Source of the DNA: Weeksellaceae bacterium | GTDB taxonomy: Bacteria; Bacteroidota; Bacteroidia; Flavobacteriales; Weeksellaceae | Length of the DNA stretch: 64,000 nt | Direction: 5' to 3' | NCBI GenBank assembly: GCA_949788275.1 | Contig: OX460916.1 | Span: 2,542,001-2,606,000, forward strand | Shown: positions 1-64,000 of the stretch, in pieces | Numbering within the stretch: the first letter of the stretch is position 1 | How the letters are laid out: the number at the start of each line of letters is the position of its first letter | The notes under the pieces: generated by a model | What the model saw: only the letters and a program-made list of their open reading frames with translations | What the model was told of the DNA's origin: nothing | Databases searched by the model: none | Program-made: the position numbers and the translations under genes

Positions 1-1587
1 GAGAATGGTCGTGGTATGGTTTCTTCACCTTCATTTAGAGGAACTACGGCATCGCAAACGGCTGTGATTTGGAATGGAATTAACATCAATTCGAATATCA
101 ATGGGCAGGTAGATTTTAATACGCTATTGGCATCCGCACAAGATCGGGTGACTATTCGCCCAGGAGGTGGAAGCATAGGCTATGGGACTGGAGCCATTGG
201 TGGAAGTATTCACTTGGAAAACACATTGAATTATAAGCCCGTAACAGCCCATGAAGTAAACCTAGGTTATGGTAGTTTCGATACGTGGCGAACGGGCTAT
301 CAGTATCGATTTGGAAATGGGAAATGGGCCTCGAATGTATCCTTTGAACGAAATCAATCGGCCAATGATTATGCGATTAATAAACACATTCAGAAAAATA
401 AAAATGGAAAATATTATTTGAATGCTGCGAATGCAAATGCGGGGTATAAATTAAGTCCTTACCATGAAATTCGTTTGTATTCTGCCTTTAATTGGGGAAG
501 TCGAGAGCTTAGCCTAATTGGGGAATATGAAACGCCCACCAAGTACGATCAACAAGATCTTAAGGTAATGACGGAGTGGATTTATCAGAAGAAGGGTTGG
601 CAATCTGAATTGAAATTGGCTTATCTCGAAGAGGAAACGAAGTATTTCTCGATGATTTACAATAGCAACTACGACCTACTGAATGTAAAAAATCTTATTG
701 CCAATTACTATTTGCGTAAGAAAATAAGCCCAAATCTTGAACTATCTGCTTTGGCTGAATTTATTCGAAATGAAGGCCGTGGAACCAATCTGGAGCAAAG
801 CGACCGACAATCGACTAATTTTGCCTTCATTGCTCAACACCAATTAAGCGATTATCTTAAATATGAAGCCAGTGTTCGACAAAACTTTTCGACTATTTAT
901 AACCAGCCCTTGGTCTATTCGCTGGGTATTAATTACCAACCCACGCCATGGTATCAGTTAAGGGCATCCCATTCTAAAAATTACCGAATACCGACCTTTA
1001 ATGATCTCTATTGGCAAACGGTAGGCAATAAAGACCTTAAGCCCGAATTGGCTTACCAATTTGAAGTTGGAAATGATATTATCTTTAAAGACTTTAGGGC
1101 ACAGACAAATGTATTCTACAACGCTATTAACGATATGATTATTTGGTCGCCAACCGAAGGAAGTTTTTGGAAACCGACGAATGAAGCGAAGGTTAAAACC
1201 TACGGCTTTGAATTAATGATGGACTATAGTTGGCGAAATTTTCAATTAAAAGGTCATTATTCTTATACCGAAGCAAAAAATAAAGCCACGAACGATTATT
1301 TAATTTATACCCCAAAACACAGGGCAACTTTTGGCTTAAATTATGCCTACAACCAATGGAATATTTGGTTACAGAACCAATGGAATGGTCGTGTATACAC
1401 CCAAAGCTCTAACCAGAAAAGCTTAAAAGGCTATAGTGTTAGTAACTTAGGTGTAAGTTATCAGCCCACTAAAATAATTTTAATGAGCGGCCAGGTAAAT
1501 AACCTTTTTAATCAGGTATACGAAAGCGTTGAAGATCGCTGGCAACCACGCTTACATTATATGTTAAACCTCAATATCAAATTATAA
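1..1587 (+). CDS. TonB-dependent outer membrane receptor, BtuB-like (5' partial)
   Basis: The reading frame is open from the first base, so the signal peptide, TonB box and part of the plug lie outside the window. What remains starts in the plug domain (an SPSFRGTTASQT segment followed by VIWNGININ, typical of the plug) and continues into alternating Tyr/Trp-rich strands of a 22-stranded barrel, ending in the usual C-terminal hydrophobic strand (LHYMLNLNIKL). Such receptors import scarce ligands using TonB energy. The next gene, 3 bases downstream, is a beta-propeller lipoprotein of a type often paired with cobalamin receptors in Bacteroidota, so corrinoid uptake is the best guess; siderophore uptake is the alternative. 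Receptor class is certain, ligand is inferred. Confidence 0.9.
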   Translation, partial: ENGRGMVSSPSFRGTTASQTAVIWNGININSNINGQVDFNTLLASAQDRVTIRPGGGSIGYGTGAIGGSIHLENTLNYKPVTAHEVNLGYGSFDTWRTGYQYRFGNGKWASNVSFERNQSANDYAINKHIQKNKNGKYYLNAANANAGYKLSPYHEIRLYSAFNWGSRELSLIGEYETPTKYDQQDLKVMTEWIYQKKGWQSELKLAYLEEETKYFSMIYNSNYDLLNVKNLIANYYLRKKISPNLELSALAEFIRNEGRGTNLEQSDRQSTNFAFIAQHQLSDYLKYEASVRQNFSTIYNQPLVYSLGINYQPTPWYQLRASHSKNYRIPTFNDLYWQTVGNKDLKPELAYQFEVGNDIIFKDFRAQTNVFYNAINDMIIWSPTEGSFWKPTNEAKVKTYGFELMMDYSWRNFQLKGHYSYTEAKNKATNDYLIYTPKHRATFGLNYAYNQWNIWLQNQWNGRVYTQSSNQKSLKGYSVSNLGVSYQPTKIILMSGQVNNLFNQVYESVEDRWQPRLHYMLNLNIKL

Positions 1588-1590
1588 TTC

Positions 1591-2658
1591 ATGAAAAAAT
1601 TAATTCAATATGGTCTGTATGCATTAATTGCTGGACTGACCTTACAATCGTGTAATAGTGATGACGATTCATCTGAAATAACCCCTCCTGGAGAAGCTTC
1701 GAAAAGTGTTTTAATCTTAAACGAAGGCGATTTTTCGAAGAATGAAGGTGAAATTACATTTATTACGGATACCGAAATAAAACAAAACTTTTTCCGAACG
1801 GTTAATCCCGGTAAAGTCTTAGGAAAAGTAGCTCAAAGTATGTTTATTTCAGATAAAATGAAACAAATTTATATTGTTGTAAACGGGTCAAACACCATAG
1901 AAATCGTTGATCAAAGTACCTTTAAATCGAAAGCAACCATATCGACTCAACTGCATAACCCTCGATTTGCTGCGGCCGATGAAACCTATCTGTACGTGAC
2001 CAATTGGGGCGATGGGTCGAATAAAAACGATGATTATGTCGCGGTATATAACCTATCGAATAATGCGTTTGTACGAAAAATAGCTGTTACAGAAGGTCCT
2101 GAAAAAATAATGTATGCAAACAACGAATTAATTGTAGCTCATAAAGGTGGCTATGGAAATGGGAATACTATTTCACTAATCGATCTAAAGAACAACGATC
2201 AAATAACACCCGTTCTTGTAGGCGATGTACCAACAGCAATTGAAAAGGAAGGGGATTACTTGTTCGTGTTGGCACAGGGACTAGAATATGCTCAACCCAC
2301 TGTTCCTGGGAAACTGACTCGTTTTAATCTAAAAACCAACAAAATCGATTATAATATTAGCTTTAAAAAAGGAGAATTCCCTTCTCATCTAGCCAAAGAA
2401 AATGGTCAGTTATACTATATCCTTAACAAAGCCATTTACCGCATTGGGTTAAATGACAAGACATTGCCGTCGAAACCATTGTTTGGTACAACAGCACAGA
2501 ATGTATATGGGTTTAGTATAAAAGACGATGCAGTTTATGTAGCTGATGCACTAAACTTTACGGGTAATGGTAAACTATTTAAGTTCACGCTCAATGGGAC
2601 TTTATCGAATACCTATACGACAGGCGTTATGCCCAATGGCATATATTTTAACGATTAA
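1591..2658 (+). CDS. YncE/DUF5074-like beta-propeller surface lipoprotein
   Basis: A 355-residue protein with a lipoprotein signal peptide (lipobox LQSC, Cys at about residue 20) followed by an Asp/Ser linker. The body has repeating beta-strand blades (segments such as IYIVVNGSNTIEIVD and LYVTNWGDG) as in YncE-like seven-bladed propellers and DUF5074 proteins. It starts 3 bases after the TonB-dependent receptor stop, so the two are cotranscribed and probably act together at the outer membrane. Family knowledge suggests ligand capture next to a receptor, often for corrinoids; nothing in this sequence alone proves the ligand. Confidence 0.8.
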   Translation: MKKLIQYGLYALIAGLTLQSCNSDDDSSEITPPGEASKSVLILNEGDFSKNEGEITFITDTEIKQNFFRTVNPGKVLGKVAQSMFISDKMKQIYIVVNGSNTIEIVDQSTFKSKATISTQLHNPRFAAADETYLYVTNWGDGSNKNDDYVAVYNLSNNAFVRKIAVTEGPEKIMYANNELIVAHKGGYGNGNTISLIDLKNNDQITPVLVGDVPTAIEKEGDYLFVLAQGLEYAQPTVPGKLTRFNLKTNKIDYNISFKKGEFPSHLAKENGQLYYILNKAIYRIGLNDKTLPSKPLFGTTAQNVYGFSIKDDAVYVADALNFTGNGKLFKFTLNGTLSNTYTTGVMPNGIYFND

Positions 2659-2670
2659 TACCATGGAAGC

Positions 2671-3576
2671 TTAGGCTTCCATTTTTTTTGGACGAAACTG
2701 TTGAAAAATAATTCGTGCATTAAATACCAAAATGGAAATAAAAATAAGCCCGTAGGCAAAGATTTGATTAACGTTGATATCTTCTTTGTAGTAGAAAATT
2801 GCCAAGATAAAATTCACAATTGGGTTTAGATAGATTAAGATTCCAATCGTCGATGAATTAATCCCCTTTAAAGCAAAGTTGTTTAAAAACATGGGAATAA
2901 TCGTAAATAGTAATACTATGGCTGAAATACAATAATAAAAAACAGGTTCTGTAGGCACGGGTCCTGCCATGGTAAATACAAAAGGCAGCATTAATATGGC
3001 TACAACCACTAGTTGCGTCATTAAAAGGTTAAAACTATCAAAGCGATTGAGTTGACGCTGAATAATTAAATAAAATGCGAAAGCCAAAGCGACAAACAAG
3101 CTGTACAACAAGTCTTCTAAATGCCCAAATGATAAAATTAAACAACTAACAACGCTTAAACCAACGGCTAGCCACTTCTCTTTTCCCAATTGTTCTTTTA
3201 AAATAAAATAGCCCAATAACGTGGTTAAAATAGGACACACCAAATAGGTTAATGAAGCCGCTTTTACACTCACATGGTTCATAACGATAATAAACACCAA
3301 CCAATTCGCCATCAGAATCATGGAACCTACGACAATCAGCGTTCCAAGCTTTCGCCTTTCCTGAAGGGCTAACCCTTTAAATAGCTGGTAATCGTTCTTA
3401 ATTTTGTCCCGACGGAAACCTATATTAATAATCATTAGAACAATGACACTAATGTACAAGCGATAGAAAAGAATATCCAACGAAGGAAAATGCGCAATTG
3501 GTTTTAGTCCGAAACTAAAAAACCCCCACATAAAGTAGGCGATTACTGCAGAAATTATATATTTTGATTGATTCAC
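2671..3576 (-). CDS. rarD: EamA-family permease, RarD-like
   Basis: A 301-residue inner membrane protein with about ten hydrophobic segments in two EamA repeats. The N-terminus (YFMWGFFSFGLKPI, then DILFYRLYISVIVLM) fits the RarD subgroup of drug/metabolite transporters. Family members are putative exporters of small metabolites; the substrate here is unknown. It converges with the receptor operon on the left (13-base gap) and is divergent from tadA on the right, whose upstream region it overlaps only if an early tadA start were used. RarD subgroup call is moderately sure. Confidence 0.8.
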   Translation of the reverse strand: MNQSKYIISAVIAYFMWGFFSFGLKPIAHFPSLDILFYRLYISVIVLMIINIGFRRDKIKNDYQLFKGLALQERRKLGTLIVVGSMILMANWLVFIIVMNHVSVKAASLTYLVCPILTTLLGYFILKEQLGKEKWLAVGLSVVSCLILSFGHLEDLLYSLFVALAFAFYLIIQRQLNRFDSFNLLMTQLVVVAILMLPFVFTMAGPVPTEPVFYYCISAIVLLFTIIPMFLNNFALKGINSSTIGILIYLNPIVNFILAIFYYKEDINVNQIFAYGLIFISILVFNARIIFQQFRPKKMEA

Positions 3577-3693
3577 GACAATTCAGAATTAGAGGATATA
3601 GGGTATTTTCCTCCAAACGTAATCATTTTCAGTAAAACAAAATGGTGTTTTTCAGTAAAAAACGTATTAATTTTGAACTTTAATCTTTCCCTT

Positions 3694-4134
3694 ATGGACA
3701 ATCCTTTTTCGGACGAATATTTTATGCGTATGGCCCTGAATGAAGCCATGAATGCTTTTGAACAAGATGAAATTCCGGTTGGAGCGATTATTGTTTCCAA
3801 CAACCGTATTTTAGCCAAAACCCATAACTTAACCGAAACACTGACCGACGTAACGGCTCATGCCGAAATGCAAGCCATTACTTCGGCCTCCAATTATTTA
3901 GGGGGCAAGTACCTACAAAACTGCACCATGTACGTTACTTTAGAACCTTGTATAATGTGTGGAGGAGCCTTGTATTGGAGTCAAATTACAAAAGTTGTCT
4001 ATGGTGCCTCGGATCCACAACGAGGGTTTAAATCGAAGATGGATAGCTTACATCCTAAAACCGAAATTGTATCCGGTATTTTAGCTGAAGAATGCGGTGA
4101 ACTCATGAAAGCATTCTTTAAACGAAAGCGTTAG
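3694..4134 (+). CDS. tadA: tRNA-specific adenosine deaminase TadA
   Basis: A 146-residue cytidine/deoxycytidylate deaminase-fold enzyme that converts A34 to inosine in the tRNA-Arg(ACG) anticodon. The zinc site is complete: His-Ala-Glu at residues 56-58 and PCIMC at 85-89. The frame is open 126 bases further upstream, but that stretch overlaps rarD and looks non-coding. The Met at 3694 (MDNPFSDEYFMRMALNEA) gives the normal length and N-terminal helix of TadA. Its 3' end overlaps the convergent hydrolase gene by 4 bases. Confidence 0.93.
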   Translation: MDNPFSDEYFMRMALNEAMNAFEQDEIPVGAIIVSNNRILAKTHNLTETLTDVTAHAEMQAITSASNYLGGKYLQNCTMYVTLEPCIMCGGALYWSQITKVVYGASDPQRGFKSKMDSLHPKTEIVSGILAEECGELMKAFFKRKR

Positions 4135-4889
4135 ACCAAGCTTAGGATATGATGAAGCAGATCGATTACTTCTTCTTGATTTTCAATATACGTCATATGG
4201 GCACTTGGAAAGGTATAAATCTCTAACAAATCGCGCATCGGCAACAACATACAAAAAGCATCAGCGTCCACTGTTTCATCAAATGCCCCATTAATCACCA
4301 GCATTGGTTTAGGGAAATCGTAGAAAACATAGGTTCTGTTGGGTCTTTCAGCCATGCCTCTTAAAGCAGCCTGAGCGCCCTTCACTGAAGTTTCGTTGGC
4401 AATGGTTTTCAACAAAGAGATGGTCTCTGGAAAATGTTTTTTGTATTCTTCGGTAAACAAGCCAGGAATTGACAATTTAATCAAAGCCTCTAAATTCCGT
4501 TCAACGGTTTTACATGCCTTGCGGCGAAGATTTTTACGCTCGTCATCGTCGTCTAAAGAAGTGGAATTAATCAATACAAAAGCATTTAATCGTTGGGCAT
4601 AAATATCGGCTAAGGCCAATGCGACATAGCCCCCCATTGAATGACCAACCACGGTAGCTTGCTCAATACCCAAGTAATCTAACACCGCAATTACTTCACT
4701 GGCTAAATCGTCCATATCACTAATTTCTGACGTAACAGCCGAATGGCCATGTCCAGGGAAATCGATTAATATACACCGATGGCTATCTTTCAATTGGCTA
4801 ACTATCGGGTACCAAATCGCACTATTCTCCAGATATCCATGCAAAAAAACCAAAGGTTTACCCGCTCCAATTTGTTGATACGCTAACAT
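4131..4889 (-). CDS. alpha/beta hydrolase
   Basis: A 252-residue alpha/beta-hydrolase fold protein without signal peptide. It shows the HG oxyanion motif (FLHGYLENSAIW, residues 15-26), the nucleophile elbow GHSMGG with Ser84, an acid candidate in INGAFDETVD and a C-terminal His in SAHMTYIE. The compact cap and overall form resemble MenH/BioH-type esterases and haloperoxidase-like hydrolases. Substrate unknown. It stands alone, convergent with tadA. Confidence 0.85.
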   Translation of the reverse strand: MLAYQQIGAGKPLVFLHGYLENSAIWYPIVSQLKDSHRCILIDFPGHGHSAVTSEISDMDDLASEVIAVLDYLGIEQATVVGHSMGGYVALALADIYAQRLNAFVLINSTSLDDDDERKNLRRKACKTVERNLEALIKLSIPGLFTEEYKKHFPETISLLKTIANETSVKGAQAALRGMAERPNRTYVFYDFPKPMLVINGAFDETVDADAFCMLLPMRDLLEIYTFPSAHMTYIENQEEVIDLLHHILSLV

Positions 4890-4937
4890 TATTCTACATT
4901 TAGATCATGGCAAATTTACACCTTATGAAACCATTCA

Positions 4938-4973
4938 CCTACATCCTCGTTCTTTTTTGCTTGACAGGCTAGG
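4938..4973 (+). pseudogene. possible decayed signal-peptide start
   Basis: An ATG here opens MKPFTYILVLFCLTG and then hits a stop, after which the frame continues briefly (GQEVDVRNS). The opening resembles the start of the lipoprotein encoded about 160 bases downstream (MKPFIALFFGILLVTSC). It may be a relic of a duplicated lipoprotein gene; the similarity is short and could be chance. Confidence 0.25.
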
Positions 4974-5098
4974 GACAAGAAGTTGATGTTCGGAACTCAA
5001 CCATTTGTTCCCCATTTGTTCTCCATTCGCTCAATCTAGAATAGATACCTTAAAAGTGAGATTAAAATAATACTTTTACATCACCATAAACACACACA

Positions 5099-5683
5099 AT
5101 GAAACCATTTATTGCTCTATTTTTTGGAATTTTACTTGTCACAAGCTGCCAAGACACGAAAACCCCAACCATTTACCCGCGTAAAGTGGGGGTGGATTCA
5201 GTCTATGCAAATCTTATCGTGCAACCACAAGTGGAAAAAAAGACAACGAAAATAGCGGTTAGCCCATCCAATGTAACAAAGCCTAAAATCGAAGCACAGG
5301 GCACACCGACACAACAGAAAGTACAGGTGGATCAGAAAGTGGGTTTAAGTGCCAATACAACACGAGACACTTTAAAAATAACGTACGCCAAGGCGGAAGC
5401 TAATCCCACAAAAGCAGCTGGTCAGACCAATTTATTCTCGTTTAATTCCGATACAGCGAAGAAAGTTTCCATTAAGATTATCGCCCAAGATACCCTGGCC
5501 AATTTACGCATCAACCATATTCAAGGACCCGTTGATAGCATTAAAGGTGGACCATTTGGAAAAACAATCATTTACAATTTACCAGCAAGAGGGTATTATC
5601 ACTTTTCAGTCTCTGAAAAACCTAGCCTTGGCAAGCCCTATACAGGGACGTATAAGGTCGAAGTAAAACTCTTGTGGAAATAG
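5099..5683 (+). CDS. hypothetical lipoprotein
   Basis: A 194-residue predicted lipoprotein: short signal peptide with lipobox LVTSC (Cys17), then a Thr/Lys/Pro/Gln-rich, probably unstructured region to about residue 110. The C-terminal part looks like a beta-rich domain (IKIIAQDTLANLRI, then YYHFSVSEKP and YKVEVKLLWK). I do not recognise the family. It has no close operon partner; the region after it is filled with short direct repeats. Confidence 0.75.
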   Translation: MKPFIALFFGILLVTSCQDTKTPTIYPRKVGVDSVYANLIVQPQVEKKTTKIAVSPSNVTKPKIEAQGTPTQQKVQVDQKVGLSANTTRDTLKITYAKAEANPTKAAGQTNLFSFNSDTAKKVSIKIIAQDTLANLRINHIQGPVDSIKGGPFGKTIIYNLPARGYYHFSVSEKPSLGKPYTGTYKVEVKLLWK

Positions 5684-5775
5684 AGAATTGGATGTTAGAT
5701 GTTGGATATTGGATATTAGATATTAGATATTGGATTTAGATGTTGGATGTTGGATGTTGGACATGAGATGTTAGC
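5684..5775. repeat. degenerate tandem repeat of GGATGTTAGAT / GATATTAGAT type
   Basis: Directly after the lipoprotein stop there are about eight imperfect copies of a 7-14 base unit (GATGTT, GATATT, AGAT). The same unit recurs at 20420-20443 and, on the opposite strand, at 33678-33735, always in intergenic DNA. The rest of the gap to 6005 shows no gene. Confidence 0.75.
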
Positions 5776-6005
5776 GTTTTGAATGCTAAAAATAAAGAGA
5801 TTTTGTCCGTAAAAAAGATGAATGAAGGTGGTCGCAAGTCTACTATTCCTACAAAATTGCGGTCACTTAAACGCTGGAAGTGAACTAATCTTTCTAATGA
5901 TTATGAACGAAAGACGTGTTGCTTTTGTGTGTTTAAAATACGATTTCGACTTCTTGCTGTTTTTTTCTATCACCTAAAATCTAGATACTTCCATCGAATT
6001 GCGAA

Positions 6006-6629
6006 TTACTCATAATACAAACGATAATTCAGTGTATAGCCTTTAAGAATCGGCTCATTTTTTAAGGACATATCATCGCGTTTCCCCCAATAGAGTTGGG
6101 TATTTTTCTTTCCCCCTATAAGATCAAAATATCCATTGGCTTCTGGGCAAAACGGGTTATCATAAGCCGTTTCTAAAGCGATATAGTAATCCTGATGCGC
6201 ATTCTTGGGAATTGATAAATCGATTGGGAAAATATATTTTCCTTCGTACCCCTTCTCTACTTCAAACCATCGTTCACGAATTAAATTAACCACCGGGTTA
6301 ACCCCACTAAGAATCATCGGTTTAAAATAAAAGACCGTATTGCATTTATTTTTCACCAAAGGCGGATTGTCGAAGATTAATTCAATCGCTTTTATCCGAA
6401 CCGCTTTTCCTTTGGGAAGAAGCAGTGTAGAAGCAATAATTATCCCTTGATTGGTATGATCGATTAGTTGTTCCTTTTTCTTAAAAGATGGTCGATAGGT
6501 TGCATAGCCTTGATAATTCATTAGTTCAATCTTGGCTAAAGAAATCGTATCCCCCCACTGTGCATTCAGAAAAAAAACGGGAAAAACAGTGAAACAGATC
6601 ACCCAAATAAACTTGGTCATTTCGGACAT
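6006..6629 (-). CDS. hypothetical secreted protein
   Basis: A 207-residue protein with an N-terminal signal peptide (FIWVICFTVFPVFFLNAQ, cleavage likely after Ala-Gln near residue 24). The mature part is rich in beta strands and aromatic residues (YQGYATYRPSF, KGYTLNYRLYYE). It could start at 6629 or at the Met three codons on. I do not recognise the family. It lies downstream of the trans-sulfuration gene, but a clear terminator separates them. Confidence 0.7.
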   Translation of the reverse strand: MSEMTKFIWVICFTVFPVFFLNAQWGDTISLAKIELMNYQGYATYRPSFKKKEQLIDHTNQGIIIASTLLLPKGKAVRIKAIELIFDNPPLVKNKCNTVFYFKPMILSGVNPVVNLIRERWFEVEKGYEGKYIFPIDLSIPKNAHQDYYIALETAYDNPFCPEANGYFDLIGGKKNTQLYWGKRDDMSLKNEPILKGYTLNYRLYYE

Positions 6630-6644
6630 ATTCTAAAGTTCAAT

Positions 6645-6684
6645 AAAAAAAGCGAAGGCCGTTCTAGACCTAGAACACCTTCGC
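6645..6684 (-). terminator. intrinsic terminator
   Basis: On the minus strand a strong hairpin (GCGAAGG paired with CCTTCGC, inner arms GTTCTAG/CTAGAAC) is followed by seven U residues. It ends transcription of the trans-sulfuration gene at 6720-7877. Confidence 0.85.
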
Positions 6685-6719
6685 TTTCGCATTATTCTTA
6701 TCGAAATAACAACTGTTAA

Positions 6720-7877
6720 CTACCCTTCAATTAGAGCAAAAACACGGGTTAAATCTTCTAATAAATCATCGATATCTTCAATCCCTACACTTAAACGAAT
6801 TAAATCATCGGTAATCCCAATTTCAGCTCGTTTTTCAGCTGGAATCGAAGCATGGGTCATAGTAGCTGGATGATTCGCTAACGATTCAACTCCCCCTAAA
6901 GATTCGGCTAACGTAAACACGTTTAAATTTTCTAAAATTTTAAAAGCATCGGCTTGTTTTCCCGACTTTAAGGTGAATGTTACCATTCCTCCAAAATCTT
7001 TCATTTGCTTTTTAGCAATAGCATGTTGAGGGTGATTTTCTAAACCAGGGTAATACACTTGGTCTACTTTATCTTGCCCCACTAAGAACTCGGCCACTTT
7101 ACGGCCATTAAAACAATGACGATCCATACGAACAGCCAGTGTTTTAATTCCTCTTAACACTAAGTAAGAATCCTGAGGACCTAAAATTCCTCCGGTTGCA
7201 AATAGATTAAAATGGACCTCTTTCGCTAACTCTTCTGAATTTACCACAATTGCTCCAGCGACTAAATCCGAGTGTCCGCCTAAGTATTTTGTTGCTGAAT
7301 GCATCACGATATCGGCACCTAATTCAATAGGACGTTGTAAATAAGGTGAAGCAAAGGTATTATCAACAGCGACCAAAACATCGGCTTTCTTCGCTTTCGT
7401 TGCTTTAGCCACTTCTTCAATATCCACTACTTTCATCAAAGGATTGGTGGGTGTCTCAATCCAAATCATTTTGGTATTGTCGTTCATTAACTCCACAATC
7501 GCATCAACATTGGTCATATCGACGAAATGGAATTTCAAACCATATTTTGAATAAACACGGGTAAATAATCGGTAAGAACCACCGTATAAATCGTCCATAG
7601 CGATGATTTCATCTCCAGGTTTAAACAACTTTAGAACCCCATCAATGGCTGCTAAACCAGAACCAAAAGCAAAACCGGCTACCCCGCTTTCAATAGATGC
7701 TAACGCATTTTCTAAAGCTGAACGCGTCGGGTTTTCACCCCGAGAATATTCGTAACCTTTGTGTTGACCTGGGCTTGTTTGTGCATAGGTAGACGTTTGG
7801 TAAATAGGCGGCATTACAGCGCCTGTCGATGGATCATGTTGTTGACCACCATGTATTGTTTTTGTATTGAATTTCAT
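6720..7877 (-). CDS. metB: PLP-dependent trans-sulfuration enzyme (cystathionine gamma-synthase/lyase)
   Basis: A 385-residue Cys/Met metabolism PLP enzyme. Seen: the YSRGENPTR segment near residue 44-52, substrate-binding ETPTNP at 141-146, and the PLP lysine in SATKYLGGHSD (Lys197). The family joins O-acyl-homoserine with cysteine to make cystathionine (MetB) or cleaves cystathionine (gamma-lyase); sequence alone does not separate them, so the symbol is provisional. A -7 box TAACTTTG lies about 25 bases upstream of the start. No SAM or other riboswitch is visible in the leader. Monocistronic, closed by its own terminator. Confidence 0.88.
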   Translation of the reverse strand: MKFNTKTIHGGQQHDPSTGAVMPPIYQTSTYAQTSPGQHKGYEYSRGENPTRSALENALASIESGVAGFAFGSGLAAIDGVLKLFKPGDEIIAMDDLYGGSYRLFTRVYSKYGLKFHFVDMTNVDAIVELMNDNTKMIWIETPTNPLMKVVDIEEVAKATKAKKADVLVAVDNTFASPYLQRPIELGADIVMHSATKYLGGHSDLVAGAIVVNSEELAKEVHFNLFATGGILGPQDSYLVLRGIKTLAVRMDRHCFNGRKVAEFLVGQDKVDQVYYPGLENHPQHAIAKKQMKDFGGMVTFTLKSGKQADAFKILENLNVFTLAESLGGVESLANHPATMTHASIPAEKRAEIGITDDLIRLSVGIEDIDDLLEDLTRVFALIEG

Positions 7878-7951
7878 TTTGAATCACTTTTTAAGGTCTA
7901 ACAAAGTTAGAAAGTTTTTCGAATGCTTCAACCTAAAAACAAAAGATGTTC

Positions 7952-8674
7952 TTATTGAAATAATTCATGCAATACGTGCAATGATTTTGGTTTCTTGAAA
8001 TTGGTGGTATGAATCTGGTAATACTTAACCAACAGCTCTACAAGAAGATGACGTTGAGCTTGATTAAATTGATTAGTTGATTCTTGGTTAAAGTCGAGAG
8101 TCAAAAGCTTTTTAAACAATATTGTCTCCTGCTCATTAAGCATATTAATCGATGTTTTACCATCGGTAAAAAACCCGTTTTCTAAATCGAAAAATACCCC
8201 TTGATCCTGCTCTAAATTAGGGTAAAAACCTATAAAGTAACTCAATTGAAGCAGGAAAATTAAATGAAAATCGGCATAGTGTTCTTCTTTGCGATCAAAA
8301 GCCTTTAAATTCTCCGTTAAGAAGGCATACAGGGGTTCGCTTTCTTCCTCATTTTTAAGCACCAAGGAAAGAAATTCGGCCATAAAAAAAACGATGGCTG
8401 ATTTAACGGGATGAAAATGCAAGCTTTCGTAATAATGGGCCGTTTGAGCCGAATTCAAAAACACCAAAGATTGATCTGTTCCTTTATGTGAAAAAGCAAC
8501 ATCGATTTCCGCTAATGGAAAATACAAGGCTGAATTCCTTTTTTTCTTGGCGAAAACCCCTTTCGCGATAAACGACTTTAAGCCGAAACGTGCTGTAAAA
8601 CAACGCACAACCAAACTCGTATCACCGTATTTGATACTGGATAATACAATCGCCTTGCTTTCTAAGATTTTCAT
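7952..8674 (-). CDS. recO: DNA repair protein RecO
   Basis: A 240-residue RecO: N-terminal OB fold (ESKAIVLSSIKYGDTSLVVRC, residues 4-24) followed by the all-helical C-terminal domain. RecO loads RecA on SSB-coated DNA with RecR in recombinational gap repair. The zinc-binding cysteines of some RecO proteins are absent here. Its start overlaps the stop of porZ by one base (TAATG), so translation is probably coupled. Confidence 0.92.
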   Translation of the reverse strand: MKILESKAIVLSSIKYGDTSLVVRCFTARFGLKSFIAKGVFAKKKRNSALYFPLAEIDVAFSHKGTDQSLVFLNSAQTAHYYESLHFHPVKSAIVFFMAEFLSLVLKNEEESEPLYAFLTENLKAFDRKEEHYADFHLIFLLQLSYFIGFYPNLEQDQGVFFDLENGFFTDGKTSINMLNEQETILFKKLLTLDFNQESTNQFNQAQRHLLVELLVKYYQIHTTNFKKPKSLHVLHELFQ

Positions 8675-10998
8675 TATCGAACGACAGCTATTTTCAATGT
8701 TTTGGTTTCCGTTCCGTCTTGGTTAGTCATTAAGACCAAATATATTCCCGATGCAACCTCTTTTCCTTTTGAATTACGCATATCCCACTCCGCAACTCCA
8801 CCGGCAGATTTAGTTTCGTATATTAAGTTTCCTACAACATCCGTAATTTTCACCGTTGCACGATTTGGAAGTCCTTTTATGGTCACTTTTCCTTTAAAAT
8901 GAGGACGAACGGGATTAGGATAAGCTAAAGCCTGTGAAAAATTATCGCCAACCTCTTTGACGTCGCCATGGTAAACGACAACGCCTTTTTCTGTTGCAAA
9001 ATAGACTTTACCCGTCGATGAATCTACTTTTATATCATAGATAATATCCGATGGCAAGGGCGAGTTCTTTTCATTAAACTGTAAAATGGTTTCTTCTCCA
9101 TTTTCAGAAAAATAATAAACACCTGAGCTATTTGTACCAATCCACTTTCTATTCGCTTGATCTATTTCTATGGTATTAATTCGTACATTGGTTAATAACG
9201 CCTCAGGTAATCCCGCCTGCATAATGACAATGGGTTCTGCCTTTAAAGCGCCAGATTGAACGGCCGCATCGGCACCTCGTAAAACAACAAGACCTTGAGC
9301 AGTACCAATCCACAACGTATTGGATTGATCCATCCCTATGGAAAGTACATTCTCGTCGGGCAGTTCGGCATTGCTTTTCATCATCACATCGATCACCTCA
9401 TTCGTTTTTTTATCAAGAATGGCTACTCCACCAGCTCTCGCTTGAGGTATCCAAATATAATTCTGTCCAATATAAGGAGCGAGTGCTGTAGAAGGTAAGG
9501 GATTTACCCGTTTAAACGTACTCCAATTCTTTCCTCTGCGGACAGCTAAATTATTTATCTTTTCACTTACAGAACCTCCTTCATTATTAAATGAAAGAGA
9601 AACATAGACATTTCCTTCTTCATCAATGGTAGATCCTGCGATCCTTGTTAATTTTGGGAATGGGTTATAAATATTTTCAATTTCAAAAAGACCAGCTTTT
9701 ACCTTAATCTCAAAAATCCCTTGGGCCAATTTAGGTGAGTAATTATTTTCATCGAAAAAAGACGAGGCTACAAAATGATTTTCATCTAATGGGTCAACTG
9801 CAATATGAACAATATCACGGGCGTTGCCCAAATCCTTTGAGCTAATATGATTCCATTTCAAACCATCAAAATAAGAAAGACCATCCCGATTGGATTGAGG
9901 AACATTATAGCTATCAATTGCACCAGGCGCAATCCAAACTTTATTATTCTGGGCATTAATTGTCCAGACCTTATTATTATAAGGTCCGTCTGGCATTAAT
10001 CCCTTCGGATTATCTAAATAATTCTGCGGTTTTAAAACATCAATTAACCCATATAACGCAGATCCCCCATACAAGGTATTATTATAAAATAAACCGGCAT
10101 TAAAACTCATTTTATTTTGAACGGCTTGTCCATTACCATCCGTTTCATTCACAAGTACTTCGTAGTGCTTTATCGGTGAATTAGAAGAGAATACCGATAG
10201 ACGGTTTACTTGAGATATAATTAATTGATTGTTAGAGACTGCGAAGGCAGTTACATCAAAAAACCAATCAACTGACTGTGAGTTTGCATCATTTAATAAA
10301 CGAAACAATTGATTATTGGCTATATAATACAGCTGCTCTTCAAGAAGATCAAGATATTGAACATCTTTATTCAATGTATCATCAATATGCTTCCACTCAT
10401 AAAAATTAGGGAAATTGACCCCATTCACAAGAGGATAGTATCGGATTCCTTTGTTGGTTGCTACATAAATAATATCGTTTTTTATCAACACTTTATTCGC
10501 TTTCAAATAGCTACCACCATCAAAGAAAAAGGTAGTCTCAACAAATTCTTTTTTGTTTAAGTCAAATGATACAATTCCGTAATCACCTGCAAAAAAGGCA
10601 AAATCACCTTGCATATAAATGGAGTTAATCTGCTTATTTCCTGAAAATTTATTCCAAGGAATATCTAGAATTTGTTGGGTTCCATCCGACGACAACAAAT
10701 CAATTGACCCATTGACATAACCAACAATCAGCAGATCATGTTTTTCATCGTAAATCATGGCCGATAAATCGACATGATTTAAAATATTGGTTTTATTATA
10801 CTTCACCCACTCCTTGTCAGTTTGGCTAGGAGAATACAGAAAAATCCCATTATCGGTTCCACAATAAAGCACGCCATTCACTTCTTCCAACCATTTAATA
10901 TTCGCATAGGAAAATAGATCGGTCCAGCGTCCACGGTTGTTTTGAGCAAAAACCAACGAAAATAATAAGGCGATAATAAAAGAAAATCGTGCTTTCAT
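8674..10998 (-). CDS. porZ: type IX secretion system protein PorZ
   Basis: A 774-residue secreted protein (the frame allows three more codons upstream). Signal peptide KARFSFIIALLFSLVFAQ, then two beta-propeller-like regions with recurring blades (GVLYCGTDNGIFLYS, NTLWIGTAQGLVVL, ANRKWIGTNSSGVYYFS), then a C-terminal sorting-type domain (YPNPVRPHFKGKVTI through GIYLVLMTN). Length and domain order match PorZ of Porphyromonas gingivalis, which works in the surface attachment complex of the T9SS and delivers anionic LPS for cargo anchoring. The recO-porZ pairing supports the call. The window also encodes two T9SS cargo subtilases. Confidence 0.88.
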   Translation of the reverse strand: MKARFSFIIALLFSLVFAQNNRGRWTDLFSYANIKWLEEVNGVLYCGTDNGIFLYSPSQTDKEWVKYNKTNILNHVDLSAMIYDEKHDLLIVGYVNGSIDLLSSDGTQQILDIPWNKFSGNKQINSIYMQGDFAFFAGDYGIVSFDLNKKEFVETTFFFDGGSYLKANKVLIKNDIIYVATNKGIRYYPLVNGVNFPNFYEWKHIDDTLNKDVQYLDLLEEQLYYIANNQLFRLLNDANSQSVDWFFDVTAFAVSNNQLIISQVNRLSVFSSNSPIKHYEVLVNETDGNGQAVQNKMSFNAGLFYNNTLYGGSALYGLIDVLKPQNYLDNPKGLMPDGPYNNKVWTINAQNNKVWIAPGAIDSYNVPQSNRDGLSYFDGLKWNHISSKDLGNARDIVHIAVDPLDENHFVASSFFDENNYSPKLAQGIFEIKVKAGLFEIENIYNPFPKLTRIAGSTIDEEGNVYVSLSFNNEGGSVSEKINNLAVRRGKNWSTFKRVNPLPSTALAPYIGQNYIWIPQARAGGVAILDKKTNEVIDVMMKSNAELPDENVLSIGMDQSNTLWIGTAQGLVVLRGADAAVQSGALKAEPIVIMQAGLPEALLTNVRINTIEIDQANRKWIGTNSSGVYYFSENGEETILQFNEKNSPLPSDIIYDIKVDSSTGKVYFATEKGVVVYHGDVKEVGDNFSQALAYPNPVRPHFKGKVTIKGLPNRATVKITDVVGNLIYETKSAGGVAEWDMRNSKGKEVASGIYLVLMTNQDGTETKTLKIAVVR

Positions 10999-11052
10999 AG
11001 ACAACAAAAATACTGTTATTTATAACAGTATTTAATGCTAAAAATTGTAAAA

Positions 11053-12147
11053 TCAAGTAATAATCTCAAAATAATTTCCAGAACCCGATTTAATCACTTG
11101 TTTAAGTTCTAAATTTAAAAGAATGGGTAGGAGTTCAAAAGAGGAACGATTTAAATCGATACTTAGCTGGTCCAGATGGAGTTTTCCTAAAAGTTGTAAA
11201 TGTTGAAAAATTTGTTTTTCATCATCTGATAGGTCTAAGTAGAAATCAAGTTCTTGGTTGCTTATTGTTTTATGCAATTGAAAAAAATGAAGAATATCAT
11301 CAGGCGATGTTAATATTTTTGCTTTTCCTCTTTTAATTAATGCATTACACCCTTCACTCAACGGGTCGTTCACTCGTCCAGGTAAAGCAAATACCGGTCT
11401 ATTGTAATCATTGGCATACTTAGCAGTCGATAAACTCCCCCCCTTAAAAGCCGATTCAATGACCACTGTGGTGTGAGACATCCCAGCAATAATTCGATTT
11501 CGCTTTACGAAAAACTCAGGTAGCACCCGTTTAAAACTAGGTGTTTCAGAAACCCATCCTCCTTGCTCCAAAATATCATGGGCAATTTCTCGATGGGCTA
11601 AGGGATAAACTCGGCCAAGTGAGTTCGCCATCACAGCCCATGTTGGTATTCCTAGGTCAAGTGCTAATTTCTGAGCCTCAAAATCGCAACCATAAGCTAA
11701 TCCACTAACAATAGTTAATTGATGCTCTTTCAAATCGTGCATACATTGTTTTAAAAACTGTAGTCCGTAGGTTGTTATTTTACGCGTTCCCACAATAGCT
11801 ATGTGTTTCTTATTCGATGGATGGTCATTTCCTTTTGTAAACAGAATAAGTGGAGCATCGGGGCAATTTTTTAATAAGATGGGGTAATTTTCATCAAAAT
11901 AGGTTAAAATTTGAATATTATTTTTAAAACAAAAATCCAATTCCTTTTCGGCTAAATCAAGCCATTGGTTTTTATACATCGAATTTTCAGAAATTGGATC
12001 CAAGGCCAATTGAAAACCATGATTGGCGTTAACCGATTCCCATGCTAATTCTGCAGATTCGTGGCGTAGAATTAATTGCCTTGCTGTGACATTTCCTATA
12101 CCTTTGATAAAAGACAGTGCTAAGGTGTATTTAAGGTCCAAAATCAT
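11053..12147 (-). CDS. dprA: DNA-processing protein DprA
   Basis: A 364-residue DprA/Smf. N-terminal helix-hairpin-helix-like part (FIKGIGNVTARQLI), central Rossmann-type domain with IVGTRK, GLAYGCD and the FVKRNRIIAGMSH segment, and a C-terminal winged-helix-like domain (from about residue 295). DprA protects incoming single-stranded DNA and loads RecA during natural transformation. It lies just upstream of porZ and recO on the same strand with a 55-base gap to porZ, so they may be cotranscribed. Confidence 0.93.
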   Translation of the reverse strand: MILDLKYTLALSFIKGIGNVTARQLILRHESAELAWESVNANHGFQLALDPISENSMYKNQWLDLAEKELDFCFKNNIQILTYFDENYPILLKNCPDAPLILFTKGNDHPSNKKHIAIVGTRKITTYGLQFLKQCMHDLKEHQLTIVSGLAYGCDFEAQKLALDLGIPTWAVMANSLGRVYPLAHREIAHDILEQGGWVSETPSFKRVLPEFFVKRNRIIAGMSHTTVVIESAFKGGSLSTAKYANDYNRPVFALPGRVNDPLSEGCNALIKRGKAKILTSPDDILHFFQLHKTISNQELDFYLDLSDDEKQIFQHLQLLGKLHLDQLSIDLNRSSFELLPILLNLELKQVIKSGSGNYFEIIT

Positions 12148-12234
12148 TCAAAAAATATAAGTAGAATTGTTGAAATAAACCGACATTAAACATTTAATTT
12201 TGTAAACTCTAAAATTTTTAGTAATTTCGTTTCC

Positions 12235-13341
12235 ATGAGGTTAGAAGAACATATCAGTCAGTTATTATTTCAACACGATTGTGTGATCGTTCCAAATTTT
12301 GGTGCGTTTATCTCCCACCGTGCTCCGGTTATATTTCACCAAGAAAATCAATCGTTAACACCTCCTTTTAAAGAGTTATCTTTTAATGGTGCTTTGAAAA
12401 AAAGCGATGGAATTTTAATTCAAGAAATAGCCAATCAGGAACAGATTTCCTTTGAACAAGCTTCTATACGAATAGATGAGCAAGTGAAGTTTTGGCAAGA
12501 GCATTTACAGAGTGGTAAATTTTTAGCTTTACCTAAAATAGGGTTACTAAAACTAAACACCTCGGAGAAAATTGAATTCGAACCTCAAAAAAAGATTAAC
12601 TATTTAGCCGAATCCTATGGTCTACAGACTGTGAAGGCTAATCTTTTATTACTTCCTGAAGCATTCACTAAAACACGATCTCCTATTTCAAAATTACTTA
12701 TCGCTTCGTCCATTATACCAATTCTTGTGGGCGGATACTTGTATTTCAATACACCACAACCTGTTCAGAAATTCGTTAACGAACAATGGAGTGGTTTAGT
12801 TGTGCCTATTTTAAACAACGTTTCTCCTGTAGATTCGTCAGCAATTGATCATGACCAGTTGCTTCTTTCCATTCATAATCTACCACAGACCATTGCAAGT
12901 CCGTCTGAAATTTATCATCAAGCCATCGACAGTATAAAGCCTACTCCTGAGGTAACTAAATACGAAATAACGGTTGTTGAAGAAAAGCAGCTCAATGAAA
13001 ATGAGAAAGAAATAAAAGCCATTATTAAGTCTGAAACAAATACGCCAACAGCGAAAGTAAAAGACGTTAAGACGGAAAAAGAAGGAGAGAAAAAAGACGC
13101 AAAAACAGTTTCCAATAATAAATACCAAGTCATTGCCTCGTCATTACGTCGGTCAGAAGATGCCGATAGAATGCTAGAATCATTGAAAAAAGAAGGGTAC
13201 AAGAATGCCCGTATCGTTTACATCAAAGGACGTTATTACTATGTCACCTTTGATAGCTTTAATACTATGGAACAAGCCAGTAAGTATTTGAACGAGTTAC
13301 ATGCTAAACGACCAGATGCTTGGATTAGAGAACAGCAATAA
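12235..13341 (+). CDS. HU-CCDC81/SPOR-domain membrane protein
   Basis: A 368-residue single-pass protein. Residues 1-65 and about 66-135 match the pair of CCDC81-like prokaryotic HU domains (LEEHISQLLFQHDCVIVPNFG, then FLALPKIGLL). A transmembrane helix follows near residues 152-168, then a Lys/Glu/Thr-rich linker and a C-terminal SPOR domain (about residues 297-368, YQVIASSLRRSEDADRMLESL). SPOR binds denuded peptidoglycan at division sites, so the protein probably links a cytoplasmic HU-like module to the septum. A -7 box TAATTTTG is present upstream. Confidence 0.88.
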   Translation: MRLEEHISQLLFQHDCVIVPNFGAFISHRAPVIFHQENQSLTPPFKELSFNGALKKSDGILIQEIANQEQISFEQASIRIDEQVKFWQEHLQSGKFLALPKIGLLKLNTSEKIEFEPQKKINYLAESYGLQTVKANLLLLPEAFTKTRSPISKLLIASSIIPILVGGYLYFNTPQPVQKFVNEQWSGLVVPILNNVSPVDSSAIDHDQLLLSIHNLPQTIASPSEIYHQAIDSIKPTPEVTKYEITVVEEKQLNENEKEIKAIIKSETNTPTAKVKDVKTEKEGEKKDAKTVSNNKYQVIASSLRRSEDADRMLESLKKEGYKNARIVYIKGRYYYVTFDSFNTMEQASKYLNELHAKRPDAWIREQQ

Positions 13342-13365
13342 TTTTTATAACCAATAATTTTTTAG

Positions 13366-13395
13366 ACCTTTGTATTTCACTACAAAGGTTTTTTT
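13366..13395 (+). terminator. intrinsic terminator touching the next start codon
   Basis: Arms ACCTTTGTA and TACAAAGGT around a TTTCAC loop are followed by seven T residues, and the ATG at 13396 comes immediately after the T run. It looks like the end of the HU/SPOR transcript, yet leaves no room for a leader of the next gene. Confidence 0.75.
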
Positions 13396-13914
13396 ATGAC
13401 AAAAACAAAAACAGCAAAAGAGTCGTTGGCGGTTATGACGAATTTGGTTCTTCCAAATGAAATCAACCAACTCAATAATATGTTCGGAGGTGAACTATTG
13501 GCCCGTATGGACCGTATCTCTTCGATCTCGGCCAAGATGCATTCTGGCAGCTTCCAAGTGGTTACCGCAAGCGTGAATCATGTCTCATTTAACAAACCTA
13601 TTCCTTTAGGAAGTACGGTGAAGTTGGTGTCTAAAGTGACCAGAGCATTTAAATCGTCGATGGAAATCTATGTCGATGTCTATGTATACGACTATCAAAA
13701 TGAAGTGTACAATAAGACCAACGATGCTATTTATACATTTGTGGCTGTAGATGAAAATAACAAACCAACTGCTGTACCAGAATTAGTAGCAGAAACGGAA
13801 GAAGAAATTAAACGTTTCGACGCTGCTCTTCGCCGTAAGCAATTAAGCTTGGTCCTTGCAGGACGTATGGAACCTAAAGATGCGCATGAATTAAAAGCGC
13901 TTTTTAGTTCGTAA
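13396..13914 (+). CDS. acyl-CoA thioesterase, hotdog fold
   Basis: A 172-residue hotdog thioesterase of the YciA/ACOT type. Seen: a FGGELLARMDRISSISA helix with the Asp used for catalysis in this family, and strands VTASVNHVSFNKPIPLGSTV. Expected to hydrolyse acyl-CoAs in the cytoplasm; chain length unknown. The ATG directly follows a predicted terminator with no Shine-Dalgarno sequence, so the Met at codon 14 (MTNLVLPNEIN) is a possible alternative start. A second family member sits at 26580-26999. Confidence 0.85.
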   Translation: MTKTKTAKESLAVMTNLVLPNEINQLNNMFGGELLARMDRISSISAKMHSGSFQVVTASVNHVSFNKPIPLGSTVKLVSKVTRAFKSSMEIYVDVYVYDYQNEVYNKTNDAIYTFVAVDENNKPTAVPELVAETEEEIKRFDAALRRKQLSLVLAGRMEPKDAHELKALFSS

Positions 13915-13937
13915 GAACAACCCTATACACGCTATAA

Positions 13938-13975
13938 AAGAGCTGTATCATTTATTTGATACAGCTCTTCTTTTT
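13938..13975 (+). terminator. intrinsic terminator
   Basis: AAGAGCTGTATCA and TGATACAGCTCTT form a 13-bp stem followed by CTTTTT, just after the thioesterase stop. Confidence 0.9.
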
Positions 13976-14010
13976 GCGAAAGAATCACTTAAATTCTCTA
14001 TTTTTAAAAA

Positions 14011-14035
14011 TTGGGCGGCCGCTACGCGCCGGGCT
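14011..14035 (+). repeat. dispersed repeat copy A, left part (cut by IS110)
   Basis: The 5' box of the window's dispersed intergenic repeat, ending in CCGGGCT. It stops at the IS110 left end and resumes at 15411 after the element. Joining the two sides over a shared CT gives GGGCTATACGCTCTATC, almost the same as intact copy F (GGGCTATGCGCTATATC at 53222). Confidence 0.85.
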
Positions 14036-14059
14036 CATATCTTAGCAAAAAATATTAAC

Positions 14060-14250
14060 TTTCATAATAATTAACTAGAAAACAATACAAAGCTGCATAA
14101 TTGAAACCGGGCTAGATACATTAAAAATGATATTGACGTTATAGGAAAATCAGCTTTGTTTTTTTACAAAAAGTTACAATAAGTACTTAGGCACTGATGA
14201 CTTTCATTAGATGCAGAATAAATATGAGCAAGGACTATTGTAAAAAATTT
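14060..14250 (+). ncRNA. predicted IS110 bridge RNA (seekRNA)
   Basis: The left end folds into two loops, each closed by a perfect 8-bp stem. Loop 1 (CAAAGCTG 14088-14095 with CAGCTTTG 14151-14158) holds CCGGGCT (14107-14113), identical to the left side of the target, and TATAG (14140-14144), the reverse complement of CTATA on the right side. Loop 2 (TTACAATA 14174-14181 with TATTGTAA 14236-14243) holds AGTACTT (14182-14188), matching the right-end donor AGTACCT with one wobble, and ATATGAG (14222-14228), the exact reverse complement of the CTCATAT junction. The order LTG, RTG, LDG, RDG is that of known bridge RNAs. Exact RNA ends are unknown. Confidence 0.85.
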
Positions 14251-14273
14251 GTTTTCCCTAAAACGATAGAATT

Positions 14274-15362
14274 ATGAATTTAAAGTACAGTGTTGGAATC
14301 GATGTTTCAAGTGAAAAAATCGATGTATGTCTTTCAAGGATTGATGATAAACAGAGTGTTAAAGTGGTATCTAGTAAGAAATTTACCAATGGATTATCTG
14401 GTTTTTTAAAGCTAGAAGAATGGATTGAAAAAAATCATAAAGAAAAAGAGATTTCTTTAGTTATTTGTATGGAAGCCACAGGAGTATATCATGAAAATTG
14501 TGCGTTTTATTTTCACCAAAAAGGCCATAAAATATCTATTATACTACCTAATAAAGCGAAGCATTATTTAATTTCATTGGGACTTAAATCAAAAAATGAT
14601 CGCATAGATGCAAAAGGTTTATCTCGAATGGGAGCCGAACAGTGTTTAGAATTATGGGAACCGATGGGTATTTTCTTTTATAAATTACGCCAGTACACGC
14701 GTCAATATCAGAATTTACAAGAACAAAAGACCGTTTTTAAAAACCAACTTCATGCTTTTGAACATTCGATGTATGATAATTCTGAGATGATGGAATATCA
14801 GAAAAATATAATATTATTAATTGATAGTCAGCTTAAAGGGATAAAGGAATCTATAAAGAAACATCTCGATTCAGATCCTATAATTAAGCAAAAGGTAGAA
14901 GGGATTTGTAAGATTAAGGGTATTTCGACTCTTAGTTTAGGAACAATACTAGCAGAGACCAATGGTTTTTCTTTATTTAAAAATTATAAACAACTTGTTT
15001 CTTTTGCAGGATTTGATGTGGTTGAGAATGAATCGGGAAATAGTCGAGGCCGAACACGAATATCCAAAAAAGGAAATGGTCGTATAAGAAGAGCGTTGTT
15101 TATGCCCGCTTTTACAGCAGTAAAACATAATGAAAAGCCTTTATCAAATCTATTTCATCGAACTTATGAAAAACATGGAATAAAGCTGAAAAGCTATGTC
15201 GCTGTGCAAAAGAAGTTACTGGTTTTAGTTTATCATTTATGGAAGAAGGATCAAGCTTATGATCCTCTGTATAATCAAATGAAATATAATAGCCCCAAAC
15301 AAGTTGAGGCTACACCAGATAAACTTACTTTTCTAGAAGAAAAGAAGCTTTCTATTATTTAA
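14274..15362 (+). CDS. IS110-family transposase/recombinase
   Basis: A 362-residue recombinase. The N-terminal RuvC-like DEDD domain is complete: Asp10 (GIDVSS), Glu67 (CMEATGVY), Asp109 and Asp112 (KNDRIDAKG). A coiled middle region precedes the C-terminal Transposase_20 domain (KIKGISTLSLG, SFAGFDVVENESGNSRGRTR, ISKKGNGRIRRALF), which holds the conserved serine used for DNA cleavage in this family. Family knowledge: it joins target and donor DNA bound by the bridge RNA encoded just upstream. No frameshift or stop, so it is probably functional. Confidence 0.95.
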   Translation: MNLKYSVGIDVSSEKIDVCLSRIDDKQSVKVVSSKKFTNGLSGFLKLEEWIEKNHKEKEISLVICMEATGVYHENCAFYFHQKGHKISIILPNKAKHYLISLGLKSKNDRIDAKGLSRMGAEQCLELWEPMGIFFYKLRQYTRQYQNLQEQKTVFKNQLHAFEHSMYDNSEMMEYQKNIILLIDSQLKGIKESIKKHLDSDPIIKQKVEGICKIKGISTLSLGTILAETNGFSLFKNYKQLVSFAGFDVVENESGNSRGRTRISKKGNGRIRRALFMPAFTAVKHNEKPLSNLFHRTYEKHGIKLKSYVAVQKKLLVLVYHLWKKDQAYDPLYNQMKYNSPKQVEATPDKLTFLEEKKLSII

Positions 15363-15410
15363 CAAATTTAATCAAAAAAAGGATAAAAAGTTAGGTTTTT
15401 AAGATAGTAC

Positions 15411-15497
15411 CTATACGCTCTATCTTTGCTGCCACAACATCTAATAGAGTTGAAACCACAGGTAGCAGCAAAGGATGCCGCTGCTATCCCTGCCGCA
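15411..15497 (+). repeat. dispersed repeat copy A, right part
   Basis: Resumes the repeat after the IS: TATCTTTGCTGC, then GCAGCAAAGGATGCC forming the inner inverted repeat, and the 3' box CCGCTGCTATCCCTGCCGC. Low-complexity GGTTTAAGATTTCTGG-like repeats follow to about 15580. Confidence 0.85.
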
Positions 15498-15610
15498 GGC
15501 TAAACCATAAACCAAAGGTTTATGGTTTAGCGTTTCAGATTTCAGATTTCTGGTTTAAGATTTCTGGTTTAAGGTTTAAAAATAGTAAACCGATTCTTTA
15601 AGAGCGTTTT

Positions 15611-15750
15611 GCGGAAGGGATTGCAACGGCAGCTTTTTCTTTGGGAGGTCAGCTTTACCATTAAAGCCCTTTTTTCACCAAAGAAAAACTACAGTGGAAA
15701 GCCCGCCGCTTATTATTTTTGCTCATCAAAAATAATAAGCGGGCCGCCCA
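15611..15750 (-). repeat. dispersed repeat copy B (variant, reverse)
   Basis: Read on the minus strand it has the same plan as the other copies: GGGCGGCC, a hairpin (CGCTTATTATTTTTG against CAAAAATAATAAGCG), GCGGGCTTTCCACT, a long imperfect stem (TTTCTTTGG against CCAAAGAAA) and a 3' box GCCGTTGCAATCCCTTCCGC. Internal sequence differs strongly from copies A, D and F, so structure appears to be conserved more than sequence. A short open frame over it is not credible as a gene. Confidence 0.7.
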
Positions 15751-15780
15751 AATTAGCCGCCGCGTTAGTGTATAGGCACA

Positions 15781-15814
15781 AAAAATCCCCTACATACATG
15801 CAGGGGATTTTTTT
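15781..15814 (-). terminator. intrinsic terminator
   Basis: AAAAATCCCCT and AGGGGATTTTTTT around an ACATACATGC loop; it lies just past the stop of the minus-strand PpiD-like gene and could work in both directions. Confidence 0.85.
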
Positions 15815-15838
15815 ATACTATATCGTAGAAGATTTTTC

Positions 15839-17998
15839 TTAACGAAGTGCTCTTCCGCGGTTATCTTTGATGTCTGCCGATTGAATTAAAGAAGGTAATA
15901 AAGTTTGTGATACTTTACCTTTTAATTGACGGTTTAGGTTTTCTAAGATCATCGATCCTTTTTGACCGGTTGGTACGGTTTGCGATTGAGGAATTACATA
16001 GAATACACCTGCATTCCCTGCAATGGCTTTCGATGATGTGTTTGGCTTAACACCAAAAGAGGCACCCACAACACGTGGTTCTAGACCAACGTTAGCCAAG
16101 TTAGAGTTAGAGAAATTAACCGTAGCTGCTGCTTTTGAAGCACCGAACTTAGTTACAAAAGCGTTTAAGCCGCCGTTTCCTATTTGTTCATCGACTAATT
16201 TAGTCACCTTTTCTTGAATTAAGATAGGTTCGACCATTTCACGTACAATACTTGGAGCAGCTAAACCTTTATCGAATTTTTCAACTAAATGAACAACGAT
16301 GTAATCACCGTTTGTTGTCGTAAATAAATTCGTGGCTTGATTCGCTGTTTTTTTGTCGAAAGCCCATTTAAGGATTTCGGCATCTTGATCGTTAGGAATA
16401 TTTTGTCCGATAACAGGAGAGAAACGCTCCAAAGCTTCGGTTGTTGCATTGATGTAATTGCTTTTCTTCGCCACCGCATTGAAATCTTTTAACGATTTTC
16501 CTTCGACCGTTTGAACATAAGAACGAGCATTATTAAATGCTTTTTCGGTTGTTTCTTTAGAAGGTTCTATTCGTTTTACAATGTTGGCAACTTGATAAGC
16601 CATTTTATTTTTGGCATTATCGACTTTGATAATATGGTAACCGAATTGAGATTCGACTATATCGATTGTTCCAACAGGTTTAGAGAAAATAAATCCGCTA
16701 TACGATTGGTCTAATCCATTTTGTTTTCCAACCCATCCAATGCTACCGTTTTGCGCAGCTGATCCTTTATCGTCTGACTTAGTCTGTGCTAAAGTTCCGA
16801 ATGCCGATGGATTTGCTTTTGCTTCTTTGAGGTATTCATCGGCCAATTTTTTAGCTTCTTCTTTAGAACGGGTAGCTCCTTGTGCAGCTGATCCTTTATA
16901 AGCGACTAATATATGGCTAGATTGAACCGAGTCTTTAATTTCTTTGGTTTTCGAAATTTTATACAATTGGTAAGTGTTACCTATTTTATAAGGTCCACCT
17001 ACTTGACCCACTGACGCTGTGTTAAAGAAGCTATTCACTTCTGGCGTTAATTGGGATTGTGCTAATTCTTCTTTGGTGAAATAATTAGAGATAAATGGTT
17101 GTTCCGAATTTTGTGTAACATAAATCGAATCGTTTTTAGCCACTCCGAACCCAGTGATGGTGTCGGTTACATTATTTACTTCATCGTGACGAATAGAGGT
17201 CGTTAAATATTTTTTAATATTGACTAAAGCCACTTGATCGTCTTGGGTTGAAGCGCTTGCTGGGAAAAATGTATAGGCTAATTTAACCAAAGCTTCTGCG
17301 TGAAATTTCTTTGGGAATTTCTTTTCATACGCTAAAATCTCCTCATCCGATATTTTTACATTCAGTTTCTTTACCAACGCGTCATAGGCTACAAAAGCGT
17401 AGTTAATGTTTGCGTTAGAGATGTTGAATGTTTGTTGAATATCAGCTTCTTTACCTGTTACCGCAGTACCTGCCATTACATAGCCAAAGTATTTTTGCGA
17501 TAGAAGTTCTAGTTTTATCTGTTCAGCGTTTTGTAACCACCCTCTATAGCTTTCAGCCATTTCTGGATTGGTAGAAGCCATTGATTCTAATTGAGCAATT
17601 TGTTGCTGAGCCTCTGCTGCAGAGCCCATACCAAAACTTTGTGCTACATAGTTCCAAAACTCGTCATCAGAAACACTAAGTCCTAATTTTTCAGCATGCT
17701 GAAGAACAATCTTTTGACTAATTAAACTAGACCACGTTTGTTGAGCTATTTGATTAGCAGTAAGATTTTGCCCCTGATTTTGGTACATTTTAGAGGTTGC
17801 ATCGTACGCGTTATTGTATTCAGATAAGTTGATCGACTCTCCGTTTATGTTACCTACCTCGTTAGGATCACCAGTAAACAACTGTCTGATTCTCGAGTTT
17901 TCTCCGAACAAATCTCCCGCTACGAATGCCACCATGGCGACACCAATTACAACAAAGATTAGCCAGGTTTTTTTACGAATTTCTCCTAAAATTGCCAT
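15839..17998 (-). CDS. PpiD/SurA-like peptidylprolyl isomerase
   Basis: A 719-residue membrane-anchored periplasmic chaperone. A transmembrane helix spans about residues 11-29 (TWLIFVVIGVAMVAFVAG), then a SurA_N-type helical chaperone domain, then a parvulin domain at about 355-465 (SSHILVAYKGS, GSIGWVGKQNGLDQSY, SQFGYHIIKV) and a second, degenerate parvulin-like region. PpiD-type proteins help outer membrane proteins fold as they leave the translocon. Downstream of lptC and an outer membrane protein gene on the same strand: an envelope-biogenesis group. Confidence 0.88.
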   Translation of the reverse strand: MAILGEIRKKTWLIFVVIGVAMVAFVAGDLFGENSRIRQLFTGDPNEVGNINGESINLSEYNNAYDATSKMYQNQGQNLTANQIAQQTWSSLISQKIVLQHAEKLGLSVSDDEFWNYVAQSFGMGSAAEAQQQIAQLESMASTNPEMAESYRGWLQNAEQIKLELLSQKYFGYVMAGTAVTGKEADIQQTFNISNANINYAFVAYDALVKKLNVKISDEEILAYEKKFPKKFHAEALVKLAYTFFPASASTQDDQVALVNIKKYLTTSIRHDEVNNVTDTITGFGVAKNDSIYVTQNSEQPFISNYFTKEELAQSQLTPEVNSFFNTASVGQVGGPYKIGNTYQLYKISKTKEIKDSVQSSHILVAYKGSAAQGATRSKEEAKKLADEYLKEAKANPSAFGTLAQTKSDDKGSAAQNGSIGWVGKQNGLDQSYSGFIFSKPVGTIDIVESQFGYHIIKVDNAKNKMAYQVANIVKRIEPSKETTEKAFNNARSYVQTVEGKSLKDFNAVAKKSNYINATTEALERFSPVIGQNIPNDQDAEILKWAFDKKTANQATNLFTTTNGDYIVVHLVEKFDKGLAAPSIVREMVEPILIQEKVTKLVDEQIGNGGLNAFVTKFGASKAAATVNFSNSNLANVGLEPRVVGASFGVKPNTSSKAIAGNAGVFYVIPQSQTVPTGQKGSMILENLNRQLKGKVSQTLLPSLIQSADIKDNRGRALR

Positions 17999-18111
17999 TC
18001 TTGTATTAATTTATTTACTATAATAGGTGGCGAAAATACGACAATGAATTGAATAATAAAATAGAAGAAACGAGAAGTATTGAGTTTCTTCTAAATTTTA
18101 TGGGGGTAAAA

Positions 18112-18678
18112 TTAAAATTTCTGGTTATCGTCGACTAAAATATAGCCTTTGTTATTAAATAAGGTATATCGTTGCAAATCATCACTTGCTTGTAAACCAT
18201 TTTTGGCGGTTAAGGAATCGCCACTGTGACTAATTAGATAAACCTCTTTACTAGTGAAGACCAATTTCTTGGTTTTATTCCAAAATAGCTGTTCTGTCTT
18301 TAGGGAATCACCAGCGTCATTCACAATAATAACATTTCCTTTTCCTTCGTATAAGCCAGTTGTATTGCTTAAACGGGCCCAATCGGCCTGAAAATATCCC
18401 GGTTTGTCTTTCCCTTTTTCATAGAAATCGAGATCGACTCCTTTGGGAAATAACCAATAAGGGGAATCGACCAAAGAGTACTCTTCAATAAGGGGTGACC
18501 TCATGTCCATGGTGACCCTCCCAGAATCTTTAAACAAGATGTTGGCATCGATAACGCTACGGTTTGGGAAGTCTGTTTTCTTTCCTTTGGTCATTTCAGG
18601 GACTTTGCGATCGCATGAAAAAAGTGCAATAAAAATGCACAATAGACCAATTAAACTTGATACGCTAGAGTTTTTCAT
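18112..18678 (-). CDS. lptC: LPS export protein LptC
   Basis: A 188-residue lipoprotein-type LptC: signal peptide ending in the lipobox ALFSC, then beta-jellyroll strands (IDANILFKDSGRVTMDMRSP, KGNVIIVNDAGDSLKTEQL). It passes lipopolysaccharide from LptB2FG to LptA. The frame is open to 18735, where an ATG overlaps the stop of the upstream outer membrane protein gene; I prefer the Met at 18678 because it starts a clean signal peptide. The overlap suggests cotranscription with that gene. Confidence 0.82.
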   Translation of the reverse strand: MKNSSVSSLIGLLCIFIALFSCDRKVPEMTKGKKTDFPNRSVIDANILFKDSGRVTMDMRSPLIEEYSLVDSPYWLFPKGVDLDFYEKGKDKPGYFQADWARLSNTTGLYEGKGNVIIVNDAGDSLKTEQLFWNKTKKLVFTSKEVYLISHSGDSLTAKNGLQASDDLQRYTLFNNKGYILVDDNQKF

Positions 18679-18734
18679 TTTTATTGCACTTTTAATTCTA
18701 TTGTTAATGAGACCAGTATATAAATGCTGAATCA

Positions 18735-20024
18735 TTAATCAATTACACGTTTTCTAAACCAAATATCTGTTATATCGAAGGCAACTTTTACCCCCACATA
18801 ATCTTCTTTAACTAAGTTATTCGATTTTGTTCCGCGTTGTCCGTATTCGAACGATAAATTTAAGGTCGATGCATCATTTGATTTACCAATTGGTAATCCT
18901 GCACCTAACGTTAATCCGTAGCTATTGATATCGGTACCATTAATGGCATATGAAGCCCCTTGGTAGTATCCACCAGCACGGTAAATCACACGATTGAAAT
19001 AACTTTTGTAACTTTTAAAATCAGGTATCCAGTAACCACCAACGGCCAAACGGACATTGTTTTTGTACTCGGTTCCATTGGTCAGTGATTTCGCTTCTCC
19101 AAACGTTGGCTTTTCAAAATCAGACCAAGTATTGTATTTTACTTCGGTGGCAATCGACCAGGTGTTTTCTTTAGAATAAGAAGCCCCTAACGCAATCGTT
19201 TGTGGAAGTTTTGTTTTTGCTTTATTATCTCTGTGCAACGCTACAATGTCGGTTGTTGCAGGATTGGGATCCATTCCGTTAAAAGTATACGTTGACGTAA
19301 CATCCCGTACATCGGTCCGTAAATTTGTTGGCAAGGTATACGTTGCACCAATACTTAACGTATTGTCTTTGGTTAATTTCTTGGTATACATAGTTCCTAA
19401 GGTCACTTGCACGCCACGGTAATCTGATTCATTCTCGTAATCGGTTACCAAACTTGCTCCTTCGAGCGCTACGATCTCGTTTCTTTTTAACTCACCAAAT
19501 AGGTAATTGGCTCGAATACCAACCGTAAATTGTTTATTCAGGTTTTGAGAATAAAAAGCGTGTAAGCTGTTAATACCTCCTTCCCCTTTCATACTAACCG
19601 ACTGTTTAATCTGGTTAATTTCTGCTTGGTTTGCTATTTCGTAGCCTAAGCCAGAAAAAGGTTGAAAACCAATCCCGAAACTACTATTCTCTCCAGTTGG
19701 GAAAGCCATCGATAGGTTAGAAATATTCGATTTACTAGAGCTTTGCTTATCAGCTTCGGTTTTAAACGAATAATTCTCACCACGGTAACTTACGTTGAAT
19801 GATGTCATTCGTAAATTCTTATTGGCGGCTGGGTTTGAAAAGTTAGCACTTTGCCCATAAGCATTGGTAGGTACCGTGGAGATTCCTCCCATACCACCTT
19901 GCTCGGTGTTATTATCATATAACATTTCTCCTATGCCGTAGGCTGAATAAGGAGAAACGGCTACTCTTTGTGCTTGAACGGTCGCCACACTAACAAGTGC
20001 TAGACTACAAATAATCCACTTCAT
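18735..20024 (-). CDS. outer membrane beta-barrel protein
   Basis: A 429-residue protein from the Met that begins MKWIICSLALVSVATVQAQ, a clear signal peptide; 17 further codons upstream are open but look like leader. The mature N-terminus (SPYSAYGIGEMLYDNNTEQ) and the following amphipathic strands resemble FadL/OMPP1-like barrels found next to lptC in flavobacteria. Function unknown; a transport or envelope-assembly role is inferred from the barrel and from lptC downstream. Confidence 0.78.
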   Translation of the reverse strand: MKWIICSLALVSVATVQAQRVAVSPYSAYGIGEMLYDNNTEQGGMGGISTVPTNAYGQSANFSNPAANKNLRMTSFNVSYRGENYSFKTEADKQSSSKSNISNLSMAFPTGENSSFGIGFQPFSGLGYEIANQAEINQIKQSVSMKGEGGINSLHAFYSQNLNKQFTVGIRANYLFGELKRNEIVALEGASLVTDYENESDYRGVQVTLGTMYTKKLTKDNTLSIGATYTLPTNLRTDVRDVTSTYTFNGMDPNPATTDIVALHRDNKAKTKLPQTIALGASYSKENTWSIATEVKYNTWSDFEKPTFGEAKSLTNGTEYKNNVRLAVGGYWIPDFKSYKSYFNRVIYRAGGYYQGASYAINGTDINSYGLTLGAGLPIGKSNDASTLNLSFEYGQRGTKSNNLVKEDYVGVKVAFDITDIWFRKRVID

Positions 20025-20226
20025 TCTGATTGTATAATAGAATTCTAAGACGCAAATATGATGATTTGTTAGCAAACGGAAAAATTACAAGCGAAAAATG
20101 CATTGTTAATTATCTATTAAATTTATTTATAGCCTAGAACGGAAGGGGTTTGAAAAAAAAATAAAAATTTATTGCACTCTAAATCAAAACCATATACCCT
20201 TTGCCGTAATTTTTTCTTAAAATATG

Positions 20227-20257
20227 TTTGGAGAATTTAAAAATCGCTTTATATTTG
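20227..20257 (+). promoter_or_regulatory. Bacteroidota-type promoter for tRNA-Phe
   Basis: TTTG (20227-20230) and TATATTTG (20250-20257) are separated by 19 bases, matching the -33/-7 promoter of this phylum; the tRNA begins 16 bases further on. Confidence 0.8.
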
Positions 20258-20272
20258 CAACACAATTAAGGC

Positions 20273-20345
20273 GGTGCCTTAGCTCAGTTGGTAGAGCAAA
20301 GGACTGAAAATCCTTGTGTCCCTGGTTCGATTCCTGGAGGCACCA
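20273..20345 (+). tRNA. tRNA-Phe (GAA)
   Basis: Full cloverleaf of 73 nt: acceptor GGTGCCT/AGGCACC with discriminator A, D arm GCTC/GAGC, anticodon arm AAGGA-CTGAAAA-TCCTT (anticodon GAA), T arm CCTGG-TTCGATT-CCTGG. CCA is not encoded. Confidence 0.97.
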
Positions 20346-20355
20346 CACCGTTTAA

Positions 20356-20388
20356 AACCTCGAAACAAATGTTTCGAGGTTTTTTTTT
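20356..20388 (+). terminator. intrinsic terminator of tRNA-Phe
   Basis: AACCTCGAAAC and GTTTCGAGGTT around AAAT, followed by a run of T residues. Confidence 0.9.
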
Positions 20389-20395
20389 GTCCACT

Positions 20396-20592
20396 TGTAG
20401 GGGCGAATTGCAATTCGCCAGATGTTAGATGTTAGATGTTAGAATTTACGAGAATGAATCTTCATCAACCCGAAATATAACCTTAAACTTTAAACCATTT
20501 TAAACCTTAAACTATAAACTGTTTTAAACCTTAAACCCTAGACCGCTTTAAATTCCCAATTCATTGTGAGCCCCTACCAGGGACCGTCCTAA
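20396..20592. repeat. REP-like palindrome plus short repeats
   Basis: Contains TAGGGGCGAATTGCAATTCGCC (palindrome 20402-20419), then GATGTTAGATGTTAGATGTTAG (20420-20443), then AAACCTTAAAC-type repeats (about 20480-20545) and CCCCTACCAGGGACCGTCC. The same components recur at 34438-34575. No gene is present. Confidence 0.75.
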
Positions 20593-20626
20593 AACAAAAA
20601 ACCGTGATTACTTACGTAACCACGGT
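20592..20626 (-). terminator. intrinsic terminator of aconitase
   Basis: On the minus strand, ACCGTGGTTAC and GTAATCACGGT form a stem followed by a U-rich tail. Confidence 0.85.
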
Positions 20627-20650
20627 CTTGATGCACTAAATAGTCTTAGT

Positions 20651-22915
<2,265 letters not shown>

Positions 22916-23327
22916 AATTGATATTTTTTATTAATATAAGTTTATTTACAAAAATACATTTATACGAAGGATTTTTCATAGAAGGATGATATATTTTAGT
23001 TATAATCCAATAATTTAGAACAATTATAAAAAAGAATTAAAATCTAGATTCTAAGCTATTTAGGACGAAATTATTCAAATTAAAAATTTAGAACCCCTTA
23101 AAATATCGACTCGACAATTTTAGGGCACAATTTTTATTGAGTTGGTGGATTTTCTGAAAACGCAAATGATGCATACCACGAAAATAAATGGAGCATAAAC
23201 AGAGAAATTAAGTTTAAAAAAGAAGAGGGCGAATATTTATAACCAAAAACAGACATATTTATTCATATTTATGTAATAATATGCATCCTATTTTATAACT
23301 TTGCACCCTTTAATCATAATTCAGTGT
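22916..23327. other. divergent intergenic region acn/argH
   Basis: AT-rich spacer of about 410 bases. It holds the acn promoter (-7 TATTTTTG on the minus strand at 22949-22956) and an argH -7 box TAACTTTG at 23296-23303. I see no RNA gene, riboswitch or repeat in it. Confidence 0.6.
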
Positions 23328-24632
23328 ATGAAACTTTGGGATAAGGGCTTTTCAATCAACGATAAGATCGAAAAGTTCACAATCGGAAAAGATCGAGAAC
23401 TCGATCAGTATTTAGCGAAATACGATGCAGTTGCATCAAAAGCACAAGCCAATATGTTGGCGAAAACGGGCTTAATTAGCGCTCAAGAAAATATACGCTT
23501 ACAGGAGACCCTAGACGAGATTCTTGTATTAATAGAGCAAGAGGCTTTTATAATCGATGCGGATTATGAAGATATTCACTCGAAAATTGAGGCCTACCTC
23601 ATTGAAAAAACAGGCGATGCAGGGAAAAAAATTCACGTGGCTCGTTCTAGGAATGATCAAGTTTTAGTCGCTATCCAATTATTTGAAAAAGAATATTTGC
23701 AAGATGCCTCACAAAAGATTTTCCAACTCATCGACATCTTACTCGCTAAGTCGAATCAATTTAAAGATAATTTATTACCTGGCTACACCCATTTTCAAGC
23801 CGCTATGCCAAGCAGTTTCGGATTATGGTTTTCAGCCTATGCCGAAAGTCTATTAACCGATTTATACTTTTTTGACTCAGCCTTTAAAGTGGCCGATCAA
23901 AATCCATTGGGATCAGGTGCTGGTTTTGGAACGAGTTTCCCGATAGATCGTATGCAAACAACAGAAGAGCTAGGATTCTCTGAGGTGTTGGTATCTGCTG
24001 TTGGTGCCCAAATCTTAAGAGGGAAAACAGAAAAATCGGTTGCCATCGCTTTAAGCATGGTCGCAGCAACACTTTCCAAAATGTCGTATGATTTAGTTTT
24101 ATACAATTCACAGGATTTAGGTTTTGTTAAGCTACCGAATGAAATGACCACTGGTTCATCGATTATGCCCCATAAGAAAAATCCAGATGTTTTTGAATTA
24201 ACAAGAGCACACTGTAATCGCTTACAAGCTTTACCGACCGATATCATTATGACCATTAATAATCTCCCGAGCGGCTATCACCGTGATTTTCAGATTTTAA
24301 AAGAAATTCTTTTTGAACCCATGATGAAGTTTATGGATATCCTCGACATTCTTATATTCGCTATTCCGCAATTAGAAATCAAGGAAGGCTTTATCGATCA
24401 AGAGAAATATGATCCGATTTATACGGTTGAGAATATAAATGAGGCTATAAAAAGCGGGATTCCGTTTAGAGATGCGTACAAAAGCGTAGGATTATCGGTT
24501 GAAAACAAAAGCTATATTCCGCATAAAAATTTCAAAACAACACATATTGGTAGTATTCATCACTTAGGATTGGAATTAATTCAACAAAAAATACATCGTT
24601 TTCAACTCGAAAGTGCTCTTTGTAAGAAATAA
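23328..24632 (+). CDS. argH: argininosuccinate lyase
   Basis: A 434-residue fumarase/aspartase-superfamily enzyme that splits argininosuccinate into arginine and fumarate. Seen: ARSRNDQV substrate loop, TLVOT-like GYTHFQAAMPSS, and the signature GSSIMPHKKNPDVFE. The start MKLWDKGF is chosen over an upstream TTG because it matches the family N-terminus and lies about 25 bases after the -7 box. It stands alone, away from other arg genes. Confidence 0.94.
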   Translation: MKLWDKGFSINDKIEKFTIGKDRELDQYLAKYDAVASKAQANMLAKTGLISAQENIRLQETLDEILVLIEQEAFIIDADYEDIHSKIEAYLIEKTGDAGKKIHVARSRNDQVLVAIQLFEKEYLQDASQKIFQLIDILLAKSNQFKDNLLPGYTHFQAAMPSSFGLWFSAYAESLLTDLYFFDSAFKVADQNPLGSGAGFGTSFPIDRMQTTEELGFSEVLVSAVGAQILRGKTEKSVAIALSMVAATLSKMSYDLVLYNSQDLGFVKLPNEMTTGSSIMPHKKNPDVFELTRAHCNRLQALPTDIIMTINNLPSGYHRDFQILKEILFEPMMKFMDILDILIFAIPQLEIKEGFIDQEKYDPIYTVENINEAIKSGIPFRDAYKSVGLSVENKSYIPHKNFKTTHIGSIHHLGLELIQQKIHRFQLESALCKK

Positions 24633-24735
24633 ACAACTTTATAAAGTTTTAAAATTTCAGAAAAAAACAATCATAAAATAGTGAATTAAAGCATTTTGTA
24701 AATTGAAATTGTTTTTACAAACACCTTACAACTAG

Positions 24736-24771
24736 TTTGCTGAATAAAACCTACGACTAGGGCTAATTTTG
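24736..24771 (+). promoter_or_regulatory. promoter of the small repeat lipoprotein
   Basis: TTTG at 24736-24739 and TAATTTTG at 24764-24771 fit the -33/-7 elements, with a slightly long spacer of 24 bases. Confidence 0.55.
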
Positions 24772-24816
24772 ATGAGTCAAGTAACAAAAAACGTTTAATC
24801 GATAAAAATTAATAAA

Positions 24817-25032
24817 ATGAAAAAATTTTTCGCAGTAGTTGCAGTAGCAGCATTATCATTAGGAGCAGTATCTTGTGGAGAGAAAACTGAAGAAGCAGTA
24901 GTTGAAGAGCCAGCAGTTGAAACAGCTGAGGTTGTTGATTCAGCAGTAGTTGTTGTTGATTCAGCAGCAGTAGTAGTTGATTCAGCAGCAGTAGTTGAAG
25001 CTCCAGCAACTGAAGAAGCTCCAGCTCAATAA
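24817..25032 (+). CDS. small Val/Ala/Glu-rich repeat lipoprotein
   Basis: A 71-residue lipoprotein: signal peptide with lipobox AVSC (Cys20), then an acidic tail built from near-identical units of Val-Val-Asp-Ser-Ala-(Ala) and EAPATEEAPAQ. No folded domain is expected. It has its own promoter and a strong terminator, so it is probably expressed well. The nucleotide repeats (GTTGATTCAGCAG) are nearly identical and could slip. Function unknown. Confidence 0.8.
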   Translation: MKKFFAVVAVAALSLGAVSCGEKTEEAVVEEPAVETAEVVDSAVVVVDSAAVVVDSAAVVEAPATEEAPAQ

Positions 25033-25056
25033 TTAAAGCGATAAGCTAATATATGA

Positions 25057-25087
25057 AAGCGCTCAACTAAGTTGAGCGCTTTTTTTA
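25057..25087 (+). terminator. intrinsic terminator
   Basis: AAGCGCTCAAC and GTTGAGCGCTT stem, then T7, between the small lipoprotein and the convergent tryptophanase gene. Confidence 0.9.
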
Positions 25088-25091
25088 TGTT

Positions 25092-26474
25092 TTATTTTTT
25101 TTTCTTTTTTAATTTTACCGTGAAATGACGGAGTATTGGGGATTCCCACGTTATTTCATAACCTGTTTTTATAAGTTCACGGCGATCAAAAATATTTTTC
25201 AACGCCACCGCGATATAATCCATATGACTCTGAAGATAGGTTCTTCGAGGAATAGCCAAACGCAGCAATTCCAACTTTGGATAACGATTTTCTCTGGTTT
25301 CTGGATCTCTATCGGCTAAGATGGTACCAATTTCCACCCCCCTGATTCCAGCTTCCTTGTATAGTTCAATTCCTAAAGTCTGAGCAGGAAACTCCTCCCT
25401 TGGAACATGCGGTAAAAATCGTAAAGCGTCGATAAATATGGCATGACCTCCGATAGGCTGCTGAATTGGAATACCATAAGCCAACAGCTGGTTGCCTAAA
25501 TATTCGATCTGTCCTATTCGCGCTTTCAAATACGGATACTCTGTGGCTTCGTGCAAACCTTGAGCCAGCGCAGCTAAATCTCTACCAGCAAGCCCTCCAT
25601 AACTTAAGTAGCCTTCATAAATAATTCCAAAATTACCACATTCTTTATATAGCTCTTCGCTATTTAGAGCAATAAAACCCCCAATATTCACCAAACCATC
25701 TTTTTTCGCAGACATCGTCATTCCATCACCATAGGAAAACATTTCTCGAACAATGGCTTTAATCGACCAATCGGCAAATTCAACTTCACGCTCTTTTATA
25801 AAATAAGCATTTTCAGCAAAACGGGCCCCGTCAAAAAACACAGGAATCTGATAATGATCGGATAAAGCCTTGACTTCTCTAATATTTTCAATGGATACAG
25901 GCTGACCTCCTGAAGTATTACACGTTACGGTAATTAGAGTAAAAGGTATTTTTTCCTTCCCGTGTTCTTGGTAGGCTTTTTCAAGTTTTGAGAGATCGAT
26001 ATTCCCTTTAAAAGGATGAATAATCTGGCTATCAAAAGCTTCATCGATGGTACAATCAACTGCATGGGCTTTTCTAAATTCAATATGCCCTTTGGTTGTA
26101 TCAAAATGCGAATTTCCAGGGACGATGTGCCCTTCTTTAACCAAGGCTGAGAACAATACATTTTCGGCTGCTCTTCCTTGGTGGGTAGGTAATAAATGTC
26201 GAAAACCAGTGAGTTTTTGAACGGTTTCTTTTAACTGATGAAATGAACGAGAACCGGCATAACTTTCATCGCCTGTCATCATCTCAGACCACTGTTTGTC
26301 TGACATTGCTCCAGTACCTGAATCGGTTAATAAATCGATAAATACTTTTTGACTTTCAAGATTAAACAAATTAAATTCTTTCTCTTCAATCCATTGTTCG
26401 CGTTCGCTCGGTGTAGATTGGTAAATCTCCTCCACCATTTTAATTCGGTAAGATTCTGTGTATGGTAAATCCAT
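25092..26474 (-). CDS. tnaA: tryptophanase
   Basis: A 460-residue PLP beta-eliminating lyase, from the Met of MDLPYTESYRIKMVEEI; further upstream the frame runs through a terminator and is not coding. The PLP lysine is in MSAKKDGLVNIGG. Between tryptophanase and tyrosine phenol-lyase, the segment AGIRGVEIG and the C-terminal RHFTVKL (His where phenol-lyase has Phe) favour tryptophanase, making indole, pyruvate and ammonia from tryptophan. No TnaC-like leader is seen. It follows a thioesterase gene on the same strand, separated by a terminator. Confidence 0.9.
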   Translation of the reverse strand: MDLPYTESYRIKMVEEIYQSTPSEREQWIEEKEFNLFNLESQKVFIDLLTDSGTGAMSDKQWSEMMTGDESYAGSRSFHQLKETVQKLTGFRHLLPTHQGRAAENVLFSALVKEGHIVPGNSHFDTTKGHIEFRKAHAVDCTIDEAFDSQIIHPFKGNIDLSKLEKAYQEHGKEKIPFTLITVTCNTSGGQPVSIENIREVKALSDHYQIPVFFDGARFAENAYFIKEREVEFADWSIKAIVREMFSYGDGMTMSAKKDGLVNIGGFIALNSEELYKECGNFGIIYEGYLSYGGLAGRDLAALAQGLHEATEYPYLKARIGQIEYLGNQLLAYGIPIQQPIGGHAIFIDALRFLPHVPREEFPAQTLGIELYKEAGIRGVEIGTILADRDPETRENRYPKLELLRLAIPRRTYLQSHMDYIAVALKNIFDRRELIKTGYEITWESPILRHFTVKLKKKKK

Positions 26475-26530
26475 TCTTTCGTGTTTTGTATAAAAATACA
26501 CAATAAACACATCGGTCTGACGAAGGCACA

Positions 26531-26561
26531 AAAAAATCCTTTGCGCCAACAAAGGATTTTT
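26531..26561 (-). terminator. intrinsic terminator of the thioesterase
   Basis: AAAAATCCTTTG and CAAAGGATTTTT around CGCCAA; it separates the thioesterase from tnaA on the minus strand and rules out the earlier tnaA starts. Confidence 0.85.
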
Positions 26562-26579
26562 GATACGTTTACACGCCGA

Positions 26580-26999
26580 TTAATCTAAAACCGGAACTGG
26601 TCGTTTGTTTTCGTTAATTGCGACAAGCGTAAAAGTACCTGTAATGGCTTTTTCACGACCATCTCGGTACATGCTCTCAATATATACATCAATCTGTACA
26701 TCTAAACTAGAGCGCCCAACACGGGAAACTTTACCAATCAATTCGATTAAAGTTCCTGCTGGAATAGCATGCTTAAAATCAATTTTATCACTGCTCACCG
26801 TTACAATTGGTTTTCTACAAAAACGCGTAGCAGTCATAAAGGCGATTTCATCCATCAATGATAAAACCGTACCACCAAACATGGTATTATGGTGATTGGT
26901 TGTTCCTGGAAAAACAGCTTTAAAAGCATGTGTTTCTGATTCTTTGATGCGTTGAGCAATCAGAGCTTCTCTCGATTTTGGTTCTAATTCCATAATCAT
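26580..26999 (-). CDS. acyl-CoA thioesterase, hotdog fold
   Basis: A 139-residue hotdog thioesterase of the YciA/BFIT type: FPGTTNHHNTMFGGTVLSLMDEIAFMTATRF with the catalytic Asp, then strands VSSDKIDFKHAIPAGTLIEL. The start may be at 26999 or two codons later (MELEPKSRE). Unusually, the long leader carries a cobalamin riboswitch on the same strand (27145-27240), about 145 bases upstream, with no other gene between. Link to B12 not understood. Confidence 0.87.
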   Translation of the reverse strand: MIMELEPKSREALIAQRIKESETHAFKAVFPGTTNHHNTMFGGTVLSLMDEIAFMTATRFCRKPIVTVSSDKIDFKHAIPAGTLIELIGKVSRVGRSSLDVQIDVYIESMYRDGREKAITGTFTLVAINENKRPVPVLD

Positions 27000-27144
27000 A
27001 TTTTTACACGTTATTTAGATATTAATGAACAAAGTGTGTTATAACAAATGGATTTTTTTGTGGGGAGTGGTTTTCAACTCTTCTTTAATACATAAGAAGA
27101 ATCAATAGTCCGTTTCAAACCGCGAAAACATTAATGTTAAAACA

Positions 27145-27240
27145 ATTGACCTTATGATCTGACTCCCTTTCCCTCTTTTTAATACAGAAAAAGGTCACAG
27201 TTGCGCGACAGCTCGTGAATTCCACACGATTCAATAAAAT
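27145..27240 (-). ncRNA. cobalamin riboswitch
   Basis: On the minus strand the aptamer core reads GAGCTGTCGCGCAACTGTGA (27195-27214), matching the conserved cobalamin core with the CGCAACTGT element. It is preceded by a CGTG-TGGAATT-CACG hairpin and followed by AGTCAG (27159-27164), the usual 3' element. TGACCTT and AAGGTCA pair to close one domain. A -7 promoter TACCTTTG lies just upstream (27248-27255). The RNA points to the thioesterase at 26580-26999. A run-off terminator in the expression platform is not obvious, so control may be at translation. Confidence 0.75.
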
Positions 27241-27247
27241 CAAGCTG

Positions 27248-27255
27248 CAAAGGTA
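27248..27255 (-). promoter_or_regulatory. -7 box of the riboswitch transcript
   Basis: TACCTTTG on the minus strand, about 10 bases before the start of the riboswitch. Confidence 0.6.
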
Positions 27256-27326
27256 ATTTTTTAAGAGGGAAATAACGCTATCATCTAAACAATAATCGTT
27301 ATTTTTAGCCCTCATCGATAATTTAT

Positions 27327-28475
27327 ATGAAACAACCCAATTTTAATCTTATCCCTTCAATCAAAGCCTTTACAAAAGTAACCGCCAAGAATAAAGATTT
27401 AACCAACAAAGTTATTCAAGATATTAACTTCTGCCCCCATCATATAGAATGGGGACAGTATAATTTAGAAAACACCTCTTTCTTAGGGTGTCAATTTAAG
27501 CGCGATGAAGCATTTGAATTAATTAGTCGTGGAGCATTTGTGTACCCAAAGTTTAAAAATATTCCTTACAATCCCTATAGAGCTGGGCTTTATAATTGGC
27601 AAGAGTTAATGGAAGGCTACCATCCACAAAACGATCAGAGCACTGATTTAAAAATTTACAAACACTTTGTCCAACATAAATACAACCCATCGGTATCGGA
27701 AGCCTTAGCTCAACGTTTACATGACCATTGCATCGATGATGCCTTACGTCGTATCTTAAAGTATAATGAAGATGGAATGACCGAAAAAAAAGTGGTCGGT
27801 TTTATGGGGGGTCACTCAACCCCTAGAAATTCGTTTTTCTATAACGAAACCGCCCGAGCAGCAAAATTAGCGGCTCAAAAAGGGTATTTTGTTGTTACTG
27901 GCGGTGGTCCTGGTATTATGGAAGCCGCTAATTTAGGGGCTTACATGGCCAACTATAGCGAAGAACAATTAATGGATGCCATTGAAATGCTCGCCGACTT
28001 AACGTTCACGGAGCCCAATCAACCCGATTATTTAGCCGTTAACTATATGGTGCAAGCCACCAATGTTTTGGAAAAATACCCCGATGGAACTGAAAACTTA
28101 GCCATTCCGACTTGGTTTTATGGTCACGAACCCAGCAATCTGTTCGCAACGTTTATCGCCAAATACTTTTCAAACAGTATCCGAGAAGACACTTTACTCA
28201 CCATCAGTTTATTTGGATTGGTCTACGCACCAGGAAGCGCTGGAACAACCCAAGAGATATTTCAAGAAGCTGCACAGAATCATTATGGGACTTCAGGCTA
28301 TTATAGCCCGATGATTTTCTTAAGTAAAAAGCGATATGTTGAAGACACAAGCATCTATTCGGTGGTTCATCAGCTCGCTCAAGGGAGAGCTTATAAGGAT
28401 TTATTGTTCCTAACGGACTCCGCTGAACTCGCTATTGACTTTATTGTGGCCAATCCGCCAAAAAAAGTTCAATAA
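27327..28475 (+). CDS. LOG-family (lysine decarboxylase-like fold) nucleotide hydrolase
   Basis: A 382-residue protein with a LOG/PpnN-like Rossmann domain: VVGFMGGHSTPR, then VTGGGPGIMEAANLGAYMA (about residues 190-210) and PGSAGTTQEIFQEAA (the family PGGxGTxxE motif with Ser for the second Gly). About 150 extra N-terminal residues have no clear relative. Family members release ribose 5-phosphate from nucleotide monophosphates or cytokinin precursors; the exact substrate here is not known. Single gene, divergent from the riboswitch transcript. Confidence 0.78.
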   Translation: MKQPNFNLIPSIKAFTKVTAKNKDLTNKVIQDINFCPHHIEWGQYNLENTSFLGCQFKRDEAFELISRGAFVYPKFKNIPYNPYRAGLYNWQELMEGYHPQNDQSTDLKIYKHFVQHKYNPSVSEALAQRLHDHCIDDALRRILKYNEDGMTEKKVVGFMGGHSTPRNSFFYNETARAAKLAAQKGYFVVTGGGPGIMEAANLGAYMANYSEEQLMDAIEMLADLTFTEPNQPDYLAVNYMVQATNVLEKYPDGTENLAIPTWFYGHEPSNLFATFIAKYFSNSIREDTLLTISLFGLVYAPGSAGTTQEIFQEAAQNHYGTSGYYSPMIFLSKKRYVEDTSIYSVVHQLAQGRAYKDLLFLTDSAELAIDFIVANPPKKVQ

Positions 28476-28575
28476 ATAACTCTTTGAATAAGAACCAACT
28501 AGCGAAGTAAATGAAAATAGTTGAATAAAAAAAGCATTTTTATTGGCAAATGTTTTTTTTATTCAAATTCTGTTG

Positions 28576-28583
28576 TATATTTG
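28576..28583 (+). promoter_or_regulatory. -7 box of the initiator tRNA operon
   Basis: TATATTTG, 11 bases before the first tRNA. Confidence 0.65.
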
Positions 28584-28594
28584 CAATCCAATAC

Positions 28595-28667
<73 letters not shown>

Positions 28668-28674
28668 CTAAGAT

Positions 28675-28747
<73 letters not shown>

Positions 28748-28756
28748 CTAAATTGG

Positions 28757-28789
28757 AAAGAGAGTCTCAAATGAGACTCTCTTTTTTTA
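28757..28789 (+). terminator. intrinsic terminator of the tRNA pair
   Basis: AAGAGAGTCTCA and TGAGACTCTCTT stem followed by T7. Confidence 0.9.
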
Positions 28790-28805
28790 TGCCAAAAAAA
28801 CAGCA

Positions 28806-29441
28806 ATGAATCTAGCACAGTACAAAAACGAATTTAAAATTGATCAAGCCGTTGGTGCTTTATCTATTGAGAACAGACTTAAAGAAATGTATGGTTCACT
28901 GGAACCTCGTTTTTACACGCCCCAAGTAATGTCGTTTCAAGGTGGAGAAGACCCTATAGACGGAGTAGCCATCTTCGATCACGAAGATTATTACCACTTG
29001 GTTAGTTACGGTATGTCTCAATTGTATTATTCAGAAGAAAGTGTGGAACAAGAATACAGCAAATGGGGATTTGAATTCTCTATGCGCTTACAACCTTTTG
29101 CGGGTGACGCAGGGGAAGATCCTTTTTGGGTGATTCAATTAATGAATAACCTAGGTCGTTTTGTAAATGAGACCAAGGTCTGGTTAGATGAATACCAATT
29201 TATGCCGCTAGGCGGTCCTATTCGAGCTGATGCCGATACTTCTATTACCGGAGTGGCCTTCATAAAAGACCCTGATTTGGGTGAAATAGAAACCCCTCAC
29301 GGGAAGGTCGTTTTTTTACAGTTAGTTGGGTTAACCGATACACAAGTAAAAGTCCTAGAAGCTGACCCTTCTAAATCGGCTATTGAAACAATGATTAAAG
29401 ACATTATGACAGACAACCCAAAACTAATCTGTCAACTATAA
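28806..29441 (+). CDS. SUFU (suppressor of fused)-domain protein
   Basis: A 211-residue cytoplasmic protein matching the bacterial suppressor-of-fused-like domain: GVAIFDHEDYYHLVSYGMSQ, KWGFEFSMRL, PFWVIQLMNNLGRFV, then GVAFIKDPDLGEIETPHGKV. Bacterial members are often found as immunity proteins of polymorphic toxins or as housekeeping proteins of unknown role; no toxin gene is beside it here. Start 17 bases after the tRNA terminator. Confidence 0.82.
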   Translation: MNLAQYKNEFKIDQAVGALSIENRLKEMYGSLEPRFYTPQVMSFQGGEDPIDGVAIFDHEDYYHLVSYGMSQLYYSEESVEQEYSKWGFEFSMRLQPFAGDAGEDPFWVIQLMNNLGRFVNETKVWLDEYQFMPLGGPIRADADTSITGVAFIKDPDLGEIETPHGKVVFLQLVGLTDTQVKVLEADPSKSAIETMIKDIMTDNPKLICQL

Positions 29442-29539
29442 AATAAAATTCTGTTAAAAAGCAGACAAAAAAGAATCATTCATCTTAATTTATGTTAACC
29501 AACAAGCCACCGACTGTCCGTATTTTGTTACGGCATTTA

Positions 29540-29666
29540 ATTTGTTAGTATATCAAAGAGTATAAACCTATTACAGTTTGTAATAGTAGTTTAAATTTTT
29601 TCATAGGTTAGGTTGATAATTAAGTAAAACTTAGTTAGGAGCGCTTCTTCGGAAGCGCTTTTTTTA
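29540..29666 (+). ncRNA. candidate small RNA or structured 3' UTR
   Basis: No gene fits this stretch, but it has a weak promoter-like TAATTTG (29538-29544), a perfect hairpin CTATTACA-GTT-TGTAATAG (29568-29586) and ends in a strong terminator (29640-29666). It could be an independent sRNA or the trailer of the SUFU gene. Confidence 0.4.
29640..29666 (+). terminator. intrinsic terminator with TTCG tetraloop
   Basis: AGCGCTTC-TTCG-GAAGCGCT followed by T7. Confidence 0.9.
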
Positions 29667-29749
29667 TGTAACCTTTGTTACAACGACTTGCTGAAAATCA
29701 ACTTATCTTGAATCCTCAAAAGAATGTATAACCCAAAAAATTAAATTCT

Positions 29750-30046
29750 ATGACTTTTACAGAAATTATAGCATCTGATAAACCCGTATTAATCGACTTT
29801 TTTGCAACTTGGTGTGGCCCTTGCCAAATGATGGGCCCTATCCTTCAGGCCGTTAAACAAGAGTTAGGCGATGACGTAAGTATCCTAAAAGTAGATGTTG
29901 ATCAATACCAAGATTTAGCGGCTCGTTATCAAGTACAGGGCGTTCCAACTTTTGCCTTATTCAAAAATGGAGAACTCTTATGGAAAGAAAGTGGTGCTAA
30001 ACCAAAAGAAGTTTTAGTGGACATCATTAAACAACATATGGATTAA
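29750..30046 (+). CDS. trxA: thioredoxin
   Basis: A 98-residue single-domain thioredoxin with the WCGPC active site (residues 21-25) and the cis-Pro loop GVPTFALFKNG. It lacks a signal peptide, so it is the cytoplasmic disulfide reductant. Slightly shorter than E. coli Trx (109 residues). Alone, with its own terminator. Confidence 0.95.
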   Translation: MTFTEIIASDKPVLIDFFATWCGPCQMMGPILQAVKQELGDDVSILKVDVDQYQDLAARYQVQGVPTFALFKNGELLWKESGAKPKEVLVDIIKQHMD

Positions 30047-30060
30047 AAATATTCGATAAA

Positions 30061-30095
30061 AAAAATCTCCTCAAGTTCATGAGGAGATTTTTTTT
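30061..30095 (+). terminator. intrinsic terminator, probably bidirectional
   Basis: AAAAATCTCCTC and GAGGAGATTTTT with T run on one side and A run on the other, between trxA and the convergent S41 peptidase gene. Confidence 0.9.
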
Positions 30096-30111
30096 ATATA
30101 CAGTAAGTTTA

Positions 30112-31689
30112 TTATTCGTTGTCTACTAATCGTTTTAAAGCGAAATCTCGCAATGGGTCTTTTTTCTGGAGCACCTCTTCCAATTGGGGAATAACCATAA
30201 AGTCGGGAACGACACTTTCACCAACGGCGTTAATCTGATGAAAAGAAGGTATTTTCATAACTCCTAGTTGAAGCTTTAGGCGTGATACGGGTAGCGTATA
30301 ACGGGGCATAATTCCAGCTACGGTACCATTGTAGTCGCCACCGGTTGCTTCACCCACTAAAACCGCCCGCCCCGTCGATTTCAAATTACCAGCAAGAAAA
30401 CTGGTTGCCGAATAAGATCCACCATTGATTAATACATGAACCGACCCTGAAAAAATAAGCGATTCCCTTTTTAAATGCTTAGGCACATAAATGGAATAGC
30501 GATAAGTACCCTGTTCTTTTGTTGTCTTTAGATAGGTATAAACACCCGCAATCCAAGTGATCGGATACGCATAAAGGGGGACCGATTGAAAAATGGCATG
30601 GCTAACCGAAGACTTGGATGTGGTAGACGCTGTCTGAATAAATTCCCTTGGATTTTCGCCTAAATAGGCATACAATTGTGCGGCATCTCTTACCAAACCA
30701 CCACCGTTATCGCGCACATCCAACACCAAATGCTTGGTTTTGAAATCAGCCAATTGTTTAAATATCTTTTGGTAGTCCCTTTTGTAATTCCCTTTAGAAA
30801 AACTGGTAATTTTAAGCATCGCAATCGCGCTATCATTTGTCGGAAACGACAATGTTTTGGTGTATTTTTTCGTGCTTTTATTGTAGGCTAAGGCTAGAAC
30901 AGGTAATTGTACAGGTTTGGCAACCACAGGAATAACAGATTTCTTCGTACTATCAACCACTGGTTTCTTTTCAACTGTAGCTGGCTTAGTCTCCCAGCGG
31001 CGCCTAACAATTTTTTGTAAAGTGTCGTTCTTAAGCACTAATTCTAAACACAAGCTATCTTGCACGCCGTACTCTGTTGTAAAATAGGAGGCAAAAGAAC
31101 GATTTAAACGGTTTAATTTATGCGTTTCATTCCAGCCGTCACCATTTTCAGTCGGAGCATATTTTTGGTAAATAAATTTCGGATCAATTCCCTGAATCTT
31201 GGTTACTGTCGCACCAATCGGCAACGATTTATCGAGCGTTTGATTAACCGTTAAGAACAATTGATCATTTACCCACATCCATCCCAACTGACTAAAAGGT
31301 CCTTTAGAATCTTTAATCCGTTTTTCCTTTTCTTTTGATAGTTTTGGTTGTAAAGGAGACACATGCGTATGTCCATGCCTTAATTGCGCAATGGTTGGGG
31401 CCAATTTAAAATAAAACTCATTGGGCGTTAAAGGTTCCGTTAATTCACTTTTAAGTCGCTCAAAACGATCGTCAATTGAATCTTTCGGGTTATACCAATC
31501 CAAAGCCGGATGCCATTTATAGAGTTTATTTTGTACAAAATCCACCTCCCTTTTAAGTTGGTCAACTGGTATTTTCGCCTCCAAATGCGCATTAAATTTA
31601 TCTACGGAATGGCAGGAGAAAAACAGACATACAATTGCCCCTAATAAATAAAAATTATTTTTCAAGACCAAGTTGTTTTTTCGCTTCAA
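30112..31689 (-). CDS. S41-family peptidase lipoprotein, copy 1
   Basis: A 525-residue lipoprotein (lipobox FFSC, Cys26). The C-terminal half is a tail-specific-protease-type S41 domain: DVRDNGGG (residues about 325), the nucleophile Ser in INGGSYSATSFLAG and VGEATGGDYNGTVAG. A helical N-terminal part carries LRHGHTHVSPL. No PDZ domain is clear. It follows a longer paralogue on the same strand and starts inside that gene's last 35 bases, so translation is coupled. Substrate unknown. Confidence 0.87.
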   Translation of the reverse strand: MKRKNNLVLKNNFYLLGAIVCLFFSCHSVDKFNAHLEAKIPVDQLKREVDFVQNKLYKWHPALDWYNPKDSIDDRFERLKSELTEPLTPNEFYFKLAPTIAQLRHGHTHVSPLQPKLSKEKEKRIKDSKGPFSQLGWMWVNDQLFLTVNQTLDKSLPIGATVTKIQGIDPKFIYQKYAPTENGDGWNETHKLNRLNRSFASYFTTEYGVQDSLCLELVLKNDTLQKIVRRRWETKPATVEKKPVVDSTKKSVIPVVAKPVQLPVLALAYNKSTKKYTKTLSFPTNDSAIAMLKITSFSKGNYKRDYQKIFKQLADFKTKHLVLDVRDNGGGLVRDAAQLYAYLGENPREFIQTASTTSKSSVSHAIFQSVPLYAYPITWIAGVYTYLKTTKEQGTYRYSIYVPKHLKRESLIFSGSVHVLINGGSYSATSFLAGNLKSTGRAVLVGEATGGDYNGTVAGIMPRYTLPVSRLKLQLGVMKIPSFHQINAVGESVVPDFMVIPQLEEVLQKKDPLRDFALKRLVDNE

Positions 31690-33295
31690 TGGCTTTCAAC
31701 ACCCAATCCACCTCATTATCTTTACCTTCCAACCAATCCTCAAAATTGGGAGTCATCTGTATATCGGGCATTACTCCTCGCCCTTTTAAATCCCTTTCGG
31801 TATTGGGTCTAAAAGTCATTAAACCAAAACGCACATCAATTTTAGAATGGGGCATGGTATAATTTTTCATAACGCCAGCCACTGTACCATTGTAATCGCC
31901 TCCAGTTTCCTCACCAACAAAAACAGCCTTGCCTTCATTCTGAAGAGCAGCAGAAACTATACTACTAGCCGAATACGATAATCCGTCGATCAACACATAG
32001 ACATCACCTGCAAACTTATTATCCCGTAATCGAAAATCCTTTTTAAAATTAATTTTATAATAGTAGTTGTTGTTTGGTCTTTTATGGGTTTCTACCAACG
32101 CTTTAGACGATCCATAAAGAACAAAAGGTAAAAATAAGGTATGGCTTATTACATTCATAGGGTTGTAATACTGTGAAAACATAACCGTTTTAGAGCGAAC
32201 CTTTACCTCATCAGCGGTTACAGCAATCGGCTTATCACTGGTGGTTAAAAATGAATACAATTCATTAATATGCTTTGGAAAACCCCCACCATTGCCTCGA
32301 AGATCTAAAATTAAATGTTCAATCCCCAACTGTTGAATCGAATCAAAAATAGCTGGATACCCCTTCTTCGCATTTCCCGAAGTAAAATCGTTTATTTTTA
32401 AAACAGCAATGGTAGAATCGTTCGGATCAGGAAAAGTAATTCTTCGGGTATATTCCTTCAGAATTGTATTATAACCATAGTATTGCTTTTGCCTATCTAA
32501 TCTTTTCCGTTGGTCTTTCTTCTGTTTTTTAAGCTGGCTTCGCTCTGCTTTTGTTAAGTGAACAGGAGGCGTTTTATTAACAAGCTTTAAGCTATCCTGT
32601 TGTAAATCGCGCGGCTTATCTTTCGGGAAATCTCTTCTTAAAACATACGTAAAAACGGAATCGCCTTTTTTTAAGGCCAAGGTCACCGAATCGACCATCC
32701 CAATCTCCCGATTTAAATACCCTTTGTAGGTTCTACTAAAAATATGGGGTTCCAGTGTTTTTATAAATCCATCGCCCGCTCTCATTCCCTTCGAATGGGT
32801 GTAAAAATCGCTATATCTTAATCCATTCACCGCTAACACTTCAACTTTGGTAGGCAGCATTGAATCGTTCGAGAAATTCTCATCAATCATTATGCGGTCA
32901 TTGAACGACTTAAAGCGGATGTAATTTAAGGGGTTTTTGGTCTTTTTATACCGTTTATACGCCTCTTTGGTTTGCTTTTTATTCAAGGTAGACAAATGCG
33001 TATGCCCATGGCCGAAAGTCGCAATTACTTTGGAGAATTGCATTGAAAAGTCATTGGGTTTCATGGCCTGTTGAAGACTATTTTTAAAACTATCTAATCG
33101 AAAAACAAGTTGGTCTTTGGGTACATACCAATCGATATCCACATGTTTCTTCAAGAGCACCTTTTTCGCAAAAACTACATCCTTTCTAAGCGCCTTCACA
33201 GAGACCTCATCATCGATATGCGCATTGTATTTAGCGGTTGATACACAAGCCGTTGTTAAAACGATTAAACCGAAAAGCAGCATTAATTTTTTCAT
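31655..33295 (-). CDS. S41-family peptidase lipoprotein, copy 2
   Basis: A 546-residue lipoprotein (lipobox TTAC, Cys17) with the same plan as its neighbour: FGHGHTHLSTL in the N-terminal half, LDLRGNGGGFPKHI, nucleophile Ser in IDGLSYSASSIVSA, and VGEETGGDYNGTVAG. A Lys/Arg-rich insert (about residues 255-275) is absent from copy 1. The pair looks like an old tandem duplication. Confidence 0.87.
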   Translation of the reverse strand: MKKLMLLFGLIVLTTACVSTAKYNAHIDDEVSVKALRKDVVFAKKVLLKKHVDIDWYVPKDQLVFRLDSFKNSLQQAMKPNDFSMQFSKVIATFGHGHTHLSTLNKKQTKEAYKRYKKTKNPLNYIRFKSFNDRIMIDENFSNDSMLPTKVEVLAVNGLRYSDFYTHSKGMRAGDGFIKTLEPHIFSRTYKGYLNREIGMVDSVTLALKKGDSVFTYVLRRDFPKDKPRDLQQDSLKLVNKTPPVHLTKAERSQLKKQKKDQRKRLDRQKQYYGYNTILKEYTRRITFPDPNDSTIAVLKINDFTSGNAKKGYPAIFDSIQQLGIEHLILDLRGNGGGFPKHINELYSFLTTSDKPIAVTADEVKVRSKTVMFSQYYNPMNVISHTLFLPFVLYGSSKALVETHKRPNNNYYYKINFKKDFRLRDNKFAGDVYVLIDGLSYSASSIVSAALQNEGKAVFVGEETGGDYNGTVAGVMKNYTMPHSKIDVRFGLMTFRPNTERDLKGRGVMPDIQMTPNFEDWLEGKDNEVDWVLKAIEAKKQLGLEK

Positions 33296-33394
33296 TGGAA
33301 TTATCCTTATAACCTATTAGACTTTAATTTTACAGAAAAGTTACATTAAAATAGCTCGTACTAAGCATTAGCCTTCCTATTTTTATTCACTTAT

Positions 33395-33511
33395 TTGGGC
33401 AGCCGCTACGCGCCGGGCTTTCCACTCCCAATCTTTGCAACAAGAAACGAAAGGGTTGTATGAAATTTCGGCATGTGTTGCAAAGGATTTCCGCTTCAAT
33501 CCCTGCTGCGG
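33395..33511 (+). repeat. dispersed repeat copy C (diverged)
   Basis: Starts TTGGGCAGCCGCTACGCG, keeps CCGGGCT at 33413-33419, then CTTTGCAAC against GTTGCAAAG as inner inverted repeat, and ends TTCCGCTTCAATCCCTGCTGC. It lies in the 437-base gap between the S41 pair and the HD-domain gene. Confidence 0.8.
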
Positions 33512-33512
33512 A

Positions 33513-33558
33513 ACTTCCTTCTAATCGTGTTCGAGATCGAACACGTTTAGAAGGAAGT
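33513..33558. repeat. near-perfect 46-bp palindrome
   Basis: Arms of about 22 bases (ACTTCCTTCTAA-CGTGTTCGA and its complement) with one mismatch and almost no loop, directly after repeat copy C. It would extrude or form a very stable hairpin. No T run follows, so it is not a normal terminator. Confidence 0.75.
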
Positions 33559-33677
33559 GTTTAGAGTTTAAGAATGTTTATAATTTAAGACAGTTTAAAA
33601 TTATCTACAGTGAGATTTCGGTTTGTCGAAGATTGATCATAAAGTCACTAAAATTTTCAAAGTGTTACCCATCTTTC

Positions 33678-33735
33678 TACTATCTAACATCTATATACTA
33701 ATATCTATGTACTAACATCTATGTACTAATATCTA
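33678..33735. repeat. short tandem repeat ATCTATGTACTAACATCTA
   Basis: Four imperfect copies of CTAACATCTATGTA/CTAATATCTATGTA; the reverse complement of the TTAGATGTTAGAT unit seen at 5684 and 20420. It runs up to the 3' end of the HD-domain gene. Confidence 0.7.
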
Positions 33736-34338
33736 CGTAAGACCAACTTCGCTATAAAACTGTTGTAAGAATTGTTCCATGTAAAGATGGCGTTCTTGGG
33801 CAATTTGCTTAGCCGACTCGGTATTGATTAATTCTTTTAATTGAAATAATTTATCGTAAAAATGCTGTACACTTGAAGCATTTTTTGTTTGATCGTAAGG
33901 GTTATACAATACGGTTCCTACACTACCGCCATAAGCGAAGCAACGAGCTATACCAACCGCACCAATAGCATCTAAACGATCGGCATCTTGCACAATCATA
34001 GCCTCTATAGAAGTAGGTTTATTTCCTTTTGAAAACGAAACCTGAGAAACGATTTCGTTCACACGCTGTATAATCGATGAATCGACCTTTAGGGATTCCA
34101 AAAATTCGGTAATTAATTCTTCTGCTCTGTCAACTCCGTTGTGTAATTTATAATCACCAACATCATGTAACCACGCAGCTAGTTCTACTAAAAAAGAATC
34201 GGCCGTTTCCTGTTCACAAATTTTCTTAGCATTTACCACAACGCGTTCTATATGATAATAATCGTGACCTGTACCTTCATCTAAAAATGTTTGTTTAATG
34301 TAGGCTTGTGTTTGTTCTAATAGAGCTGATTTATCCAT
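33733..34338 (-). CDS. HD-domain phosphohydrolase
   Basis: A 201-residue HD-superfamily protein. Seen: GHDYYHIERVVVNA, the metal-binding HD pair in AAWLHDVGDYKL, and QDADRLDAIGAVGIARCF, as in YedJ/YpgQ-type nucleotide hydrolases. Start at MDKSALLEQ is chosen because a -7 box TATTTTTG (minus strand, 34361-34368) lies just upstream; the longer frame would begin before the promoter. Single gene. Confidence 0.87.
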   Translation of the reverse strand: MDKSALLEQTQAYIKQTFLDEGTGHDYYHIERVVVNAKKICEQETADSFLVELAAWLHDVGDYKLHNGVDRAEELITEFLESLKVDSSIIQRVNEIVSQVSFSKGNKPTSIEAMIVQDADRLDAIGAVGIARCFAYGGSVGTVLYNPYDQTKNASSVQHFYDKLFQLKELINTESAKQIAQERHLYMEQFLQQFYSEVGLT

Positions 34339-34360
34339 GCTATACGATTTAAGATGTACA

Positions 34361-34368
34361 CAAAAATA
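34361..34368 (-). promoter_or_regulatory. -7 box of the HD-domain gene
   Basis: TATTTTTG on the minus strand, 22 bases before the chosen start at 34338. Confidence 0.6.
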
Positions 34369-34437
34369 AATTATTAGAGCCAATAACACTACAGTTATGC
34401 GCACAATTAACCAATCTTCACCCTAAAGCCTTGAATG

Positions 34438-34575
34438 TAGGGGCGAAGGATAGTTCGCCCACGAGTTATAATGGAGTGGTAGGGACGAATTGCAATTCGC
34501 CTACTGGTAATCATAGAGTCGTTAGATTTTAGTACATAGATGTATGTACATTGTACGTCCCTGACAGGGGTTGAC
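34438..34575. repeat. REP-like palindromes
   Basis: TAGGGGCGAAGGATAGTTCGCCC (34438-34460), TAGGGACGAATTGCAATTCGCC (34480-34501) and ACGTCCCTGACAGGGGTTG (34554-34572): the same palindrome family as at 20396-20592. Confidence 0.75.
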
Positions 34576-34615
34576 CATAAATTTAATTTTAAACTTTTAA
34601 ACATTCTTAAACTAC

Positions 34616-34641
34616 AAAAACGCCATCGATGTGGGATGGCG
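34616..34641 (-). terminator. intrinsic terminator
   Basis: CGCCATC and GATGGCG on the minus strand followed by a U run; ends the subtilase at 34649-36742. Confidence 0.85.
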
Positions 34642-34648
34642 CTTAGGT

Positions 34649-36742
34649 TTAATTTTTAATGAATTTTTTGGTTATAATTCCTTGTTCGGTTTGTATTCGC
34701 ACTATGTAGATCCCTGGTATAAAGGTGCGCACATCGAGCACTTTTCTATTGTTCGTGGTTTGAATTTTTTTACCTGTTAAGTCGAAAATTTGCGTTTGTA
34801 ATACCTTTTGCGCTGTTTGGATATTCAGCACATCTGTGGCAACCGTGGGGTAAATATGTAGACCTTGAACAGTTGTCTTTTGGTTATTGGTCGATAAGGA
34901 GTCTGCAATACCTGAAACGCCTAAGACATAAAATTGCGGCGTTTCCAAGCCTTCATCGTTAACCAATTTCCCTTTGCTGGAAATAACAATGCGGTATTTT
35001 CTATCCTTTACAGTCTCTTCAATAAGAATTTGTTCATAATTATCGACCGTATTATCGCCTTTGATCGCTGGTCCAGATGGTTGATTTACATCCAATTTCC
35101 ATGGAAAATACGTCGTATTGGTTTCCAAGTCAATCACCCGAAGATCGAAATCATTAACCAAAGACGATGTTGTGTTGTAAAAGAGATGATGAACCAAAAG
35201 GCTATCGTTTTTTGGAAGAGGAGCCGCTGGGTCGATCCATGAAAGGGAAACTTTTAAGGGCGTCCCATCGGAAGTTGCAATTTTCTCAATAACCATCCCC
35301 GATGATTTTGATTCCCTTACCAATTCAGCTTTCTTATTTTCGACATCGAGGATAAATTCGGCAGCTTTCTTCGCGTCTAAAAATCCCCAGCCAAACCAAT
35401 TGTCGGGTCCTTTGTGTAAGCCAGCTTCCATGGTGTTGTGAAAGAGGATGGCCCGCATTTCGTCGGCCGTATAATTGGCGTGTGTATTGGCGGTTAATTT
35501 TCTTTTTAACTCGGTTAATGCCCCTACCGCACCAGTGACTTTAGGGGCAGAATACGAAGTCCCACTTCCTCTAGAAAACGACGATGTTGAATTGGAAGAA
35601 TAGGCAGGTGCCCACACCTGAACGCCTATGGCAGCGATTTCGGGTTTAATAGCACCATCTTTCCGAGGCCCAGCACTGCTAAAACCAGCTTTAACAATGG
35701 ATTCAGGCCCTGTGAACTGATAATTCACCACATCGGTTGGTAAATGGGTGGCCGCTACGGTAATGATGTTTTTAGCCATTGAGCCCCAGCCAATGCAATA
35801 AGCCCCATCTGAACAATTGATGGCGGGCCAACGCTCTCCTGGCTCGAAGGGGACATAGGCGTTACCTTCCCGTTTGTATTTTGGCGATGCATCATCGGGT
35901 CCAGGACCTGAACCAAAGGAATTGCCAGCCGATTTTACAATGATATAATGAGGGTCGGTATACACCATTTTATCGTAATTCCAATCATCTTGATAGTAGG
36001 AGCCTCCAAAAGTGGCCTTTGGGTCATTGGGCGCATAATTGGCGAATGGAAAATACCACCCTGCCCCAAGAGGCCCATTGGATTGGTAAGACCAACCGGG
36101 ATTAATACCATACGAATGGTTAGATATGGGCACATTGGCGAGAATAAACTTTTGAAAAAGATGACCATTGGATGTTTCTGAAAAGCCGAAATGTTTAATA
36201 GAAGCTTTGGGTAAAACACCTTTGGCAAACTGACGAGGCAAATCTGGATATATAATGGGATTTAAGTTATAACGGCCAGCAGCAGCTATAAAGCCAGCAA
36301 CTGACGTGGCATGCGATGAATAGCCTTGAACACCATTTTCTAAATCATAAATTCGGATGGCTGTAGAGTCATTTGGATGGATAAACTCGCCGTGTTTTTC
36401 AAACACTTTTCCTCCATCCACAAGAAGAACCGTGATGCTTTCGCCATCGATTGAAGTGGCACCCACTTCACCGTTTTGTAGGTTTTCGATAAACGAAGCC
36501 ATATTGGCTCTTCGATCTTCTTGGGTATAAAAATAAGGGGTATCTTGAATATAACCGCTTAAATAATCCAAGGACTCGCCAGGATAAATGATTTTAGGGC
36601 CTTTTGAGAATGCCTGATTAAATTGAAGCTGATTGGCCGTTCTTTGACGGTTAAATTCTGTTAATAAGCTTTCTTTACTGTTTTGACCATAGGCGAAACC
36701 AGTAAGAAATAGACCGAAATAAAAGAGCGATTTCTTGAACAT
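34649..36742 (-). CDS. T9SS-exported S8 subtilisin-like protease, copy 1
   Basis: A 697-residue secreted protease: signal peptide ending GFAYGQ, a catalytic triad of Asp109 (ITVLLVDGG), His144 (SSHATSVAG) and Ser near 395 (GSGTSYSAPKV), then a beta domain and a type A C-terminal sorting domain (YPTVATDVLNI, IFDLTGKKIQ, GIYIVRIQTEQGIITKKFIKN). Expected to cross the outer membrane through the type IX system. Substrate unknown. Paralogue of the next gene upstream; each has its own terminator. Confidence 0.92.
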   Translation of the reverse strand: MFKKSLFYFGLFLTGFAYGQNSKESLLTEFNRQRTANQLQFNQAFSKGPKIIYPGESLDYLSGYIQDTPYFYTQEDRRANMASFIENLQNGEVGATSIDGESITVLLVDGGKVFEKHGEFIHPNDSTAIRIYDLENGVQGYSSHATSVAGFIAAAGRYNLNPIIYPDLPRQFAKGVLPKASIKHFGFSETSNGHLFQKFILANVPISNHSYGINPGWSYQSNGPLGAGWYFPFANYAPNDPKATFGGSYYQDDWNYDKMVYTDPHYIIVKSAGNSFGSGPGPDDASPKYKREGNAYVPFEPGERWPAINCSDGAYCIGWGSMAKNIITVAATHLPTDVVNYQFTGPESIVKAGFSSAGPRKDGAIKPEIAAIGVQVWAPAYSSNSTSSFSRGSGTSYSAPKVTGAVGALTELKRKLTANTHANYTADEMRAILFHNTMEAGLHKGPDNWFGWGFLDAKKAAEFILDVENKKAELVRESKSSGMVIEKIATSDGTPLKVSLSWIDPAAPLPKNDSLLVHHLFYNTTSSLVNDFDLRVIDLETNTTYFPWKLDVNQPSGPAIKGDNTVDNYEQILIEETVKDRKYRIVISSKGKLVNDEGLETPQFYVLGVSGIADSLSTNNQKTTVQGLHIYPTVATDVLNIQTAQKVLQTQIFDLTGKKIQTTNNRKVLDVRTFIPGIYIVRIQTEQGIITKKFIKN

Positions 36743-36968
36743 GAATCATAAATAATAAGTGATATAAATGCGTAGTATAAGGCATCAGTTCTTCTTTTCT
36801 ATAGGAAAAACCGCGATAAGACAACGCATTATATGACTTTTACATACCTTGCATTGTTCCGTAAGAAGATGTTTTATTTAAGAGAATAAGCCATTGAAAA
36901 CCAACAAGCCTCTTTTCATTTTCCGGAATTAATGTACTGTTTTTTTTCGAAAAAAACCATTTTGAACA

Positions 36969-36997
36969 TAAAAAACGCCACAAAAAATAGTGGCGTT
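36969..36997 (-). terminator. intrinsic terminator
   Basis: AACGCCAC and GTGGCGTT around an A/T loop, followed on the minus strand by U5; ends subtilase copy 2. Confidence 0.85.
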
Positions 36998-37019
36998 GAA
37001 GTCTGTCTTCTATTGAGTA

Positions 37020-39098
37020 TTAGTTTTTAATGAATTTTTTAGTTATCACACCTTTATTGGTGGTAGTTCTTAAAATATAGACACCTGAAGACAGTGCATG
37101 AACAGGAATTAAATCCATATCTGTGGTTTGAGAAATAATTAATTTCCCTGAAATATCAAAAATTTCAACGAGTTGAATCTTCTGATTGGTCCGAATGTTT
37201 ACAACATTTTTGGCAACAGAAGGGTAAACGAAGAATTCATCTGTTTCGTTGGTTTGCTCAGTTGTTACATGAGCAATTCCAGAAACAGCTAACACATAGT
37301 GCTGAGCAATTTCGGTTCCGAATGCATTCACTAATTTGCCTTTGTTTGTTATTACAATTTTATATTGCCTGCCTTTTACGGCGTTTTTAATTTGAATTTG
37401 TTCGATATTATCAACGGTATTATCACCTTTAATGGCTGCTCCAGTTGGATTAGCTAAATCGAGTTTCCAAGGCAGAAATATTTCATTCGTCGTTAAATCG
37501 ATCACACGAACATCAAAATCATTGATTAATTTCGATGAGGTATCATAGAATAAGTCATTGGTTTTAGCTGAGGCTGTTGCTTCTGGGTCAATCCAAGAAA
37601 GCGATACTTTTAGCTCCCCTCCTTCTGCAATAACAGTCTTGGATTTTTCTTCGCCTGATTCTTTCCGTTCTCGAACAAATAATGATTTTTTATTCTCGGC
37701 ATCTACAATAAATTCAGCGGTTTTTTTAGCATCTAAAAACCCCCAACCAAACCAGTTATCTGGGCCATCATATTGGCCAGCTTCAAGGGTATTATGCAAT
37801 AATAGTGCTCTCATTTCATCTGCTTTGTAAACAAAATCAGCGTTATTAGTTAGTTTTCTTTTTAATTGCGTTAATGCCCCAATAGCTCCTGTTACCTTGG
37901 GTGCTGAGTAGGATGTACCACTTCCAGAACTATAGAGTGTTGTTTCGGAAGGAGTAGCTGCGGAATAGGTCGGTGAGAACACAGAATGCCCTACGGCGGC
38001 GATATCGGGCTTTATTGCACCATCCTTACGTGGCCCCGCACTACTAAAACTGGCTCTTTTAATAGATAGTGGCCCGGTGAATTGATAGGTTAAAAAATCT
38101 GTTGGCATTTCTGTAGCCGCCACAACAATAATATTTTTAGCCAATGAACCCCAACCAATACAATAAGCTCCGTTAGCACAGTTATTTTTAGGCTTATTCT
38201 CACCTGGTTCAAACGGTATATACCCTCCTCCATTTGCTTTAAAAGCAGGAATAGAATCATTATCACTAGGCCCACTACCAAAATAATTACCAGCTGATTT
38301 TACGATGATAAACGACGGGTTGTTGTATACTATTTTATCATATTGGGCATCGTTGGTGTAGTAAGAACCGCCAAAAGTAGCTTTAGGGTCATTGGGTGCA
38401 TAATTTTGTTGGGGAAAATACCAACCAGCCCCATTACTTCCTTCTTTCTCATCTTTGTAACTCCACCCCACATTGATTCCGTAGGAATGATTTGAAATAT
38501 TTTCTTGGGCTTTTATAATTTTGGAGAAATTTGTTCCATTAACTGTTGTCGTAAATCCATAGCTTTTAATAAGGGCCTTTGGAATAACTCCTTTACTAAA
38601 TTGTTTTGGTACATTTGGAAATGCATCTTCATTAAGGTTATAATGACCACCTGAAGCGATAAAACCAGCTACGGAGGTTGCGTGTGCAGCATAAGGCAAA
38701 GCACCTTTTTCTGAATCAATGATTCGAGTGGTCTTAAACTCATTATGTTTTTCAAACACACGACCTCCATCCATCACCATAATGGTTATGCCTTCTCCAT
38801 CGATTTTTATCCCTCCAACTTCACCATTTTGTAAATTTTCAATGTTTGAGGCCATATTGGCTCGGCGATCATCTTGGGTATAAAAATAGGGTGTATCATT
38901 GAAAAATCCCGCTAAATATTCGATGGACTCACCATCACTGGTACGGGCTTTATTGAATTTATTTAACTGTTGAAACTTGGTTTGATTTTCTAATCCTATT
39001 CGGTTAAATTCGTCTAGTAGTGCATTGTTCTTATCTTGTGCATAAAGACTTATAGTTAACACAAAAAAAAGCGCTAACAGTTGTAAATTTTTATTCAT
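37020..39098 (-). CDS. T9SS-exported S8 subtilisin-like protease, copy 2
   Basis: A 692-residue paralogue of the previous gene: signal peptide ending LYAQ, Asp in ITIMVMDGG, His in YAAHATSVAG, Ser in GSGTSYSAPKV, and a C-terminal sorting domain with the same last residues (GVITKKFIKN). It is preceded on the same strand, 16 bases away, by a 54-residue lipoprotein gene that the other copy lacks. Confidence 0.92.
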   Translation of the reverse strand: MNKNLQLLALFFVLTISLYAQDKNNALLDEFNRIGLENQTKFQQLNKFNKARTSDGESIEYLAGFFNDTPYFYTQDDRRANMASNIENLQNGEVGGIKIDGEGITIMVMDGGRVFEKHNEFKTTRIIDSEKGALPYAAHATSVAGFIASGGHYNLNEDAFPNVPKQFSKGVIPKALIKSYGFTTTVNGTNFSKIIKAQENISNHSYGINVGWSYKDEKEGSNGAGWYFPQQNYAPNDPKATFGGSYYTNDAQYDKIVYNNPSFIIVKSAGNYFGSGPSDNDSIPAFKANGGGYIPFEPGENKPKNNCANGAYCIGWGSLAKNIIVVAATEMPTDFLTYQFTGPLSIKRASFSSAGPRKDGAIKPDIAAVGHSVFSPTYSAATPSETTLYSSGSGTSYSAPKVTGAIGALTQLKRKLTNNADFVYKADEMRALLLHNTLEAGQYDGPDNWFGWGFLDAKKTAEFIVDAENKKSLFVRERKESGEEKSKTVIAEGGELKVSLSWIDPEATASAKTNDLFYDTSSKLINDFDVRVIDLTTNEIFLPWKLDLANPTGAAIKGDNTVDNIEQIQIKNAVKGRQYKIVITNKGKLVNAFGTEIAQHYVLAVSGIAHVTTEQTNETDEFFVYPSVAKNVVNIRTNQKIQLVEIFDISGKLIISQTTDMDLIPVHALSSGVYILRTTTNKGVITKKFIKN

Positions 39099-39114
39099 TT
39101 ATAATCGTACTTAA

Positions 39115-39279
39115 TTATTTAATATTAATAATGGTGTCGATAATTTCACCTGTTTCATAGGGTAAATCACGAATTAATGTATCTGAATACATGCTTTGTG
39201 AAGGTAAAGTATCTGGTGGTGGTAATCTGTTATAACAGCTTTGCATAACAAGAAGTGCTATAAAAAGAAATGTTCGCAT
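39115..39279 (-). CDS. 54-residue lipoprotein
   Basis: A very short gene: MRTFLFIALLVMQSC is a complete lipoprotein signal peptide (Cys15), followed by a Pro/Asp/Thr-rich tail (YNRLPPPDTLPSQS, then DLPYETGEIIDTI) of about 39 residues. It ends 16 bases before the subtilase start and on the same strand, so it is the first gene of that operon. I do not recognise it; it could be a partner or propeptide-like factor of the protease. Confidence 0.7.
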   Translation of the reverse strand: MRTFLFIALLVMQSCYNRLPPPDTLPSQSMYSDTLIRDLPYETGEIIDTIINIK

Positions 39280-39447
39280 ACCAAAATTTTCATAAATTTA
39301 AGATTTATTTTTTAGACGAATTAAATTTTTCTTATTTCCAGTTTCAGGCTACAATAAGAACATCTATTTTGCAGTTATCTACTATTTAATATACATTTAA
39401 CCCGAAATACTAAAGAGTATTCTCCTAGTAAAATTAAAATACAATAG

Positions 39448-40254
39448 ATGGGTAAATTATCGAAGACCTTTTCGGCAGTCGGTCGAATTTTAAAAAATCC
39501 TTGGTTATTGAATCTCATTGTCGATCAAAATTCGGTATGGGAAGAGAAGGTTGTTTATAAATACCAGCGCCCCAATGGACTTCCGCAAGTGGAACTGGAT
39601 GATTTATTCCCTCATTTCTCAGTGGAACTTACTTCTTTTTCATTCCTTGGGGGAGGATCGCTTCCTACCGACATTGCTCTTTTGAAATTACTCTGTGCCC
39701 AAAAACCAAATTCATCTTATTTTGAAATTGGAACTTGGCGTGGTGAAAGTGTAAAGAATGTCTCGGAAACGGCAAAAGAGTGTTATACCTTAAATTTATC
39801 GAAAGCGGATATCGTAGCTTTAGGTCTGTCTGAAAAATACGCGAATGCCCATGCTTTTTTTTCGAAAGATTTACCCAATGTGATTCACCTAGAGGGCGAC
39901 TCACGTACATTTGATTATGCGGGGTTAGGGAAAAAATTTGATGTTATTTTTATCGATGGCAATCATCATTTCGATTTTGTGAAATCGGATACAAAAAACG
40001 TCTTCGATCATTTAATGCACGAGGAATCGGTTGTGGTATGGCATGATTATGCCTATTCCCCCGATGATGTTCGGTTTGAGATTATGCATGCGATCTTGGA
40101 TGCAGTCCCTGCTAAAGAACACAGCAACCTATACCATGTAGCAAATACCATGTGTGCCTTGTATACCAAAAAGAAATTTCCTGCTCAACTAAAAGAAAAA
40201 TACGATGACCCTTTGGTTACTTTTGAATTGAAGATGCGTTCGAAACAACTCTGA
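39448..40254 (+). CDS. class I SAM-dependent methyltransferase
   Basis: A 268-residue protein of the Methyltransferase_24 type: motif I YFEIGTWRGES, acidic loop, and VIFIDGNHHFDFVKSD, then VVVWHDYAYSP. About 75 N-terminal residues precede the Rossmann fold. Small-molecule or glycan methylation is typical for the family; target unknown. Single gene with a strong terminator. Confidence 0.8.
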   Translation: MGKLSKTFSAVGRILKNPWLLNLIVDQNSVWEEKVVYKYQRPNGLPQVELDDLFPHFSVELTSFSFLGGGSLPTDIALLKLLCAQKPNSSYFEIGTWRGESVKNVSETAKECYTLNLSKADIVALGLSEKYANAHAFFSKDLPNVIHLEGDSRTFDYAGLGKKFDVIFIDGNHHFDFVKSDTKNVFDHLMHEESVVVWHDYAYSPDDVRFEIMHAILDAVPAKEHSNLYHVANTMCALYTKKKFPAQLKEKYDDPLVTFELKMRSKQL

Positions 40255-40275
40255 TTTACACATTGATTATTCGTT

Positions 40276-40318
40276 GATAATATCCTTTCCGTTGAACACG
40301 GAAAGGATATTATTTTTA
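40276..40318 (+). terminator. intrinsic terminator
   Basis: AATATCCTTTCCG and CGGAAAGGATATT, 13-bp stem, then TTTTTA. Confidence 0.9.
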
Positions 40319-40380
40319 ATGAGCCTAGTATAAAACAATGAATGTTTTTCGTAACTTGAATGGAGTATTAATTCCTCCCT

Positions 40381-41706
40381 ATGAAAACAAGTTTAACCTT
40401 CTTATTGATAACTGCTATGGTTCTAATTAATATACCTAAAGCGCAGGGCCAAAAAGACATAAAAGTACTGACGGCCAAAGAAAGCGATCCTCGTGTTATG
40501 CAGTGGATGCAAGGAAATCCACCACCGAAAGATAAAACGCTCCGGGTGGACGATGGCAGTTTTTTTATTTTCCCTGGTTTACGGTGGAGTGTTTCCCATA
40601 TGCGCGAATTTATGCCCACTGTAGGTGTATCGAAAGGTCTAAAAAATGCCGCACCCCTAGCATATGCTCATTTAAAATCGGAAATTGATCAAATCCGTTT
40701 TATGCCTTTGGGTAAAAACCAATGGATCAGTTTTGAAGAATCACTCGATGAGGTGTATGCCGATGGCGTTATTATTCTACATCATGGCAAAATTGTGTAT
40801 GAACATTATAGGGGATCATTAACCGAAGAAGGTCAGCATACCGCAATGTCGGTAACCAAATCGGTAACGGGTACATTGGGAGCTATCTTAGTCGCCGAAG
40901 GGTTAATTGACCCTAAAAAGAAGGTGACTGATTATGTTCCTGAATTAAAAAATTCGGCCTTTGGCGATGCTACCGTTCGTCAGGTAATGGATATGACGAC
41001 GGCTGTTCAATTTAGTGAAGATTATGCCGATCCGAAGGCTGAAATATGGGCCTATTCAGCGGCTGGCAATCCGATGGTAAAACCAGCAAACCCGAATGAT
41101 CCCAACAGCTATTACGCCTATTTAAAAACGGTAAAAAAGAAGGGAAAACATGGGGATGCTTTTGGTTATAAGACCATTAATTCGGATGCCTTGGGGTGGA
41201 TTATTGCGAAAGTTACCGGGATGAGTGTCGCAGAGGTTTTATCTGAGCGTATTTGGAAGAAACTAGGAATGGAACAAGATGCCTATTATACGGTAGATGC
41301 TATTGGAACTCCTTTTGCCGGTGGTGGATTATCGTTAGGCCTACGTGATATGGCTCGTTTTGGACAATTAATTTTAGCGAATGGGTATGCCAACGGGGAA
41401 CAGATTATTCCTTTGGCTGCAATGGAGGATTTGAAAAAAGGAGGGGATAAGACCGTTTTTAAGAAAGCGGGGTATTCTTTATTACAGGGATGGAGTTATC
41501 ATAATATGTGGTGGATGACCAACAATGCGCATGGTGCCTTTAGTGCACGTGGTGTACATGGTCAGACTATTTACATAGACCCAAAAGCCGATATGGTTAT
41601 TGTGCGTTTTGCGTCAAATCCTGTTGCTTCAAATTCAGCTAACGATCCGTATTCTTTGCCCGCTTATGAGGCAATTGCAACATACTTAATAGAAAGTAAG
41701 CGTTAA
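40381..41706 (+). CDS. secreted serine hydrolase (beta-lactamase/class C family)
   Basis: A 441-residue secreted hydrolase: signal peptide ending AQGQ, SxxK motif SVTK at 157-160, and a YKTIN segment in the place of the YxN motif. GLSLGLRDMARFGQLI is typical of the 6-aminohexanoate-dimer hydrolase/EstB branch. It is therefore more likely an esterase or amidase than a true beta-lactamase. Single gene. Confidence 0.85.
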   Translation: MKTSLTFLLITAMVLINIPKAQGQKDIKVLTAKESDPRVMQWMQGNPPPKDKTLRVDDGSFFIFPGLRWSVSHMREFMPTVGVSKGLKNAAPLAYAHLKSEIDQIRFMPLGKNQWISFEESLDEVYADGVIILHHGKIVYEHYRGSLTEEGQHTAMSVTKSVTGTLGAILVAEGLIDPKKKVTDYVPELKNSAFGDATVRQVMDMTTAVQFSEDYADPKAEIWAYSAAGNPMVKPANPNDPNSYYAYLKTVKKKGKHGDAFGYKTINSDALGWIIAKVTGMSVAEVLSERIWKKLGMEQDAYYTVDAIGTPFAGGGLSLGLRDMARFGQLILANGYANGEQIIPLAAMEDLKKGGDKTVFKKAGYSLLQGWSYHNMWWMTNNAHGAFSARGVHGQTIYIDPKADMVIVRFASNPVASNSANDPYSLPAYEAIATYLIESKR

Positions 41707-41790
41707 TGCATTGAAATAAATCCATTTAAAATGGCGAGCTATTGGTTTCTGAACATAGACATAGGGTATTCGATCAATCATTGGATGTTT

Positions 41791-41900
41791 GCGGCAGGGA
41801 TAGCAGCGGCATCCTTTGCTGCCCCCGAAATTTTCAATCAACCTCTGACGCTCTTGCAGCAAAGATAGAGCGTAGAGCCCGGCGCGTAGCGGCCGCCCAA
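41791..41900 (-). repeat. dispersed repeat copy D (reverse)
   Basis: On the minus strand: TTGGGCGGCCGCTACGCG, CCGGGCT (41876-41882 on the plus strand as AGCCCGG), TATCTTTGCTGC with GCAGCAAAGGATGCC, then CCGCTGCTATCCCTGCCGC. Nearly the same as copies A and F. It fills most of the 339-base gap before the acyltransferase; nothing else is seen there. Confidence 0.88.
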
Positions 41901-42045
41901 AAAAGAAAATATTAAAATTTTTTATCGGAATAATCTATCCTCAGGCTCTTTTACCTTTGGGCGATTCGTTGCTTACGAATGCATTGGGCAAACTTTTCCT
42001 TTTATATCTATTTTTTATATAAATTTACGCATATATCCTACTACT

Positions 42046-43098
42046 ATGTTACCCAATCTAACGTCGATACGTTTTTTTTTAGCTTCTTTGGTAATCCTGT
42101 CTCATATACCTGATTTTTGTAAAAACAGAGGTTTTCCTTATTTTAATGATTGGGCAATTTTTTTTAAAGGAAAGGAAGCTGTCTATGTTTTTTTTACTTT
42201 AAGCGGATTCCTGATTATTAGAAATCTAATACGCGAGAAAGAGTCTACGCATACGATTAATTTAAAAGCGTTTTACACAAGAAGAGTATTAAGAATATTT
42301 CCTTTGTATTATTTCGTGTTAGCCATTGGTTTTGTTTACTACAATATTGTAATTCAATTTTTCGGATACGAAAGAGGCAGTAATTACGATATAGTGGAGG
42401 GAATTTTACTTGGAATAACATTCTTTGCGAATATTTTAACCACTTACAAACCTGGTGGAATATTAGAGGTTTTATGGTCTATTGCAATAGAAGAACAGTT
42501 TTATATAATTATAGCACCGTTGTTTTTGATGATTAGAACAGCGCATATTTTGAAATTTTTATTATTGTTTACAACGGTTTACTTTATTGCTTACAACCTA
42601 CCCCTGTTCGAGATACTGAAAGAATATCAAATGCTGTATTTTTATTTTTCTGCGGGGGGGATACTGGCCTATGTATCGCTCTATGGAAAACCTAAAATAA
42701 ACATCTACTTTAAAACTGTGATATTTAGTTTATTTATTCTCTTACTCACCACCAATACGTTTAAAGAAGCGAACGATACTATTTATCAGTTGCTATGTAT
42801 GATTACCTTCTCGAGTACTATTTATCTCTTGGCTTTAAAGCCATACCCATTATTGGAACAACCTATTTTTAATTATTTAGGCAAAATATCGTATGGTTTA
42901 TATATGTATCATTGCATTGTTGTACAGGTTATTGGCTTTGCTTTTATGCGCTTAAGTCACATTAATTCTACATTATTTATTATTTTATTTCACCTTTCGG
43001 TTTTTTCGTTAACCCTATTCGTTTCGGCTGTATCTTATCGGTATTTTGAAACACCATTTTTAAAATTAAAGAAACCAAATAAAAAAATTATCTCGTAA
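42046..43098 (+). CDS. acyltransferase, OafA/YrhL type
   Basis: A 350-residue membrane protein of the Acyltransferase_3 family with about ten hydrophobic helices. Seen: NLTSIRFFLASLVILSH at the N-terminus with the conserved His, FFTLSGFLI, and FYTRRVLRIFPLYY. Members add acetyl or other acyl groups to surface sugars. It is probably a surface glycan modifier; target unknown. It borders the AT-rich accessory island. Confidence 0.87.
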   Translation: MLPNLTSIRFFLASLVILSHIPDFCKNRGFPYFNDWAIFFKGKEAVYVFFTLSGFLIIRNLIREKESTHTINLKAFYTRRVLRIFPLYYFVLAIGFVYYNIVIQFFGYERGSNYDIVEGILLGITFFANILTTYKPGGILEVLWSIAIEEQFYIIIAPLFLMIRTAHILKFLLLFTTVYFIAYNLPLFEILKEYQMLYFYFSAGGILAYVSLYGKPKINIYFKTVIFSLFILLLTTNTFKEANDTIYQLLCMITFSSTIYLLALKPYPLLEQPIFNYLGKISYGLYMYHCIVVQVIGFAFMRLSHINSTLFIILFHLSVFSLTLFVSAVSYRYFETPFLKLKKPNKKIIS

Positions 43099-43170
43099 AT
43101 TGTACAAAAGAGTAAAAAATTTAATCTATTACAACATTCCTTCTAATTGATTAATCTTTTTATTTATAAA

Positions 43171-43208
43171 ACCTAAGATAGAGCGGATAGTGCGTAGCGG
43201 CCGCCCAA
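43171..43208 (-). repeat. dispersed repeat copy E (partial, reverse)
   Basis: Only the 5' box survives: TTGGGCGGCCGCTACGCA on the minus strand, then ATCCGCTCTATCTTAGG; the CCGGGCT step and the 3' half are missing. It lies at the edge of the IS256 wreck. Confidence 0.65.
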
Positions 43209-43271
43209 AAAAGAAAATCTAAACTTGATTACTCGTTTTAACCCAAGTAGAATTTTATACTTACACAGTTT

Positions 43272-43715
43272 GTGGTACATCAGATTCGAAATGCTTGTAA
43301 ATACGTTGTTTGGAAGGATAAAAAGCAGTTTACAACAGATATGAAAGAGATCTATAATGCACCAACGAAACAAGCTGCAGAAGCCGCTTTAAACGACTTT
43401 GCAGATAAGTGGGAACATAAATATTCTTACGCCATACAAAGCTGGAGAAACAATTGGGAAGAGTTGACAGTATTCTTTGAATTCCCTGTAGAGATTAGAA
43501 AAATCATCTATACAACCAATCTAATTGAGAACTTAAACAGCAAAATTAGGAAGTATACTAAAAATAAATTATCCTATCCTACCGACGATGCTGTGATGAA
43601 ATCCGTATATTTGGCTGTCAGAGAAGCAACTAAGAAATGGTCTTTACCCGTAAGAAATTGGGGAGTAATCGTTGATCAATTTTTAATCCTATATAAAGAA
43701 AGGGTTAGACTATAG
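43272..43715 (+). pseudogene. IS256-family transposase, C-terminal remnant
   Basis: 147 residues open from a GTG, matching the C-terminal third of mutator/IS256 transposases: [49 protein letters not shown] and the final [12 protein letters not shown]. Full transposases have about 400 residues, so the N-terminal two thirds with two catalytic Asp are gone. The right end (GACTTACACACTTTAAGAGACAGTG, about 43746-43770) is still present. Confidence 0.85.
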
Positions 43716-43821
43716 TTTTAATCATAACCTAAGTTGTGGTTTTAGACTTACACACTTTAAGAGACAGTGCCTTTGGTCATTAACAATGATTAGATTATTT
43801 TTATCAACCATCCAATAATAT

Positions 43822-43917
43822 CCTTTAAACTTTTTTTTTAAAATCTGAATCCTCCTCATATTTATTACATGAGATGAATAATGTGCTAATTATTAGCATT
43901 GTGAGAAATCTTAACAT
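43822..43917 (-). pseudogene. truncated lipoprotein gene with A9 run
   Basis: MLRFLTMLIISTLFISC is a lipoprotein signal peptide (Cys17), then NKYEEDSDFKKK and a stop. The stop follows a run of nine A; with eight A the frame would go on (FKGYYWMVDKNNLIIVND) up to the IS256 end at about 43770. The gene was either cut by the IS, phase-shifted, or both. It starts 4 bases after the stop of the fragment at 43922-44089. Confidence 0.5.
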
Positions 43918-43921
43918 AACT

Positions 43922-44089
43922 TTATTTTACAAAAATTTTATATGTATGGTCTGCAGAACCATCAGATGTGTAAATATATATAATGGAAGGAGTTGATATG
44001 TTTCTAAATCTTAGCGTACTAATTGGTTGTACCAATATATTGGCAGAAGTTAGTACATCAAGGATTATTAATACCAAGAAACCCGTTAA
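43922..44089 (-). pseudogene. start-less C-terminal coding fragment 3
   Basis: An open frame of 55 codons without a start codon, ending in ISTPSIIYIYTSDGSADHTY and KIFVK before the stop. A lipoprotein start follows 4 bases later. I do not recognise the protein; the arrangement is like an orphan toxin C-terminus in front of its immunity gene. The rest of the gap up to 44220 shows nothing clear. Confidence 0.4.
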
Positions 44090-44220
44090 TCAGTATTTCT
44101 GATTTAGTTGTAGCACCTTCTACCATATATCTTAAATATCCCAAAAGTTAGACACTTTTTAGGGCAGTGTAAATAGTTATTTTTTGTTACTGAATACCAA
44201 TACATTTGAGACAATATCCG

Positions 44221-44604
44221 TTATTTAATTATATCATCATTTATGAAAATAAACTTTTCTTCAATCCAAAAACCATTCTTTTTGTATTCTATTGAAATAG
44301 TGTCATCCTTAATTTTATTATGAAATTTATTATCACGCATTGTAATCAAAAATGATTTCTGAGCATCTTTAAATCCAGAACTCATTACTTGAGGAGTTTT
44401 AAGTTCTTTAAAAGAATTAGAATGTATTAAAATAGTATCACTTATATATCCATCAAATCTCCAATTTTTTTTTGTTAGTGTGCAAAAAATTTCTACTTTA
44501 TCTTCATTATTTTGTCTCAATGATTTATAATAATGATTATGTGTTGAACAATTACATAACATTAATAATATTATTGAATAGCATATTAATTTAAGTTTCT
44601 GCAT
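44221..44604 (-). CDS. hypothetical lipoprotein, possible immunity protein
   Basis: A 127-residue lipoprotein (lipobox CNC, Cys19 of MQKLKLICYSIILLMLCNC). The mature part is basic and aromatic (KKNWRFDGYISDTILI, KKNGFWIEEKFIFI). No known family. It begins 8 bases after the stop of a start-less coding fragment, as immunity genes follow toxin tips. Very AT-rich, unlike the flanking core genes. Confidence 0.6.
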   Translation of the reverse strand: MQKLKLICYSIILLMLCNCSTHNHYYKSLRQNNEDKVEIFCTLTKKNWRFDGYISDTILIHSNSFKELKTPQVMSSGFKDAQKSFLITMRDNKFHNKIKDDTISIEYKKNGFWIEEKFIFINDDIIK

Positions 44605-44612
44605 TTTATTGT

Positions 44613-44879
44613 CTATTTTGTTGTTAATATAAAGTGATTACTATAATATTGAGTTTCCGATTCTTGATAATTATTACCATGCCAGAACCAGCCAACCATT
44701 AATTGAAAAAAAACACCTTCACTTGCAGTACCAAATAATAGGGTACACACAATCTCTTTTTTAGCATCTAGAGCAGAGTCTCCTAATAGATCGTGTAGTA
44801 TTAAAGTATAAACCGCTCGGGTAAGCGGTTTATATCCAACTCCAAAAACAAGTTTCTTATTTTGTTTACCACAGTATTT
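44613..44879 (-). pseudogene. start-less C-terminal coding fragment 2
   Basis: 88 codons open between a TGA and a TAG with no plausible start. The product would contain LVFGVGYKPLTRAVYTLILH, SALDAKKEIVCTLLFGTAS and FFQLMVGWFWHGNNYQES. It fits exactly between the DUF1493-like gene (ending 44892) and the lipoprotein gene (starting 44604). Best read as the C-terminal tip of a lost larger protein, perhaps a polymorphic toxin. Confidence 0.45.
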
Positions 44880-44891
44880 TCAAATATGTTT

Positions 44892-45203
44892 TTATTCCTC
44901 CCAATATCCTTTTTCTACCCATTCAATAAGCATTGATATAGATATAGGATATATTTTTCTTAATCTTTTTCTAAAAAGAAGTTTTCGTATAAAGTATCCC
45001 CCTTCGTCGTCTATGTATTTATCAAAAGGAAAATTTCCCACACTTAAATTAAATTTTCTTGTGAAATCAATTATGAAATCATACTTATCATCACCAAACA
45101 TTCCTATACCATCAAGAGTGGTTTCTATTTTTAATTTATCCTGTCTGTATTGCCAATATTTACTAATAAATATTTTGACATTATCTTCAATAACACTACT
45201 CAT
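44892..45203 (-). CDS. DUF1493-like protein, possible immunity protein
   Basis: A 103-residue protein resembling DUF1493: VIEDNVKIFISKYWQ, TTLDGIGMFGDDKYDFIIDF and FNLSVGNFPFDKYIDDEG. The fold is carrier-protein-like, and members occur as immunity proteins in polymorphic toxin loci. It starts 7 bases after the stop of a start-less coding fragment, which supports that role. Family call moderate. Confidence 0.6.
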   Translation of the reverse strand: MSSVIEDNVKIFISKYWQYRQDKLKIETTLDGIGMFGDDKYDFIIDFTRKFNLSVGNFPFDKYIDDEGGYFIRKLLFRKRLRKIYPISISMLIEWVEKGYWEE

Positions 45204-45210
45204 TTAGTCA

Positions 45211-45372
45211 TTAATTCGTTATATTATTATAAATTACCTGTGTATTATGTAGAGAAATTTCTACATCATAAGTAAGAGACCAACCTACGAGGCCAGCTAC
45301 TCGTCCTAAAAACCACCCTAATACTTTTGTAAAAGCTATTATACCAGTTTTAAGATAATGAATAATTTGATC
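45211..45372 (-). pseudogene. start-less C-terminal coding fragment 1
   Basis: Open for 53 codons before TAA without a start: TGIIAFTKVLGWFLGRVAGL then VGWSLTYDVEISLHNTQVIY. It is cut at its 5' side by a 41-bp repeat (45364-45404). The DUF1493-like gene follows after 7 bases. Consistent with an orphan toxin C-terminus. Confidence 0.45.
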
Positions 45373-45404
45373 TCAATAGACGTAAAAATGGTATAAAAGA
45401 CATT
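45364..45404. repeat. 41-bp direct repeat, copy 1
   Basis: AATTTGATCTCAATAGACG...ATAAAAGACATT; 38 of 41 positions equal copy 2 at 47188-47228. It overlaps the stop codon of the 45403-45960 gene. Confidence 0.8.
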
Positions 45405-45960
45405 ACCATTTTAGAATATTATCTATGTTAAATAAAAGAAACATCAATCGAATAAAGAGATAAACCATTAAATAAAGAGACAGAACAATTAACACAAATA
45501 GGGTTAAGTAGCGGAATAATATGATACTTTGAAAATAAGATTTTGGATAATCTAAATTCACATAAGAATAGTTCTTTGTATTATTTAAAAAAATCTCATT
45601 GAAACGATTCCCACCATCACTTATACTTATAAACTTAATTTTGCTACTATTATCTGATATTTTCGCTACTAATTCTTTATCATTAAAATAATAACCTAGA
45701 AAAGATTTAACGTTGATGATCGATTGATCTTCTAATGTAATTTCGTTATTATTCGTCACTAAAAAAAGATTCATGTCCTTCTGCATAATACTGGTTGAGG
45801 GATTATGTGAGCTATAAGTTCCATAATCGAGATAGTATTCTCTCGGGATTAATGTACTAAAATAATCCTCTCCAATTCCGTAGTAATAAGATTTGTATTC
45901 TAATCGAATAGAAATACAACCTATTAAAAACAATAATATAAAAACGTATTTTAATTTCAT
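45403..45960 (-). CDS. hypothetical membrane protein
   Basis: A 185-residue protein with one N-terminal hydrophobic helix (YVFILLFLIGCISI) and one or two C-terminal helices (IILFRYLTLFVLIVLSLYLM and YLFIRLMFLLFNI), with about 110 extracytoplasmic residues between. No known family. Very AT-rich island gene. It could be a membrane immunity protein of the neighbouring fragments, but that is a guess from position. Confidence 0.55.
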   Translation of the reverse strand: MKLKYVFILLFLIGCISIRLEYKSYYYGIGEDYFSTLIPREYYLDYGTYSSHNPSTSIMQKDMNLFLVTNNNEITLEDQSIINVKSFLGYYFNDKELVAKISDNSSKIKFISISDGGNRFNEIFLNNTKNYSYVNLDYPKSYFQSIILFRYLTLFVLIVLSLYLMVYLFIRLMFLLFNIDNILKW

Positions 45961-45975
45961 TATTTTAAACGTATA

Positions 45976-46013
45976 AAATACCCAATAGTAGAGCTATTAT
46001 TCCTCTATTGGGT
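45976..46013 (-). terminator. weak intrinsic terminator
   Basis: ACCCAATAG (45980-45988) and CTATTGGGT (46005-46013) with an A/T-rich tail on the minus strand. Confidence 0.4.
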
Positions 46014-46093
46014 TAAGTAGTAATTAAATGGTTATTAATTATTAATGCAAGTATATAACAACACATTTAAACCATTACTAAAAACTTGCAACT

Positions 46094-46291
46094 TCATTTT
46101 TTGTAAAAATATGTTCTATAATAATATAGAATTCTAAGTGAAAAATAAACTAAATTAAATACTAAATACACTACAAAGTTTATTTTAGAATTTATTTCGA
46201 TTGAAAATAAAACTCTAAATATAACAATACAAGCATTTGATAGCAATATAACACATAACAGACTAACTGTATAGACAAAAAATTGTTTCAT
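46094..46291 (-). CDS. small hydrophobic protein
   Basis: 65 residues, nearly all in two predicted membrane helices (FFVYTVSLLCVILLSNACIV and INFVVYLVFNLVYFSL) with a basic aromatic end. It lies in 75 percent AT DNA where such frames arise easily, so it may not be real. It follows the IS3 wreck on the minus strand. Confidence 0.35.
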   Translation of the reverse strand: MKQFFVYTVSLLCVILLSNACIVIFRVLFSIEINSKINFVVYLVFNLVYFSLRILYYYRTYFYKK

Positions 46292-46374
46292 ATTATAAAT
46301 ATTTTATTATCAAAACCAACTAGAATTGGTTTCAAAAAGGAAAGCACTTCCAGTCCCTTGTAGGCTTCCCCTTT

Positions 46375-47118
46375 TTAGGACACCACTAAATTCGACAAAT
46401 AATTTATATTCTTATTGGATTTGATTAAAAAATTAAATTCATCAACAACCCACGGTTTAAAGGATTTATTTCCTAATGATTTGTGAGGATGATTGAAGTT
46501 ATAGTCCTCCCTCCACCTATTAGGTAGTCTTTGCAATTGGTATATGTCATCAAAATAATATGCATCTAATATATCTTCTCTAAAAAATCGATTAAATCGT
46601 TCGATGAATCCATTTTTCATCGGCTTTCCTGGTTGGGTATACTTAATCTCTATAAAGTTCTTAGTACACCAATCTGTAAAGATTTTGGAGGTAAATTCTG
46701 GTCCGTTGTCACAGTGAATAAATTGAGGAACTCCAATTTCTTCTTTTAGATTCTCTAATGTTTCGATGACCGCTCGTGCTGGATAGCACAACGCAGCTTC
46801 AATGGCAATAGCTTCACGATTACAATCATCAATAACATTAAATACGCGTGCCTTTCTACCATCGGTCAATACATCACTCATAAAATCCATACTCCAGCAT
46901 TCATTAAGCTCCAGAGTGGATATTAAAGGTTGTTTAACACGTTTTATCAAACGTTTCTTATACTTGCGTCTAAGGCTCAGTTTCATGGAACGGTACACAC
47001 GTAAAACACGTTTTCTATTTCATTGAAGACTTTCACGTCGAATTTTATAATAGTACTCATCAAAACCACGCTTGGGATATAGTTCTGCTAGTTTACTCAG
47101 TATAAAATTATCTTAAAT
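46375..47118 (-). pseudogene. IS3-family transposase (orfB) with stop codon and 5' truncation
   Basis: The rve/DDE domain is largely present: CWSMDFMSDVL (Asp), FIHCDNGPEFTS (Asp), FIERFNRFFREDILD (Glu). Upstream in the same frame YPKRGFDEYYYKIRRESLQ is followed by a TGA where a Trp codon is expected, then NRKRVLRVYRSMKLS. Before about 47118 the frame is lost. So the element is dead. Its inner open part runs 46375-46998. Confidence 0.85.
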
Positions 47119-47187
47119 GCAAGAATTGTCGCTTTTAACGATTGATAAGTAAACCATTACAAACTAATTCATTTTGGATAAATAAGT

Positions 47188-47228
47188 AATTTGACCTAAA
47201 TAGACGTAAAAATGGCATAAAAGACATT
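47188..47228. repeat. 41-bp direct repeat, copy 2
   Basis: AATTTGACCTAAATAGACG...ATAAAAGACATT, 24-64 bases upstream of the AraC-type gene. The two copies bracket a 1.8-kb block with the IS3 wreck and two island genes. Confidence 0.8.
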
Positions 47229-47239
47229 CTAAGAATTTT

Positions 47240-47247
47240 TACCTTTG
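47240..47247 (+). promoter_or_regulatory. -7 box next to the start of the GlxA-like gene
   Basis: TACCTTTG ends 4 bases before the ATG at 47252. If used, the transcript would start at or near the start codon, i.e. be almost leaderless. Confidence 0.45.
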
Positions 47248-47251
47248 ATGT

Positions 47252-48244
47252 ATGCGTAAAAAGTTAATCGTTATCGTAGCAATTCCCAATGCCCTTTCAC
47301 TTGATATTACGGGACCCCTGGATGTATTTAATACAGCCAACCAACTGCTTCAGGATGGTCTTCAACTATCGGAGGAAGATGGTTATAACATCGTGGTCGC
47401 TTCTGCGAATAATGAATTAACCGTACCGCTTAACAACGGTGTACAACTTATTTGTTCTACTTCTGTATTAACCATTCAAGAACCTATCCATACCTTAATT
47501 ATAGGTGGATATTCTTTCGAAAATGGCACAGACCGTTATCAGTCAATGATTCAATGGTTAAAAGAATCTCAACACGGAATTGATCGCGTTTGCTCCATTT
47601 GTATTGGTGCATTTGTACTTGCAGAAACGGGTATCCTGAACGGAAAGACAGCCACCACTCATTGGAAATATACCGATTTATTGCAACAACAGTATCCGTT
47701 AATAACCGTAGATCCACATCCTATTTATGTAAAATCGAGTCGATGCTATACTTCTGCAGGGGCAACCACTGGCATCGATCTTTGTCTAGCGTTAGTCGAA
47801 GAAGACTATGGTAAGATGATTAGTCTGGCCATTGCCAAAACCCTTGTGCTTTACGTACAACGCCATGGTAGTCAAACACAATACAGTGATTTACTTCATG
47901 TGCCTTGGGCGAATCATAAAACGATTCGTGATTTACAACATTGGATTCATCATCATTTAACACACGATCTTAGTGTTGAAAACTTAGCGTTACGAAGTGC
48001 GATGAGTACACGGAATTTTAATCGAATTTTTCAGTCAGAACTCGGAATAACACCTGGAAAGTATGTGGAAAAAGTACGCATATTACTGGTAAAAAAATAC
48101 TTAGAGGAGACCGATTATTCCATTGAAAAAATCGCAGCATTGGTTGGCTTTGCATCAACAGATACTTTAGGGCGGGTTTTTAGACGAACGCTCCACCTCA
48201 CACCAATGGCCTATAGACGAATGTTTCATTCACCAAAAGAATAA
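47252..48244 (+). CDS. GlxA-family regulator (DJ-1/PfpI + AraC HTH)
   Basis: A 330-residue transcription factor. Residues 1-170 form a DJ-1/PfpI domain (LSLDITGPLDVFNTANQL, then the nucleophile-elbow-like SICIGAFVLAETG). Residues about 225-325 are two AraC helix-turn-helix motifs (LSVENLALRSAMSTRNFNRIF, IEKIAALVGFASTDTLGRVF). The ligand is unknown. The next gene encodes a stand-alone DJ-1 protein and is the likely target. Confidence 0.9.
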   Translation: MRKKLIVIVAIPNALSLDITGPLDVFNTANQLLQDGLQLSEEDGYNIVVASANNELTVPLNNGVQLICSTSVLTIQEPIHTLIIGGYSFENGTDRYQSMIQWLKESQHGIDRVCSICIGAFVLAETGILNGKTATTHWKYTDLLQQQYPLITVDPHPIYVKSSRCYTSAGATTGIDLCLALVEEDYGKMISLAIAKTLVLYVQRHGSQTQYSDLLHVPWANHKTIRDLQHWIHHHLTHDLSVENLALRSAMSTRNFNRIFQSELGITPGKYVEKVRILLVKKYLEETDYSIEKIAALVGFASTDTLGRVFRRTLHLTPMAYRRMFHSPKE

Positions 48245-48337
48245 ATTTATTGCATAGCCTAAATTTTTCAGAAGGGTTTTCTCGACCCCTCTAGCCATTG
48301 AACACCTTTATTTTAAAAAATTAAAAACTCTATAAAC

Positions 48338-48988
48338 ATGGAAAATACCGTTTTCACCTCAATCAAAAATAACTCAAAAATCAATGTTGCCTTCTTAATC
48401 TTTCACCAAGTTGAAGCACTCGATTTAAATGGTCCTTTGGACATCTTCACCAAAGCTTCTTTCTTTGATGACCGCTACCATGTGTATACTGTATCACCCA
48501 CCGATGAGGCCGTTAATTCGGAGGGCAATACCTACCAAATGAAAGCCTCGTATAGCTTTGAAACGGCACCTCAAGCTGATATTCTCATTATTCCAGGTGC
48601 TCACGAGACTATAATTCATCAGATAGCTAAGCAAGAGAATGCCATCAAAACATGGGTCGTTCAACAACATCAAAAGTCCACATTAACCATGTCGGTGTGT
48701 ACAGGGGCCCTTTTGTTAGCCGAATGGGGTGTTCTAGATTATGCACAAGCAACCACTCATGAAGCTAATATTGAACAATTATCCCTCTACCCTCACATTC
48801 GCGTAATTGAAAATAAACGCTTTGTAGAGGATGGCAAAATAATAACCACTGCGGGAATTACATCAGGTCTAGATGGAGCCTTACACATGATTGAACAAAT
48901 CAATGGAAAGCAATTAGCGGATACATTGGCTAAAATCCTTATTTATAACCGCTATCAGGATATGCACTTTATGGAATCCTATGGCTAA
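48338..48988 (+). CDS. DJ-1/PfpI-family protein
   Basis: A 216-residue protein of the isonitrile hydratase-like branch: VEALDLNGPLDIFTKA, ADILIIPGA, and the elbow SVCTGALLLAEWG with the reactive Cys near residue 127, then TTAGITSGLDGALHMIE. Members hydrate isonitriles or handle reactive carbonyls; the activity here is unproven. It lies 93 bases after the GlxA-like regulator, which shares its fold, so regulator and enzyme likely form one unit. Confidence 0.87.
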   Translation: MENTVFTSIKNNSKINVAFLIFHQVEALDLNGPLDIFTKASFFDDRYHVYTVSPTDEAVNSEGNTYQMKASYSFETAPQADILIIPGAHETIIHQIAKQENAIKTWVVQQHQKSTLTMSVCTGALLLAEWGVLDYAQATTHEANIEQLSLYPHIRVIENKRFVEDGKIITTAGITSGLDGALHMIEQINGKQLADTLAKILIYNRYQDMHFMESYG

Positions 48989-49055
48989 AAGAGCCTTATG
49001 GTATCATCTTTTAAAAATAAGGATATAAACACTTAAAGTATTCAAGAAAAAACAC

Positions 49056-49063
49056 TATCTTTG
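49056..49063 (+). promoter_or_regulatory. -7 box of the rpsP operon
   Basis: TATCTTTG followed by GCACC, 55 bases before the rpsP start. Confidence 0.7.
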
Positions 49064-49118
49064 CACCTCAAAATTTTGTACAACGGGACGAGTTCCCAAC
49101 AATTAAATTTAGAATTTT

Positions 49119-49643
49119 ATGTCTACAAAAATTAGATTACAAAGACACGGTAGAAAAGGGAAACCATTTTTTCATATCGTAGTTGCTGACTCAAAAGCAA
49201 GACGTGACGGACGTTTCATTGAGAAATTAGGTACTTACAACCCAGTTACTAACCCTGCAACCATCGAATTAGATGTTGATGCTGCAGTTAAATGGTTACA
49301 AACAGGTGCTGAACCTACTGACACGGCTAAAGCCATTCTTTCTTACAAAGGCGCTTTTATGAAAAAGCACTTATTAGGAGGGGTTGACAAAGGCGCTTTT
49401 ACAGCTGAAGAAGCTGAAAAAAGATTCGCTGCTTGGTTAGACGCTAAAAATGTAAAAGTACAAGCTAAAAAAGACGGTTTATCAACAGATGCTGCAACGG
49501 CGAAAGCTGCTGCCTTAGCTGCTGAAAAAGCAGTTAATGATGCTCGTGCAAAAGCTGCTGCTGATGCCTTAGCTGCTGAAAACGCTGAAGAAGTAGTTGC
49601 AGAAGAAGAAGGAACAACAGAAGAAGCTGCAACAGAAGAATAA
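49119..49643 (+). CDS. rpsP: 30S ribosomal protein S16
   Basis: The first 80 residues are canonical S16 ([41 protein letters not shown]). The protein continues to 174 residues, against 80-90 in most bacteria, with a Lys-rich helix and an Ala/Glu-rich acidic tail (from about residue 120). Such extended S16 is normal in Bacteroidota. It is followed by rimM in one operon. Confidence 0.96.
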
Positions 49644-49670
49644 TTTAATTTAATCTGATAAATAATTAAG

Positions 49671-50195
49671 ATGACGATAGACGATTGTTATTACCTAGGT
49701 AAAGTAACCAAAAAACATGGTTTCAAAGGCAATTTGATTATCCATCTCGATACAGATGAACCTGAATTATACAATACATTGGAATCAGTATTCATCGAAA
49801 TCGATGGATCTCTGATTCCATTTTTTTTCGAAACCGCACAGCCTTACCAAGGAACAAAGTTGCTGGTTAAATTCGAAGATTTAAGCCCAGAAGAGGCCGA
49901 GCGTCTAGTCAATAGACCGATTTACTTACCCTTAACCACATTACCCGACCTTACCGGAAATGCGTTTTATTACCACGAAGTGATTGGTTTTACCATTTAC
50001 GATGCTGAAAACACCGAAGTTGGAACCATAACAAGCATTAACGATTCGGCTGCACAAGCCTATTTTGAAGTGAATGCCGAAGGTAAAAACATTCTTATCC
50101 CAATGATCGATCAATTTATCATTGAGGTGGATCGCAGCAATAAAGCCATCTTAATGGCCATGCCCGACGGTCTTTTAGATGTTTATTTAAAATAA
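49671..50195 (+). CDS. rimM: ribosome maturation factor RimM
   Basis: A 174-residue RimM with N-terminal beta-barrel (YYLGKVTKKHGFKGNLIIHL) and C-terminal PRC-barrel (NAFYYHEVIGFTIYD, NILIPMIDQFIIEVD). It assists 30S head assembly around S19. It lies 27 bases after rpsP, as in most bacteria. Confidence 0.95.
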   Translation: MTIDDCYYLGKVTKKHGFKGNLIIHLDTDEPELYNTLESVFIEIDGSLIPFFFETAQPYQGTKLLVKFEDLSPEEAERLVNRPIYLPLTTLPDLTGNAFYYHEVIGFTIYDAENTEVGTITSINDSAAQAYFEVNAEGKNILIPMIDQFIIEVDRSNKAILMAMPDGLLDVYLK

Positions 50196-50396
50196 ACCCC
50201 ACCATTTCTTATTTATTGCCTACTCTTGTCGTTGCAATGCATTTTCTATGTGCTATTGTTCGATAAATAATCGAACACCTACTGTTCATAGAACACCTAT
50301 TCCCCGTTGAATTGAATTCAAGGTGATTGAAAAATCTTCTTTCTTGGTCCTGATGAAAATAGCTAGGTTAACGTGAATTGTTTTGTGGCAATTTCG

Positions 50397-50404
50397 TAAC
50401 TTTG
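50397..50404 (+). promoter_or_regulatory. -7 box of glnS
   Basis: TAACTTTG 25 bases before the glnS start; TTG upstream at 50378-50380 is a possible -33 element with a short spacer. Confidence 0.6.
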
Positions 50405-50429
50405 TTTATTCAATCGTATTAAAGAAAAA

Positions 50430-52115
50430 ATGGAAGAAGAGAAAAAATCACTCAATTTTATTGAGCAAATTATTGAAGATGATTTGGCAAACGGAATGCC
50501 GAAAGAAAATTTACGCTTTCGTTTCCCCCCAGAGCCAAACGGATATCTTCATATCGGACACGCGAAAGCGATTTGTCTTAACTTTGGGCTAGGTGAAAAA
50601 TACAATGCCCCTGTTAATTTACGTTTCGACGATACCAACCCCGCTAAAGAAGAGCAGGAGTTTGTGGACTCTATCCGTGAAGACGTACAATGGTTAGGTT
50701 TTCAATGGGCCGAAGAACGCTATGCGTCCGATTACTTCCAGCAGCTTTACGATTGGGCTGTACAAATGATCAAGGACCAGAAAGCTTACGTCGACGACCA
50801 AACGTCTGAGCAAATTAACGAACAACGCAAAACACCTTTCGAACCAGGTATCGATAGTCCGTTCCGTAGCCGTTCTATAGAAGAAAACTTAACCCTTTTT
50901 GAGCAAATGAAAAATGGTGACCTTGAAGAAGGAACCCATGTTCTGCGCGCCAAAATAGATATGACTTCTCCGAATATGAATATGCGTGACCCTGTGATGT
51001 ATCGTATCCTAAAACGACCTCATCACCGTACAGGAACTGATTGGAAAATCTACCCGATGTACGACTGGACCCATGGTGAATCGGATTATATCGAGGCTAT
51101 TTCACACTCGCTTTGTTCTCTTGAGTTCAAAAATCACCGCGACCTTTACGAATGGTATGTCAACCAAGTACAATTAGACCGTGATCACCCCAAGCCGAAA
51201 CAACGTGAATTTGCACGCGGAAACGTTAGTTATATGATTACCAGTAAGCGTAAACTAAAAGCATTGGTCGACGAACAAGTGGTTACAGGCTGGGACGATC
51301 CTCGCATGCCAACCATTTCGGGTCTTCGCCGCCGTGGTTATACCCCCGAATCTATTCGAACATTCTGGGAAAAAGCAGGTATTGCAAAACGCGATAATGT
51401 CTTGGATGTTTCTTTACTGGAATTTGCCATTCGCGATCAATTAAACAAAATTGCACCACGTGTTTTTGCTGTCATCGATCCCGTTAAAGTGGTTATTGAA
51501 AATTACCCAGCAGGTGAAGTGGAAGAACTAACCGTTGAAAACAATCCCGAAGACGAAAATGCAGGTAGCAGAATAGTGCCTTTTACCCGTGAGATCTATA
51601 TTGAACGAGAAGATTTTATGGAAGAAGCTCCTAAAAAATTCTTCCGCCTTTCTTTAGGAAACGAAGTTCGCTTAAAAGGGGCCTACTTTATTAAAGCAAC
51701 CCGTGTAGAAAAAGATACCGACGGAAAAATTACAACCATCTTTGCCGAATACGATCCTGAAACAAAATCAGGAAGCGGAACAGAAGCCAGTAAACGCAAA
51801 GTAAAAGGAACCCTACACTGGGTTTCAGCGACTGAGAATATTCCAATTCAAGTTCGCTTATACGACCGTTTATTTACCGTTGAAGCACCCGATGCTGAAA
51901 AAGATGTTGACTTTCTACAATACGTCAATCCTAACTCTTTAGAAACGGTACATGGTTTCGCAGAACCGGCTTTAAAAGAAGCCAAAGTAGAAGATAAATT
52001 CCAATTTCAACGCATTGGTTACTTCGCCTTAGACCGCGATTCTACGGCCGACACCTTGGTCTTTAACCGTACTGTAACGCTTAAAGACACATGGGGTAAA
52101 GCACAAACAAAATAA
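50430..52115 (+). CDS. glnS: glutamine-tRNA ligase
   Basis: A 561-residue class I aminoacyl-tRNA synthetase charging tRNA-Gln. Seen: PPEPNGYLHIGHAKAICLN with HIGH at 41-44, LRFDDTNP, YDWTHGESDYIE, and a KMSKS-like MITSKRK near residue 268, then the two anticodon-binding beta-barrels. Glu rather than Gln as substrate is unlikely given the FRFPPEPNG and DDTNP motifs of GlnRS. Ends in a strong terminator. Confidence 0.95.
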   Translation: MEEEKKSLNFIEQIIEDDLANGMPKENLRFRFPPEPNGYLHIGHAKAICLNFGLGEKYNAPVNLRFDDTNPAKEEQEFVDSIREDVQWLGFQWAEERYASDYFQQLYDWAVQMIKDQKAYVDDQTSEQINEQRKTPFEPGIDSPFRSRSIEENLTLFEQMKNGDLEEGTHVLRAKIDMTSPNMNMRDPVMYRILKRPHHRTGTDWKIYPMYDWTHGESDYIEAISHSLCSLEFKNHRDLYEWYVNQVQLDRDHPKPKQREFARGNVSYMITSKRKLKALVDEQVVTGWDDPRMPTISGLRRRGYTPESIRTFWEKAGIAKRDNVLDVSLLEFAIRDQLNKIAPRVFAVIDPVKVVIENYPAGEVEELTVENNPEDENAGSRIVPFTREIYIEREDFMEEAPKKFFRLSLGNEVRLKGAYFIKATRVEKDTDGKITTIFAEYDPETKSGSGTEASKRKVKGTLHWVSATENIPIQVRLYDRLFTVEAPDAEKDVDFLQYVNPNSLETVHGFAEPALKEAKVEDKFQFQRIGYFALDRDSTADTLVFNRTVTLKDTWGKAQTK

Positions 52116-52140
52116 ACCCATAACGAATATATCTATCTAA

Positions 52141-52169
52141 AATACCTGCATTGAGCAGGTATTTTTTTT
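52141..52169 (+). terminator. intrinsic terminator of glnS
   Basis: AATACCTGC and GCAGGTATT followed by T8. Confidence 0.9.
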
Positions 52170-52236
52170 GTTAAAAAAATACCATAAACAACTCATTTAC
52201 ACTATATTTAAGCTGTAATTTAATAATCGCTGACCG

Positions 52237-53166
52237 ATGTACGACGATTTTATAGGCGAAAATAGTGTTTCCTACATCTACTTATTTTCGGCCCCCATCC
52301 ACTTGGGAATTATTCTTTTTGAGATGATCTACAGCTATCGCCATAAAAAAGAGCTTTACTCAACCCAAGACACCATCACCAATCTCTATTTAGCCACCAT
52401 CAACTTTTCATTGGACTTGGTTATGAAAGCGGTTGCTATGGGCGTAATGTTTTTCTTTTATCACCATGCCTTCTTTACCCTTCACACCAACAGTCTTTGG
52501 TATTGGCTTGGCGTATTTTTATTGCAAGACTTTGCCTACTATGTTCATCATTATGTTGATCATCATTCACGCGCCTTTTGGGCCGTCCATGTCACCCATC
52601 ACAATTCCGACTATTTTAATATATCCACCGGCTTTCGATCACCAGTCCTTCAACCCCTTTACCGCTATTTATTTTTTGCACCCATTGCCCTGTTCGGTTT
52701 TAATCCATGGCACATTATGACCGCCTATGCAATTTTCCAAATCTATGGCACATGGGTACACACAACAACGGTAGGGAAATTGGGCATTCTCGAGTGGTTT
52801 ATCGTTACCCCTTCTCACCATCGGGTCCATCATGCGTCAAACGATCGCTATTTAGATAGAAACATGGGTATGGGTCTTATAATTTGGGATCGCCTCTTCG
52901 GAACCTTCGAAAAAGAAGACGAACAGTACGAACCAATCCGCTACGGACTCACAACAAAAATAAACAACCGTGGTCCCGTAAACATTATTTTTCACGAATG
53001 GAAAGCCATTTGGAAAGATGCTACCCAACCGAATATCCAATTAACCGATCGACTGAAATATATTTTTTATCCACCCGGTTGGTCGCATACCGGAACCTAT
53101 AAAACATCGGCTGTTTTAAGAGCCGAGGAGAAAAAATTACGCAAAAAAATAAACGATTTTAAATGA
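52237..53166 (+). CDS. sterol desaturase / fatty acid hydroxylase family protein
   Basis: A 309-residue membrane di-iron enzyme. Hydrophobic helices occur in the first 110 residues; the His boxes are HHYVDHHSR (about 107), HVTHHNSDYFN and TPSHHRVHHASN. The basic C-terminus faces the cytoplasm. Family members hydroxylate or desaturate lipids; in Bacteroidota these are often sphingolipid or carotenoid-type substrates. Substrate not known here. Confidence 0.88.
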   Translation: MYDDFIGENSVSYIYLFSAPIHLGIILFEMIYSYRHKKELYSTQDTITNLYLATINFSLDLVMKAVAMGVMFFFYHHAFFTLHTNSLWYWLGVFLLQDFAYYVHHYVDHHSRAFWAVHVTHHNSDYFNISTGFRSPVLQPLYRYLFFAPIALFGFNPWHIMTAYAIFQIYGTWVHTTTVGKLGILEWFIVTPSHHRVHHASNDRYLDRNMGMGLIIWDRLFGTFEKEDEQYEPIRYGLTTKINNRGPVNIIFHEWKAIWKDATQPNIQLTDRLKYIFYPPGWSHTGTYKTSAVLRAEEKKLRKKINDFK

Positions 53167-53201
53167 TTAATAAGCATCCTAAAATAATGAAGTCATAAAA
53201 T

Positions 53202-53312
53202 TTGGGCGGCCGCTACGCGCCGGGCTATGCGCTATATCTTTGCTGCAACAACCTCTCAGGTTAATGGAAAATGAAGGTGGCAGCAAAGGATGCCGCTGCT
53301 ATCCCTGCCGCA
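53202..53312 (+). repeat. dispersed repeat copy F (intact)
   Basis: The best complete forward copy: TTGGGCGGCCGCTACGCG, CCGGGCT (53220-53226), ATGCGCTATATC, the inverted repeat CTTTGCTGC/GCAGCAAAG, and CCGCTGCTATCCCTGCCGC. It fills the 311-base gap between the hydroxylase and radC together with AT-rich DNA. Confidence 0.9.
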
Positions 53313-53477
53313 AAACGCTTCGCTAAATTTAATAATTTGAAAAGGGGGATATGGAAATAGAAAATTCGTAATTTTTCGCTCATAACTACTTCCATTTTTT
53401 GAAGAATCGGCCTTATTCTAACAGCTCACATCGATGGACCAATCACAAACAACGAATTCCCTTTTACCTAACATAAC

Positions 53478-54179
53478 ATGAAAAGATATACCACAGAAAA
53501 TCAATCGATCAAATATTGGGCAGAGGATGATCGTCCGAGAGAAAAACTGGCTTTAAAAGGGACATCGGTTCTTTCTGATGCCGAATTGTTAGCCATTATC
53601 ATGGGCAGTGGCAACCGAGACGAATCGGCAGTGGAACTCGCCAAACGCATTCTCCAATCGGTCCATCATAATTGGAACGAATTGGCCCGACTAACCATTG
53701 CCGATTTATGCACCTTTAAAGGGATAGGCCAAGCCAAAGCCATTTCCATTATTACGGCCTTAGAAATTGGTAAACGTAGAAATGCCCAAGCGGCCTTAGA
53801 TAAACCAAAGATTGGGTCAAGTAAAGATGCAGCTGCCATCTTACAACAACAACTAGGGGATTTATCGGTTGAAGAATTTTGGGTCATCTACCTCAATCAA
53901 AGCAATAGCCTTCTTCGCGTTGAACAAATTAGCCGCGGCGGAATCAGTCGAACCACGGTTGATATTCGGGTTGTCCTCAAAAAAGGACTGGAACTTATGT
54001 GTACTGGAATGATTTTGGCTCATAATCATCCGTCGGGTAATCTTCAACCCAGTGAAGCCGATCGGTCGTTAACACGAAAAATAAAAGAAGCGGCTAAAAC
54101 GGTTGACATTAATTTACTCGATCATGTAATTATTAGTCAAACCGACTATTACAGCTTTGCCGACAATCAGTTACTTTAA
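53478..54179 (+). CDS. radC: RadC-family JAB-domain protein
   Basis: A 233-residue RadC. N-terminal helix-hairpin-helix part (KGIGQAKAISIITALEIGKR, residues 81-100) and C-terminal JAMM metalloprotease-like domain with His182, His184 and Asp195 (AHNHPSGNLQPSEAD). Despite the name its role in DNA repair is not supported in family studies; linked to DNA uptake or mobile elements in some species. Confidence 0.92.
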   Translation: MKRYTTENQSIKYWAEDDRPREKLALKGTSVLSDAELLAIIMGSGNRDESAVELAKRILQSVHHNWNELARLTIADLCTFKGIGQAKAISIITALEIGKRRNAQAALDKPKIGSSKDAAAILQQQLGDLSVEEFWVIYLNQSNSLLRVEQISRGGISRTTVDIRVVLKKGLELMCTGMILAHNHPSGNLQPSEADRSLTRKIKEAAKTVDINLLDHVIISQTDYYSFADNQLL

Positions 54180-54197
54180 GCAAAATCATCCACCGAT

Positions 54198-54611
54198 TTA
54201 CACCACACTCAATAATTCTTTACCAATACAATGTATACCCTCAATAATTTTCTTTCTTTGTGCTGGTCGTGGTATTTTTAAACCCGATTTATAATGGGAT
54301 AATAACTGCTCGTTAATACCAGTTACTTTATGCAAAGCAGCAAGAGAAATAAATTGTTCGTATTGATGAAAAATGGCAGAAATCATATATTCAAATATAA
54401 TTTGATAATTACCTTCTAAAATATACTTAGGCAATGAATCTCCATCTTCTAAAGAAGATTGAATATGAAAATTAAAAGCTTTTAAAAAATCGGCTTTTAC
54501 AGCATCCATTCTTTTATGCGTTACAAAGACAGTCCCATTCATTTGGTCTGTACCTGCAACAAAATTATCACCACTCCAACTAATATAAACAGTTATTTGT
54601 TTCATCTTCAT
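54198..54611 (-). CDS. hicB: HicB-type antitoxin
   Basis: A 137-residue antitoxin: an N-terminal degraded RNase-H-like HicB fold (ITVYISWSGDNFVAGT) and a C-terminal helix-turn-helix (AALHKVTGINEQLLSHYKSG) for self-repression. It lies 10 bases downstream of the HicA gene on the same strand. Start 54611 or two codons later. Confidence 0.85.
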   Translation of the reverse strand: MKMKQITVYISWSGDNFVAGTDQMNGTVFVTHKRMDAVKADFLKAFNFHIQSSLEDGDSLPKYILEGNYQIIFEYMISAIFHQYEQFISLAALHKVTGINEQLLSHYKSGLKIPRPAQRKKIIEGIHCIGKELLSVV

Positions 54612-54621
54612 ATTGTTTATT

Positions 54622-54816
54622 TTACTTCCAGCCTGCTTGTTTAAAAATGCTATTTAAAATCTCTTGATCTAACGTCTCACTTAATTTCCTATTCAGTGTA
54701 ACCTTTCCTTTTTTATAATCGTGCTTATATTGTCGATGGCTGCCTACTTGTTTATGCAAATACCAACCATCATTTTTCAACATTCGTATAATCTGTCTTA
54801 CGTTATACCGTTTCAC
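54622..54816 (-). CDS. hicA: HicA-type mRNA interferase toxin
   Basis: A 64-residue double-stranded-RNA-binding-fold toxin with catalytic His27 in QVGSHRQYKH and IRMLKNDGWYLHKQ before it. It cleaves mRNA when freed from HicB. The toxin comes first in the operon, as in classical hicAB. Confidence 0.88.
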   Translation of the reverse strand: MKRYNVRQIIRMLKNDGWYLHKQVGSHRQYKHDYKKGKVTLNRKLSETLDQEILNSIFKQAGWK

Positions 54817-54955
54817 AACAATAAATTACAGCCTCTTAAAGGTAATAAAAAGAATACGTTGAAAGAAATTCGTTGAATAAAATCTAAATACTTTTATTGC
54901 TTAAAGCGGGTAAAAGATTTTTCACTAATTTTAAGTTTTTAACGGAAGAGACTTG

Positions 54956-56191
54956 GTGAGCACTACTATTTTAGTTTATACAGCAGTAAGAACAAATCGA
55001 ATCGATTATATTTTCGATTTTATGTTGTGCGAATTTTCTGGGCTTAACCTTAGGTTGATCACCGATCAAGAACAGTTCAATGGCTTTACCGGTGCTAAAA
55101 TTAATTACTCTACGTATCCGCTAAAAGACGGTTTACAGCTCATTCCCGACCCTTTATTAACCGATTCGACTATTCGGCACTCGGTTGATTATAATGACCT
55201 ACAAACCGTCGGAAAATGCTTCTATTGGTTAAGTCGCTATGAAGAATACACCACGAACGAATTCGATGACCATCAGCGATTTTTGGGTTCAACTCTCGAT
55301 TACTCACAACCTTGGGTAGACCAATACTGTCTAGCCATTCAACAACAATTAATCGCTTTGTACCCAACGCTACAGTTTAAACCCCGTCATTTTCAACACA
55401 TCAACACCCATGATGTAGACAATACTTGGAAATACGCCCATCAATCACCCAAACGATTGATCGGTTCATTCCTCAAGAAAATCGTTCATGGGCAATTCAG
55501 CGAAGCCATGGAACAGATGGCTATTTATTGTGGAAAAAAAGAAGATCCCTACCATACCTTTGGGTATTTAGAATCCCTTGCAAAGGAGCACAAAATACAC
55601 ACCATTTTCTTTTGGTTATTGGGCGATTATGATACCTATGACAAGAACCATTCTTGGAAAAATAAAGCCCAACAAAAACAAATTCAAGAATTAGCTCAAT
55701 GGGCAAGTATTGGTATTCATCCTTCGTATGCGTCGAACACCTCCCTAAAAAAATTAGCCGTGGAAGTAAGTCGCTTAGAACAGATACACCCATTAAGCGT
55801 TAAACAATCGCGCCAACATTTTATTAAGCTCCAATTCCCTACAACCTACCAGAAGCTGATTAAGGAAGGAATTCAAGCTGATTACACGATGGGCTTTGCA
55901 CATCGCTTGGGTTTCAGGGCAGGAACGGCAACCCCTTTCCGCTGGTTCGATTTATCGACCAATCAGGAAACAGCACTCAGGGTTTATCCTTTTGTAGCCA
56001 TGGATGTCACCTTAAAAAATTACCTTAACTTGACTCCCCAAGAAGCTATAGAACACTTACAAAATTTGAAGCGTGAAATAAAATGGGTCAATGGAACGTT
56101 TATTACATTGTTTCATCAATCGAATTTTAGCGATGAATGGTTCGAATGGCGCACAGTCTTTGAAAGTATATTCCATGATCAAAAAAATTAA
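54956..56191 (+). CDS. DUF7033/polysaccharide deacetylase-family protein
   Basis: A 411-residue protein starting at a GTG after GGAAGAG (6 bases before); a TTG one codon upstream is the other option and no ATG fits. The N-terminal 120 residues look like the DUF7033 module. HINTHDVDNTWK is a modified deacetylase motif 1, WASIGIHPSYASN replaces motif 2, and FRAGTATPFRWFDL resembles motif 3. It probably edits or deacetylates a surface glycan. It overlaps the next gene by 17 bases. Confidence 0.78.
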   Translation: MSTTILVYTAVRTNRIDYIFDFMLCEFSGLNLRLITDQEQFNGFTGAKINYSTYPLKDGLQLIPDPLLTDSTIRHSVDYNDLQTVGKCFYWLSRYEEYTTNEFDDHQRFLGSTLDYSQPWVDQYCLAIQQQLIALYPTLQFKPRHFQHINTHDVDNTWKYAHQSPKRLIGSFLKKIVHGQFSEAMEQMAIYCGKKEDPYHTFGYLESLAKEHKIHTIFFWLLGDYDTYDKNHSWKNKAQQKQIQELAQWASIGIHPSYASNTSLKKLAVEVSRLEQIHPLSVKQSRQHFIKLQFPTTYQKLIKEGIQADYTMGFAHRLGFRAGTATPFRWFDLSTNQETALRVYPFVAMDVTLKNYLNLTPQEAIEHLQNLKREIKWVNGTFITLFHQSNFSDEWFEWRTVFESIFHDQKN

Positions 56192-57038
56192 ACGCAAAGA
56201 CCTTGATCTTTCAAAATATTCAACATGTCTAGAGAACAGTATCAACTACCGAATTTATGCGGAGTATTGGTATTTGGATTGTTTAACCAACGAGCAATGG
56301 GATTGCTTAGTCTACAACGATTACGAAGCCATTATGCCGTTACCGTATCAAAAAAAAATAGGTCTAAAAATTATTGTTCAACCCGTTTTTTGTCAGCAGT
56401 TGGGCGTATTTTATTCTAAAAAAATTCCGAGAAACATTTTTATCCTTTTTGAAAAAAAATTACAAAGAAACCTAGTTAGAGGTTATCATTTCAATGAAGA
56501 GAATACGTCAGACTTCGAACCAAAAGGTAGGTTACAGGTGAATCAAATTCTTAATCTCAATAAAAATTACGCGGAAGTTTATAAGGGATTTAGAAAAGAC
56601 TTGCGAAAGAAAATTAAAAAACAAGACCATTATTTCATTCGGGAAGTAGAATCAACCGATGGTTATTTTTCGTTAATCAAGCAATTTTATCCTCAACTCA
56701 ATGACCATTTTATAAGACAAGCCAAAGTAATAACTAATGAACTTAGAGAAAAAGATAAACTTTTAAATTATCAAGTTCTCGATTCAGATAATACTATCCT
56801 AAGTCACCGAATTTATGTAAAAAGCAATAATAGGATTATTGTACTTTTATCAGCTCGAAACAAAAACACACAAAACGATTCATCGATTTCAATTATACAT
56901 CACGTCATAAAAGACCATGTAGAGCAGCCATTGTATTTCGATTTTGAGGGCTCATCTCTTGAGGGAGTCAACTTATTCAATAAAAGTTTCGGAAGCACCG
57001 AATCCCATTATACAGTCTATAAAAACGTTTCGTACTAA
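56175..57038 (+). CDS. FemAB/GNAT-like transferase
   Basis: A 287-residue protein without signal peptide. The segment YAEVYKGFRKDLRKKIKKQ followed by a second acyltransferase half (KLLNYQVLDSDNTILSHRIYV, RIIVLLSARNKN, YFDFEGSSLEGVNLFNKSFG) is typical of GNAT/FemABX-like proteins in polysaccharide loci. The start MIKKIKRKDLDL overlaps the previous gene by 17 bases; the open frame upstream of it is a shadow of that gene. Acceptor unknown. Confidence 0.7.
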   Translation: MIKKIKRKDLDLSKYSTCLENSINYRIYAEYWYLDCLTNEQWDCLVYNDYEAIMPLPYQKKIGLKIIVQPVFCQQLGVFYSKKIPRNIFILFEKKLQRNLVRGYHFNEENTSDFEPKGRLQVNQILNLNKNYAEVYKGFRKDLRKKIKKQDHYFIREVESTDGYFSLIKQFYPQLNDHFIRQAKVITNELREKDKLLNYQVLDSDNTILSHRIYVKSNNRIIVLLSARNKNTQNDSSISIIHHVIKDHVEQPLYFDFEGSSLEGVNLFNKSFGSTESHYTVYKNVSY

Positions 57039-57055
57039 AGATTAAACTTTGTATT

Positions 57056-57925
57056 ATGTTACTAAGGACACCCCCAGTTATCTTACCCTTCTATCACACC
57101 GTTTCGGATATCCCTCTAACTCATATTCAACACTTATACAAGGTGAAGAATCTTGATCAATTTCAACGCGAATTAGACTTTTTTCAAAAAAATTATACCG
57201 CTATCTCTGTAGATCATTTAATCGCATACAATAGGGGTGAAAAAACAATTGAACAACCTTCTTTTCATCTGACCTTTGATGATGGACTTAAAGAATGTTC
57301 CAAGATTATAGCTCCAATTTTAAAGGAAAGAGGGTTAGACGCTACATTTTTTATCAATCCGAATTTCATCGATAATGAGCACATTTTTTATCGGTATAAA
57401 GTTAGTATAATCATTGAAAAAATAAAAAGGGATCAACTTAAACAAAAGTTACTTCGCTTTTCAATTAATGATTCTGAGGAGCTTAATAACATAGCACAGG
57501 AAAATAAAATCAATTTCGAAGATTTAGAAATCTATATGAATCATGAAGAAATACAACAATTAATTGATTTAGGATTTACCATTGGTGCCCACTCGATGAG
57601 CCATCCTTATTACAAAGACATTTCGATAGAACAACAGATAACGGAAACCAATAACAGTATCGATTTTATTCAAGAAAAATTTAATCTACCTTACCGAGTT
57701 TTTTCATTTCCATTTACCGACTTTGGCGTAGCAAAAGAGACCTTTGAAGCAATGAATACAGATATTTCATTTGGGACAGCAGGTATTAAAACAGATATAT
57801 TACCCCACCATCTCCAACGTTTACCCATGGACAATTGCCTTGGAAATCCTTCAATTTTTGTCTATAAACATTTGCTTAAATTTACACTACAATCTATTTT
57901 TAACAAACATCAAGTAAAACATTAA
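57056..57925 (+). CDS. polysaccharide deacetylase (NodB type)
   Basis: A 289-residue NodB-fold enzyme: motif 1 TFDDG (residues 73-77, catalytic and metal-binding Asp), motif 2 GAHSMSHP (about 178), and the FPFTDFG segment. It lacks a signal peptide, so it acts on cytoplasmic or lipid-linked glycans. Third gene of the plus-strand polysaccharide operon, 17 bases after the FemAB-like gene. Confidence 0.87.
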   Translation: MLLRTPPVILPFYHTVSDIPLTHIQHLYKVKNLDQFQRELDFFQKNYTAISVDHLIAYNRGEKTIEQPSFHLTFDDGLKECSKIIAPILKERGLDATFFINPNFIDNEHIFYRYKVSIIIEKIKRDQLKQKLLRFSINDSEELNNIAQENKINFEDLEIYMNHEEIQQLIDLGFTIGAHSMSHPYYKDISIEQQITETNNSIDFIQEKFNLPYRVFSFPFTDFGVAKETFEAMNTDISFGTAGIKTDILPHHLQRLPMDNCLGNPSIFVYKHLLKFTLQSIFNKHQVKH

Positions 57926-58292
57926 TCAATTAAAAAATAAGGTGATATGAGTTATTAATGCATTGTCTACTTTGGTCTTATAATCCCTTCATTGCGCAAG
58001 GGATTGAAGCATTTCTTTAGACATTATGCGTTATGAAATCTTAATATGAAAATTTGAGTACCTAGCTAACGTTAGTCTTTGGATTCTTTTTTAAAAAACG
58101 AATAGTATTAAACATTAAAGACCTATTACAGTTACGATGAATTTAATCTGTAAGACTCAAAAAAATGATAAAACAGAGAATTTTCGTCTCAAAAAGCCTG
58201 AAGAAAAACAATTACTCAGCCTATAATCATAGCCTGACAACCAAAAATTATTTTTCTAAAGAGGGGTCAATTGCAAATTCTCATGGTAACAT
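57926..58292. other. intergenic region between two opposed polysaccharide operons
   Basis: 367 bases without a gene. It holds a hairpin AATCCCTT/AAGGGATT whose minus-strand reading GCTTCAATCCCTTGCGC (57994-58010) equals the 3' box of the dispersed repeat family (copy G, partial). No clear terminator for either operon. Confidence 0.55.
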
Positions 58293-59540
58293 TTACAAAC
58301 TGTTTAAATAATTTCTAAAATAATATGCTGATAGAAAACCTGTCAATATAAAGGTGATGGCTAAGGCTATTGCAGCGCCTAATACACCATAAATAGGTAT
58401 TAAAATTAATGAGAGAGCCACCATTATTACCAAAGAAACAATGGATACAATACTATTACTTTTTGCTCTTCCTACTGCTGAGAGAAGATTACTATAAAGA
58501 TTCTTAAAACACATATTCATAGTAACGGCAATTAAAATAACAAATAAAACCTGACCATTGTCGGCATAAGCTTGTCCAAAGAAAAACACCAATAGCCAAT
58601 CTTTTAATAAATAACCGATCAGTAAGATTAAAAGACAAAGAGGTATGAATACTTTATAATAATTTTTTATATAAAAAAGTAAGTAAGCTTTATCTTGATA
58701 GTTCTTCGAAAGTTTAGGATAATCGGTTTGCATAAAAATAAGTGGTAGAAACATTAAATTCATAGGAAGAATAATTGCCACCTTGTATTGAGCTACAGCT
58801 AGCTCATCTAAAAAAAGGCTAATAAGAAATACATCTATTAAAAAAAGCATTTCAGAAAGAAAATAGGTAATTGATGAATTAAGCGAATAGTTCCAAAATG
58901 TTTTCGAGTTGTAATTAAGCGGAAGAGCATAGTGGCCTATAAAAATCTTGCGATTCAAAAAAAGTAATGCCAGCCAGGGTGTAATCACTAACCCTAATAA
59001 ATAACCATAAACGCCTAAATAATAGGTCAATATTAATGTTATAAACAATCCTATCCCATTAATTTTAATACCAATAAGTGCAAATAAATTATTCTCATTC
59101 TGGATTCGATAATAACTTAATATAAAACTATAAAAATACGCACCTATCATTCGGATAACAAAGAAAATAATAATCGTCCATATACTTGGATATTTTAATT
59201 CATTAATCATTGAAATTAAGAAGAATACGATGGTGAGTAAAATATGTCGCTTCAGCCCAAGCTTAAAAATATAATTGGCTAACTGATCTCTGGTTTCCTT
59301 TGTTTTTTCTATAGATCCAAAACGCATTAAACCTTGTACAGACCCTAACCCATTCATGGTCATGAATACACCATACAAAGTGGCTATAATTGTTAATAAT
59401 CCGTAGTCTTCTGCTGTAATCATACGAACTACAAAGATTGTATTAATCAGGGCTACTAATTTTTCAACAATAATGGATAGAAATACGATTATACCTTTAT
59501 TGTTGATAAAATCTTGTAAAAATTTCATTAAGTCTTTCAC
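58293..59540 (-). CDS. polysaccharide flippase (Wzx/MATE-like), copy 1
   Basis: A 415-residue inner membrane protein with about twelve helices and the Polysacc_synt fold (FLSIIVEKLVALINTIFVVRMI at the start, ALIGIKINGIGLFITLILTY midway). It would flip lipid-linked sugar units. The start overlaps the stop of the asparagine-synthase-like gene by 4 bases (ATGA). Last gene of the minus-strand operon. Confidence 0.87.
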   Translation of the reverse strand: MKDLMKFLQDFINNKGIIVFLSIIVEKLVALINTIFVVRMITAEDYGLLTIIATLYGVFMTMNGLGSVQGLMRFGSIEKTKETRDQLANYIFKLGLKRHILLTIVFFLISMINELKYPSIWTIIIFFVIRMIGAYFYSFILSYYRIQNENNLFALIGIKINGIGLFITLILTYYLGVYGYLLGLVITPWLALLFLNRKIFIGHYALPLNYNSKTFWNYSLNSSITYFLSEMLFLIDVFLISLFLDELAVAQYKVAIILPMNLMFLPLIFMQTDYPKLSKNYQDKAYLLFYIKNYYKVFIPLCLLILLIGYLLKDWLLVFFFGQAYADNGQVLFVILIAVTMNMCFKNLYSNLLSAVGRAKSNSIVSIVSLVIMVALSLILIPIYGVLGAAIALAITFILTGFLSAYYFRNYLNSL

Positions 59541-61180
59541 GCAAAAAATCTTTTCATAGCCCCTAATAAACTTAAAGCTATCATTTTTTCGCCAAAAGAG
59601 CCCTTATTAAAAATTTCACGGATATCTTTTTGAAGCTCTATCTCTGTATCGAGCAGTCCTATATTTTTATGATAATATTGATGCAGTTCGTTTTTTATAG
59701 CGTCATTCTCATCAAAGTAAAACTCATAAGCCGTCATCTGTCCTAAGTCATTTCGTTTAAATATTCGATTTAGAATCAAGTTATACATCCTTTTCACCAC
59801 TTTATCTCCAAATTTAGTTTTCCATTTTGCATTTGGACGAAGTAGGGTTCTTTCCCATCGATAATGCGTTGCCTCAGGAAAACATAAGCTCACCCATTCA
59901 ATGTAGATAGCATGATCCATTTTCCATTCTTCAGGTAAACTTTGCGAAAAAGCAAGGAATTCAGGGTGCATAAATGGTGCTGTTTGATAAGAAAATTCTT
60001 CAGCCACATACGAACCTATAACGGAAAAATTGTATCCGAGATTTCTATAATAGAATAATTCTTCCGAATCATATTCAGCGATTACTTGATTAAAGAAGTC
60101 TTGGGATTTTTCGAAATATCTTGGAAATTGAATAATTTTCTCCGTCGTTGGACTTGCTTGATAAGCTTTGGGATTAAATCCGCCCAAGACATCATTACCT
60201 AATTGACCTCCATGAATCAAACCAACATTCTTTTTATCGACTGACTTAAAAGCGAAATTAGTATGTATTCCTCCTGTATAACGTACCATTCCGTCAGAGA
60301 TAGATGTAACCTCATCAATTGATACTAAATACTCTCCTCCATTGAGATAAATACATTGGAGAGGTAAATTATAGTCGGTAGCGATTTGCTTGGCTATTTT
60401 TTCATCCCAATACCCTTTTTGAGAAAAACAAACTACTTGGTCTATTTTGAATCCTTGTTGCATAGCTGAAAACAAGGCGATTCGTGAATCGAGGCCTCCG
60501 CTTAATAAAGCGACTGTTTTTAAACCGAGTTCACTATCCTTTTCATATTCTAAACGAACAGCTTTTTGAAAACGTTGATGCAATCCTTTAATCGCTTCTT
60601 TTTTACTCCCCATAAACTTAGGATAAACAAGTGTATAAAAGCTATTTTCGAGTGTATTTCGATTCATATTTAAACAAATCATTTCAGCATCCCTCAATTT
60701 TTTTATTTCTTTGATTGGCGTTTGATTCTCCAATGTATTTCCTACCGTTAATAAACTATAGGCATAATCAATATCCAAAACGGGTCTATATCCATGAGCT
60801 TTTTGATAATTCACCATATTTAAAAGATCGGTATCTGCTATTAAATGTTGGTTTTTATAGGAATAGAAAACCTTTCGAGTGCCAGTGTAATTTGTAAAAA
60901 CGAAAAGTTTATTCGCATATTTATCCCATAACCAACCACAAAACTCACCTGAAAGTTGTTGTAAAAATAGCTGCTGATTATCACTATATAATGTAATTAA
61001 CAACTCGCCTAGGTTGAGACTTGCGGTTTGTTCTTTTAATTGTGAAGAATTTAAAACAACTCCCTCTAATCCGATTGAAAATTGTGAATCCTCATACATG
61101 AAATTATCAAACTGATTCTCCTTGAAACGGGGCGTGATGATTAACTCATCGTTTAAATATTTGATTCCGAAACCTTTCAT
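59537..61180 (-). CDS. asparagine-synthase-like amidotransferase without N-terminal Cys
   Basis: A 547-residue protein with an N-terminal glutamine-amidotransferase-like half and a C-terminal synthetase half carrying the PP-loop SGGLDSR (227-233). The catalytic Cys2 of class II amidotransferases is absent (the chain starts Met-Lys-Gly), so it cannot use glutamine by the usual way. In sugar clusters such proteins modify glycans or make amide links; role unknown. Overlaps both neighbours by 4 bases. Confidence 0.83.
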   Translation of the reverse strand: MKGFGIKYLNDELIITPRFKENQFDNFMYEDSQFSIGLEGVVLNSSQLKEQTASLNLGELLITLYSDNQQLFLQQLSGEFCGWLWDKYANKLFVFTNYTGTRKVFYSYKNQHLIADTDLLNMVNYQKAHGYRPVLDIDYAYSLLTVGNTLENQTPIKEIKKLRDAEMICLNMNRNTLENSFYTLVYPKFMGSKKEAIKGLHQRFQKAVRLEYEKDSELGLKTVALLSGGLDSRIALFSAMQQGFKIDQVVCFSQKGYWDEKIAKQIATDYNLPLQCIYLNGGEYLVSIDEVTSISDGMVRYTGGIHTNFAFKSVDKKNVGLIHGGQLGNDVLGGFNPKAYQASPTTEKIIQFPRYFEKSQDFFNQVIAEYDSEELFYYRNLGYNFSVIGSYVAEEFSYQTAPFMHPEFLAFSQSLPEEWKMDHAIYIEWVSLCFPEATHYRWERTLLRPNAKWKTKFGDKVVKRMYNLILNRIFKRNDLGQMTAYEFYFDENDAIKNELHQYYHKNIGLLDTEIELQKDIREIFNKGSFGEKMIALSLLGAMKRFFA

Positions 61181-62328
61181 GTTATTTCTTTTAATAATTC
61201 TTGATATATCTGGCTGTATTGCTTCTCAATAACCTCTACTGAAAAATGATTCTTGGCATATGCATTCATTTCGTCTTTTCTAGCAAAAGAAACACCTTTG
61301 ATCACTAAAACCATCTTCTGATAAAGTGCTTCTTCATCTGCTTTTTGAACAATATAGCCAAAATCTTTGGGGAAAAATTCGGTAATTCCACCAACATCAG
61401 TCGCAATAACTGGTAGGCCACAGGCAAAAGCTTCTATTTGTACACAAGGTTGATTTTCGTAATTACTAAACAAGATAAAACAATCGGCTTGGTTCATCTT
61501 CTCACACACCTCGGCATGCACTAAACGACCAAATACGTTGATTTTAGTTTCTAAATGATGTTCTTTAACAAACTCTTTTATAGGCTCCAAATCACCATTT
61601 CCGCCAATGTTGAAGCAGAAATTGTAACCGTCATCACTTAATCGCTTGGCAACATTTAACATCCCTTGAATGTTTTTATGTTCGTAGCCCAAATGTGATA
61701 CGTGTAAAAAAGCAGGTGTAGAACGATCTCCCTTTCCATAAACCCCAAAAGCAGCCACATTCACTACATTGGGAATAACTTGCGTTTTCTGAATTGGATA
61801 AACTTTTTTCACCTTCTCTTCAAGATCTTTGGATACCGCAGCGAGGTAATCGACTTTTTTTAATATTTGGCGAATTAAAAAGCGTTTATACAAGGCAAGC
61901 GTTCTAAAATTTTCAGGTGAATAAGCGGTCCAATGTTCGGTTAAAACAAGGTGTTTCTTATATTTCCTCTTTAAGAATAGGGCAACTAATCCGGCTGGAT
62001 AAGTAACATGAAGATGAATTACATCAAACAACTTTACTCGTTTAACGCCCAAAAGAAAAGCTTGAACTAAAAAAAGGAGATTCAATGGTGAAAAAAAAGA
62101 GGGTCGGAAATAAACAATTATTTCACGTACACCGCGATTCACCGAATCGGTCACCAAATACTTTTCTTTCAATTGTTCATCCTTTAGCGCATGCACAACC
62201 GTTATCTCATAGCCTAATGCGATTGCTTGTGCATGCCGCTGGATAAAATCACCGTTATCCAAAAGTATTCGATTTGGGTACCAAGAGGCCAAAAAGAGGA
62301 TATGTTTTTTAGAAGTAGATAAAGGCAT
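61177..62328 (-). CDS. glycosyltransferase family 4
   Basis: A 383-residue GT-B enzyme: N-terminal FLASWYPNRILLDNGDFIQRHA, the C-terminal FNIGGNGDLEPIKEFVKEH and the nucleotide-sugar site IEAFACGLPVIATDVGGITE. Builds the repeat unit of the surface polysaccharide; sugar unknown. Overlaps the downstream gene by 4 bases and the flippase gene upstream by one. Confidence 0.9.
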   Translation of the reverse strand: MPLSTSKKHILFLASWYPNRILLDNGDFIQRHAQAIALGYEITVVHALKDEQLKEKYLVTDSVNRGVREIIVYFRPSFFSPLNLLFLVQAFLLGVKRVKLFDVIHLHVTYPAGLVALFLKRKYKKHLVLTEHWTAYSPENFRTLALYKRFLIRQILKKVDYLAAVSKDLEEKVKKVYPIQKTQVIPNVVNVAAFGVYGKGDRSTPAFLHVSHLGYEHKNIQGMLNVAKRLSDDGYNFCFNIGGNGDLEPIKEFVKEHHLETKINVFGRLVHAEVCEKMNQADCFILFSNYENQPCVQIEAFACGLPVIATDVGGITEFFPKDFGYIVQKADEEALYQKMVLVIKGVSFARKDEMNAYAKNHFSVEVIEKQYSQIYQELLKEIT

Positions 62329-63584
62329 TATTCATCCAGTTTATATCGTTTTAATTCGCGCATCACCACATACAATTGAACTAAATAACCGATGCCTGCA
62401 AAGAAAGAATACAAGGATAACGTTAAAAGAATGTTTTTATTGATTCCTCCAATTACACAGGTGATAACGGTTACCAACACCAAGTAAATATTGAAGTAAA
62501 GCGCATAATGATTCTTCTTAATCACCACCACAATTGGGGCAATTGGGTTCATGGCACTACGGCATAAAATCCAGAACGACAAAATTAAGGTCATCGTGGA
62601 TAAACCTTTCCATTCTGGTCCTAAAATCCATTCGAGTACATAAATACCCAATGTGTTCATGCCTATCAAAAACAGAAAAATAGCGCCAACATTGTAAAGA
62701 ATCACTTTTTTAGACAAAGCATATAAATCGTGGGCTCTATGTTCAACCATTCCAGCTGTTTTCTGAAAGAATACTTTCGACATGGAGTTGGATAAAAGAA
62801 TAAGAGGGGTTACCAATACCTTCGCCGATAGCGCATAAAAGCCTACATCTTCTTTGGTAAAGTAGAACACAATCACCAAGGTCATTAAATTATTGGCAAT
62901 AACATTCAACGAATCAGAGGGCAGTGTATATTTTACAATTTCCTTATTCTTTAAAATCGTTTTCTTGGCTAATCCCCAGTTAATCGCCGTAAAACGTCCT
63001 CGTGTAATTGAAAAATAATAAGCACACGAAACCATAGTACCGAAAATAGTTCCATAGATTAATCCGTTTTCCATATACCCCAATAGGTAAAAGATAACTT
63101 GAAAGATGACAGAGAAGATGGCATTAATCACTAGCCCTGTGGAAATAAATTTGAAGAATTTGTACTTCGTAAAAAGAGAATTCTGAATATTATTCCAAGC
63201 CGTAAATAAACCAGCAACACAACTTAAAAAAACCACAAATAGGGATGTGCGTAAACTGAAAATCTCTTCCACAACACAGTAGCCAAGGAAAAAGATAAAA
63301 GTAGCCAACGAACTAATCACCAACAATGCGGAGAATAAATTCCGAATCGCTTTGGATGATTTCGAAATCACAAAAATATTTTCTAATCGAAAGGTGGTTA
63401 ACACGGAGAGAATCGCCACAAAACTAAGGAAAGCATTGTAGGTACCATTATTTTCGGGGCCATACAAACGCGCCAATACAAAACCACCCAATACCATAAT
63501 CAACTGCGCTAGGGTATTACCAGCAAGTAGGGCTAAAACACCTTTGGCATTTTTGGTTTTAAATTTATCTAATTTCGATTTCAA
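62328..63584 (-). CDS. polysaccharide flippase (Wzx-like), copy 2
   Basis: A 418-residue protein with about twelve membrane helices, Polysacc_synt family (LALLAGNTLAQLIMVLGGFVLARLYGPENNG at the N-terminus in pieces, SLRTSLFVVFLSCVAGLF). First gene of the four-gene minus-strand operon. Two flippases in one operon suggest two lipid-linked products or a division of labour. Confidence 0.87.
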   Translation of the reverse strand: MKSKLDKFKTKNAKGVLALLAGNTLAQLIMVLGGFVLARLYGPENNGTYNAFLSFVAILSVLTTFRLENIFVISKSSKAIRNLFSALLVISSLATFIFFLGYCVVEEIFSLRTSLFVVFLSCVAGLFTAWNNIQNSLFTKYKFFKFISTGLVINAIFSVIFQVIFYLLGYMENGLIYGTIFGTMVSCAYYFSITRGRFTAINWGLAKKTILKNKEIVKYTLPSDSLNVIANNLMTLVIVFYFTKEDVGFYALSAKVLVTPLILLSNSMSKVFFQKTAGMVEHRAHDLYALSKKVILYNVGAIFLFLIGMNTLGIYVLEWILGPEWKGLSTMTLILSFWILCRSAMNPIAPIVVVIKKNHYALYFNIYLVLVTVITCVIGGINKNILLTLSLYSFFAGIGYLVQLYVVMRELKRYKLDE

Positions 63585-63623
63585 TTGTGGTTTTGCTTAA
63601 ACAACAAATTTACATAAATTGCT

Positions 63624-63631
63624 TAGCTTTG
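63624..63631 (+). promoter_or_regulatory. -7 box of the HAD hydrolase
   Basis: TAGCTTTG 6 bases before the ATG, again leaving almost no leader. Confidence 0.5.
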
Positions 63632-63637
63632 CACACT

Positions 63638-64000
63638 ATGAACACAATAAAACACGTCTTTTTTGACCTCGACAACACCCTTTGGGATTTTAGAAAAAAC
63701 GCCAGATTCGCTTTAGCTGAATTATACATTAAACACGACGTTGAAAACCGCTATGGGTTTACCTTCGACGAATTTCACCCCCATTATCACGAAAGTAACG
63801 AAGGCCTTTGGGCATTAATTCGCGACAAGAAAATTAGCAAAGAAGAATTAAGAGATCGCCGTTTCAAAGATGCTTTTCGCACGTTAGGTATCGATAACGA
63901 CGCACTAGCTGTTATTTTCGAAGAAGAATACATGGAAACGATTACCAACTATAACGAAGTTGTTGATGGGGCGATTGAATTGTTAGATTATTTAAAACCG
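63638..64000 (+). CDS. HAD-family hydrolase, YjjG-like (3' partial)
   Basis: 121 codons up to the window end. Motif I FFDLDNTLWDF (Asp10 and Asp12) and a helical cap start identify a HAD phosphatase of the YjjG/5'-nucleotidase type (YHESNEGLWALIRDKKISKEEL). The rest of the core with motifs II to IV lies outside. Divergent from the polysaccharide operon. Confidence 0.88.
   Translation, partial: MNTIKHVFFDLDNTLWDFRKNARFALAELYIKHDVENRYGFTFDEFHPHYHESNEGLWALIRDKKISKEELRDRRFKDAFRTLGIDNDALAVIFEEEYMETITNYNEVVDGAIELLDYLKP

Follow-up and report, generated by a model that had tools for sequence, protein, structure and literature searches.

An intact Bacteroidota IS110-group element with a predicted left-end bridge RNA, inserted at Flavo-1 repeats

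Bridge RNAs with four guides (PMC11208160), RNA guidance in IS1111 and IS110 elements (PMC11187229) and insertion sequences that enter palindromic repeats (PMC1525189) are already in print. In the closest described system, IS621 of E. coli, the relevant passages of PMC11208160 describe a DEDD/PF02371 recombinase and a left-end bridge RNA whose target loop precedes its donor loop. Two target guides (LTG, RTG) and two donor guides (LDG, RDG) follow in that order, the core is CT, insertion is into a dispersed palindromic repeat, REP, and the RNA is made from a sigma70 promoter across the joined ends. In ISEc21 and the IS1111-type seekRNA elements (ISEc11, ISPa11), an RNA from a non-coding region likewise guides target choice, lying downstream of tnp in the IS1111 elements, and ISPa11 goes to the REPs of P. 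aeruginosa, according to the part of PMC11187229 that covers them. ISPsy8, ISPa11, ISPpu9, ISPpu10, ISRm19 and ISRm22 insert into high-copy intergenic palindromic repeats, and the passages of PMC1525189 on these REP-targeting elements name neither Bacteroidota nor Flavo-1 nor a guide RNA. The Flavo-1 RNA motif (RF01705) was listed in 2010 (PMC2864571); in F. psychrophilum it occurs sense and antisense to transcripts, and the passage on it in PMC9723704 offers no clues to function.

The locus reported here shares with IS621 the recombinase type, the arrangement of loops and guides, the CT core and the dispersed palindromic target. The window is the whole stretch of 64,000 nt that was analyzed, and coordinates are positions in it unless another contig is given (Table 1). 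CT flanks the element on both sides, the right core being 15411-15412, and the limits given in a preliminary description of this DNA were exact. Its view of the element as intact also held. The reading frame matches PF01548 and PF02371 (E = 1.6e-18 and 6.4e-20, both over the cut-off), and the host genome, a single 3.34-Mb contig, holds five copies. Four of these are identical; the window copy differs from them at nine positions, all in the reading frame within 14807-15249, with D326N as the only amino-acid change, and the leader is identical in all five. As read by eye, residues E67, D109 and D112 are invariant in the protein alignment A3, and so is D10 in the five of its six rows that extend that far; from the family motif, these are probably the DEDD residues. 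The left end of 238 nt carries the match to the bridge RNA model described below, and the right end extends 50 nt beyond the reading frame. The RNA thus lies upstream of the recombinase gene, unlike that of the IS1111 group, which lies in the right end. The element is a new, intact member of the IS110 group, of the known RNA-guided kind. It is set apart from IS621, it seems, by sequence and clade, and further by its target, Flavo-1 instead of REP, and by an RTG read as five contiguous nucleotides instead of four. We consider it very probable that its recombinase works with a left-end bridge RNA that reads both the Flavo-1 target and the element's own joined ends; this would provide an intact Bacteroidota IS110 recombinase with a fully read bridge RNA.

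Table 1 Features of the element and its surroundings in the 64,000-nt window
Feature	Position	Strand	Basis
IS110-group insertion sequence	14036..15412	+	1377 bp, counting one CT core at the right end; block common to five copies whose flanks differ
Left CT core dinucleotide, target side	14034..14035	+	CT at both ends in the 35 elements kept; CT was demanded by the picking script
IS110 recombinase reading frame, 362 aa, PF01548 (DEDD) and PF02371	14274..15362	+	Domain matches
Left part of the interrupted Flavo-1 repeat	14013..14035	+	Left target CCGGGCT at 14029-14035; joined flanks match Flavo-1 across the junction in 5/5 copies
Right core and rest of the interrupted Flavo-1 repeat	15411..15505	-	Right target CTATA at 15411-15415; cmscan with RF01705
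Neighboring Flavo-1 copy	15606..15712	+	44.8 bits; orientation opposite to the interrupted copy
Predicted bridge RNA, match to model R1	14083..14242	+	113.1 bits, E = 2.9e-22; the two other matches in the window up to E 10 score 16.2 and 14.6 bits
Target-loop closing stem, 5' arm	14087..14095	+	9 bp with 14151-14159
Target-loop closing stem, 3' arm	14151..14159	+	Arm-shuffle test; RNAalifold
Hairpin between LTG and RTG, approximate limits	14115..14135	+	MFE; changes on both sides at 4/6 pairs in relatives
Donor-loop closing stem, 5' arm AGTT	14172..14175	+	Pairs with 14233-14236
Donor-loop closing stem, 3' arm GACT	14233..14236	+	Arm-shuffle test; RNAalifold
LTG CCGGGCT	14107..14113	+	Same as left target 14029-14035; guide-target tests
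RTG TATAG	14140..14144	+	Complementary to CTATA at 15411-15415; A at the fifth right-target position
LDG AGTACTT	14182..14188	+	Fits right-end donor AGTACCT (15406-15412) with one wobble
RDG ATATGAG	14222..14228	+	Complementary to CTCATAT (core and left end)
Half of the proposed circle-junction promoter, -7-like box TATCTTAG	14038..14045	+	One mismatch to the consensus TAnnTTTG
Other half of the proposed promoter, -33-like box TTAG	15391..15394	+	One mismatch to the consensus TTTG; joining of the ends would put it 20 nt from the -7 box

Relatives were sought in 148 genomes from the family and in 395 each from the order and the class, these draws overlapping. From 43 loci read for their ends, 35 elements in 18 types were kept as set one; L085, L086, L011, L088, L112, L113, L115 and L117 were dropped, one or both ends being without the motif. 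A scan of genome contigs with the single protein brought no relative, and a scan with alignment A3 kept 80 of 173. These 80 named loci were reduced by eye by 11 (near-duplicates, contig edges), 69 entered the end search, and 31 elements in 28 types were used as set two, leaving out L134, L140 and L178 (repeats of set one), L170 (ambiguous), L146 and other Psychroflexus loci (without flank) and a remainder without a motif end. Because the picking motifs for both ends were taken from set one, elements whose ends differ from these are absent, and part of the conservation of TAT and the CT cores comes from this selection.

When the ends of these 46 types are joined, positions -21 and -19 relative to the junction are T and G, respectively, in 46/46, letters unused in picking, and T at left-end positions 7 and 8, also in 46/46; TAT at positions 3-5, and partly the T at 7, were demanded by the picking motif. 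Of the 46, 33 have TTG 20 bases before TA (16 have TTTG), and 27 have the complete TAnnTTTG box. Bacteroidota housekeeping promoters carry TTTG at -33 and TAnnTTTG at -7 in the account given in PMC2483708, and the relevant passage of PMC9723704 places the TAnnTTTG box at -12 to -5, which would put the G of TTG at -33 and the start near 14050. Since the joined ends resemble such a promoter, the RNA may come from the excised circle. We propose that the bridge RNA is probably transcribed from a -33/-7 promoter of Bacteroidota type made up by the two ends together, which would differ from the sigma70 type of IS621 and exist only in the circle. The two boxes of the window element are each one letter off, so the promoter would be either weaker here or misread. 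As TTG was not enriched 20 bases before TAnnTTTG in 157 kb of the host genome (6 seen, 4.5 expected), the argument for a promoter is drawn from the junctions only. The motif could instead be a recombinase signal or a mark of shared ancestry, with no promoter at all, a reading that we regard as unlikely, though not negligible, and that would alter one step of the mechanism. It accounts for the lack of enrichment, for the deviating boxes of the window element and for conservation among ends that belong to one insertion sequence clade and were in part picked by their left-end motif. It does not predict the fixed letters at -21 and -19 outside the picking motif, a spacing that reproduces both published box positions, or the junction TTTG-N20-TAGGTTTG of a distant second IS110 in the host genome (family B, below), and the bridge RNA of IS621 itself comes from a junction promoter. 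The literature searched, which had most subscription papers and preprints outside its scope, yielded no paper linking IS110 with TAnnTTTG.

The leader matched no Rfam family at the gathering score or up to E 1, and a covariance model, R1, was therefore built from relatives. Of fourteen leaders extracted, L093, which is close to L083, was omitted from alignment A4; the 13 remaining exclude the window element. R1 nevertheless places the leader far above anything else in the 64 kb (Table 1); across the genome, with 150 of 2415 candidates scored, it found the five copies and nothing else. It also matches 15 of 21 further loci, the six missed being L120 (a type of set one), L103 and L106 of family B, and the remote L046, L049 and L052. 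RNAalifold, run on the 13 relatives, returned both closing stems and the hairpin between LTG and RTG, with 15 of 21 consensus pairs changed on both sides. In a MAFFT alignment of the 18 donor domains, the closing stem of one group is shifted by a column relative to that of the other, and the stems were therefore tested by pairing cognate versus shuffled arms. The target-loop stem scored 447 with cognate arms versus 289.7 (sd 17.1) with shuffled ones, the own arm ranking first in 13/18 types, and the donor-loop stem 173 versus 135.3 (sd 6.4); 0 of 20000 permutations reached either sum. The own donor arm came first in only 5/18 types because the arms are short; stems of 3-5 bp are at this place in 18/18 types, in forms as different as GCC/GGC, AUCU/AGAU, GUCU/AGAC and GAC/GUC. 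Two 8-bp complementarities had been proposed as the closing stems, and both exist in the leader. The first (14088-14095/14151-14158) is part of the 9-bp target-loop stem. The second (14174-14181/14236-14243) was rejected as the stem closing loop 2: its 8/8 pairs here fall to between 1 and 6 of 8 at the same positions in the other 17 types, and it is incompatible with 14172-14175/14233-14236, the stem whose counterpart was selected by RNAalifold from the 13 relatives.

The donor guides vary together with the ends they would read. In set one, which these counts cover, the left end is CTC[A/G/C]TAT, and the RDG letter before GAG (T, C or G) complements its fourth letter in 18/18 types; the LDG has the five letters of the right end (AGTAC, AGTAT, AGAAT or AGAAC) in 16/18, G183 and G614 being off by one. 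Placing these guides by best fit to the donor favors agreement, and their constant place beside the closing stem speaks against an artefact. The automatic search missed one or both donor guides in some types of set two.

Taken by itself, the window element is less telling. The four guide strings of the preliminary description are all where it placed them and in the published order, and it judged chance an unlikely source of them. The four together score 25.5 of 32, a value reached by 2/1000 dinucleotide shuffles of the leader (best shuffle 26.0), with the same 2/1000 for both L001 and L004; for elements of other types (L010, L084, L089 and L123), 0/1000 shuffles reach the own four-guide score. 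That judgement fails for the target guides of this copy alone: among the 18 targets, the own target ranks 8th in free scanning, 4th at spacing 28-36 and 3rd at 30-34, with 7/17, 3/17 and 2/17 foreign targets, respectively, fitting the leader better. The single-sequence fold is not significant (z -1.31; 24/200 shuffles as good). With 2/1000 shuffles and unremarkable target guides, the window copy is suggestive only, and the comparison decides.

Each leader was therefore scored against its own and the other targets with equal freedom to slide, and the assignment was permuted 20000 times. In set one, the cognate sum with free scanning was 244.1 versus 207.3 (sd 3.7, maximum 228.9) for shuffled assignments, with 11/18 types ranking their own target first or tied; the values were 237.9 versus 196.8 (sd 3.9; 12/18 first) at spacing 28-36 and 236.8 versus 192.4 (sd 4.0; 14/18 first) at 30-34. 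Both spacings were picked after the free scan of set one, and 30-34 was fixed beforehand for set two, which gave 348.5 versus 293.7 (sd 4.5; 18/28 first). In every run, 0/20000 permutations reached the observed sum; the types being related by descent, this is a control on matching and no strict probability, and set two is partly dependent, the target of L205 being close to that of G288 and L136, L138 and L144 being alike. Examples of guides are GCCGTCTACT and CTCGATTA in G250, GGTCTCGGCT and CTATGA in G288, and TTGCAAACT in L143; the LTG letter at the core T mismatches in several types (G118, G048a, L136, L138 and L171). Leaders thus fit their own targets better than shuffled ones in both sets. 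Cases of other targets with unchanged guides were sought: the five host copies have identical guides and a single kind of target, and where relatives have another target, their guides mostly differ too and fit it. The exceptions, whose own target is not first, are 4/18 types in set one at spacing 30-34 (the window element, G458, G413 and G746) and 10/28 in set two (L128, L136, L138, L139, L158, L162, L168, L171, L177 and L188).

These comparisons bear on the possibility that the leader is a regulatory 5' region, a transposase-control RNA, with the protein reading Flavo-1 DNA or its structure and the guide matches being incidental. The modest shuffle and fold statistics of the window element alone and the structured nature of Flavo-1 are what such a leader would lead one to expect. 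The fitting guides of relatives with other targets, their similar spacing and a leader structure kept through compensatory change are not, and we hold this explanation to be very improbable. R1, the guide-target tests and the covariation with the donor ends instead support the reading of the leader as a left-end bridge RNA whose four guides keep the published order, with CT as the core, and the 46 related guide-target sets are a source for targeting rules.

Repeat-like targets were also noticed among the relatives. In G413, five copies of a related IS110 (L087, L097 and L100-L102) have flanks resembling the halves of a 31-bp palindrome, GACCTCACAGGTTTTTAAAACCTGTGAGGTC, which occurs in that genome at 11 places with ≤3 mismatches (control 0). 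The target of the G118 and G048 elements was considered as a high-copy repeat and set aside, the palindrome search giving too few matches (2 in G118, 5 strand matches in G048, 0 in the window's host genome).

The target strings CCGGGCT and CTATA had been read correctly beforehand; that they belong to a Flavo-1 repeat had not been seen. On the minus strand, the cmscan match to RF01705 at 15403-15505 covers the right half of the interrupted repeat; its 38.6 bits (E = 2.6e-6) fall short of the gathering score, 42. All five copies have GGGCT at the left and AT(A/T)CGCT at the right. When the flanks were joined and compared with 30 Flavo-1 loci, 5/5 copies gave at least one match spanning the junction, versus 0/50 control joins, 3 of which had a Flavo-1 match that did not span it. 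The empty target site of the window element, as reconstructed from its flanks, is Flavo-1 at CCGGGCT^ATACGC, with insertion at the same point in 5/5 copies, sequence-specific, with the short CT core and no longer target duplication. The host genome contains at least 141 Flavo-1 matches over the cut-off among 150 of 853 candidates scored, and so offers many landing places. The motif GGGCTATNCGC occurs 82 times versus 5 for the pattern read backwards, and 51 of the 82 sites fall inside, or ≤15 bases from, a Flavo-1 match among the 150 listed; together these 150 cover 0.58% of the genome. At position N of this motif, the fifth of the right target, A is present in 4/5 occupied sites versus 6/82 intact sites counted by eye (Fisher p = 4e-4), and A is the letter that the guide TATAG calls for. 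With a one-base bulge, the RTG would have seven pairs (CGT-T-ATAG); the excess of A at the fifth position can be explained without it.

Flavo-1 is also the target of a second IS110 in the same genome, family B (L103-L110), with eight copies, all outside the window, and 23% protein identity to the window element. Its insertion sites are GCTTCTATC|CCTGCCGC or variants, near the other end of Flavo-1, and in 6/8 joined sites a Flavo-1 match spans the junction, two of these matches being only 22 and 25 bases long. Its leader has GCTTCTATC, GCAGGGAT (the complement of ATCCCTGC) and ATAGAAAT, which equals its right-end donor, and its junction is consensus-like as a promoter. Family B is thus a distant IS110 that inserts at the other Flavo-1 end, with matching guides as read from its own leader. 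That the five copies of the window element arose by duplication or by recombination between repeats, with no RNA-guided insertion, would suit the identity of four copies and the resemblance among host repeats, and is scarcely credible given that flanks outside the repeat differ between copies, that all five end exactly at the CT core and that family B behaves alike at another Flavo-1 point.

In the mechanism that we favor, the DEDD/PF02371 recombinase would act with a left-end bridge RNA of about 160-200 nt, one loop reading Flavo-1 at CCGGGCT^ATACGC through LTG and RTG, the other reading the joined ends of the element through LDG and RDG. The element would leave as a circle whose joined ends, AGTAC-CT-CATAT, probably supply the -33/-7 promoter for the bridge RNA. 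RNA and recombinase would then bring the circle junction together with an unoccupied Flavo-1 copy, and strand exchange would take place at the CT core. This would fix the orientation of the inserted element and leave the core as the only duplicated sequence; integration under these guides would fall at CCGGGCTATACGC. The limits, copies, target, stems and guide-target covariation entering this scheme come from the sequence comparisons above, whereas circle, strand exchange and RNA binding are carried over from IS621 by analogy, and the promoter type is our proposal from the joined ends.

Flavo-1 over the gathering score also adjoins four of 12 relatives scanned for RF01705, namely L128 (Flavobacterium muglaense), L136 (F. 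micromati), L138 (F. psychroterrae) and L144 (Flavobacterium sp. 28A); L133 and L158 gave weak matches and six none. Beside 20 more relatives, no RF01705 match was found at the gathering score, so Flavo-1 targeting is not general in the clade. The flanks of L083 and L093 in G458 look Flavo-1-like by eye, with no RF01705 match up to E 0.05. L136, L138 and L144 lie at the 5' end of the Flavo-1 model and the window element at its 3' end; the clade of the window element appears to have switched Flavo-1 ends. We lean, by a small margin of confidence, towards a broader interpretation in which Flavo-1, which Rfam files as a small RNA, is in these genomes a high-copy DNA repeat serving as a landing site common to two or more distant IS110 lineages, whose bridge RNAs have been programmed to it repeatedly, at two ends, and are transcribed only from the excised circle by a split Bacteroidota-type promoter. 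Flavo-1 as an insertion sequence target was not found in the literature searched, most subscription papers, preprints and supplements lying outside it. The passages of PMC2864571 and PMC9723704 treat Flavo-1 as a candidate RNA and assign it no function; here it would gain a role as landing DNA for two IS110 lineages.

Further Flavo-1 copies were noted in the window at 33407-33511 and 53214-53313, both on the minus strand. The copies at 15403-15505 (minus) and 15606-15712 (plus) have opposite orientations and are separated by about 100 bases, an arrangement resembling a paired repeat. One Y1_Tnp (PF01797) gene, the sole match found, is present in the host genome at G000:C1:720185-720529 (L208), and if RAYT-like, it is a possible mover of Flavo-1.
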